A DNA stretch of 38,571 nt from Acidimicrobiales bacterium (GTDB lineage: Bacteria > Actinomycetota > Acidimicrobiia > Acidimicrobiales > SZUA-35): contig JAHDCV010000034.1 of assembly GCA_020629695.1 (NCBI GenBank), positions 1-38,571 of the forward strand, written 5' to 3'. The translations under genes and the position numbers were made by a program. The notes under the pieces were generated by a model that did no database searches, was not told the DNA's origin, and saw nothing but the letters and a program-made list of their open reading frames with translations. Numbering within the stretch: the stretch's first letter is position 1; every line of letters starts with the position of its first letter. Below are positions 1-38,571 of this stretch, one piece after another.

Positions 1-63
1 GCCTCGCACCCGCTTTCCGAAGTTGGAGCCGATGCAGTCGGGTCTGCCGTCGTGAGTCTTCGA

Positions 64-222
64 CTAGTCGGTTTCCGAAACCCGACCCGTCTCTGCCTTG
101 TCAAGGCGCGACCGCATCTCAGCCAGCAGCCATTCCGGGGCGTCGACCGACTCCATCGACTCGATGAGCTCGCGGCTCGGAACACGATCGATCGTTCCGG
201 TGTGCATCTCAACGGGGGACAT
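64..222 (-). CDS. Small 52-aa hypothetical protein
   Basis: I do not recognise this protein. It starts at ATG (222-220) and ends at TAG (66-64). It is acidic in the middle (ELIESMESVDAPEW), has a charged helix-like stretch (LLAEMRSRLDKAE) and no membrane segment. AGGA lies 7 nt before the ATG. The start is 9 nt after the stop of the membrane GAF-like gene on the same strand, so the two are probably co-transcribed. Good ribosome-site spacing and the tight linkage support a real gene; there is no family evidence. It could be a small partner or regulator of the membrane protein, but that is inference. Nothing callable was seen in bases 1-63 beyond its end. Confidence 0.5.
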   Translation of the reverse strand: MSPVEMHTGTIDRVPSRELIESMESVDAPEWLLAEMRSRLDKAETGRVSETD

Positions 223-231
223 AGACGAATC

Positions 232-1032
232 CTAACTCTCTTGAGCGGCGAGCTTCCGCGCATCGCGGATCGCCTCGAACGGCGTGGTGGCGCTAGCAGC
301 AACGGTGGCGAGATCGTCAGCAAGGCTCTCCAGGTGTCGAAACGAACCGCCGGGGCCCGTTACCGAAACCACGCCGACTGCCTCGGTACCCTCGGATGCG
401 TAGACCGGGGAGGCGAACACGGTCGTGTAGTCAGTCACAGTCCGAAACTCTTCGAACGAGAGCCCCATACGAAGCTCATCGGGAAGCTCATCCCACAGCG
501 TCGAGTCCTCGTGCCGCGCCGCCAGTTTCAGATCGGCCTGGTCGAGATTGAGAGTGACATGGGTGTTGGTACTGAGTGCCCAACCGACCACGCCCTTTCC
601 CCTTCGAAACTCAATCGGAGTCATCGAACCGCTCCGAAGGGTGAAGCTCGCGACTCGATCAAGGCTCTCTCCATCGGGCAGCACGAGAAGAGCGACGACC
701 GACCAGTCGAGCGGCGACACTGCGTCCGGGGCCGAACGAGCGACGAGCCGGTAGAGCGAGCGGAGAAGACGCCGGAGATCGCGGCTGCTCGCATCGATCT
801 GGCGTGCGGCGTCTCGCTCCGCTCTGAGGTGTTGAATCCTCGTTTCCTGACGGGGAACAACGAGGGCACCAACCGACACGATGAGAACGCTGAGGACGAA
901 CAGAACCTGAAGAACCCGCGGAGCGTCCTCGAAGTCCCCGAGCACGCTGAAGACTCCGACGAGTACGGAGGACGCGAATGCCACGGCCGCCCAAACGCGA
1001 GCTGCATTCATCCTCAGTCGTTCCACCGTCAC
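232..1032 (-). CDS. Two-helix membrane protein with GAF-like sensor domain
   Basis: The protein has about 266 aa. Two hydrophobic helices (about residues 14-32 and 40-60) precede a charged coiled-coil-like linker (about 64-95). A cytoplasmic domain of about 160 residues then resembles GAF folds: alternating strands, a central GKGVVGWAL segment and a closing AVGVVSVTG strand. No kinase, cyclase or DNA-binding output domain follows, so it is either a stand-alone sensor or works with a partner such as the 52-aa gene 9 nt downstream. GTG 1032 is the longest start; GTG 1026 has AGAAGG 9 nt upstream and fits better, and ATG 1011 is also possible. Base composition looks less GC-rich than that of neighbouring genes. 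The GAF assignment rests on pattern only. Confidence 0.6.
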   Translation of the reverse strand: MTVERLRMNAARVWAAVAFASSVLVGVFSVLGDFEDAPRVLQVLFVLSVLIVSVGALVVPRQETRIQHLRAERDAARQIDASSRDLRRLLRSLYRLVARSAPDAVSPLDWSVVALLVLPDGESLDRVASFTLRSGSMTPIEFRRGKGVVGWALSTNTHVTLNLDQADLKLAARHEDSTLWDELPDELRMGLSFEEFRTVTDYTTVFASPVYASEGTEAVGVVSVTGPGGSFRHLESLADDLATVAASATTPFEAIRDARKLAAQES

Positions 1033-1080
1033 CCGCCTTCTCGATTCGGATCGAAGCTAACACCGCCCTCCGACAGTGAA

Positions 1081-1093
1081 CCTCGGACCGAGG
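1081..1093. promoter_or_regulatory. Palindrome next to the Rieske gene ribosome site
   Basis: CCTCGGACCGAGG is a perfect 6-1-6 palindrome. It overlaps the AGGGAGG Shine-Dalgarno sequence (1091-1097) of the Rieske gene at its right edge. It lies between two divergent genes, next to an operon that encodes a TetR-type regulator, so it could be an autoregulatory operator or an mRNA hairpin hiding the ribosome site. Function is inferred from position only. Confidence 0.35.
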
Positions 1094-1103
1094 GAGGCCT
1101 CCC

Positions 1104-2261
1104 GTGAGCAATGACCTCATCGCGAAGCTGGCCGCGGTGCGGCAGGGCTTCGACGCCGCGAATCCGGCGGCGTCGATGTCGCTGCGGGCCGAGGCGTACG
1201 TCGACCCGTTCTGGTTCGAGATCGAGACCGACGCGGTGTTCGCCCGTTCGTGGCAGTGGGTGTGCCACACGGAGAAACTCCGATCCCCCGGCAACTACGT
1301 GGCCGCCGAGGTCGCCGGCAGACCGATCGTGATCGTGCGGGGCCCCGGCGAAGACAACGGTGACCTGCGTGCCTTCTACAACGTCTGCAAGCACCGGGCC
1401 CATCACCTGGTGGAGGGTGAGGGCACGATCCGGGCGCTCACCTGCCCGTATCACGCCTGGGTGTACGACCTCGGAGGTCGGCTCAAGACGGCCCGCCACA
1501 CGAACCATCTCGACGGCTTCGACGTCAAGGACGTCTGCCTCGACCAGATCGCCGTGACCGAGTTCGGCGGGTTCGTCTACGTGAACCTCGACGAGTCCGC
1601 CGAGCCGCTCGCGACCGCCGCCGGCGACCTCGGCGCCGAGGTCGCCCACTGGGCGCCCGACGTCGAGCAGCTCACCTTCGCCCACCGGCTCGAGTACACG
1701 ATCGACAGCAACTGGAAGAACGTCGTCGACAACTTCCTCGAGTGTTACCACTGCCACGTCGCCCACGCCGACTTCGTGTCGCTGGTCGACATGGACACCT
1801 ATTCGGTGACGACCCACGGCATCTACTCGTCCCACATGGCCGAGGCGGGCAAGACCGCCAACTCGGCCTATGACGTCTCCGACGCCACGGTCACCGACCA
1901 CGCCGTCTGGTGGTTGTGGCCGAACACCTGCATCATGCGCTACCCCGGTCGGGGCAACATGATCGTGATGCAGATCATCCCCGTCGGCCCCGGCCGCACG
2001 GCGGAGACCTACGACTTCTTCCTCGAGTCGCCCGAGCCGAACGAGGCCGAGCTCGACTCGATCCGCTACCTCGACGAGGTGCTCCAGCCGGAGGACATCG
2101 GCCTCGTCGAGAGTGTGCAACGGGGCATGGCGACCCGGGCGTTCGACCAGGGCCGCATCGTCGTCGACCCATCGGGGTCCGGCCTGAGCGAGCACGCCCT
2201 CCACCACTTCCATGGACTGGTACTCGACCACTACGACGCCTTCCTGAGCGGCGCGAGTTGA
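1104..2261 (+). CDS. Rieske non-heme iron oxygenase, alpha subunit (GbcA/CntA-like)
   Basis: This 385-aa ring-hydroxylating-type oxygenase has an N-terminal Rieske 2Fe-2S site (Cys95-x-His97, Cys114-x2-His117) and a C-terminal mononuclear iron site (His216-x4-His221 in LECYHCHVAH). Asp209 is the likely electron-bridging residue and a later Asp in QPEDIGLVE is the likely third ligand. The LECYHC motif and the length fit the group holding glycine betaine, choline, stachydrine and carnitine oxygenases better than classical aromatic dioxygenases; there is no beta subunit gene nearby. The GTG start has AGGGAGG 6 nt upstream. The stop overlaps the SDR start by one base (TGATG). No reductase gene is adjacent, so electrons must come from a partner elsewhere. 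The substrate is not determined; a betaine-type compound is inferred also from the BetI-like regulator two genes on. Confidence 0.85.
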   Translation: MSNDLIAKLAAVRQGFDAANPAASMSLRAEAYVDPFWFEIETDAVFARSWQWVCHTEKLRSPGNYVAAEVAGRPIVIVRGPGEDNGDLRAFYNVCKHRAHHLVEGEGTIRALTCPYHAWVYDLGGRLKTARHTNHLDGFDVKDVCLDQIAVTEFGGFVYVNLDESAEPLATAAGDLGAEVAHWAPDVEQLTFAHRLEYTIDSNWKNVVDNFLECYHCHVAHADFVSLVDMDTYSVTTHGIYSSHMAEAGKTANSAYDVSDATVTDHAVWWLWPNTCIMRYPGRGNMIVMQIIPVGPGRTAETYDFFLESPEPNEAELDSIRYLDEVLQPEDIGLVESVQRGMATRAFDQGRIVVDPSGSGLSEHALHHFHGLVLDHYDAFLSGAS

Positions 2262-3076
2262 TGGGCACACTCGACGACCGGGTCGCGCTCGTCACCGGCG
2301 GCCGTGGTGGCGTCGGCCGGGCGGTCTGCGCACGCTTCCTCGACGAGGGTGCCACCGTGTACGCCGCGGACCTGGACCCTGGCGGCTCACTGCCCGACGA
2401 GGATGCCGGCGCCTCAGATGGCCTCCGGTTCGTCGAGGTCGACGTGACGTCCGAGCCGTCGGTCGAGGCGGCAATGGCGACCGTCGCGGCCGAGGAGAAC
2501 CGACTCGACATCGTCGTCAACGCCGCCGGCATCGAGATCGAGCACACGATCGAGCAGACGAGCCTCGACGACTGGAACCGGATCTTCGCCGTCAACGTGA
2601 CGGGCACGTTCCTCGTCTCGAAGCACGCCCTGCCGTTGCTCCGCCGCACGATCGGCGACCGACCGGGCGGGCCGGCGATCGTCAACATCGGCTCCTACGA
2701 CGGCTTCATCGCCGACCCCCGGCTCGCCGCCTACTGCGCCACCAAGGGTGCGGTGCACGCCCTCACGAAGGCGATGGCTTGCGACCACGGACCCGAGGGC
2801 ATTCGGGTCAACGCCGTCTGTCCCGGCTACGTCGACACCCCGATGCTCCAGTCCTTCTTCGCCGGCGGCGCGCAGACCGACGACGATCCCGATGCCAGCA
2901 TCGACAGCCTCCAGCAGGCCGTCCGCGACGTGCACCCGTTGCGCACCTACGGCACGCCGACCGACATCGCCAACCTCATCCACTGGCTGGCCTCCGACGA
3001 AGCCCGTTACGCCACGGGTGCGCTCTGGGTCATCGACGGCGGGCTCTCGGCCCAGGTTCAGCAGATGAGGCTCTAG
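2261..3076 (+). CDS. SDR-family NAD(P)-dependent oxidoreductase
   Basis: This 271-aa classical short-chain dehydrogenase/reductase shows the cofactor motif TGGRGGVG (residues 12-19), Asp37 after the second strand (suggesting NAD(H) preference), NAAG (87-90), Asn112, and the catalytic Ser145, Tyr158 and Lys162 (YCATK). The C-terminal GALWVIDGG strand is typical. It is translationally coupled to the Rieske oxygenase by a 1-nt overlap and lies 9 nt before the TetR gene, so it probably oxidises an alcohol or aldehyde intermediate of the same pathway. The substrate cannot be read from sequence. Confidence 0.9.
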   Translation: MGTLDDRVALVTGGRGGVGRAVCARFLDEGATVYAADLDPGGSLPDEDAGASDGLRFVEVDVTSEPSVEAAMATVAAEENRLDIVVNAAGIEIEHTIEQTSLDDWNRIFAVNVTGTFLVSKHALPLLRRTIGDRPGGPAIVNIGSYDGFIADPRLAAYCATKGAVHALTKAMACDHGPEGIRVNAVCPGYVDTPMLQSFFAGGAQTDDDPDASIDSLQQAVRDVHPLRTYGTPTDIANLIHWLASDEARYATGALWVIDGGLSAQVQQMRL

Positions 3077-3085
3077 GTTCGAGCC

Positions 3086-3649
3086 ATGGCCGAGGACAAA
3101 CGTGCCCGGATCCTCGAGGGTGTCATGCGCGTGCTGGCCCGAGACGGGCTCGCCGGTGTGACGATGCGAGCGGTCGCCACGGAAGCCGGCGTCGCGCTCG
3201 GGTTGCTGAACTATCACTTCGAGGACAAGGACTCCTTGGTCGCCGCGGCGCTGGAACGGATCGGCGAGCAGGACGCGGAGCTCGTCGCCCCCGAACCCGG
3301 CCTCGACCCCGGCGCCCAGCTGCGCCACGCCCTCGATCGGGTCGCGGCGCCGGAGTTCCTCGAGGTCGGCTACCTCTCGATGCGCCTCCAGTTGTGGTCG
3401 GTGGCGCCGACCTCGCCGGCGATGGGTGACATCAACCGACGGGCGCAGCGGCGCTACCGAGCCGGCCTCGTCGAGCTGATTCAGGGCGCCAATCCGGACC
3501 TCGACGACGCCGAGGCGATGCGTCGAGCCGCCGACATCCTCATCATCCAGAACGGGGTGTGGCTGACCTCGGCCCTGATCGTCGACGACGACGCGATCCG
3601 ACGCAGCATCGACCGCTGTCTCGAGATCGCGATGACCGCGACGGACTGA
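3086..3649 (+). CDS. TetR-family regulator, BetI-like
   Basis: This 187-aa protein has an N-terminal TetR helix-turn-helix (about residues 8-52: ILEGVMRVLARDGLAGVTMRA then VALGLLNYHFEDKDSLV) and a helical ligand domain resembling BetI-type C-termini (LWSVAPTSPAM, INRRAQRRYRAGL). It is the last gene of the Rieske-SDR operon and probably represses it when inducer is absent. BetI itself responds to choline, but the ligand here is unknown. The palindrome at 1081-1093 is a candidate operator. It could also act on unlinked genes. Confidence 0.88.
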   Translation: MAEDKRARILEGVMRVLARDGLAGVTMRAVATEAGVALGLLNYHFEDKDSLVAAALERIGEQDAELVAPEPGLDPGAQLRHALDRVAAPEFLEVGYLSMRLQLWSVAPTSPAMGDINRRAQRRYRAGLVELIQGANPDLDDAEAMRRAADILIIQNGVWLTSALIVDDDAIRRSIDRCLEIAMTATD

Positions 3650-3699
3650 CGTGTTCCGTGGGCCCTCAGACCCACTCTGGGGCACGGGCACGCTGCCCT

Positions 3700-3966
3700 G
3701 CGCCCACGTCGTGCAACAAGCACTCCAGCCCGTTCGCTGGCGGCCCGTTGCGGACCCAGCGGCTTTCACACTCCGGCGGGAACATCCGGCGATGGAACTC
3801 CGCAACGACCACCTCCGGCACGTCGTCACCGAGATCGTCTGGGAGTACGGCGGCGTGACCACGACCGACCAGATCCGTGCCGAGGTGCACGCTCGTTGGA
3901 CGACGCGGGCAGGAGGCAGTCGTTGTCGACCCGCCTCGGGGAGCGGTTGTTGCACCACGTGGGCGC
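3700..3966. repeat. Inverted repeat, 19/20 match, flanking a small broken gene
   Basis: The left copy at 3700-3719 (GCGCCCACGTCGTGCAACAA) matches the reverse complement of 3947-3966 at 19 of 20 positions. Weaker matching continues inward (CTCC on both sides). The arms are 227 bp apart. Read as protein, the arms give LLHDVGA on the minus strand and LLHHVGA on the plus strand. No target-site duplication is evident next to the arms. It may be a remnant of a small non-autonomous element, a duplicated gene end, or a folding RNA. Confidence 0.5.
3792..3966 (+). pseudogene. Small gene broken by an apparent frameshift at about 3895
   Basis: From ATG 3792 one frame reads MELRNDHLRHVVTEIVWEYG and continues to EVHAR with almost all G/C third positions. 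At about 3895 that frame turns into Cys/Arg-rich nonsense, while the next frame (from 3896) continues LDDAGRRQSLSTRLGERLLH, again with G/C third positions throughout. One missing base near 3895 would join the two into one helical, basic, possibly DNA-binding small protein. The second frame stays open into the heliorhodopsin gene, so its true end is unclear; third-position bias fades after about 3966. The rest of 3650-4078 holds only the inverted repeat and no other gene I can support. Alternatives are a sequencing error or two unrelated short frames. Confidence 0.45.
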
Positions 3967-4078
3967 GACGCCATCGGGACCCTGGGTCCCCGGACGTGGA
4001 CGTCTCGCCACGATCCAGCACCGCCGACGCTCGATCCGGCAGGCTGGCGGTCCCTTCTCAACTGAAAGAAGCGCGCTC

Positions 4079-4909
4079 ATGAGCCATCCGCGCCTCACGC
4101 CCCGTCATCCCGTCCTCGAGGCCGTGCCGTCGGTCGAGACCGACGGCCGCCTCGCCCGCCTCCGTCGGTTCAACCTCGTCATGGGCATCCTCCACGCCGT
4201 CTCCGGCGCGGCGATGCTCGCACTCTCGAACGACTTCAGCCTCGCCGTGACGACGTTCTACGTGAACGGTCCCCCCGGCACGCCGCTCGATCAGGGCGTG
4301 TTCGGTGAGGCCTTCTCGGTCGCGATCGGTCCGGCAACCGCCGCCTTCCTGTTCCTCTCCGCCCTGTTCCACCTGATCATCGTGATCCCCGGTGGCTTCG
4401 CCTTCTACGGGCGGGAACTGTCCTACGGGCGGAACCGCATCCGCTGGGTCGAGTACTCGCTGTCCTCGACCGTGATGATCCTGCTGATCGCGATGGTGAC
4501 CGGCCTCACCGATCTCGCCGCGCTCATCGCCATCGCCGCCGCCAACGTCTCCATGATCCTGTTCGGCTGGATCATGGAGATGGTCAACGACTCCACCACC
4601 GGCATGGTCTGGTGGTCGCCGTTCTGGTTCGGCTGCATCGCCGGCGCCGCTCCCTGGGTCGGCCTCGTCGCCTACCTCTGGGTCAACGTCGGCTCCAACG
4701 GTGCGGAAGGCCCGCCGACCTTCGTCTACGGGATCCTCGTGACGATCTTCGCCTTCTTCAACTGCTTCGCCCTCAACCAGTGGCTGCAGTACAAGCGCAT
4801 CGGCCCATGGCGTGACTACCTGTTCGGCGAGCGGACCTACATCGTCCTCAGCCTCGTGGCGAAGAGTGCGCTGGCCTGGCAGGTTTTCGCCAACACCCTC
4901 ATCGACTGA
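4079..4909 (+). CDS. Heliorhodopsin
   Basis: This 276-aa seven-helix retinal protein is recognised with confidence. The Schiff-base lysine is Lys262 in SLVAKSALAWQ (helix 7), the counterion is Glu125 in RWVEYSLSS (helix 3), and the family histidines are His39 (helix 1) and His98 (SALFH, helix 2). Other hallmarks are FYVNGPPGT, ILFGWIME, PFWFGCIAG, FVYGI and LFGERTYIVLS. Approximate helices: 31-51, 78-105, 122-142, 144-166, 180-203, 213-237, 249-274. Heliorhodopsins have a cytoplasmic N-terminus, opposite to type-1 rhodopsins, a slow photocycle and mostly no clear ion transport; a light-sensing role is assumed. ATG 4079 has only a weak purine tract (GAAAGAAG) upstream. The VOC gene follows 18 nt later. 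The same frame is open upstream to 3896, but the residues there do not look like this family. Confidence 0.97.
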   Translation: MSHPRLTPRHPVLEAVPSVETDGRLARLRRFNLVMGILHAVSGAAMLALSNDFSLAVTTFYVNGPPGTPLDQGVFGEAFSVAIGPATAAFLFLSALFHLIIVIPGGFAFYGRELSYGRNRIRWVEYSLSSTVMILLIAMVTGLTDLAALIAIAAANVSMILFGWIMEMVNDSTTGMVWWSPFWFGCIAGAAPWVGLVAYLWVNVGSNGAEGPPTFVYGILVTIFAFFNCFALNQWLQYKRIGPWRDYLFGERTYIVLSLVAKSALAWQVFANTLID

Positions 4910-4927
4910 ACGTCAGGCAGACACGAC

Positions 4928-5287
4928 ATGACCAGCCGCCTCGCCAATCTCACCTTCGACAGCCATGATCCGCTCGCACTCGCGGGATTCTGGAGCGGCG
5001 TGCTCGATCAGCCCGTCGACGAGGGGGCGAGCGAGTTCTTCGCGACGATCAACCAGGGACCGAGCAGCGACGGGCCGACCTGGATGTTCCTCGCGGTCGA
5101 GGAGGGCAAGACCGCCAAGAACCGACTCCATCTCGACATCGAGACGGAGGACCCGGACACGGAGATCCCGCGGCTGCTCGACCTCGGCGCCACTCGGCTG
5201 GCCGACAAGGCCGAATGGGGCCACACCTGGACCATCATGGCCGACCCCGAGGGCAACGAGTTCTGTGTGTCGAAGCCACACATGTGA
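4928..5287 (+). CDS. VOC/glyoxalase-like domain protein
   Basis: This 119-aa single-domain protein of the vicinal oxygen chelate superfamily shows an N-terminal strand-helix unit (LTFDSHDPLALAGFWSGVL), a middle RLHLDIET metal-strand and the typical C-terminal MADPEGNEFCV. Such proteins include glyoxalases, dioxygenases and antibiotic-binding proteins, and this subgroup is usually uncharacterised. It lies 18 nt after heliorhodopsin and 11 nt before the acyl-CoA dehydrogenase, all on one strand, so it is probably part of the same transcript. The substrate is unknown. Confidence 0.85.
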   Translation: MTSRLANLTFDSHDPLALAGFWSGVLDQPVDEGASEFFATINQGPSSDGPTWMFLAVEEGKTAKNRLHLDIETEDPDTEIPRLLDLGATRLADKAEWGHTWTIMADPEGNEFCVSKPHM

Positions 5288-5298
5288 GAATCGGCGGC

Positions 5299-6456
5299 GT
5301 GAGCACCGCAGCACCCTCGATCTACGACGAGACCCACGACCTGTTCCGCGACAGCTTCCGTTCGTTCGTGGAGGACCGCATGGTCCCACACACCCACGAG
5401 TGGGAGTCGGCCGGGATCATGGACCGGGCGATCTACGCCGAGGCCGGCAAACACGGCTTCCTCGGCTTCGCCCTGCCCGAGGAACACGGCGGCGGCGGGA
5501 CCGACGACTTCCGCTTCAACGCCATCATCTCCGAGGAGCTCGCCCGCTACGGGCTCGGCGGTGCCGGCCTCGGCATCACGCTCCACAACGACATCACCAC
5601 CCCGTACTACGTGGAGTACTGCAACGACGAGCAGGCGGCACGGTGGATGCCCGGCATCGCCTCGGGTGAGCTCATCACCGCCATCGCCATGACCGAACCG
5701 GGCACCGGCTCGGACCTGCAGGGCATCCAGACCACGGCGGTGCGAGACGGCGACGAGTGGATCCTCAACGGCTCGAAGACCTTCATCACGAACGGCATCA
5801 ACTCCGACCTGATCATCGTCGTCGCCCGCACGAAGCCGGAGGGCGGCAAGAACGGCATGACGCTGTTCGTCGTCGAGCGGGGCATGGAGGGGTTCGACCG
5901 GGGCCGGAATCTCGAGAAGATCGGTCAGCACTCCCAGGACACGGCCGAGCTCTTCTTCGACGACGTCCGGGTCCCGGTGGCCAATGTGATGGGTGAAGAG
6001 GGTCGGGCGTTCGACTACCTCGGCTTCAACCTCGCTCAGGAGCGCCTGTCGATCGGTCTCTTCCAGGTCGCGACGGCCAAGGCCGCCCTCGAGTGGACGG
6101 TCGAGTACGTCAAGGAACGCACCGCCTTCGGCAGCCCGCTCGCGTCGTTCCAGAACACGAAGTTCGAGCTCGCCGAGATGGCGACCGAGATCGCCGTGAC
6201 CCAGCCGTTCATCGATCAGTGCGTCATGAAGCTCAATGCCGGCGAGCTGACGCCCGCCGACGCCGCCATGGCGAAGATGTGGGGCTCCGAGCTGTCGTGC
6301 CGGGTGACCGACCGCTGCCTGCAGCTCTTCGGTGGCTACGGCTACACCACCGAATACCCGATCTCGCGGGCATTCGTCGACGCCCGGGTCACCACGATCT
6401 ACGGTGGCACGTCGGAGATCATGAAGACCATCATCTCGAAGGACGTGCTGGCCTGA
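5299..6456 (+). CDS. Acyl-CoA dehydrogenase (LCAD/IVD-like active site)
   Basis: This 385-aa FAD enzyme carries out alpha,beta-dehydrogenation of acyl-CoA thioesters. It has the signature AMTEPGTGSDL (about 130-140), the FAD/ETF motif QLFGGYGYTTEYP and the C-terminal IYGGTSEIMK. In medium- and short-chain enzymes the catalytic Glu lies in this last motif (YEGT); here it is Gly, as in long-chain and isovaleryl-CoA dehydrogenases, where the base is the Glu of the helix-G motif. Here that is Glu248 in AQERLSIG. Start GTG 5299 is chosen because GGCGG lies just upstream; GTG 5284, overlapping the VOC stop, is the alternative. The stop overlaps the next gene (CTGA). The chain-length substrate is unknown. 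Confidence 0.93.
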   Translation: MSTAAPSIYDETHDLFRDSFRSFVEDRMVPHTHEWESAGIMDRAIYAEAGKHGFLGFALPEEHGGGGTDDFRFNAIISEELARYGLGGAGLGITLHNDITTPYYVEYCNDEQAARWMPGIASGELITAIAMTEPGTGSDLQGIQTTAVRDGDEWILNGSKTFITNGINSDLIIVVARTKPEGGKNGMTLFVVERGMEGFDRGRNLEKIGQHSQDTAELFFDDVRVPVANVMGEEGRAFDYLGFNLAQERLSIGLFQVATAKAALEWTVEYVKERTAFGSPLASFQNTKFELAEMATEIAVTQPFIDQCVMKLNAGELTPADAAMAKMWGSELSCRVTDRCLQLFGGYGYTTEYPISRAFVDARVTTIYGGTSEIMKTIISKDVLA

Positions 6457-7823
6457 GCCGCGACGCTCCCCTCCGCTTCGCCCCGGCCCGGGACGGGCGC
6501 CTCGCCTACCAGACCTGGGGCGAAGGGCCCGACATCCTCGCGATCCCGCCGTTCGCCCAGAACATCGAGGTCGCCTGGGAGCTGGACGCGCTGCGGTCGA
6601 TGCTCGACCGCTTCGGCACGTTCAGCCGCTACACGCACTTCGACAAGCGCGGCGTCGGCGCGTCGGACCGTGGCACCCGGGTCGTCAAACTCGACCAGCG
6701 GGTCGACGATCTGCGGGCGGTGATGGACGCCGCCGGCATCGAGCGGGCGCACATCTTCGCCCAGTCCGAAGGTGGGCCCATGGCCTTCCTCTTCGCCGCC
6801 ACGTATCCCGATCGCGTCGACCGGATCGTCCTGCACGGCTCCGCGGCGAAGCTGGTCCCGGAAGACACACCTCCTGAGCGGATCGAGCTGGCCAGGAACG
6901 TGCAGCGGCAGTTCGCGGACGCCTGGGGCACGCCGGCGTCGATGACGCTCGACTACTTCTCTCCGACACTCGCCGCCGATCCGGAGATCCGAGCCTGGTG
7001 GCCGAGCTACGAACGGAGTGCCGCCACCAGGGACTCGCTGCTCGAGATGTTCCTGCAGAACGAAGAGGTCGATGTGACCGGCGTGCTCGGCGAGGTCCGT
7101 GCACCCGTGCTCATGTTGCATCGGATCGGCGATCAGACCATGCCGCTCGAGTGGGCACGCGAGGCCGTCTCGCTCCTGCCCGATGCGGAGCTCATCGAAT
7201 TGGAGGGCGACGACCACTATTGCTTCGTCGGTGGCATCGAATGGATGGACACCGTCGAGCGCTTCTTCACCGGGCAGGTGTCGACACCGCCGGTCGCCAG
7301 ACCGACGCTGGTCGAGATCGTGACGCTCGGCAAGCTCGAGGTGGTTCGGGACGGCGCAGCCGTTCCGATCTCGGAGTGGGGCTCGAAGCGAGCCCGCACG
7401 CTCCTCGCCCGGCTCGCCGCCGCACGCGGCTGGCCGGTGCCGCGCGAAGAGCTCATGGACATGCTCTGGCCCGACGAGACCGACCTCGCGAAGCTCTCCG
7501 CTCGCCTGTCCGTCCAGCTCAGCCACGTCCGACGGGTGCTCGGCGGCGGGGTGATCGCCGACCGGCAGACCGTGGCTCTCGATCTGGACGAGGTCACGCT
7601 CGACCTGACCGCCGTCGAACAGCTCGAGACGCCGGACGAGATCGTCGACCGGCTCCAACACGAGTTCTCACCGGCGGACCGCTACGAGAGCTGGGCCGAA
7701 CCGATCCGGGCCGAGCTGGACGCCCGCCTCGACCGCGCGCTCCGGCAGCTCGAGCGGGAGGCGATCGACGACGACGTGGAGCTCGCCCGACTGGCCGCCA
7801 TCCGGGGAAGCCGCCACCTCTGA
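6453..7823 (+). CDS. Alpha/beta-hydrolase fused to SARP/OmpR-like winged-helix domain
   Basis: The protein has about 456 aa. The N-terminal alpha/beta-hydrolase (about 1-275) has nucleophile Ser105 in AQSEGG, likely acid Asp227 (GDQT), His255 (DDHY) and the FDKRGVGASDR loop common in regulator-linked hydrolases. The C-terminal part (about 286-380, LGKLEVVRDGAAVP...GSKRARTLLARLAAARG...LSVQLSHVRRVLG) is a winged helix like those of SARP/AfsR regulators, followed by a short helical region. No ATG or GTG fits the beginning of the hydrolase domain; CTG 6453 overlaps the dehydrogenase stop (CTGA) and has AAGGA 9 nt upstream, so translation probably starts there by coupling. It may sense an ester or acyl ligand and regulate genes nearby, such as the cupin 66 bp on. 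Confidence 0.82.
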   Translation: MSRDAPLRFAPARDGRLAYQTWGEGPDILAIPPFAQNIEVAWELDALRSMLDRFGTFSRYTHFDKRGVGASDRGTRVVKLDQRVDDLRAVMDAAGIERAHIFAQSEGGPMAFLFAATYPDRVDRIVLHGSAAKLVPEDTPPERIELARNVQRQFADAWGTPASMTLDYFSPTLAADPEIRAWWPSYERSAATRDSLLEMFLQNEEVDVTGVLGEVRAPVLMLHRIGDQTMPLEWAREAVSLLPDAELIELEGDDHYCFVGGIEWMDTVERFFTGQVSTPPVARPTLVEIVTLGKLEVVRDGAAVPISEWGSKRARTLLARLAAARGWPVPREELMDMLWPDETDLAKLSARLSVQLSHVRRVLGGGVIADRQTVALDLDEVTLDLTAVEQLETPDEIVDRLQHEFSPADRYESWAEPIRAELDARLDRALRQLEREAIDDDVELARLAAIRGSRHL

Positions 7824-7850
7824 CCACGCCGCGTCGGCAACGTCAGGCGA

Positions 7851-7883
7851 TCGAAAGATCATCGAAAGGTCGACTCCTACGGT
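7851..7883 (+). promoter_or_regulatory. SARP-like direct repeats and -10 element before the cupin gene
   Basis: TCGAAAG occurs at 7851-7857 and again at 7862-7868, exactly 11 bp apart. A -10-like TACGGT follows at 7878-7883, 9 bp after the second repeat. SARP regulators are known to bind heptamer direct repeats of about 11-bp period placed about 8 bp before the -10. From this -10 the transcript would begin near the ATG at 7890 and be leaderless. The gene immediately upstream encodes a SARP-like DNA-binding domain, making it the first candidate regulator. Confidence 0.5.
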
Positions 7884-7889
7884 GTGATC

Positions 7890-8414
7890 ATGACCATCCA
7901 GCAGCTCAACGAAACCGCCGACGACCCGACCCAGCCCCACGTGATCGCGAAGGGTGATGGGGACCACATCCACTTCCTGAACCATCTCGCGACTCGCAAG
8001 ATCACCGCCGCTGCCGGCGGCTCCATGGTGGCGACCGAGTTCCTCGCACCACGTGGCTTCGGTCCACCGCTGCACGTGCACCACGACGAAGACGAACTCA
8101 TGGTGCTCCTCGACGGCTCGATCGAATTCCGCTCGGGCGACACCGCCGAGATGGGCTCGACCGGGGCCACGGTCTGGCTGCCCGCCGGCATTCCCCACAC
8201 GTTCCAGGTCCACTCCGAGACCGCCCGGTTCCTCGTCGTGTCCGCCGGTCGCACCAACGCCCCGGCGTTCGACGCGTTCGTCGCCGAACTCGGCGCGCCG
8301 ACCGACCGAGCCGCGCTCCCCGAACCCGGCCCGATCGATCCCGGCCACGTCGCGGCGGTCGCGGCGAAGCACGGGATGGAGATCCTCGGACCACCCCCGG
8401 GACCGCTCGACTGA
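7890..8414 (+). CDS. Cupin-domain protein
   Basis: This 174-aa single-domain cupin (beta-barrel) has motif 1 as PPLHVHHDEDELMVLLDGSI (His, His, Glu metal ligands) and motif 2 as LPAGIPHTFQV (His). It resembles small cupins annotated as quercetin dioxygenase-like, but the activity cannot be told from sequence. ATG 7890 is preferred, with GTG 7884 in frame as an alternative. No convincing ribosome site precedes it, and a -10-like element 6 nt upstream suggests a leaderless mRNA. It converges with the M14 peptidase gene, 8 bp apart. Confidence 0.85.
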   Translation: MTIQQLNETADDPTQPHVIAKGDGDHIHFLNHLATRKITAAAGGSMVATEFLAPRGFGPPLHVHHDEDELMVLLDGSIEFRSGDTAEMGSTGATVWLPAGIPHTFQVHSETARFLVVSAGRTNAPAFDAFVAELGAPTDRAALPEPGPIDPGHVAAVAAKHGMEILGPPPGPLD

Positions 8415-8422
8415 GGCGGTGA

Positions 8423-10105
8423 TCAGCCCAGCGTGATCGAGCGCTCGTCGACGCCCGCTCGTGGATGCACGGTGCGGACCCGCACCGTCGTCCCCGGCGG
8501 GCACCGAACGACGAATCTCGTGAGCGTGCGATCCGGTGTTCCGTCGTTCCCGTCGCGGAACCGCAGCGCCGCTCTTCCCTCGAGTTGGCCGATCGAGCGG
8601 CGCCGGGCCCCGTCGAGGACCTCCACGTCCCCGGCACCGTCGTCGTCGACGACCACCTCGACGGTCGCCGGCAGGACGAGACGGTCCTTCCGTGCCCGCG
8701 CCGACACATCGGTGGGTAGCCACCCCAGGTTCGCCACCCCGACCGACAGCGACCAGGTCCCGTCCCCCAACGCCTCGTGGGTGATGTGGCGGATCGCGAG
8801 CTCCGGTGCACACAGCGCCTGGTGCACGGCGAACTCGGCGTGGCCCCGCACCTCGTCGCCGAGCAGGTGCCGGGGTGGATTGGTCCAGGTGGTCAGGGTG
8901 TCCCATCCGCCGAGCTCGACCGGCCCCAGCACCGGATGCTCGAACCAGTACCAGTCGACGAATCCCCCCGGATGGTGCTCGTCGCACCAGCGGAGCACGG
9001 CGAGCGCCTCGTCGTCGCTCGGCCCGGTGTACCAGAAGTGGGTCGACTGCTTGGTGCCGGTCGCCTGTTCGACGATGTCCCAGAACTCCGTCGTCCACGA
9101 GAACTGACCGAGGTGTTCGTAGACCCAGTCGTCTGCCGCGCCACTCATCGTGTCGGAACGATCCCAGGTGAAGTCCTCGAACACCGAGTGGGCCGGGTAG
9201 CCGGTGAGTCGTGTCCCGACCGATGCGAGCTCGCCCCAGACCCAACGATCCATCGGTGGCAGCTCGGCGTCCGACACGGTGGACGACGGTCGGAGCAACA
9301 CCCCACCACTGGTGTGGAAGGCATTGGCACCACAGATGTTCGGTCGAGCCACGATCGCACGGACGAGCGCGTCGATCTCCGGCTCGGAGAGGGCGTGGTC
9401 CCCGCTCCCCGACACCGTCGCGCCCCAACCGGCCGGGAAGTTCCGGTTCAGATCGAGTGACGCCACCGGCGGTGGCGTCGGCACCGTGAAGCCGTCGTGA
9501 TCCACCACCGATCCCTCTCGGAGGAGCCGATAGCGGGGTCGGTCGTCGTCGAGGCCGGCGGCCGGCACCGGAACGAGCAGACGCGCGTCGTCCGGGTGAC
9601 AGGTCCAGCCGCCGTCGGGATCGGCGAGACGCATCTGGAGGAGACGACCGTCGTCGTCCACATCGTGGGCGTCGAGCCCGGGCCAGCGATGACCGTCGAC
9701 CCATGGCCACGGCCGCGTCGCCGACCGGGGGTGGCGTGGCGTGTCGGCCAGGACCTGCTCCGCACCGTCGGGATTCACTCTCGGCACGACGTAGAAGGTG
9801 CGGCGCTGCAACGCCCGGGTCACCGTCGGGTCGTCACCGAAGCCGTCCACGAGGTGGCGGAGCAGGGCGCACGCCGCGACTGTCGCCGTGAGCTCGACGG
9901 CGTGGATGCTCGCGTCGATCCAGTGGGCGGGTTTGGTCTCGTGCGACCCCGTCGACGAGTCGGTCACGGTCACGAGGACGAGCTCCCGCCCCTCCCGACT
10001 CCGTCCGTAGACCTCGATCGAGACGAGATCGGGATGCTCGACGGCGAGCTGGTCGATCCACGAGCGAAGATCGTGGTACCGGAGGAATGTCAGGTGGTCG
10101 CTCAC
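8423..10105 (-). CDS. M14-family zinc carboxypeptidase
   Basis: This 560-aa protein has a metallocarboxypeptidase domain (about 1-350) with zinc ligands His68-x2-Glu71 (IHAVE) and His264 (AFHTSGG), the substrate-binding motif LDLNRNFP (Asn220, Arg221) and catalytic Glu340 (SWTTEFWD). The C-terminal part (about 360-560) looks like beta-sandwich domains. No signal peptide is seen, so it is probably cytoplasmic, which is unusual for digestive-type M14 enzymes but found in bacterial peptide-processing ones. It starts 9 nt after the CoxL-like stop, in the same operon. The substrate is unknown. Confidence 0.9.
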   Translation of the reverse strand: MSDHLTFLRYHDLRSWIDQLAVEHPDLVSIEVYGRSREGRELVLVTVTDSSTGSHETKPAHWIDASIHAVELTATVAACALLRHLVDGFGDDPTVTRALQRRTFYVVPRVNPDGAEQVLADTPRHPRSATRPWPWVDGHRWPGLDAHDVDDDGRLLQMRLADPDGGWTCHPDDARLLVPVPAAGLDDDRPRYRLLREGSVVDHDGFTVPTPPPVASLDLNRNFPAGWGATVSGSGDHALSEPEIDALVRAIVARPNICGANAFHTSGGVLLRPSSTVSDAELPPMDRWVWGELASVGTRLTGYPAHSVFEDFTWDRSDTMSGAADDWVYEHLGQFSWTTEFWDIVEQATGTKQSTHFWYTGPSDDEALAVLRWCDEHHPGGFVDWYWFEHPVLGPVELGGWDTLTTWTNPPRHLLGDEVRGHAEFAVHQALCAPELAIRHITHEALGDGTWSLSVGVANLGWLPTDVSARARKDRLVLPATVEVVVDDDGAGDVEVLDGARRRSIGQLEGRAALRFRDGNDGTPDRTLTRFVVRCPPGTTVRVRTVHPRAGVDERSITLG

Positions 10106-10114
10106 GAGTGGCGC

Positions 10115-12517
10115 TCAGATCGACTCGGCCGCGTCCGCCGCGGCGTCTCCGGCGTCGCTTCCGTCATCACCGGAGTCGCGGGCCCGCTCGACCAGCAGGT
10201 CGAAGATCGCCGGCGGTTCCCGCCACGGCTCGGGCGGCGATCCCGCCTCGGCGGCGGCGACCGCTTCCCACACCCGACGGGGAGTGCAGGGCATGTCGAT
10301 GTGGCGGATCCCCAGATGCGACACGGCGTCGATGACCGCGTTCTGGATCGCGGGAGTCGATCCGATGGTGGCCGCCTCGCCGATCCCCTTCGCGCCCAGG
10401 GGATTCAACGGCGTGGGCGTCACCGTGTGACCGGCCTCGAACGAGGAGAACTCCGCCGCCGAGGGCACGCCATAGTCCATGAAGTTCGCGGTGATCGGGT
10501 TGCCGGCGTCGTCGAACACGACCTCCTCGTAGAGCGCCTGGGCGACACCCTGCGCGATGCCTCCCTGCTGCTGCCCTTCGAAGATCAATTCGTTGATGAC
10601 CGTGCCGGCATCGTCGATGCCGACATGGCGCAGCATCTCGACCCGACCGGTGTCGAGATCGACCTCGACGACGGAGATGTGCGTGCCGAACGGGAAGGTG
10701 CCGTCGGCCTGCTCGAAGTCGATCTGTGCCGCCAGGGTGACCTCGCGGGTCTCGGCCTCGGTGGCGAGCGCCGACCAGGTCATCGCCTTCGCCGGCACGC
10801 CCGCGACGCCGACGGTGCCGTGCTCGGTGTCGACGACGATGTCGTCGACGTTCGCCTCGAGCAACTCGGCTGCCAGCTCTCGGGCCGACACGACGACCTG
10901 CTCGGTCGCCTCACGCACCGCCGAACCGGCGAGCTGCAACGATCGTGATCCACCGGTGCCACCGCCGCGGGGCACGAGGTCGGTGTCGGACTGCACCAGC
11001 CGGATCCGATCGACGGGGATGCCCGTCTGCTCCGACACGAGCATGGCGTAGGACGTCTGGTGTCCCTGGCCGTGGGCCGACGTCCCCGCACGCATCGTGG
11101 CCGACCCGTCGGCGTGGATCTCGACGGCGCCGAACTCCTTCCCACCGCCGCCCGAGGTGACCTCCACATACGAGGCGACGCCGATGCCCAGCTGGATCCG
11201 GTCCCCGGCCTCCCGGCGACGGGCCTGCTCGGCCCGGAGCTCGGTGTAGCCGGCGAGTCCGGCGGCGTGGTCCATCGTCGCGGCGTAGTCACCGGAGTCG
11301 TAGGTGACACCGGTCAGGGTCGTGAACGGGAACCGATCCGGCGTGAGGAAGTTCTTCCGGCGGATCTCGAGCGGATCCATGTCGAGCTCGATCGCCGCCT
11401 GGTCCACGAGGCGCTCCAGCAGCGCCGCGGCCTCCGGACGGCCGGCGCCCCGGTAGGCGCCGGTCGGAGTCGTGTTGGTGATCCCGACCGCGACGTCGAA
11501 GCGGATCGCGGGAAACGTGTAGGTCCCGTGCGACATGCGCTTCGTGCCCGCGGGCAACATCGCACCGACGTTCGGGTAGGCACCCGCGTCGCCGACGACC
11601 CTGGCCCGCAGTCCGGTGAACGTGCCGTCCTCCTTCACACCGAGCTCGCAGTACTGGACCTGCGCACGCGAGTGCACGAGGGCCACCATGTTCTCGCTGC
11701 GGGTCTCGGTCCAGGTGACGGCACGACCGAGAAGCTCGGCAGCCGCGGCGACGGCGGTGTTCTCGTGGCAGAGCCCGGCCTTCGCCCCGAAGCCTCCACC
11801 CACGTGTGGTGTGATCACTCGCACGTCGGACCGGGACCGTCCGAGCGCCTTCGCCAACGCCGCCTGGAGCCCGTGGGGCATCTGATTCGCCGCATGGAAC
11901 ACGAGGCGTTCAGGGTCACCGTCGGGGTGGCCGGCGGGCACGGCTGCGCACGAGTTCGGCTCCATCGGCGCCGCCGCCACCCGCTGATTGACGTAGCGGC
12001 CCCGGATCACCCGGTCGGCACCGGCGAGCACGTCGCTCTCCGGGTCGACGACCGACAGGGCGAGATTGTGCTCCACCCCTTCGAAGATCCGACCAGCGGT
12101 GAACGACGACTCCGGATCGACCACCACCTCGAGCGGTTCGGTCTCCACGATCACCGCCTCGGCGGCATCGACCGCCTCGGCGAACGACGACGCGAGCACC
12201 ATCGCCACCGGTTCGCCGACGTAGCGGACGACCTCGGAGGCGAGCGGTGTGTGAGCGAACGCCGGACCGACGGGCACGAACCCGTGGTGCGGCTCGACGC
12301 CGAGTTCGGCGGCGGTGAGCACGGCGACGACGCCGGGAGCGGTCACCGCCTCGCTGGTGTCGATCGAGAGGATGCGAGCGTGCGCGTCGATCGAGCGGAC
12401 GAAGACCGCGTGGACGACGTCGGTGAGCCCGAGATCGGCGACATAGCGCCCTCCGGCGGTCAACAGCTCGGGGTCTTCGGTTCGGATGACGCGGTTGCCG
12501 AGAATCGATCCGTTCAT
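10115..12517 (-). CDS. Molybdenum hydroxylase large subunit, CoxL form II-like
   Basis: This 800-aa molybdopterin-binding subunit of the xanthine oxidase/CO dehydrogenase family starts with the typical LGNRVIRTEDPELLTAGGRY. The active-site loop AYRGAGR (354-360) is the form II version; true CO dehydrogenase (form I) has AYxCSFR, so CO oxidation is doubtful. The catalytic Glu is Glu714 in KGIGEAAT. GGGFGAKAG and SAHGQGHQTSYAML are the usual cofactor-binding segments. The medium (FAD) and small (2Fe-2S) subunit genes that normally flank it are absent within the window. The C-terminal tail is low-complexity Ala/Asp. It probably hydroxylates an aldehyde or N-heterocycle with subunits encoded elsewhere. 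Confidence 0.92.
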   Translation of the reverse strand: MNGSILGNRVIRTEDPELLTAGGRYVADLGLTDVVHAVFVRSIDAHARILSIDTSEAVTAPGVVAVLTAAELGVEPHHGFVPVGPAFAHTPLASEVVRYVGEPVAMVLASSFAEAVDAAEAVIVETEPLEVVVDPESSFTAGRIFEGVEHNLALSVVDPESDVLAGADRVIRGRYVNQRVAAAPMEPNSCAAVPAGHPDGDPERLVFHAANQMPHGLQAALAKALGRSRSDVRVITPHVGGGFGAKAGLCHENTAVAAAAELLGRAVTWTETRSENMVALVHSRAQVQYCELGVKEDGTFTGLRARVVGDAGAYPNVGAMLPAGTKRMSHGTYTFPAIRFDVAVGITNTTPTGAYRGAGRPEAAALLERLVDQAAIELDMDPLEIRRKNFLTPDRFPFTTLTGVTYDSGDYAATMDHAAGLAGYTELRAEQARRREAGDRIQLGIGVASYVEVTSGGGGKEFGAVEIHADGSATMRAGTSAHGQGHQTSYAMLVSEQTGIPVDRIRLVQSDTDLVPRGGGTGGSRSLQLAGSAVREATEQVVVSARELAAELLEANVDDIVVDTEHGTVGVAGVPAKAMTWSALATEAETREVTLAAQIDFEQADGTFPFGTHISVVEVDLDTGRVEMLRHVGIDDAGTVINELIFEGQQQGGIAQGVAQALYEEVVFDDAGNPITANFMDYGVPSAAEFSSFEAGHTVTPTPLNPLGAKGIGEAATIGSTPAIQNAVIDAVSHLGIRHIDMPCTPRRVWEAVAAAEAGSPPEPWREPPAIFDLLVERARDSGDDGSDAGDAAADAAESI

Positions 12518-12597
12518 GGCCTGACTCTACGACTGCTCCCGCTCCCGTCGGACCAGGACGCCCGCTCGCCCGCTCGACCAACCGGCACCCGATTGGT

Positions 12598-12614
12598 CCG
12601 GTCCCGACGACCGG
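12598..12614. promoter_or_regulatory. Inverted repeat between CoxL-like and rhodanese genes
   Basis: CCGGTC-CCGAC-GACCGG is a 6-bp inverted repeat with a 5-nt spacer. TGGTCCG is also repeated on both sides (12594-12600 and 12617-12623). It lies in the 134-bp divergent promoter region, 37 bp before the rhodanese ATG. It could be an operator for either gene. Confidence 0.3.
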
Positions 12615-12651
12615 AGTGGTCCGCCTCGGTCTCATCGGGCACCGTGACACC

Positions 12652-13059
12652 ATGACCGTCCTGAACGCCGTGACCTCCGTGCCCGCCGCCGACCCCGAGA
12701 CCGCCGCCCGCCACGCTCGTCACCTGCTCTCGCTCGAGAGCGACTGCTGGGATGTGCACGACGCCCTGCACGGTTCCGAGGATCCGGGCTTCCTGCTGAT
12801 CGACGTCCGAGGGCCCGAGGGATTCGCCGCGGGGCACATCGCCGGGGCCATCAACCGCTATCACGCCGGCCTGACCGACGAGTGGTTGGCCGACATCCCG
12901 GTCGATCGGCTGCTCGTCGTCTACTGCGCCGGCCCCCACTGCAACGGTGCCGACAAGGCCATGCTCCGTCTGGCCGAACTCGGGCGACCGGTGAAGAAGA
13001 TGATCGGTGGCATCACGGGGTGGCTCGACGAAGGATTCGAGCTCGTGTCCGACCGGTGA
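12652..13059 (+). CDS. Rhodanese-like sulfurtransferase
   Basis: This 135-aa single rhodanese domain has LLIDVRGPEGFAAGHIAGA near residues 48-66 and catalytic loop Cys92-AGPH-Cys97-NGA, then KKMIGGITGWLDEGFEL. The active-site Cys is present, so it can probably carry sulfur or persulfide. ATG 12652 is preferred over GTG 12616 because the extra residues are not family-like. No clear Shine-Dalgarno sequence precedes it. It is transcribed away from the CoxL-like gene, and a link to sulfuration of the molybdenum cofactor is possible but only inferred. Confidence 0.88.
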   Translation: MTVLNAVTSVPAADPETAARHARHLLSLESDCWDVHDALHGSEDPGFLLIDVRGPEGFAAGHIAGAINRYHAGLTDEWLADIPVDRLLVVYCAGPHCNGADKAMLRLAELGRPVKKMIGGITGWLDEGFELVSDR

Positions 13060-13068
13060 CCCCCGGTC
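13051..13068. terminator. GC-rich hairpin between convergent genes
   Basis: GACCGG (13051-13056) pairs with CCGGTC (13063-13068) around a 6-nt loop containing the rhodanese stop codon. Together with the adjacent palindrome GGTCGCGACC (13065-13074) it could terminate from either side. There is no T-tract, so the call is weak. Confidence 0.3.
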
Positions 13069-13083
13069 GCGACCGCTGGCGCC

Positions 13084-14004
13084 TCAACCCCGGCTGGTGA
13101 CGACCCGACCACGCCGGGGTGCGCGCACCACGGTCAGCCAGGCGATCGCACCGAGGATGATCGAGCCACCGAGGAGGGTGGTGATCTCGGGCTGTTCTGC
13201 CACGAACAGCCACACCCAGATCGGCGCGAGCACGACCTCGTTCATCAACAGCAGGGTGCTCTCCGATGAAGGAACGGCTCGTTGCGCGACGTTGAACAGG
13301 ATCAGTGGCGCCCCGAGGAGGACCGCGCCGGCGAACATGGCCGTCGCGAGGTCTCCGACCGCGATGTCCAGCCCTCCGCCCGCGGCCGTCACGACCGACC
13401 CGACGGTCACCATGGTCAGCCCGCTGAAGACCACCGGCACGGTCGATTCGATCGCCGGCGCCGACCGGATCAGGGTCGTGTAGAGGCCGAACACGATCGG
13501 GATCGCGATGGCGATGAGCCCTGCGGGCCGGATCCGGTCACTCAGCGTGCCCGACACCATCACCGCCGTCCCGACGAGCGTGATCACGGTGGCGACGGCG
13601 ACGTGGCGCGACACCCGTTCGCGCATGAGCAGCCAGCTGAAGTAGGCGGCGACGATCGGAGACGCCGTCTGGAGGAACATCACGAACGCCACCGAGGCGA
13701 GTTCGAGCGAGACGATGAACAGGCAGGAGATCGAGCCGATCAACACACCGGCGAGCACGTGCGTGGGCTGGATCGATCGCACGAGCGCCGGCAGCCGGCG
13801 CCGATGACGCAACACCAGATAGGTGCACCCCACGAGCAGTGCGCCGAGGCCCCGGAAGATCGTGTACTGCCACGGCCCGGCGGCCTCGGCCGATCGGTAG
13901 GCCAGCCCACCGAAGCTGAACACGACACCGGTGGCCAACACGAGCATCGAGCCCTGCAGGTGCGTCAGCGACGACGAGGCTCGAAGTGGTCCGGCGGTGG
14001 TCAT
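13084..14004 (-). CDS. EamA/DMT-superfamily transporter
   Basis: This 306-aa integral membrane protein has about ten hydrophobic helices in two repeated EamA halves (LATGVVFSFGGLAYR at the start and LLGAPLILFNVAQRAVPSSESTLLLMNEVVLAPIW in the second half), typical of drug/metabolite transporters. The substrate is not predictable. The gene lies 33 nt after the MFS gene on the same strand but has its own likely promoter: -10 TAGTCT at 14016-14011, 6 nt before the ATG, implying a leaderless mRNA, and the shared operator at 14025-14041. The same operator precedes the DddP homologue and the gamma-butyrobetaine hydroxylase-like gene, so this transporter may move an osmolyte or its breakdown product. 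Confidence 0.9.
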   Translation of the reverse strand: MTTAGPLRASSSLTHLQGSMLVLATGVVFSFGGLAYRSAEAAGPWQYTIFRGLGALLVGCTYLVLRHRRRLPALVRSIQPTHVLAGVLIGSISCLFIVSLELASVAFVMFLQTASPIVAAYFSWLLMRERVSRHVAVATVITLVGTAVMVSGTLSDRIRPAGLIAIAIPIVFGLYTTLIRSAPAIESTVPVVFSGLTMVTVGSVVTAAGGGLDIAVGDLATAMFAGAVLLGAPLILFNVAQRAVPSSESTLLLMNEVVLAPIWVWLFVAEQPEITTLLGGSIILGAIAWLTVVRAPRRGRVVTSRG

Positions 14005-14024
14005 CAGCGAAGACTAGCGAGCGC

Positions 14025-14041
14025 ACTGGACGACCGTTCAG
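14025..14041. promoter_or_regulatory. Shared operator, copy 1 (EamA gene)
   Basis: ACTGGACGACCGTTCAG matches the copies at 30955-30971 and 32486-32502 with one difference. It is an imperfect palindrome of the kind bound by TetR-type dimers. It lies 20 bp before the EamA start codon, over the expected -35 region, and overlaps the MFS stop codon. Confidence 0.7.
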
Positions 14042-15309
14042 GGCTCCGGTTCGGGCGGTCGGCGACGCCGTCGCAACTCCCTCAGGGTGACCAGACCGGC
14101 ACCGCGATTGCTGAGCGCCACGAACGGGGCCTGGTCCTCGATGGCCGGCGCTCGGGCACGGACCAGTCGATAGAGCAGGTACACCACGACCGCGGCATGG
14201 ATCACCCAGAGCGTGACGAAGAATCCCGCAGGCGAGGTCAGCTGCATCAAGACACCTGCCACCAGTGGGCCGAAGATCGCGCCTGCTCCGTTCACGACGA
14301 TCAGGAGTGCGGCACCGCCGACCCGGACGTCGTCGTCCAGCCAGTCGTTCGTGTAGGCGATCGCGAGCGAGTACATCGGGACGCCGAGGCCACCGAGCAG
14401 GAACATGGCGACCGTCAGACGGAGTCCGGTCGGCTCCGCCACCGAGAGCATCAGGCTCAGCGCCCCCGCCGCGGCCGAGACCCCGATCATCACGGAGCGC
14501 CTCGGCAGGCGATCCGACAAGGCTCCGATCGGATACTGCAGCAAGCTCGCGCCGAGGGTGGTCGCCGCGACGAAGGCACCGATCGCGCCGATCGACAGGC
14601 CGCGTTCGGCGGCATAGGTGGGTCCGAGTCCACGCAACGCCCCGACCGACACCCCGGTGAGGAAGATCACGACCACACCCGTCGGCACGATCGACCAGAG
14701 ACGCCCGAGCGACAGCGGCTCCGGCACCCGCACGACCGGTGCCGACCCCTCCGACAGCGCCATCGGCACGAGCGACATCGACACCATGACCGAGGCCACC
14801 ATGAACAGCGACGCGCCACTCGTCGACCCGAACCCGAGCACCACCTGCGAGCAGGCGACGGCCCCCATGGTGACGATCATGTACATCGACAGGGCCCGGC
14901 CCCGCGTCTCGTTGGAGGCCTGGTCGTTCAGCCAGCTCTCGATCACGACATAGAGGCCGGCGAGGCAGAACCCGGTGAGGAGCCGCATCGCGAACCAGGC
15001 CACCGGATGGACGAGCATCGCATAGACGAGCGCGGCGCTCGAGGCCGTGGAGGCGAGCGCTGCGAACACCCGGATGTGGCCGACCCGTCCGAGCGCACGG
15101 ACGGTGAACCGTGACCCGAAGATGAACCCGACGTAGTACGAGGTCATGATCAGGCCGATCACGGCGGTGTCGAACCCCTCCTCGGTCCCCCGGACACCGA
15201 GCAGCGTGCCCTGCAGGCCATGGCCGAGGCCGAGCAGGCCCGCGGCGGCGAACACCGCCCAACTGACCCGGAGGCCGGCACGGGTCGCGTTCGGAGCGAT
15301 CGAGGTCAT
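14038..15309 (-). CDS. MFS transporter (YcaD-like)
   Basis: This 423-aa major facilitator protein has twelve predicted helices. Conserved features are the loop after helix 2 (GSRFTVRALGRVGHIRVFA), AGLYVVIESWLND in helices 4-5 as in YcaD-type members, and a cytoplasmic Arg-rich C-terminus. The substrate is unknown. A 36-aa membrane peptide gene lies 26 bp upstream on the same strand. Confidence 0.9.
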   Translation of the reverse strand: MTSIAPNATRAGLRVSWAVFAAAGLLGLGHGLQGTLLGVRGTEEGFDTAVIGLIMTSYYVGFIFGSRFTVRALGRVGHIRVFAALASTASSAALVYAMLVHPVAWFAMRLLTGFCLAGLYVVIESWLNDQASNETRGRALSMYMIVTMGAVACSQVVLGFGSTSGASLFMVASVMVSMSLVPMALSEGSAPVVRVPEPLSLGRLWSIVPTGVVVIFLTGVSVGALRGLGPTYAAERGLSIGAIGAFVAATTLGASLLQYPIGALSDRLPRRSVMIGVSAAAGALSLMLSVAEPTGLRLTVAMFLLGGLGVPMYSLAIAYTNDWLDDDVRVGGAALLIVVNGAGAIFGPLVAGVLMQLTSPAGFFVTLWVIHAAVVVYLLYRLVRARAPAIEDQAPFVALSNRGAGLVTLRELRRRRRPPEPEP

Positions 15310-15335
15310 GCGGTCTCGACGTCAGATCGACGCGG

Positions 15336-15446
15336 TCAACGGACGAACGCGATGAACGCGAGCCAGCCGGCCAGCACCAGCACGAGCAGCACCTTGTGTT
15401 GCCATCGCAGCGGCTGTGGCCGAATGCGTGGAGGAGACTCGGGCAT
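15336..15446 (-). CDS. Small single-helix membrane peptide, 36 aa
   Basis: From ATG 15446 to TGA 15338-15336 the frame reads a Pro/Arg-rich start (MPESPPRIRPQPLRWQHK), then one hydrophobic helix (VLLVLVLAGWLAFIAFV) and a final Arg. Positive residues before the helix predict an inside N-terminus. GGAGG lies about 15 nt upstream. Codons are GC-rich at position three in the helix. It is 26 bp before the MFS start and probably co-transcribed, so it may be a small accessory of the transporter. No family is recognised. Confidence 0.55.
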   Translation of the reverse strand: MPESPPRIRPQPLRWQHKVLLVLVLAGWLAFIAFVR

Positions 15447-15536
15447 GATCGAACGCTAGCTCCTCCGGGCAGTGCGCTCCCGTCGAACGACAGCTCCGGA
15501 TTGACCTCGGCCGGGGCGCGCCACGAGAGTGTCGCC

Positions 15537-16001
15537 ATGACCGATGTCGACCATCCCGCGTCCGGACCGATCGTCGAGTGCCTCGCCCGTTGGCATGAAC
15601 ATCTCCGCGGCCGGCTCGACGGCGGTCTGGACGCCGTGCTGCATCCCGACGTGGTCTTCCTCTCACCCGTCGTCTTCACTCCCCAGGAGGGACGGGAGAT
15701 CACGAAGGCGTACCTCTCCGCCGCCGGCGGCACCCTCGGTGGCGACGACGAGGGCGAGGTGGGCGACGGTGCGCCGGAGGGCGGCGGCTTCCGCTACACG
15801 AAACAGATCGCCCAGGGTCACCACGCGATGCTCGAGTTCGAGACCACGGTCGAGGGCAAGTACGTCAACGGCGTCGACATCCTGACCTGCGACGACGACG
15901 GGATGATCACCGAGTTCAAGGTCCTCATCCGACCGCTCCAGGCGGTCAACGCCGTGCACATGCAGATGAAGGCGATGCTCGAACGCATGGCTTCGGACTG
16001 A
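15537..16001 (+). CDS. NTF2/SnoaL-like protein
   Basis: This 154-aa protein has a cone-fold (NTF2-like) pattern: an N-terminal helix (IVECLARWHEHLRG), ALHPDVVFLSPVVFTP-like strand region (here LDAVLHPDVVFLSPVVF), a helix with EGREITKAYLSAAG, then long strands ending with VNGVDILTCDDDGMITEFKVLIRPLQ. This ending is typical of SnoaL-like polyketide cyclase/isomerase relatives. It may bind a small hydrophobic ligand or catalyse a simple isomerisation or hydrolysis. ATG 15537 is chosen because sequence before it is not family-like. It converges with the amidase gene. Confidence 0.8.
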   Translation: MTDVDHPASGPIVECLARWHEHLRGRLDGGLDAVLHPDVVFLSPVVFTPQEGREITKAYLSAAGGTLGGDDEGEVGDGAPEGGGFRYTKQIAQGHHAMLEFETTVEGKYVNGVDILTCDDDGMITEFKVLIRPLQAVNAVHMQMKAMLERMASD

Positions 16002-16010
16002 TCGGTCGGC

Positions 16011-17447
16011 TCAGCCCGTCACGAGCGAAGGCCAGCCGACCGGGCCGCTCGTCTGCTCGACCGTCCGGGCCACCGCCAGACAGGTCGGATCGGCGTCGAA
16101 CCGACCGAGCACCTGGAGACCGACCGGCAGTCCGGCCGCGGTCCGACCCACGGGCACCGACGTGGCGGGCAGGTAGGTGCCGTTGGCCAGCCCGGCCCAG
16201 AACCACTGCGGCAGGATCGAGATCTCGCCGCCCTGACTCAGCTCGATGCGCTGGTCGTCGAATGCCCGCACGGTGTCGTGGGGTGGCGCCGGGCTGTCGC
16301 TGACCGGCGTGAGCACCGCGTCGACGCCCACACCACCGAGGTCCGCGAAGACGTCGTCCCACGCCCATCGCAGCCGCTGCTGTTCGTGTTTGTACTCGAG
16401 CCACTCCAGATGCGTCAGCCGACGGGCGTGCCCGATGATCGCCTCGGTGTCCCGAGCGCCGTCCCGGAACCGGACGTCCTGCTCTCCGTCGTCGACCTGA
16501 GGTCCGTCGAGTTCGCAGGTCGCCGCAGCGTCGAGCACCCGGTAGAGCAGGTGGGCCCGGTCCAGGTCGATCGGGAGCGGCACGTCGACAACGGTCGCAC
16601 CGGCCTCGACGAGACGACCGACCGCATCGCCGAGCAGCCCGAGCATCTCGGCGTCGAGTGGGCCACCGCCGTGATCGGTCAGGACGGCGACCCGCCAGTC
16701 GCGACGACCGGACTCGACCGGGCGGCCGCGACGGTCGGCCAACTCGAACATCAGGGCGACGTCGTCGACCGTGCGGGCCATCGGGCCGACCACGTTGAGA
16801 TCGACGAGACTGTCCTGCCCCGGATAGCGATGACCGTCGGCGGGGAAGAAGCCGAAGCTGGGCTTGTGTCCCACCACACCGCAGTAGTGCGCGGGGAATC
16901 GGATCGACCCACCGATGTCGCTGCCGACCTCGAGTGCGGTCATGCCCGTGACGAGTGCCGCCGCCGACCCACCCGACGACCCGCCGGCCGAGCGGTCGAG
17001 GTCCCAGGGATTGCGGGTGAGGCCATGCAGTTCGTTGTGTGCCTGCCACTCGTGCAGGCGGTAGGGCACGTTCGTCTTGCCCCACAACACCGCGCCGGCG
17101 TCGAGCAGGCGTTGCACGATGGCCGCGTTCCGTCGGGGACGGTTGCCGCTCGCCGCGGGATCACCCCACGTCGTCGGGGTCCCGACCCAGTCCAGCGCCT
17201 CCTTGACGGTCACCGGAAGACCGTGCAGCGGACCGATCGGTCGACCGGTGGAGGCAAAGCCCGTGTCGAGCTCACCGGCACGACGACGGGCCTCGTCGAT
17301 GCGCTGGACCACGACGGCATTCACCCGCTCGTGATGGGCCTCGAACTGGGCGAGTGCCGCGTCGAGCACTTCCACGGCCGACACCTCACCGGCCGCGACG
17401 AGGTCGCGCTGTTCGACCGCGGTGCGCAGCGCCAGCGACCCGCTCAC
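16011..17447 (-). CDS. Amidase signature enzyme
   Basis: This 478-aa hydrolase of the amidase signature family has the catalytic triad visible as Lys82 (TVKEALD), cis-Ser158 (GGSSGGSAAAL) and nucleophile Ser181 (GSDIGGSIRFPA). Length and the C-terminal GLPVGLQVLG match the family, which includes GatA and many acylamidases. No GatB/GatC partners are nearby, so a stand-alone amidase is more likely than the tRNA amidotransferase. GTG 17447 overlaps the FolP2 stop by 4 nt (GTGA), indicating translational coupling. Confidence 0.92.
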   Translation of the reverse strand: MSGSLALRTAVEQRDLVAAGEVSAVEVLDAALAQFEAHHERVNAVVVQRIDEARRRAGELDTGFASTGRPIGPLHGLPVTVKEALDWVGTPTTWGDPAASGNRPRRNAAIVQRLLDAGAVLWGKTNVPYRLHEWQAHNELHGLTRNPWDLDRSAGGSSGGSAAALVTGMTALEVGSDIGGSIRFPAHYCGVVGHKPSFGFFPADGHRYPGQDSLVDLNVVGPMARTVDDVALMFELADRRGRPVESGRRDWRVAVLTDHGGGPLDAEMLGLLGDAVGRLVEAGATVVDVPLPIDLDRAHLLYRVLDAAATCELDGPQVDDGEQDVRFRDGARDTEAIIGHARRLTHLEWLEYKHEQQRLRWAWDDVFADLGGVGVDAVLTPVSDSPAPPHDTVRAFDDQRIELSQGGEISILPQWFWAGLANGTYLPATSVPVGRTAAGLPVGLQVLGRFDADPTCLAVARTVEQTSGPVGWPSLVTG

Positions 17448-18289
17448 ACCGCCACCTCGGATTCGACCTCGAGCAGGCGGGCGGCGATGTGGGCCGATCG
17501 CCGTGCGGCGACCACGTCGTGGGCCCGCAGCACCCGGCAACCCCGCACGATCCCGAGCACATGACAGGCCGTCGTGCCGGCCCAGATCTCGTGTCGCTCG
17601 GCGTCGAGGGTCTCGAAGAGGAAGCGCTTGTTCGACGCCGAAAGCAGCAGCGCATATCCGAGACGGGACAGCCGATCACTCGCCTCCAACAGCTCGAGGG
17701 ACTGGTGACGGATCTTGCCGAGATCCATGCCGGCATCGACGATGATCCGCTCGGCCGGGATGCCCGCATCCATCGCCTGGGCGGCACGGCCGCGGAGGAA
17801 TGCCTCGACTTCACCGACGAGGTCGACGTAGTGCGGATCCGGATCCGCGACCCTCGGCGCCAGCCGGATGTGGGTCGCGATGACCGACGCCCCGGCAGCC
17901 GAAGCGACGGGCAGGTACTCGGGATCGGCGAAACCGGAGATGTCGTTGCCGACCACGGCACCCGCGTCCAGGCACTGCCGCAGCACCTCGGCCGACCAGG
18001 TGTCGATCGAGATGGGAAGATCGAATCGCTCGTGCAACGCCGTCACGGCGGGCACGACCCGCTCGAGCTCCTCCTCGAGGTCGACCTCGTCGCCCGGCCC
18101 GGCCTTCACACCGCCGACATCGAGGAAGTCGGCGCCGTCGGCGACCAGCTGCTCGGCCTTCCGGAGGAACTGGTCGAAGCCCCAGTACTCACCCGCGTCG
18201 AAGAAGCTGTCCGGCGTCCGATTCAGGATCCCCATCACGAGCGCCCGATGGGTCACGTCGAAGCGATGGGGGCCGAGTGCGAGCTCCAT
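17444..18289 (-). CDS. folP2: Dihydropteroate synthase paralogue, FolP2-type
   Basis: This 281-aa TIM-barrel protein has the pterin-binding family motif MGILNRTPDSFFD (about 19-31), DVGGVKAGPG, ISIDTWSAEV and NDISG. The NRTPDSF and GGVKAGPG variants match actinobacterial FolP2 (such as the Mycobacterium Rv1207 type) rather than canonical FolP, and FolP2 activity in folate synthesis is uncertain. ATG 18289 is the likely start, overlapping the PAP2 gene by 101 nt in another frame; ATG 18237 would reduce the overlap but begins directly at MGILN. It is coupled to the amidase by a GTGA overlap. Confidence 0.85.
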   Translation of the reverse strand: MELALGPHRFDVTHRALVMGILNRTPDSFFDAGEYWGFDQFLRKAEQLVADGADFLDVGGVKAGPGDEVDLEEELERVVPAVTALHERFDLPISIDTWSAEVLRQCLDAGAVVGNDISGFADPEYLPVASAAGASVIATHIRLAPRVADPDPHYVDLVGEVEAFLRGRAAQAMDAGIPAERIIVDAGMDLGKIRHQSLELLEASDRLSRLGYALLLSASNKRFLFETLDAERHEIWAGTTACHVLGIVRGCRVLRAHDVVAARRSAHIAARLLEVESEVAV

Positions 18290-19091
18290 GCCGCCGAACG
18301 TAGCCGGAACGTCCTGCCCACCAGCGCGTGCCGAGACGCTCCAGCACGACCGCCGGAACGAGGAGGGCGACGGCGACGACTCCATCCAACCACCAGTGGT
18401 GCCCGGTCGCCGAGACCACGAAGGCCGTCACGGGGAGATGGGCGAACACGAGCCATCGCCACGGCGAGGACGACAGGCCGACGGCCCCGAATGCCACCAC
18501 CGCCGCCCAGGCCACGTGGAGCGACGGCATGGCGACGAACTGGCCCGAGACACCGGTGCCGACGGGGCCGTACACGTCCATGCCCTGCGCCGCGGCGACG
18601 TCGATGAAGCCGAGTTCGGGCAGGAACCGGGGCGGCGCGACGTGCACGAACCGGATCAGCAGGCTCGCACCGGTCAGGAGTGCCAGACGGTTGCGCCATG
18701 CCCCGTAGCCCGGCCGATGGAACGTGAACGCCCAGATCAGGAACGCGATCATCGCCGGCACGTGCACGCCCGCGTAGTAGGCACTGGAGAGCCAGGCGAG
18801 CGGCTCCCAAGCGAGAATCCAGCGCTGGACGACCATTTCGGACGGAAGGCCGAGCGTCTCCTGGAACTCGACGATCTCCCAGGCTCGCTCGACCGCACGA
18901 TCGCTCTGCGCGAGGGGCAGCTTCTTGGCCACCCTCCACAGGGTGTACAGACCGCACAGGACGGCGAGCTCCCGGGCGAAGGGCAACACGAGTTCGCTCC
19001 CCCGTGTCGGCCGACGGGTCCGGAGCGCGACGACGGCCAGGACGCAGACGACGCCGAGCGCCGCCGAGTGCTGCCAGGTCGGCCACGGCAT
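18189..19091 (-). CDS. PAP2-family membrane phosphatase/phosphotransferase
   Basis: This 300-aa protein has about six membrane helices and the PAP2 signature in order: RFVHVAPPRF, MPSLHVAWA and SATGHHWWLDG (the His and Asp of the catalytic site). It resembles the inositol phosphotransferase/Aur1-like PAP2 branch, acting on lipid phosphates at the membrane. The last approximately 35 residues are Arg-rich and unlike the family, because the frame runs about 100 nt into the folP2 gene before stopping. It is divergent from the 2OG oxygenase gene (75 bp apart). Confidence 0.87.
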   Translation of the reverse strand: MPWPTWQHSAALGVVCVLAVVALRTRRPTRGSELVLPFARELAVLCGLYTLWRVAKKLPLAQSDRAVERAWEIVEFQETLGLPSEMVVQRWILAWEPLAWLSSAYYAGVHVPAMIAFLIWAFTFHRPGYGAWRNRLALLTGASLLIRFVHVAPPRFLPELGFIDVAAAQGMDVYGPVGTGVSGQFVAMPSLHVAWAAVVAFGAVGLSSSPWRWLVFAHLPVTAFVVSATGHHWWLDGVVAVALLVPAVVLERLGTRWWAGRSGYVRRHGARTRPPSLRRDPSGARDGDPESDAGQLLRRG

Positions 19092-19166
19092 GCCCCGAGG
19101 CTACGCCGCGTTCACGATGCCCTCCGAGCCCGGCGGCGCCGCCGTCGGCTCGCTACCGTCGCCCGG

Positions 19167-19976
19167 GTGGACCGAGCCCAGCCGAACGGAGCAGATCTCG
19201 AGTCCGTGGTCGATGTCGCGCGCCACCGCATCGACGACCCCGTCGTCCGTGCGGCGCATCGAGAACGGCTCGACCACGACGGCGCGCTCGTCCTCGAGGG
19301 GTTCCTCCGACCCGACGTCGTCGAGCGACTGATCGCCGACCACGACGCGGACGAGGCGAACGCCTTCTTTGCGGCCGGGACCCACAACGCCGAGCTGACC
19401 GAGCCCCTGGCGGACCTGCCGGCCGATCATCCGAGGAACCGGCAGATCGTCTCCTCGAAGGGGTTGATCGCCGACGACCAGATCCCCGACGGTTCACCAC
19501 TGCGCACGCTCTACGACAGCACCAGGTTCCGGGCCTACCTCGCATCGGTGCTCGGGATCGGAGCACTCCACCCCTACGCCGACCGATTGAGTTCGATCAA
19601 CGTGCACTTCGCGCCCGCCGGCAGGGAGCTGGGGTGGCATCTCGACAACTCGTCGTTCGCGGTCACGCTGCTCCTCCGGGCGCCCCTCGGTGGCGGGCGA
19701 TTCGAATACGTGCCGGGGATTCGCAACGACAGCGGCGACGGTTCGACGATCGACAGTGAGCTCCTCGGCCGGGTGCTCGACGGCGACCTCCCCCCGCTCC
19801 GGCTCGACTTCGCACCGGGCGCGCTGGTGCTGTTCCGTGGCCGCGAAGCCCTGCATCGTGTCACGCCGACCATCGGAGGCGTCACGCGACTGCTCGTCGT
19901 GCTGGCCTACAACGACGCCCCGGGCATCGCCCTGTCGCCATCGGCGCTCGCGACCTTCTACGGCCGCGAGCCCTGA
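19167..19976 (+). CDS. 2-oxoglutarate/Fe(II)-dependent oxygenase, PhyH-like
   Basis: This protein of about 269 aa has a double-stranded beta-helix with the iron triad His158-x-Asp160 (GWHLDNSSF) and His230 (ALHRVTP), and the 2OG-binding Arg241 (GVTRLLVVLAY). Because the Asp of HxD is present it should be a hydroxylase-type enzyme; related 2OG halogenases replace it with Gly or Ala. Start GTG 19167 is uncertain, with GTG 19206 also possible, and neither has a clear ribosome site. It lies 36 nt before the metallopeptidase gene on the same strand. The substrate is unknown. Confidence 0.82.
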   Translation: MDRAQPNGADLESVVDVARHRIDDPVVRAAHRERLDHDGALVLEGFLRPDVVERLIADHDADEANAFFAAGTHNAELTEPLADLPADHPRNRQIVSSKGLIADDQIPDGSPLRTLYDSTRFRAYLASVLGIGALHPYADRLSSINVHFAPAGRELGWHLDNSSFAVTLLLRAPLGGGRFEYVPGIRNDSGDGSTIDSELLGRVLDGDLPPLRLDFAPGALVLFRGREALHRVTPTIGGVTRLLVVLAYNDAPGIALSPSALATFYGREP

Positions 19977-19986
19977 GCCGGCTCAC

Positions 19987-20002
19987 CGACCCGAGAGGGT
20001 CG
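19987..20002 (+). promoter_or_regulatory. GNRA-capped hairpin before the metallopeptidase gene
   Basis: CGACCC-GAGA-GGGTCG folds into a 6-bp stem with a GNRA-type tetraloop. It is preceded by the 12-bp palindrome TGAGCCGGCTCA (19974-19985), which includes the oxygenase stop codon, and ends 10 nt before ATG 20013. It could slow or end transcription, or cover the start region of the next gene. No T-tract follows. Confidence 0.35.
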
Positions 20003-20012
20003 ACTGACTACG

Positions 20013-21215
20013 ATGCGCGCCGTGGAGGACGAGGCGCAGCGATCCGACGACGCACTGACGACCCCGGACGCCCCCCGCTACCACCGACATCTCGCCGCGC
20101 ACCTGCGGGCACTCGAGCCCGAGCTCTGGGCGTGGTTCGATGATGTTCGCCTGGCGGATCGCCGCGACGACGACGCCGAAGTCGAACTGCTGAAGACCAC
20201 CTACCGCCTGGACGGCGGGGTGCACGACGAGCTCACCGGCCACGGCACGCTCATCGCCGGTCGACTCGGGCTCTCCGAACCCGTGGTGCTGTACCAACAA
20301 CTCCACGACGAGGAGCGCAACGCCCGGGTCTTCCGTCTGAACGGCCGCATCCACGTCGTGTTCGTCGGCGACCTGCTCGACCTGTTCGAACCAGCCGAGC
20401 AGCGGGTCGTGCTCGCGCACGAGCTCGCCCACATCGCGCTCTGGGGCCTCGCGGAAGGCGAGTTCGCGACCCTCGACCACCTCGTCCACCGGCTCGCGCT
20501 CGAGGCGCCGACGAACGCCGCCCTCACCGAGTCGGCGCGCAGACTGCGGCTCCGCACCGAGGTCTGGGCCGACGCCGTCGCCGTCTCGGTGCTCGGGGAT
20601 CCACGTCCGGTGATCTCGACCATCGTGAAGACGGTCACCGGCCTCCGGAACGTCGATCCCGATGCCTACCTCAAGCAGGCCCGCCAGATCCTCGAACGGG
20701 ATCCGGGGTCGTCCCGCCAACTCACCCATCCGGAGCTGCACATCCGGGTCGCCTGTCTCGCCGCCGCCGATCTCGATCACGTCGAGGACCTCGTCGACGA
20801 GCTCATCGGCGGTCCCGACGACCTCGACCGCATCGATCTGTTGGGGCAGGTCCGACTCCTCGCCCTGGTTCGGCGTGTCCTCGCCGGCGCGCACCCGCTG
20901 CTCCCGTCCGACGACGCCATCGACGCGCACGTCCGGCATCTGGCGTCGGTGACCGAACTCGGCCGTGTGCGACCGATCGACGACGCCGAACTCGTGACCG
21001 TCACGCCGTCGATCCGGCATCTCGCAGCCGCGCAGCTGGTCGACCTGGCCTTCGTGCCCCGCGAGGGTGACGGGCTCGGCGAGCTCCGGGTGTTGTCCCA
21101 CGAGGCCGAGCGGATCGGGGTCGCCGCCGAGTTCGACAAGATCGTCGCCAAGGCAAGCGACCGCACGGTCGCCCAGGCACGCCGCCTCCGGACCGACGGC
21201 GGTGATCCGTCGTGA
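20013..21215 (+). CDS. M48-like zinc metallopeptidase
   Basis: This 400-aa protein contains the zinc motif His136-Glu137-x2-His140 (VLAHELAHIALWG) and a downstream third ligand Glu183 in RTEVWADAVAV, the ExxAD pattern of gluzincins such as M48. HPELHIRVACL at about residue 235-250 matches the HPSLxxRIxxL segment of M48 enzymes. Unlike HtpX or Ste24 it has no membrane helices, so it should be cytoplasmic. It is followed 7 nt later by the giant helicase gene and is almost certainly co-transcribed with it. Whether it cleaves the helicase, a phage protein or another target is unknown. Confidence 0.78.
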   Translation: MRAVEDEAQRSDDALTTPDAPRYHRHLAAHLRALEPELWAWFDDVRLADRRDDDAEVELLKTTYRLDGGVHDELTGHGTLIAGRLGLSEPVVLYQQLHDEERNARVFRLNGRIHVVFVGDLLDLFEPAEQRVVLAHELAHIALWGLAEGEFATLDHLVHRLALEAPTNAALTESARRLRLRTEVWADAVAVSVLGDPRPVISTIVKTVTGLRNVDPDAYLKQARQILERDPGSSRQLTHPELHIRVACLAAADLDHVEDLVDELIGGPDDLDRIDLLGQVRLLALVRRVLAGAHPLLPSDDAIDAHVRHLASVTELGRVRPIDDAELVTVTPSIRHLAAAQLVDLAFVPREGDGLGELRVLSHEAERIGVAAEFDKIVAKASDRTVAQARRLRTDGGDPS

Positions 21216-21222
21216 GCCGACC

Positions 21223-24200
21223 ATGACCCTCGCCCGTCTCCTGTCCGAGACCGTCGTCCGTGGCTTGCCGACGACCGGCGACCTGCTGGCCGTCGGACTC
21301 CCGTTCCTCCGGCAACTCGCCGACCTGCACGAGCAGGGCCTGGTGAGCCGGCTGCACGGCGCAGAACACATCGACTTCACCGACGATCGCCTCCGGGTGA
21401 CACCCCCGGAGGGCACCGAACCGGCTCTCGTCCCCGAGATGCTCGAGCGTCTCAATCCCGAGCGGCATCGACGAGGTGTCGCCGTCACGGCCCGCCTCGG
21501 CATCGACCAGGGCGACGGGCAGCGTTGGGACGAGGTTCGGAGCCGAGACGTCCTGACGGATCTGGATGCCGTCCCCGACCGTCCCGTGCTCGTCGTCGGC
21601 TACCGGGCCTGGGAGGCGCGTCTCGGCCATCACGACGTGCTGACCGACATCCACCTTGCCGGGCTCGTCCTCACGTCGTTCGCCACGGGCCTCGACCTCG
21701 ACAACCCGGACCAACTGAGCGAACTCGCCCTGGCCAGGCGACGCCTGCCGACGCTGACGGCGGGCGTGCATCCGGTCGTGACCGGCGTACTGGCCGAGAT
21801 GATCGACCCCGACCGGCACGAGCGGCCACCGGACCTCCGACACGTCATCGCCCGCCTCGAACACCACCGGGACCTGCCCGCCGATCTCGATCTGAGCGAC
21901 GCCCTCGCCGACCCGACCGACTGGCGCCCCGCCGTGCTGCGACGGCTGCGGGAGCGGGTGTTCGACACGACCCGACGCAACCGGGCCCTCTACTTCCGAC
22001 CGAGCGTGTCGACCGTCTCGCTGACCGAGGCGTCGGTGCCGTTGATGTTGAACGTCGATCGCATCACGGCCGACGACGTGCTCACCTGGAGCGGTGACGC
22101 CGCCGCGGTGCTCTCGAGTGGGAAGAGCATCGACCTGGAGCGATGGTGCCGCTTCGAGGACGCCCCACACATCACGTCGTCGCTCGACAAACTCATGGCG
22201 GCCGAGCGGAAGTTCGTCGTCGAACACGGCGCCGGGCGACTCCGGCTGGTCACGACCTTCCTCCACTGGACCGACCCCGACACCGGGCACCCCGTGTCGA
22301 CCCCGTTGACCTCCTACGGCGCGACCCTCACCCGGCAGAAGGGTGTGAAGCCGCGCTACCGGGTCACGGCCAACGGCGACCACGAGGTCAATCCGATCCT
22401 GCGGTTCGTCTTCCGGCAGCGTTTCGACGTCGTCCTGCCCGAGACCGTCGGTCCCGATCTGATCTCGCTCCGGGCGTTGACCGACGAGATCCAGACGTCG
22501 GTCCGCCGTACCGATCCAGCGGTACGCATCGAACTGGTCGACACCCCACGGATCCAGCTGATCCAGCGGCGGGCCCGTCTCCGACTCGACAACTACCGAC
22601 GACGCCGCGCGATCGCGCAGGCGTCGAGTGGTCGGTGGCGACGGCAGGACCACTCCTACACACCGGACGACTGGCGTCCGCTCGGGCTCGCGCTCGTCGA
22701 TCGGTTCGTGCTCCCCGAGGAGCTGCCGCTCCGGTCGATCGCGGGCGCCGACGCTCGACCCCGGGGCCGCCCACAGGAGTTCTCGGCCGACGACACCACG
22801 TCGGCGCCGGGCTCCGACGAGACAGCCGACGATCGAGACCCCTCGCAGCGAGCTCGGGAGACCTACTCGCTGACCGGACGGGACACCCACGCCCAACGCT
22901 GGGAGGTGGATCTGTGCGCCGTCACGCTCGCGACCCTCGGGACCAGGCGGACGACGCTGTCGCGTGACTACGACGATCTCCTCGGCGGTGACGAGGCGGC
23001 GCTCGAACATCCACCGTTCGTCGAGTTGTTCCGACCGGGCCGAACCGATGCACCGAGCGCGAAGGACCCGCATCCGCGGGCCGAGCGCCAGGGCGTCCCG
23101 CTGGTGCTGCCCGCCGACGACGCCCAGATCGACGCGGTCGCCCGAGCGCTCGACGGCGACTCGTTCATCGTCCAGGGCCCACCGGGAACCGGGAAGAGCC
23201 AGACGATCGCCAACATGATCGCCGCGCTCGTCGCCGATGGCCGACGAGTGCTGTTCGTCTGTGAGAAGCGGGCGGCGCTCGACGTCGTGGCCCATCGTCT
23301 CGACCAGGTCGGTCTCGGCGACCTCGTCGCGACGATCCACGACACCCAGGCCGACCGGAAGCCGTTCGTGCAAGCGCTCGGCCGCACCTACGAGTCCTGG
23401 CTCGCGTCGGCGCCGTCCGGCGCGGCCGAGAACCAGCGGGTGGCCGACGCTGCGGCCCTGGGACGCCTCCTGCGGCCGCCGACGCAGCTGCGCGACGACC
23501 TGCACCGACACCACGACGGGCAGCCGACCACGGCTCAGCTCCTCGTGCGGGCCGCTGCGCTGCGACATCTCGGCGCGGCCCCCGGACGGGTGCCGTCCCT
23601 CGGCGGGGGCATCACCGCCGGGGACTGGTTCGCCGCCCGCCGGCACTTCGATGCCGTCCGAGCACGCCTCCGACACGACGGTCTCGACGACGAGCTCGGG
23701 CGCCACGACATCCTCCGGCTCCGGCCCGACGTGCTCGCCGACGGCGACGTGCTCGGCATCGCCCGGCGCATCTCCGACCAACTCGTCCGGGCCCGAGCGA
23801 ACGCTCCCCTCGACGATGCCCTCCCGGTCGCCGGCCTGGCCGACCTCCAATCGACCATGCGGACGGTCTCGCCGCTGATCGAGGCCGGTGCGGCCGGTGT
23901 TCTCGATCCGACCCACCCGGCCCATCAGGACCTCCGCCGAGCCTCCGAGGCCCGCATCGACCTGGAGCGACGCCTCGCCACGAGTGCGGAGGTCCTGGGG
24001 CGATGGTTCGATCCGCTCGATGCCGCCGACACCCGCGCCGCGTTGGAGGTCGCCCGCGGCGCCGAGGGATCGCTACGCCGCTTCTTCAACAGCCGCTGGA
24101 AGCAGGTCGAACAGACCGTCCGCTCGGCGTATCGCTTCGACCTCCACCAGGTGGCACCGACGGTCACGTCGGTGTTGACCGAACTCGACCTCCATCACAC

Positions 24201-26331
24201 CTTCGTCGCCGACGCCGCCCATCGCCGTGCCACCGACACCGCCCGCTTCGGCACCGACGACGTCGTGGGACTGGTGCGCTGGATCGATCATCTGCACTCC
24301 GATCGGGAGTCGCCGACGAACGCCGCGATCCGGTCGCTCCTCGTGACGCACGGGACACCGGAACGTTGGAGCTCGGCGATCTCGGCGGTCGACGAGCTGG
24401 TGGTGAGCGCCGGCCACCTCCTCGTCTCCCCATCGGTGACCGTGGGCCAGCTCGGCACACTCGCCGAGGGGCTCCGCACGACCGGTGTCGCCCACGAGGC
24501 CGCAGCGATCGAGTGGTGCCGGCTCGCAGGGACCCCCGAGGCGGTGCTCGGACTGGCGCTCGGCCCCTACGAGCTCAACGATCTCGACGCCCGGATCTGT
24601 GTCGAAGACCTGGAACGGCGCCACCTGGACGGACTCTCCCCGGCGACCGGTGCCGAAGCCGACGATCTGACGCCTCGAGTGCTCGACGCCGCGGACCGCC
24701 TGCGCCGGTCGACCGCCGCCGCCATCGTCGAGCGAACCCACCGCCGATTCACCGACGAGATCGCACACAGCGACGCCTCGATGGCCGGGCGCAGCGATGA
24801 GGACAAGGAGCGCAAGCGACGCTACAACGCCGGCCGGCGACTCCTGGAGCGTGAGTTCGCCAAGAAGATGCGCTTCCGTGCCCTCCGCGAGCTGGCCGAC
24901 GCCGAGCCCGGCGAGGTCGTGCGGGACCTCCGGCCGATCTGGCTGATGAGTCCGCTCTCGGTCTCGGATTCGTTACCGCTGCGTCCGGACCTGTTCGACA
25001 CCGTGATCTTCGACGAGGCGAGCCAGATCCCCGTCGAAGACGCCGTGCCCACGGTGTTCCGGGCGCCGCAGGTGATCGTCGTCGGCGACCGCATGCAGAT
25101 GCCGCCGACGCGCTTCTTCTCCTCCGACGACCTGGAGGACGACGACGTCGTCGTCGATGCCGAGGGGTTCAAGCTCACCGTCACTCTCGATGCCGACAGC
25201 TTCCTCGCCCAGGCGGACGCATCGCTCGACTCGAGCATGTTGTCCTGGCACTACCGCTCTCGCTCGGAGTCACTGATCGCCTACAGCAACAACGCCTTCT
25301 ACCGCGGCGAACTCGCGACGATCCCCGATCGGGACCTGCCGAACGCCACGCTCGATCCGATCGAGGTCGGCGACCCCGACGACGGCGCGACCAACGCCGC
25401 TCGGATCCTCGACCGTCCGATCTCGTTCCACCGTCTCCGGAACGGGATCTACGAGCATCGCCAGAACCAGCCGGAGGCGGACTACATCGCCGAGCTGGTC
25501 CGCGCGCTGATCGCCCCCACCGAGCACCCGACGATCGGCATCGTCGCGTTCTCCGAGGCCCAGCAGACGGCGATCGAGTCGTCGCTGGCCGAACTCGCCA
25601 CGGTCGACGAGAACTTCGGTGCGCGGCTGGCCGACGAGGAGCAGCGCCGGGATGACGGCGAGTACGTCGGACTGTTCGTCAAGAACCTCGAGAACGTCCA
25701 GGGCGACGAGCGGGACGTGATCATCATGAGCGTCTGCTACGGACCCGACAGCGAGGGCTCGATCCGGATGAACTTCGGGCCGATCAACCAGGGCGGCGGC
25801 GAACGACGGCTGAACGTGATCTTCTCCAGGGCGAAGCGTCACATGGCCGTCGTCGCCTCCATGTCCGGCGCTTCGATCACCAACACCCACAACGACGGCG
25901 CCAACCATCTGGCCCAGTTCCTGACCTTCGCCGAAGCCGAGAGCCGCGGCGATCTGGCGACCTCGTCGGCGGTGTTGCGCGAGCAGCGGGGTGTCGACGT
26001 CACGGCCGATCTCGCCGCACCCGACCGGGTGGCGCACGAGGTCTCGGCGGCGCTGGTTCGCGCCGGACACCGGGTGGACCTCGGCGTCGGCCGCTCCGAC
26101 TTCCGCCTCGACCTCGCCATCCGTGACGACGAGGGCTACGTGCTGGGTGTGCTCCTCGAGCCCGGCGAACGCGACGCCCTGTCGACCTACGTGAGCGAAG
26201 CGGGCGTGCTCGATGCCTTCGGCTGGCAGGTCACCCGGGTGCCGCTGCACGAGTGGTGGCGGGACCCCGACACCGTCATCGAGCGGATCGACGCCCGGGT
26301 CCGCCGTCTCAGCGACCGTGGCAGTGCTTGA
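21223..26331 (+). CDS. Giant SF1 (Upf1-like) helicase with DUF4011-like and nuclease-like domains
   Basis: The protein has 1702 aa. A DUF4011-like region (about 230-550, with FDTTRRNRALYF) precedes a helicase core: motif I GPPGTGKS (652-659), a long insertion with coiled-coil-like segments (about 750-1240), motif II DEAS (1264-1267), motif III VVGDRMQMPP, motif IV GIVAFSEAQQ, motif V NVQGDERD and motif VI RRLNVIFSRAK. The C-terminal 100 residues resemble the MTES_1575/Vsr-like endonuclease fold, with Asp1630 (FRLDLAI) and Glu1646 (VLLEPG), but the usual ExDG motif looks altered. Helicases of this build are found in anti-phage and DNA-processing loci. ATG 21223 is 7 nt after the peptidase stop. 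The end overlaps the opposite-strand SEC-C gene by 23 bp. Confidence 0.88.
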   Translation: MTLARLLSETVVRGLPTTGDLLAVGLPFLRQLADLHEQGLVSRLHGAEHIDFTDDRLRVTPPEGTEPALVPEMLERLNPERHRRGVAVTARLGIDQGDGQRWDEVRSRDVLTDLDAVPDRPVLVVGYRAWEARLGHHDVLTDIHLAGLVLTSFATGLDLDNPDQLSELALARRRLPTLTAGVHPVVTGVLAEMIDPDRHERPPDLRHVIARLEHHRDLPADLDLSDALADPTDWRPAVLRRLRERVFDTTRRNRALYFRPSVSTVSLTEASVPLMLNVDRITADDVLTWSGDAAAVLSSGKSIDLERWCRFEDAPHITSSLDKLMAAERKFVVEHGAGRLRLVTTFLHWTDPDTGHPVSTPLTSYGATLTRQKGVKPRYRVTANGDHEVNPILRFVFRQRFDVVLPETVGPDLISLRALTDEIQTSVRRTDPAVRIELVDTPRIQLIQRRARLRLDNYRRRRAIAQASSGRWRRQDHSYTPDDWRPLGLALVDRFVLPEELPLRSIAGADARPRGRPQEFSADDTTSAPGSDETADDRDPSQRARETYSLTGRDTHAQRWEVDLCAVTLATLGTRRTTLSRDYDDLLGGDEAALEHPPFVELFRPGRTDAPSAKDPHPRAERQGVPLVLPADDAQIDAVARALDGDSFIVQGPPGTGKSQTIANMIAALVADGRRVLFVCEKRAALDVVAHRLDQVGLGDLVATIHDTQADRKPFVQALGRTYESWLASAPSGAAENQRVADAAALGRLLRPPTQLRDDLHRHHDGQPTTAQLLVRAAALRHLGAAPGRVPSLGGGITAGDWFAARRHFDAVRARLRHDGLDDELGRHDILRLRPDVLADGDVLGIARRISDQLVRARANAPLDDALPVAGLADLQSTMRTVSPLIEAGAAGVLDPTHPAHQDLRRASEARIDLERRLATSAEVLGRWFDPLDAADTRAALEVARGAEGSLRRFFNSRWKQVEQTVRSAYRFDLHQVAPTVTSVLTELDLHHTFVADAAHRRATDTARFGTDDVVGLVRWIDHLHSDRESPTNAAIRSLLVTHGTPERWSSAISAVDELVVSAGHLLVSPSVTVGQLGTLAEGLRTTGVAHEAAAIEWCRLAGTPEAVLGLALGPYELNDLDARICVEDLERRHLDGLSPATGAEADDLTPRVLDAADRLRRSTAAAIVERTHRRFTDEIAHSDASMAGRSDEDKERKRRYNAGRRLLEREFAKKMRFRALRELADAEPGEVVRDLRPIWLMSPLSVSDSLPLRPDLFDTVIFDEASQIPVEDAVPTVFRAPQVIVVGDRMQMPPTRFFSSDDLEDDDVVVDAEGFKLTVTLDADSFLAQADASLDSSMLSWHYRSRSESLIAYSNNAFYRGELATIPDRDLPNATLDPIEVGDPDDGATNAARILDRPISFHRLRNGIYEHRQNQPEADYIAELVRALIAPTEHPTIGIVAFSEAQQTAIESSLAELATVDENFGARLADEEQRRDDGEYVGLFVKNLENVQGDERDVIIMSVCYGPDSEGSIRMNFGPINQGGGERRLNVIFSRAKRHMAVVASMSGASITNTHNDGANHLAQFLTFAEAESRGDLATSSAVLREQRGVDVTADLAAPDRVAHEVSAALVRAGHRVDLGVGRSDFRLDLAIRDDEGYVLGVLLEPGERDALSTYVSEAGVLDAFGWQVTRVPLHEWWRDPDTVIERIDARVRRLSDRGSA

Positions 26332-26830
26332 ACTTGCGGCCCGAGCCGCAATGGCAGGGTTCGTTCCGCCCGACGCTCGGCGGCGCGTGATGTGCGGGAT
26401 CCACATCGGCTCGGACGGTCGCGCCACGCAGCACTCCCGCCGCTGAGGCCGCACCGGCCGTCATCTCGGCGAACAGACCGACATCCTCCTGGCGGACCAG
26501 GAAGACCGCGACGCTGCCATCGTGGTGCACGTTCTCGAGCCAGGCGACGTCGAGCACGGGCGCGGCGCCCCTCACGACCCCCTCGCCGAGCGGGTTGCGG
26601 AGCACGACGTCGTTGCGCCGGACCGTACAGGTCCACCCGGCGGCGTGCCCGAGCGTCCGTTCGGCGTCCGCGGCGCGGCCGAACCCCTCGCCGGGGTCGA
26701 CGTCGGTGGCGACGACCAGCGCCGCACGGGGACGTCCACTGCCGCGCAGCATCGCCTGGATCTCGGCGTCTCGGCCGGACCCTCCTGGTCGGATCTGCTG
26801 CACACCCCGACCATAGACGGGCGCACTCAC
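26309..26830 (-). CDS. SEC-C motif protein
   Basis: This 173-aa protein ends with a SEC-C zinc-binding motif (EPCHCGSGRKFKHCHGR), the metal-binding tail known from SecA and many unrelated proteins. The N-terminal 140 residues form an unrecognised domain with several strands. GTG 26830 overlaps the ABC-F stop by 4 nt (GTGA), so it is translationally coupled to the ABC-F gene. Its role may be nucleic-acid or ribosome related, judging from that partner, but this is inference. Its end overlaps the end of the helicase gene on the other strand. Confidence 0.8.
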   Translation of the reverse strand: MSAPVYGRGVQQIRPGGSGRDAEIQAMLRGSGRPRAALVVATDVDPGEGFGRAADAERTLGHAAGWTCTVRRNDVVLRNPLGEGVVRGAAPVLDVAWLENVHHDGSVAVFLVRQEDVGLFAEMTAGAASAAGVLRGATVRADVDPAHHAPPSVGRNEPCHCGSGRKFKHCHGR

Positions 26831-28467
26831 ACCTGGGCGAGCGGTTTGACCTGAGGTAGCGATCGGACCGCCGCGGGGTCGGCGAGCGCCCGCATCGCGA
26901 GCTCGTGATCGGGCAGTGCGAGCACGTCACCGTCGTCACCGATCATGACGTAGCGATCCATCGTCGCGAGGAAGGTCCGGTCGTGACTCACCGCGATCAC
27001 CGTGCCGACGAAGCCGTCGAGCGCTCGCTCCAAGGCCTCGGACGAATCGATGTCGAGGTTGTCCGTCGGCTCGTCGAGCAGCAGCACGTTGTGCCCCTCC
27101 AGCTCCAGGCAGAGGATCTCCAACCGGGCCTTCTGGCCACCCGAGAGCGTGTCGAACTCCTGCCGGAACTGGTCGGCCAGCCCGTACCGGGCCAGATGCT
27201 TGCGCGACTTCTCCTCTTCACCGACCCGGTCGAGCACGATGTCGCCGGTGGTCCGACCGAGGAAGTCGGGCCGATGGTGCACCTGGGTGAACGTGCCGAC
27301 CGATGTGCGGGGACCGAACCGGATCTCGCCCTCGGTCGGCTCGAGGTCGCCTTGCAGCGCCCGGAGCAGGTGGGTCTTGCCGGTCCCGTTCGGTCCGATC
27401 AGACCGATCCGTTCCCCGAACATCACCTCGTCGGTGAACGGGAAGAACAGATCGTCGATCGACACACCCTCGAGGGCCACGACACGCCGCGCCGAGTCGG
27501 CGCCGCGGAGGTTCACGTGGATGTGCTGGTCGGGAACGGGAGGCGGCGGCGGACCGATCTTGACGAATCGCTCCCACCGGGTCTCGGCGGCGTTGGCCTT
27601 GGTCGCGTTCTTGAAGTTGACGGCCGCCCGCTGCTTCATGATCTTCATGTGCCGGTAGAGGCGCCGCTCCTCGTCGTTCCAGCGCTTCAGCGCATCCCCG
27701 AGTTGGCTCTGGCGGGCCTCGCGGGCCTCCGGATAGCTGCGATAGGAGCCGCCGTGCACCCAGCAGCCGCTCCCCTCGATCACGACGATCTTGTCGGCGA
27801 CCCGCTCGAGCAGGGTCCGATCGTGGCTCACCATCAAGATGGTGCTCGCACACCCGACGATCCGCTCCTCCAGCCAAGTGCGTGTCGGCACGTCGAGGTA
27901 GTTGTCCGGTTCGTCGAGCAACAGGATGTCGGGCGCTGCGGTGAGGAGCAGCTCGAGCACGAGCCGCTTGCGCTCGCCGCCCGAGAGTTCACCCACCTTC
28001 CGTTCGCCGAAGTCCGCGATCGGGGTCTTCACGCTGCGGGCGGCCGCAGCGGCCCACTGCGATTCCAGCTCGTAGCCGCCGAGGTCACCCCACATCGTGA
28101 GGGCCTCCGCGTAGCCCATACCGTCGTCGGCGCCCGACGCCATGGCCCGCTCCGCCGACACGAGCGCTCGACCGGCGATGCGCAACTCCGGCAGTGCCAC
28201 CTCGATCAGCATCTCGCGCAGCGGTTGATCGGGGTCGGCCATGCCGACGTCCTGGGTCATCCGCAGCATCGATCCGCCGAGCGCGAACTCTCCTTCGTCC
28301 GCGTCGATCTCGCCGCTCAGGATCCGCAGGATCGTGGACTTCCCGACACCGTTGGCGCCGACGATCGCGGCGTGCTCACCCGGCTTCACCGCGAAGGAGA
28401 CGTCGAAGAACAGCGGCTCCGACGCCGGCGGGGCGTACTCGAGGTCGGAGACGATGATGCTGCTCAC
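26827..28467 (-). CDS. ABC-F family ATPase
   Basis: This 546-aa protein has two ATP-binding cassettes and no membrane segments. The first has Walker A GANGVGKST, signature LSGGERKR and Walker B LLLDEPDNYLD; the second has GPNGTGKTH, LSGGQKARLE and LLLDEPTDNLD. The linker between them (about 240-320) is basic and helical, as in ABC-F proteins that bind the ribosomal E site (EttA-like translation factors or antibiotic-protection proteins). Which subgroup it belongs to is not clear. It is co-transcribed with the SEC-C gene. Confidence 0.93.
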   Translation of the reverse strand: MSSIIVSDLEYAPPASEPLFFDVSFAVKPGEHAAIVGANGVGKSTILRILSGEIDADEGEFALGGSMLRMTQDVGMADPDQPLREMLIEVALPELRIAGRALVSAERAMASGADDGMGYAEALTMWGDLGGYELESQWAAAAARSVKTPIADFGERKVGELSGGERKRLVLELLLTAAPDILLLDEPDNYLDVPTRTWLEERIVGCASTILMVSHDRTLLERVADKIVVIEGSGCWVHGGSYRSYPEAREARQSQLGDALKRWNDEERRLYRHMKIMKQRAAVNFKNATKANAAETRWERFVKIGPPPPPVPDQHIHVNLRGADSARRVVALEGVSIDDLFFPFTDEVMFGERIGLIGPNGTGKTHLLRALQGDLEPTEGEIRFGPRTSVGTFTQVHHRPDFLGRTTGDIVLDRVGEEEKSRKHLARYGLADQFRQEFDTLSGGQKARLEILCLELEGHNVLLLDEPTDNLDIDSSEALERALDGFVGTVIAVSHDRTFLATMDRYVMIGDDGDVLALPDHELAMRALADPAAVRSLPQVKPLAQV

Positions 28468-28508
28468 CGCAGCAGTCTGGTGGCCAGCCGCCGCAGGTGC
28501 ACCCGGGT

Positions 28509-28527
28509 TCGGCCGGACCGGGGCCGA
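28509..28527 (-). terminator. Hairpin just after the LLM gene
   Basis: TCGGCC (28509-28514) pairs with GGCCGA (28522-28527) around a 7-nt loop, starting 1 nt past the LLM stop codon on the minus strand. The stem is GC-rich, with no T-tract, as is common in actinobacteria. It may separate the LLM transcript from the ABC-F gene. Confidence 0.35.
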
Positions 28528-28528
28528 C

Positions 28529-29521
28529 TCAGGCCGTGGCGGCTTCGAGCGTCGCCTCGGCCACGAGCTCGGTGGAGCGAAGTCGCTGTTCGGTCGTGGG
28601 CGAGGCCTGCACGACGATCAGCTCGTCGGCATCGGCATGGACGGCGAACGTCCGGAGGTACTCGCCGACCTCGGCCGGGGTGCCAACGGCGGAGTACGTC
28701 ATCATCTGCAGCACCTGCCGACCCTGTGGCGAGTCGACGATCTGATCGAGTTGTTCCTCGGTCACCTCACGCTCGCCCAGGAGGAACCGCTTGACCCGAG
28801 CCCGTGCGACCCGTTCGAACTGCCGGTCGGCATCGTCGCGATCGTCCGCGCAGATGGCGTTGACCCCGGCGATCACATGCGGTCGGTCACACTGCTCCGA
28901 CGGCTCGAACTCGGACCGGTAGATCATCACGGCGTCCTGCAACGCAGCCGGGGCGAACTGCGAGGCGAAGCCGTACGGCAGCCCGAGGTGGGCGGCCAGC
29001 CGCGCACCGAACAGCGACGAGCCGAGCACCGTGATCGGGACCTCGGTGCCGACGCCCGGATAGGCGGTGACACCGTCGACCGAACCTCCGGGCGCCAGAT
29101 AGCGCTGGATCTCCTGCACGTCCGAGGCGAACCGATCGCTCGCATCGGGCAGCCGTCGCATCGCCATCGCGGCGGCCCGATCGCTTCCCGGCGCCCGTCC
29201 CACGCCGAGATCGATGCGCGAGCCGTACAACGTGGCGAGCGTCCCGAACTGCTCGGCGATCGTGAGCGGCGAGTGATTCGGCAGCATGATGCCGCCCGAT
29301 CCGACTCGGATCGTCGACGTCTGTGCGGCGACGTGGCCGATCACCACGCTCGTGGCCGACGACGCGATCGCCGCCATGTTGTGGTGCTCGGCATACCAGG
29401 CCCGGCGATAGCCGAAGGCCTCCGCCCGTCGGGCGACGGCCACGGTGGCGTCGAGGGCGTCGCGCGTCGTCTGACCGTCGCCGACGATCGCGAGATCCAA
29501 CAGGGAGATCACGGGAGCCAT
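28529..29521 (-). CDS. LLM-class flavin-dependent oxidoreductase (MsnO8-like)
   Basis: This 330-aa luciferase-like monooxygenase TIM barrel opens with [17 protein letters not shown], has the AWYAEHHNM strand and the [22 protein letters not shown] region that are standard in this subfamily, then [13 protein letters not shown]. It uses FMN or F420; the sequence does not decide which. The substrate is unknown. It is 72 bp downstream of the DddP homologue on the same strand and could follow it in one transcript. Confidence 0.9.
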
Positions 29522-29593
29522 GGGTGCAGCCTGCCACCGCGCGACCTCCGATGGTCAAAACACCGCGGTCGAGACATCGCGCGGACGCCGGCC

Positions 29594-30913
29594 TCAGCAG
29601 AGGTCGAACACGGCACTCGAGAGCCGTTCCGGTCCGTGCTCGGTCACGAGCACCTGCTCCTCGAGCTTGACCCCTTCACCACCGGCCCGTGGCCCCACGT
29701 ACGCCTCCGTGGTCAGCACCATTCCCGGCTCCAGGACGCCGTCCCAGCCGATCTTGTCCCACATGTGCGGGAAGGTGATCTCGGGGAACTCATCACACTG
29801 CCCGACCCCGTGATAGTTGACGCAGTAGTGCCGGTACTCCTCCACCGGAGGCATCCACGACTGGTGGGTGAGTTCATGGAACGTCCGGCCCGGGGTGAGG
29901 AGTTCGATGTTGTGCTCGATCTGATGTCGGGCGAGGTCGTAGGTGTGCTGCTGGGCCGCGCTGGGCCGACCGTCGCCCGCGAGCCACGTCCGGCTCACGT
30001 CGCACATCATCCCGTAGGCACCGACCAGGTCGGTGTCGTAGGCCACGAGGTCGCCATCCTCGATGATCCGGCTCGAGACCTCCTGCATCCACGGATTGGT
30101 CCGGGGTCCCGACGACAGGATCTGGGTCTCGATCCACTCCCCGCCCCGTCGGATGTTGCCGGCGTGCAGCATCGCCCAGAGTTCACGCTCGCTCATGCCG
30201 GGCCGGAGCGCGTGGCGCATCTCCGACATCGTGTCCTCGCAGGCCCGAACGGCACAGCGCATCGCACGGATCTCGTCCGGGCCCTTCACCGAACGGGCCT
30301 GTTCCATCAGCTCCTGGCCGTTCACGAGGCTCACGCCACCGGAGCGGAGTCTGTCCGCCTCGGGCCAGTTCAGGTGATCCGCCGCGATCCGAGCGCGCGG
30401 TCCGGCGTGCTCTCGGATCACCGCGAGCATCTCATCGGCCCACCGACGTGACGCCTCGTCGTAGCGGGGCCCCGCGAGGAAGTAGAGGGGTGAGTCGGCG
30501 GAGCGGACCTCGGTCACGTTCGGGTTGTGCCCGCTCAGGAACTCGCACTCGAAGAACTCCCAGATGATGATCGAGCCATCGGCCCCGACCCAGCAGTACC
30601 GGGAGGGGTTGTGGCTCACCCACACCTGCATGTTCGTCGTGTCGGTCGCGTACCGGATGTTCATCGGATCCCACAGGATCAGACCATCGACGGCGTCGAG
30701 CGCCATCTGCCGCCGCACTCTGGCGAGTCGGTACTCACGGAGTGCCACGAGGTCGGGCAACTCCAGACCTGCGGCGACCCACTCCGCCTCCAGCGCCGCC
30801 CCCGGACCGAGCACCATGTGGTGGAGATCGGATCCTGCCGCGGCGATGTCCGGTGGCGTGTCGGGCGCCAGCGCACGCATGCTGGCGAGAATCTTTCCGG
30901 CCACGGTCGACAC
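29594..30913 (-). CDS. dddP: DddP-type DMSP lyase homologue (M24 fold)
   Basis: The protein has about 439 aa and a creatinase/aminopeptidase P fold. It closely resembles DddP, the enzyme that cleaves dimethylsulfoniopropionate to DMS and acrylate, in segments such as DPMNIRYATDTTNMQVW, KGPDEIRAMRC and NIRRGGEWIETQILSSGPRT. The metal ligands of DddP are all present: Asp293, Asp305, His368, Glu403 and Glu418. Asp374, six residues after the His (HGVGQCD), matches the proposed DddP catalytic Asp. The start is uncertain: GTG 30913 is used here; GTG 30904 and ATG 30882 are in frame. A -10-like TAGAGT (30947-30942) and the shared operator lie upstream. Other M24 proteins, such as Xaa-Pro dipeptidases, are a less likely reading. 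Confidence 0.8.
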   Translation of the reverse strand: MSTVAGKILASMRALAPDTPPDIAAAGSDLHHMVLGPGAALEAEWVAAGLELPDLVALREYRLARVRRQMALDAVDGLILWDPMNIRYATDTTNMQVWVSHNPSRYCWVGADGSIIIWEFFECEFLSGHNPNVTEVRSADSPLYFLAGPRYDEASRRWADEMLAVIREHAGPRARIAADHLNWPEADRLRSGGVSLVNGQELMEQARSVKGPDEIRAMRCAVRACEDTMSEMRHALRPGMSERELWAMLHAGNIRRGGEWIETQILSSGPRTNPWMQEVSSRIIEDGDLVAYDTDLVGAYGMMCDVSRTWLAGDGRPSAAQQHTYDLARHQIEHNIELLTPGRTFHELTHQSWMPPVEEYRHYCVNYHGVGQCDEFPEITFPHMWDKIGWDGVLEPGMVLTTEAYVGPRAGGEGVKLEEQVLVTEHGPERLSSAVFDLC

Positions 30914-30954
30914 CTCGGACTCACTCGGCGATCGTGACGAGACTCTAGACCACG

Positions 30955-30971
30955 CTGAACGGACGTCCAGT
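30955..30971. promoter_or_regulatory. Shared operator, copy 2 (DddP homologue)
   Basis: CTGAACGGACGTCCAGT is identical, in reverse complement, to the copy at 32486-32502. It lies 7 nt upstream of the -10-like TAGAGT of the DddP homologue, over the -35 region, and 42 bp before GTG 30913. It could also affect the divergent gene at 31057. Confidence 0.75.
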
Positions 30972-31056
30972 CCTCGACCGGCAGGCGAGACTGTCAGACC
31001 CCATCCGTACGGTTCACACCAGAGCTCGGGCATGCCGGGCATGAACGAGAGGTGTG

Positions 31057-31362
31057 ATGATGCAGGTTCTGGTGGCGGTCAACGATCGGCGAACGAGCGA
31101 GACGGATGCACTCGACGGCGAGCTCGTCATGCCCCGTCCGGCCGACTTCGAGAGCGGTCCGGCCTTCGTCGGCGTCGCGAGCCTGCGACCCGCCGAGCGT
31201 GCCGAGGTCGTCGAGCTGGCCGGAGTCGACGCCGGGATCGTCTCGGTCGCCGTCGCGGATGCACTGCACCGCCTCGGCCTGCTCACCGAGGTCTGGAGTG
31301 CCGACGACGAGGCGCTGGTGGACGCACAGCTCGAGCGGATGGCATTGCTCGTCGCGGCGTGA
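31057..31362 (+). CDS. Small hypothetical protein, 101 aa
   Basis: I do not recognise this protein. It has an N-terminal strand (MQVLVAVNDRRTSE), an acidic middle and two helices (RPAERAEVVELAG and EALVDAQLERMALLVAA); there is no membrane segment. ATG 31057 and ATG 31060 are both possible, with GAGAGG just upstream. It is divergent from the DddP homologue across a promoter region containing the shared operator, and converges with the dioxygenase gene (12 bp apart). Its position between two genes of one putative regulon suggests it belongs to it, but that is inference. Confidence 0.6.
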   Translation: MMQVLVAVNDRRTSETDALDGELVMPRPADFESGPAFVGVASLRPAERAEVVELAGVDAGIVSVAVADALHRLGLLTEVWSADDEALVDAQLERMALLVAA

Positions 31363-31374
31363 CGACCGTGGACG

Positions 31375-32442
31375 TCAGTGCCGAACGTGCTGGAGGCGCC
31401 AGGCCTCGTTCAGCACGTCATCGGCGTCGAAGTAGGTGTCCTGGAGATGGCGCGCGCCCGAGGCCGGTCGGAACGCACGTCGTGCGTGGAGCACCCGATG
31501 GTTCTGCACCATGAGCAGGTCTCCGGCGTTCAAACGGAACTGGATCTGATTCGCCTCGTCGGTGATCAGGGCCGACAACGTGTGGTAGGCCGCGTACCAG
31601 TCGGCGGCATACGACGCGGTCGGATCGATCGCCTGGAGCAGCTGGTTCGAGTACCGCAGGTGAGTCACCTCACCCGCCACGTTCGTCCGCAGAATCGGCG
31701 ATCGCCCCCAGGTCTCGGCGTCGTCCGCGAACTGACGGAATCCCACCTCCACCGACGCGAGGATCTCCCGGTGCTCCGCCGAGAGCATCCCGGCGATCGT
31801 GAATCCGTCCACGAGAACCGAGTCGCCGCCTTCGGCGTCGTTGACCAGCATGTGCAGGATCTGCCCGCTGGGTGGGTGCCGCTTCGATCCCATGTCGTTG
31901 TGCGGCGGGAGCGCCTCCGAGGTGTGGGCGACGTTGTAGCCGGCCGGATCGACGTAGACGTCGTGGACGAGGTCGAACGGGACCTCGATCGGCGGCGCCC
32001 AGCGTCGGATGAAGGGCACACAGGCGCCCGACTCGGTGGGGGTCGCCGTGATCACGACCGCCCCGTCCCGACCGAAGGCTTCGAGCATCTCGAGTTCGAC
32101 GGCGAGTGATCCACCCGTCACGTCAGCGTGATCGAACCGCTCCGGCACGAAGCCCGGATGCCACGGCTTCGGATCCGGATAGGCGCGTCGCGCTTGTGCG
32201 GTGACGTCATTCCACCACGCCGATGAATACGACGACCGGTGGTCGCCCCAGTCGACATCGATCGTGCCGTCGGCGGCCACCGCGACACCCGCCGGCATCA
32301 GGTCGGCGGCGACCTGGGAGATGACGAGCCGGTGCTCGGTCGTGGACACGACACGGCACTCGGCGCACGGACAGTTGTCGCGGAGCCACAGGGCGGGCAC
32401 CGCGACCGGGCCCTCAGGCCATCGAAGCTCGACCATCGTCAT
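31375..32442 (-). CDS. Gamma-butyrobetaine hydroxylase-like 2OG dioxygenase
   Basis: This 355-aa protein has two parts. The N-terminal GBBH-like zinc domain has Cys24-x-Cys26-x2-Cys29 (RDNCPCAECR) and His68, the usual zinc set. The C-terminal TauD-type domain has iron ligands His181-x-Asp183 (PPHNDMG) and His319 (NHRVLHARRAF) and a likely 2OG-binding Arg nearby. This architecture is that of gamma-butyrobetaine hydroxylase (carnitine synthesis) and trimethyllysine dioxygenase; a bacterial homologue may act on another betaine. ATG 32442 has AGAAGG 9 nt upstream. The promoter and shared operator lie upstream. Confidence 0.87.
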   Translation of the reverse strand: MTMVELRWPEGPVAVPALWLRDNCPCAECRVVSTTEHRLVISQVAADLMPAGVAVAADGTIDVDWGDHRSSYSSAWWNDVTAQARRAYPDPKPWHPGFVPERFDHADVTGGSLAVELEMLEAFGRDGAVVITATPTESGACVPFIRRWAPPIEVPFDLVHDVYVDPAGYNVAHTSEALPPHNDMGSKRHPPSGQILHMLVNDAEGGDSVLVDGFTIAGMLSAEHREILASVEVGFRQFADDAETWGRSPILRTNVAGEVTHLRYSNQLLQAIDPTASYAADWYAAYHTLSALITDEANQIQFRLNAGDLLMVQNHRVLHARRAFRPASGARHLQDTYFDADDVLNEAWRLQHVRH

Positions 32443-32485
32443 CTCGGTGCACCTTCTTGTGGCGAGCCAGTCGGCGACGTTGCCC

Positions 32486-32502
32486 ACTGGACGTCCGTTC
32501 AG
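32486..32502. promoter_or_regulatory. Shared operator, copy 3 (dioxygenase gene)
   Basis: ACTGGACGTCCGTTCAG sits inside a longer imperfect palindrome CACTGGACGTCCGTTCAGTG (32485-32504; 16 of 20 positions symmetric). It begins 7 nt past the -10 element and so covers the expected transcription start, the position of a classical repressor site. Confidence 0.75.
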
Positions 32503-32509
32503 TGCGAGA

Positions 32510-32538
32510 AATGTATTGAGCTTTCCGACGAAGGGCAA
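32510..32538 (-). promoter_or_regulatory. Promoter of the dioxygenase gene
   Basis: On the minus strand TTGCCC (32538-32533) and TACATT (32515-32510) are separated by 17 bp, a good match to a housekeeping sigma-70-type promoter. The transcript would begin near 32503, inside the operator, leaving a leader of about 60 nt with the AGAAGG ribosome site. Confidence 0.6.
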
Positions 32539-32595
32539 GCACTTCCCGATGACATCCCGAAACGACGACCGCCTGACCAAGGGCGGCCGGTCGGA

Positions 32596-33495
32596 TCATC
32601 GCGACGGCGCCATCACGTCCGCTTCGAAACGCGCCATGACCGCGTCGAACTCGTCGCCGGCGCCGAGCGTGAAGTCGGGGATGATCAGCTCGTCCACGCC
32701 GACCGCGGCGTAGGCGGCGACCGTGTCCTCGACCATCGCCGGGGTGCCGACGATCGAGGGACGCGGCAGCCCGCCGGATCGGATCGCCGCCGCCTCCTCT
32801 TCGGTGTCGGTGAGGAACAGCAATGCCACCGCGGTCTTGTGGATCTCGCCGACGTCACGCCCGAGACGCTCGCAGTGGGCGGCGAGCACCTCGATCTTCT
32901 GCTCGAGAAGATCGGGCTCACCCCAGACGTTCCACTGTTCGGCGTACTGGGCGACCATCCGCAACGTCTTCTTCTCGCCGCCACCACCGATCAGGATCGG
33001 GAGCCGGCCGACCGGCTTGGGCGACAGCGGTGCATCAGTCATCCGGTAGTGCTTGCCGTCGAGATCGACCCGATCGTCGTCTCGAAGACCCCGGAGGATC
33101 CGGAGCGACTCCTCGAGCTTCTCGAAGCGATCCGTGAACGTGCCGTATTCGATGCCGTAGGCGGTGTGTTCGTTCTCCTGCCAGCCGGCTCCCATGCCGA
33201 GCACCACCCGACCGCCCGAGATGTGGTCAGCGGTGACCGCCTGCTTCGCCAACACGGCGGGATTCCGGTAGGTGTTGCCGACCACCATGGGCCCGATCCG
33301 GACGCGCTCGGTGGTGGCGGCGATCGCCGACAGCATCGCCCACGCTTCGTGGAACGGACGCTCGACGTCGCCGCTCATCGGCATGAAGTGGTCGGCGAGC
33401 CAGACGCCGTCCCAGCCGCCGGCCTCGGCCCGCTGGGCACGACGCAGGATCTCGTCGGTCGTGTGGCTGTTCCCGATCCAGAAGCTGAACTGCAT
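32596..33495 (-). CDS. LLM-class (probably F420-dependent) oxidoreductase
   Basis: This 299-aa luciferase-like TIM-barrel protein begins MQFSFWIGNSHTTDEILRRA, with WDGVWLADHFMP, VRIGPMVVGNTYRNPAVLAKQAVTAD and GGRVVLGMGAGWQENEH, the pattern of F420-dependent LLM enzymes common in actinobacteria. The cofactor is inferred from subfamily. ATG 33495 is used; upstream in-frame sequence is Ser-rich and not family-like. It lies 153 bp upstream of the dioxygenase start on the same strand. The substrate is unknown. Confidence 0.88.
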   Translation of the reverse strand: MQFSFWIGNSHTTDEILRRAQRAEAGGWDGVWLADHFMPMSGDVERPFHEAWAMLSAIAATTERVRIGPMVVGNTYRNPAVLAKQAVTADHISGGRVVLGMGAGWQENEHTAYGIEYGTFTDRFEKLEESLRILRGLRDDDRVDLDGKHYRMTDAPLSPKPVGRLPILIGGGGEKKTLRMVAQYAEQWNVWGEPDLLEQKIEVLAAHCERLGRDVGEIHKTAVALLFLTDTEEEAAAIRSGGLPRPSIVGTPAMVEDTVAAYAAVGVDELIIPDFTLGAGDEFDAVMARFEADVMAPSR

Positions 33496-33577
33496 GGGTC
33501 CGAACCTAGGGCGTGACCACCTGGCCGACGAGCCAGCCCCGGTCAAGCAGCCCGGCTCCCCTGTCGATGATCTCGTC

Positions 33578-34960
33578 ATGCGACGCTCGATCATCCGTGC
33601 TTTCGTCGGCCTCGTGCTCCTGACCGGCGGCTGCGGCAGCCTCGACAGCACCGACGACGGCACGTCCGCATCGACCGTCGAGACGACCGACGCCACCACG
33701 TCACCGGACGCGGCGACCACCGACGAAGCGGACGAGGCGGGGAGCGCCGACGACCCCGACGAAGCCGCCGGAACCGAGGCGACCGACGACCTCGACGAGG
33801 CGGCGCTGTGTGCGGCCCTCTCGCAGGACGACATCGATCCGACCGTCGTCGAGCTGGCCCCCGATCGCTACCGGACGGCGCTCCAGTCCTTCGTCGACAT
33901 GCCGGACGCGATGGATGGCGAGGATCTCCAGCCCATGATCGACGCCGCCGACGCCAACCCGACCATGGGCGTGGACCTCCGGGCGCTGCTCGACGAGATC
34001 GAGTGCGACACGCAGACCGAACTCGAGGTGGGAGCGATCGCCGACATGTTCGCCCTGTACGAGCCGGAGCCCGACGACGCCTACTGCGCGGTGCTGAGCG
34101 AGGCGTTCGCCGACCAGACCGAGGGTCTGACTCCCGACGACAGTGAGGTGCTGCCCGAACACGCAGCGGCGTGGAACCGGCTCCGCCTCCTCGGCGACAG
34201 CGGCGACGATCTCGACCTCCCGGAGGACGAGGCCTGGCGGCTGTTCGGGGATCTCGCGGGGCTGGGCATGTACGCCGAGGGTCGGTGCGGTCAGCCGGGC
34301 GTGTTCGCCCAGACGATGTTCGGCGCCGCGTTCATGCTCGCCGCCGCCACCGGAGAGTTCGGCGGCGACGGGGGCGAGCTCGAGGTCCTCCCGGCCGACA
34401 ACCCGCCGGAGGTCGACCCGGAGGCGAACGGCGACACGATCGTCTCCCGGTCTCCGCTCGACGATGCCGAGTCGGCTCGACTGCTCGAACTCGCAGGCGG
34501 GAACTCCTCGATCACCGGGTTCGAGCGACTCGTCCTCGACCTCGATGCCGAGGACGACCCCGGCCGCTACCTCGCCGAGGTCATCGTGCCGGTCGCGTGG
34601 GAGCTCGAGGACACGTTCTTCGGCGTCGGCTTCGAGCCCGTCGACGGCGGATTCTTCACCGAGCTCTCGTTCGATGTCGCCTGCCAGGGTCTCTGCGGTC
34701 CCGCCGATGACTGGCCCGAGCGCTTCGCCAGCTTCTTCGAGGAATCCGGTGCCGAGATCCTCGCGGACGAGCCACTCACCGGCCCCGAGGGCCGACTCGT
34801 CGTGACCGGCGGTTCGATCACCACCGACGTGATCGCCGGCCGCTGGTCGGCCGACGCCGGTCGCCTCCTGCAGTGCCAGGCCGAACTCGACGACGAGGAC
34901 GTCGCCCTCGTGCCGCTCTTCTCCGAGATCTGCCGTCTGGCCGTCGCCCGCTGGCTCTGA
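33578..34960 (+). CDS. Secreted acidic lipoprotein of unknown function
   Basis: The protein has 460 aa. A signal peptide (MRRSIIRAFVGLVLLTGGC) ends at Cys19, a plausible lipobox although Thr rather than Leu/Val is at position -3. It is followed by an Asp/Glu/Thr-rich linker (about 20-75). The remaining region is helical and strongly acidic, with several Cys residues (EIECDT, DAYCAV, GRCGQP, VACQGLCG, LLQCQAE, SEICRL) that could form disulfides outside the cell. No enzymatic motif is seen. It stands alone between convergent and divergent neighbours. Confidence 0.75.
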   Translation: MRRSIIRAFVGLVLLTGGCGSLDSTDDGTSASTVETTDATTSPDAATTDEADEAGSADDPDEAAGTEATDDLDEAALCAALSQDDIDPTVVELAPDRYRTALQSFVDMPDAMDGEDLQPMIDAADANPTMGVDLRALLDEIECDTQTELEVGAIADMFALYEPEPDDAYCAVLSEAFADQTEGLTPDDSEVLPEHAAAWNRLRLLGDSGDDLDLPEDEAWRLFGDLAGLGMYAEGRCGQPGVFAQTMFGAAFMLAAATGEFGGDGGELEVLPADNPPEVDPEANGDTIVSRSPLDDAESARLLELAGGNSSITGFERLVLDLDAEDDPGRYLAEVIVPVAWELEDTFFGVGFEPVDGGFFTELSFDVACQGLCGPADDWPERFASFFEESGAEILADEPLTGPEGRLVVTGGSITTDVIAGRWSADAGRLLQCQAELDDEDVALVPLFSEICRLAVARWL

Positions 34961-34978
34961 CCCGGCCCGGCACGTCGC

Positions 34979-35575
34979 TCAGCCGGCGGCCCGGACCGAC
35001 ACCCGATCCCCCGCACGGACGACCACCCGGTCGGCGCGGTGGTCGAGGCGCAGCACGAACCCTCGCATGCCCCGATGCAGGAAGGCGCGGTCCTCGGCGA
35101 TCTCCTCGATGGTGGCGTCCGGGGTGCCCCGCAGATGCCGCGTGAACATCGGGCACGGTGCGGCGACCTTGGCCCGGTCGAGTTCGGTCACCGTGCCGTC
35201 CGCGTGCTCGACACGGATTCCGCCCGCCAACTCCGGCTGAGTCAGGACTTGCCCGGACGCGACGATCACGTTCTCCCCGGCGATGCCGATCGGTGCCGAA
35301 CCGAATCGCTCCGCCATCGCTGCGTAGTGCGCGGTGAAGCCGATCGACAACGCCCGGTCGGGCGTGAACCCGGCGCCATCCGGATGCTCCCGGTGGTGGA
35401 CGTCCAGTTCGATCCGCCCATCGACCTCGGCGGAGACCCCGCCCGGCTCGATCGCCAGGGCGTCGACCTCGAGCAGCGGTTCGGGGCGGTAGACGTTCGG
35501 TCGACCGCCGGTCAACGCCCGTCGTTGGATCTGGAGCAGCACGATCTCGCCGACGGGGCGCCACGGAGCGGACAT
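34979..35575 (-). CDS. MOSC-domain protein
   Basis: This 198-aa protein has a MOSC domain: GIAGENVIVASG is the conserved GENL-type strand and Cys141 (APCPMFTRHLRG) is the Cys expected to bind sulfur or the molybdenum cofactor. MOSC proteins handle MoCo sulfuration or are Mo-dependent reductases for N-hydroxy compounds. No beta-barrel N-terminal domain (MOSC_N) is present, so it is a stand-alone type. ATG 35575 is divergent from the amidohydrolase gene (29 bp). Confidence 0.85.
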   Translation of the reverse strand: MSAPWRPVGEIVLLQIQRRALTGGRPNVYRPEPLLEVDALAIEPGGVSAEVDGRIELDVHHREHPDGAGFTPDRALSIGFTAHYAAMAERFGSAPIGIAGENVIVASGQVLTQPELAGGIRVEHADGTVTELDRAKVAAPCPMFTRHLRGTPDATIEEIAEDRAFLHRGMRGFVLRLDHRADRVVVRAGDRVSVRAAG

Positions 35576-35604
35576 GGCCCGAGTATGCCGGTTAGGTTCG
35601 GCCC

Positions 35605-36675
35605 GTGTCCGACAGCACCGCACCCACGATGCCCGTCGACGACGTCGTCGATCCGCACATCCACCTCTTCGACCTGTTGGGTACGCCTCGCCCCATGCAG
35701 CCGATCGGCAAGATGTTCCGTGGCAACGACACGCTCGTCCGAGCGGCGGCGCTGAAGGCCATGCCGGCCGCCACGATCGCCTACTTCGGCGAACGAACGG
35801 ACCTGCTGGGCGACTACCGACCCACCGACTTCCGCACGGATTCAGCGTCGTCGCGGGTCGCTCGCTACGTCCACATCGAGGCCGGCTGGTCCGACAAGAC
35901 GCCGATGGATCCCGTCGGAGAGACCGTCTGGCTCGACGCACTCCCCGACGGCCCGGCCGCCATCGTCGGCCATGCCGACCTGACCCGGGGCACAGCCGCG
36001 GGAGCCGTCATGCGTGGCCATCTCGAGGCCAGCCACAAGGTCCGTGGGATCCGTCACTCGATGTCATGGCACGAGGCGGGCGGCGTCATGGACTTCGGGA
36101 CGGCAAAGGCCATGAGTCGGATGTCCGGCTACCGCGCCGGCTTCGACCAGTTGGCGGTCCACGGCCTCTCGTTCGACGCCTGGTGCTTCGCCGAGCAGAT
36201 CCCCCACGTCACCGAGCTGGCCGACCACAACCCCGACGTTCCCATCGTGCTCTGCCACCTCGGCACACCCGTCGGGATCGGCGGCGAGTTCGCCGGCATC
36301 GGTGCCACCCCGGCGGAGCGCGACCTCATCGCCGGTCGTTGGCGGGACGCACTCGCCGACCTCGCGAGTCGGCCGCAGGTCTCGGCCAAGATCTCGGGTC
36401 TGCTCATGCCCGCCCTGGGCTTCGGCCACGAACACACCGAGGCGTCACCATCGGTCGACCGCCTCGCCGAGGAACTGGGCCCGATGGTCGAGCACGCGCT
36501 CGCGGTGTTCGGCCCGGACCGCTGCATGTTCGCCTCGAACTTCCCCGTCGATCGTGTCAGTAGCGACTACGAGACCGTCACCCGAGCGATGCTCCAACTG
36601 ACCGAGTCGCTCGACGATGCGGCGCAGGCGGCGCTGTGGCGCGACACCGCCGTCCGCTTCTATCGCTTGACCTGA
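35605..36675 (+). CDS. Amidohydrolase-family TIM-barrel hydrolase
   Basis: This 356-aa metal-dependent hydrolase of the amidohydrolase-2 type (COG3618-like) has the first ligand pair DPHIHLFD, then VGHADL, a later HLGTP histidine and the C-terminal FASNFPVD aspartate. Relatives are lactonases and decarboxylases, such as L-fuconolactonase or 2-pyrone-4,6-dicarboxylate hydrolase. GTG 35605 begins the gene 29 bp from the MOSC start. The substrate is not predictable. Confidence 0.88.
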   Translation: MSDSTAPTMPVDDVVDPHIHLFDLLGTPRPMQPIGKMFRGNDTLVRAAALKAMPAATIAYFGERTDLLGDYRPTDFRTDSASSRVARYVHIEAGWSDKTPMDPVGETVWLDALPDGPAAIVGHADLTRGTAAGAVMRGHLEASHKVRGIRHSMSWHEAGGVMDFGTAKAMSRMSGYRAGFDQLAVHGLSFDAWCFAEQIPHVTELADHNPDVPIVLCHLGTPVGIGGEFAGIGATPAERDLIAGRWRDALADLASRPQVSAKISGLLMPALGFGHEHTEASPSVDRLAEELGPMVEHALAVFGPDRCMFASNFPVDRVSSDYETVTRAMLQLTESLDDAAQAALWRDTAVRFYRLT

Positions 36676-36684
36676 GCTCGGCGA

Positions 36685-36721
36685 CGCCGGCGCGGAGCCC
36701 GGGCGACCGCGCTCGCCGGCG
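36685..36721 (+). terminator. GC-rich hairpin after the amidohydrolase gene
   Basis: CGCCGGCG at 36685-36692 recurs at 36714-36721; being self-complementary, the two copies pair over a 21-nt loop. It starts 9 nt after the stop codon at 36675. There is no T-tract. The rest of the 152-bp gap up to 36828 holds no other feature I can support. Confidence 0.4.
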
Positions 36722-36827
36722 ATGACGGCCGTCGAGCCGTGACGCCGTGTGGCCGTGGTCACGCCAGGGTCCGAATACTCAGCGACCTCACTTTCCCGCG
36801 GTGCCGCCGGATGGCAGAGTCGCCCAC

Positions 36828-38571
36828 ATGCCACCGACGTCAACCTCCACCACGCGGTTGGCATGCGTGTTGTTCACCGACGTCGCCGATTCGACCGCGA
36901 CGATGTCGGCCCACGGTCCGGCGGCGGCGACGGAGCTCCGGCGAGTCCACGACGACGTGGTGGCCCGGATCATCGCCACCCATGGTGGATCGATCGTCGA
37001 CACCAACGGCGACGGCGTCATGGCACTGCTTCCGACCGCATCGCTCGGCATGGCCGCAGCGCTTCGGCTGCTCGTGGACTTCGACGACCACGGTCGTCGT
37101 TGCGACGTCCCGGCACCGATACGACTCCGCATCGGTGCCGCCGTCGGTGAGGTCATCTCGGAGGGGAACCGACACATCGGCGACGCCGTCGTGGAAGCCG
37201 CACGTCTCGAGGCGCTGGCCGAGCCCGGTTCGGTGCTCGCAACGACGCTGGTCGCGACGCTCGCACGTGACGTCGAGACTGCCGAGATCGTCGAGCGCGA
37301 CCCGATGATGCTCAAGGGCTTTCCATCGCCGGTGTCGGTGTGCACGATCCGACCGAAGGATCTCGGACTCGGCCCTCTGCCGCTTCCGAAGGAGTTCGTC
37401 GACCCGTCGTCGACGCCGCTCATCGGGCGCCAGGCCGCCCTGGCGACTCTCGAGCGCCAGTGGGCCGCGGCAACGTCAGGCCGACTCGTCATCGGCGCCC
37501 TCGCCGGCGAGGCCGGCGCGGGAAAGAGCCGACTGATCAGGGAGTTCGCCCGTCGCTGCCACGCCGAAGGCGGCATTGTGTTGCACGGGGCGAGCGACTC
37601 CGAGCTCGACATCCCGTACCAGAGCGTCGCCGACGCGCTCCTCCCGGCCGGCGAGATCGACGACATCATCGCGGCAGCCATCGACGGCGTCGGCCCCCTC
37701 GCCCGGCTCTTCGCCCTCGGCGATCGTGGCGACCACGAGGCGCTCGAGCGGCGCGAGGTCTTCGCCGCAGTCACCGAAACGCTCGCTCGACTCTCGACCC
37801 GCCGACCCGTGCTTCTCGCGCTCGACGACTTGCACTGGGCGAGATCGTCGACGGCGCAGCTGCTGCATGCCCTGGTCGACGAGCTCGCCGGTCATCGACT
37901 GCACGTCATCGTCGGCTACCGCCCGAACGAGATCGACAGCCTCCATCCCGTCTCCGCATTGGTCGGCTCGCCGGCGGTCCAGGCGGCTCTCGAGCTGGTG
38001 GATCTCGAGGCACTGGGCGGCGACGACGTCGCCGATCTGGCCGCGGCCAGCGCCGGACGAGCGCTGACTCCATCCGAGACGGCGCTGGCCCGCCGGATCC
38101 ACGAAGACTGCGGCGGGAGCCCGTTCTACGTCGGCGAGGTGCTCCGGCACCTGCTCGTCGTGTCCGACGCGTTCGGTCCCGTTCCTCCGCCGGAGGGAGC
38201 CACACTGGCGCTCGCCGTGCCGCCGACGGTGCGTGACGTCGTCGTTCGACGGGCGGAGTCGCTCGGACCGGAGGCACTGCGGCTGCTCTCGACCGCGTGT
38301 GTCGCAGGACCGTCCTTCGATGTCGACATCGTCGCCCGTGCGGCAGGCATCGACCCCAACGACGCGCTCGATCTGCTCGAGCTCGCCGTCGATCGGACAC
38401 TCTGTCGCGAAGCGCCCCGCGACGGTCGCTTCGTCTTCGCCCACGACATCGTGCGAAGCGCCCTGGCGGGCCGACTGAGCGCGGCCCGGACACTCCGTGT
38501 GCATCTTCGACTCGCAGAGGCGCTCGAGGCGACGCCGAGCCCGCCGCTCGACGAACTGGTGCGCCACTGGA
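36828..38571 (+). CDS. Class III cyclase-like domain with AAA/STAND ATPase (3' truncated by window)
   Basis: At least 581 aa are visible and the gene runs off the window end. Residues about 10-165 are a class III adenylyl/guanylyl cyclase domain, with metal-binding Asp18 (LFTDVADST) and Asp62 (NGDGVMA). The motif normally VNxAARL reads VVEAARL here, so the transition-state Asn is replaced while the Arg stays; activity may be reduced. Then follows an AAA_16/STAND-type ATPase with Walker A GEAGAGKS (227-234) and Walker B LLALDDLHW (Asp333, Asp334). Such proteins usually end with TPR repeats or a LuxR helix-turn-helix and act as regulators. ATG 36828 lies 106 bp past the end of the hairpin that follows the amidohydrolase gene. 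Confidence 0.87.
   Translation, partial: MPPTSTSTTRLACVLFTDVADSTATMSAHGPAAATELRRVHDDVVARIIATHGGSIVDTNGDGVMALLPTASLGMAAALRLLVDFDDHGRRCDVPAPIRLRIGAAVGEVISEGNRHIGDAVVEAARLEALAEPGSVLATTLVATLARDVETAEIVERDPMMLKGFPSPVSVCTIRPKDLGLGPLPLPKEFVDPSSTPLIGRQAALATLERQWAAATSGRLVIGALAGEAGAGKSRLIREFARRCHAEGGIVLHGASDSELDIPYQSVADALLPAGEIDDIIAAAIDGVGPLARLFALGDRGDHEALERREVFAAVTETLARLSTRRPVLLALDDLHWARSSTAQLLHALVDELAGHRLHVIVGYRPNEIDSLHPVSALVGSPAVQAALELVDLEALGGDDVADLAAASAGRALTPSETALARRIHEDCGGSPFYVGEVLRHLLVVSDAFGPVPPPEGATLALAVPPTVRDVVVRRAESLGPEALRLLSTACVAGPSFDVDIVARAAGIDPNDALDLLELAVDRTLCREAPRDGRFVFAHDIVRSALAGRLSAARTLRVHLRLAEALEATPSPPLDELVRHW

Follow-up and report, generated by a model that had tools for sequence, protein, structure and literature searches.

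Heliorhodopsins (HeRs) are light-sensing membrane proteins that are present in many actinobacteria and whose role is still debated. Two regulatory members of the family, AbHeR and OcHeR, bind a partner via their cytoplasmic loops and change its activity, the partner being glutamine synthetase for AbHeR (PMC9529153) and OmrDE for OcHeR (PMC11109279). HeRs linked to histidine kinases have also been described before (Bulzu et al. 2021, PMC8612252).

Here we compare with these systems two heliorhodopsins from the genome of an Acidimicrobiales bacterium (GCA_020629695.1; 4.17 Mb, 97% complete). The first, HeR1, is encoded within 38,571 nucleotides of contig JAHDCV010000034.1, the whole stretch of DNA that was analysed (hereafter the window); the second, HeR2, is encoded outside it.

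HeR1 is a complete and ordinary heliorhodopsin

The HeR1 gene (positions 4079-4909, forward strand) translates from an ATG start codon into 276 amino acids followed by a stop. GC content by codon position is 0.59/0.46/0.92 in this frame, a strong coding signature, and 0.65/0.78/0.66 in the upstream segment 3900-4078. Because the gene-typical pattern begins only at 4079, the ATG at this position is a credible start; an alternative ORF of 337 amino acids starting from a TTG at 3896 was ruled out by codon-position GC. The gap between HeR1 and the preceding TetR gene also holds a short coding-like stretch at 3792-3900 (MELRNDHLRHVVTEIVWEYGG...), whose coding signature fades and which is perhaps a gene remnant.

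A profile search against rhodopsin families placed HeR1 inside the heliorhodopsin family: it matched Pfam PF18761 with an E-value of 2.4e-96 over the entire profile (1-242 of 242; 322 bits against a cut-off of 26.7) and the NCBIfam equivalog NF038020 (HeR) at 1.3e-91 (306 bits against a cut-off of 100), while a phmmer search of the PDB returned the actinobacterial heliorhodopsin 48C12 at 1e-73. PF18761 was the sole Pfam family matched at E≤1e-3, and no match to the type-1 rhodopsin family PF01036 was obtained, either for HeR1 or genome-wide. The N-terminal MORN repeats or CxxC zinc ribbon that mark MORN-HeR and Znf-HeR fusions were likewise absent, the HeR1 N-terminus being free of cysteine and the protein having no Pfam domain besides PF18761. 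The AlphaFold model (pLDDT 91.5) has the heliorhodopsin fold, with a TM-score of 0.91 to 48C12 (by target), and every one of its top ten hits in the PDB is a heliorhodopsin; the model contains seven long helices and two strands (54-61 and 74-82) that form the long beta-stranded first extracellular loop of the family. The original prediction of a complete heliorhodopsin gene is thus borne out by the ATG-to-stop translation and by the Pfam, NCBIfam and PDB matches.

The same prediction had singled out Lys262 and Glu125 among the hallmarks of the family, and both residues were found where it placed them. Lys262 (codon 4862-4864, forward strand) corresponds to K241 of 48C12, the retinal Schiff-base lysine in TM7, and closes an SxxxK motif, S258-K262, that aligns with S237-K241; Glu125 (codon 4451-4453, forward strand) corresponds to E107, the TM3 counterion. 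Both are invariant in 47 aligned HeRs. HeR1 is 51% identical to 48C12 (PDB 6su3, 6uh3 and 9ljj) over 247 aligned residues and shares its fold. The pairwise alignment further equates H23, H80, R104 and S237 of 48C12 with H39, H98, R122 and S258, and A240 and Q213 with A261 and Q234. H39, S94, H98, R122, W123, E125, S258 and K262 all match 48C12, and most are invariant across the 47 HeRs. Unlike 48C12, HeR1 has M166 at the position of Q148 and carries about 16 extra N-terminal residues, which are modelled with low confidence (pLDDT about 50).

Heliorhodopsin genes occur in 26 of the 39 genomes of the family and in 171 of the 395 genomes of the class, so proteins like HeR1 are common. A tree of 74 HeRs places HeR1 among those of the Acidimicrobiales, with weak support for its nearest relatives. 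Taken alone, HeR1 is an ordinary heliorhodopsin, one more member of this common kind. Two other arrangements were observed in the loci compared. In another genome of the same family (L108), a SpoIIE phosphatase gene (7518-8726, reverse strand) is divergent from a HeR gene (8911-9720, forward strand), 185 bp away, with a STAS protein encoded beyond. In Cryobacterium melibiosiphilum, two HeR-like genes (3817-4587 and 9998-10801 of locus L034) lie about 5.4 kb apart, the first of them divergent in sequence (34% identity to HeR1).

HeR1 is most likely a slow green-light sensor

Apart from the Schiff-base lysine, HeR1 has 14 lysine and arginine residues in its N-terminus, ICL1 and ICL3, and none in its predicted outer loops, a charge pattern that fits the inverted, N-in topology. 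The basic loop residues are R112, R118, R120 and R122 in ICL1, and K239, R240, R245 and R252 in ICL3. Basic ICL1 and ICL3 loops are shared with AbHeR and OcHeR, as is the presence of other genes close behind the HeR gene; unlike these two proteins, HeR1 has no adjacent gene for a glutamine synthetase or an ABC transporter.

Q213 and A240 of 48C12 occur in HeRs that absorb above 550 nm (PMC7807009). HeR1 keeps the equivalents of both, although not that of Q148, which makes green absorption a reasonable inference. HeR1 belongs to the same family as the viral protein V2HeR3 and has the same counterion, but a light-gated proton transporter of that type is highly improbable here: the TM6 residues E191 and W195 of V2HeR3, which mark proton-transporting HeRs (PMC9448325), align with I223 and F227 in HeR1, the residues that are also present in the non-transporting TaHeR. 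Since these marks are absent, HeR1 is most likely a slow green-light sensor, for which we infer retinal binding, colour, topology and coupling to a partner.

Because the HeRs studied so far bind the products of neighbouring genes via their cytoplasmic loops, we take HeR1 to be a slow sensory rhodopsin with a partner. Altogether, we think it probable that HeR1 is an N-in, retinal-binding, sensory type-3 rhodopsin that signals to this partner via its basic cytoplasmic loops and is not a pump or channel. In the proposed mechanism, the seven-helix protein would bind all-trans retinal, probably taken up from outside the cell, through Lys262, and green light (about 550 nm, as expected from Q234 and A261) would isomerise the retinal. 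A slow photocycle would then alter ICL1 and ICL3, and the altered loops would bind a partner in the cytoplasm or the membrane so that its activity changes, with no ions being pumped or conducted.

The neighbourhood of HeR1 is not conserved

Upstream of HeR1 lie genes for a Rieske oxygenase, an SDR protein and a TetR-family regulator, the last of which (3086-3649, forward strand; PF00440) ends 429 bp before HeR1. Three genes follow on the forward strand. A Glyoxalase_6/VOC-family gene (4928-5287; PF18029, 8.2e-28), possibly co-transcribed with HeR1, begins after 18 bp; an acyl-CoA dehydrogenase gene (5299-6456; PF00441, PF02770 and PF02771) begins 11 bp after that, although the gene caller favours 5284 as its start; and the third (6453-7823) encodes an alpha/beta-hydrolase (PF00561) joined to a SARP-like winged-helix region in which Trans_reg_C scores below the cut-off, its start being tentative and near the dehydrogenase stop. 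No histidine kinase gene adjoins HeR1 in the window, and no match to a sigma-70-like promoter was found between 3500 and 8500, a pattern that need not fit the promoters of these bacteria. Elsewhere in the window, positions 21202-26331 (forward strand) encode a 1709-residue protein that combines DUF4011, a helicase split into AAA_11 and AAA_12 parts and, at the C-terminus, an MTES_1575 nuclease domain; it resembles a large helicase-nuclease and is possibly defence-related.

By position only, the VOC and acyl-CoA dehydrogenase genes would be candidates for the partner of HeR1. The tight same-strand spacing raises the idea that HeR1 controls, in response to light, the proteins encoded with it in a putative operon (the VOC protein, the dehydrogenase and the hydrolase-SARP protein), much as AbHeR regulates glutamine synthetase, and Glyoxalase_2 genes and alpha/beta-hydrolases are known next to HeRs (PMC8612252; PMC11109279). 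We consider this unlikely. A conserved-context search (52 loci from genome contigs and 25 same-family loci) showed that the arrangement is unique to the source genome: it recurs at none of the 74 other HeR loci, not even at the one from the same genus, and there is therefore no sign of selection for it. The neighbours of HeRs generally vary widely among the loci compared. It follows that, for HeR1 as a slow sensory rhodopsin, the partner cannot be read off its own locus, and the earlier expectation that each genomic context of a heliorhodopsin is informative applies only weakly to this locus; the informative context in this organism is that of HeR2.

Retinal is probably scavenged

The source genome gave no match to the phytoene synthase/SQS family (PF00494), which the control found in 7 genomes. 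No match to the Blh family was obtained either; the control for this family was also silent, so that this search does not show absence. HeR1 might consequently be produced but idle in situ, in a cell that makes no retinal. This is very unlikely, given that its key retinal-pocket residues are fully conserved and that Ca. Actinomarinales keep a HeR and a proton pump while lacking retinal-synthesis genes (PMC7771536). The latter case makes scavenging plausible and, with no phytoene synthase match, the retinal of HeR1 is probably scavenged from outside the cell.

A second heliorhodopsin lies in a bacteriophytochrome operon

HeR2 is encoded on another contig (C97, 32979-33749, reverse strand) and is 60% identical to HeR1 locally and 58% over the full alignment. 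The tetranucleotide correlation of C97 with the window is 0.983, as against 0.980 between the window's own halves. C97 was therefore taken as belonging to the same genome, and contamination was ruled out as its origin. A search of plasmids for HeR2 gave two distant matches only. An annotated heliorhodopsin gene with 39% identity to HeR2 is located on a 10.5-kb Lactococcus petauri plasmid (NZ_CP141705.1, 4155-4916, reverse strand).

The HeR2 operon extends from 15045 to 8342 on the reverse strand of locus L003 (C97:24000-42000). Its order of transcription is response regulator, bacteriophytochrome kinase, REC-PAS-SpoIIE phosphatase, heme-oxygenase-like protein, HeR2 and a LuxR-type gene, and 4-bp overlaps join the first four genes. 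A STAS gene and two more LuxR genes are found nearby on the opposite strand. The bacteriophytochrome has a GAF-PHY-HisKA-HATPase architecture (Pfam PHY, 1.9e-28; PDB bacteriophytochrome, 5e-114) and, as read from its sequence, keeps the N-terminal cysteine that is the expected site of biliverdin attachment and the DIP motif. The usual PHY tongue motif in phytochromes is PRxSF; this protein (L003:12263-14596, reverse strand) has SPAGSF in its place and so is missing an arginine that is expected to be conserved.

The neighbour immediately preceding HeR2 matched Pfam with an E-value of 0.16, not above the cut-off, and BLASTP did not match it to the Nocardioides heme oxygenase described below. A profile that includes three relatives encoded next to phytochromes reaches pa-HO at 1.6e-10, and the best matches of a medium-quality model are heme oxygenases; it is on these two, the relatives' profile and the model, that we call the protein heme-oxygenase-like.

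In lying in an operon with a histidine kinase and response regulators, HeR2 resembles the histidine kinase-linked HeRs of Bulzu et al. (2021), but differs from them in that the kinase is a bacteriophytochrome and in its heme-oxygenase-like neighbour. In a literature search that covered few subscription journals and no supplementary tables, none of the 8 papers that mention both heliorhodopsin and phytochrome deals with an operon of this type, as judged by title and abstract, and no paper mentions heliorhodopsin together with heme oxygenase. The presence of HeR2 in this operon indicates that light signalling is most likely the general role of heliorhodopsin in the source organism.

A parallel arrangement occurs in Nocardioides

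In Nocardioides sp. T2.26MG-1 (locus L047, 9980-13728, forward strand), a HeR gene is followed by genes for a phytochrome with a C-terminal SpoIIE domain and a heme oxygenase (PF01126, 1.3e-50). A second Nocardioides genome (locus L119, 10741-7571, reverse strand) has a HeR gene directly upstream of a phytochrome with a SpoIIE domain; the heme oxygenase is missing. An AU test rejects a sister relationship between HeR2 and the phytochrome-linked HeR of Nocardioides (p 3.7e-6), and the arrangement therefore most likely has two or more separate origins.

Only 3 of the 395 genomes of the class have a phytochrome that scores above the cut-off. By a post hoc estimate, HeR-phytochrome adjacency within 2.5 kb would occur by chance on the order of once in 1000 genomes that have both. 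Co-occurrence of HeR and phytochrome was not enriched in Nocardioides (10 of 216 genomes, 12.5 expected), where their adjacency in two related genomes is the sole feature that stands out. Nor were signalling genes enriched near HeRs in our sample (11 of 355 near versus 11 of 426 far genes; p 0.41).

Together, these loci lead us to a tentative proposal, which we put forward as a possibility: that HeRs were recruited independently, at least twice, into bacteriophytochrome operons, in Acidimicrobiia (HeR2) and in Nocardioides, and that a membrane-bound, retinal-based green sensor and a bilin-based red/far-red kinase/phosphatase may form one two-colour switch that feeds SpoIIE/STAS-type signalling, with HeR1 providing that cell with a second input based on retinal. 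The value of HeR1 is that it points to a genome whose second heliorhodopsin sits in a bacteriophytochrome operon. With its independent parallel in Nocardioides, this operon is a concrete, testable partner system for heliorhodopsin, and in the cell that carries HeR2 a single signalling output may be served by two types of chromophore.
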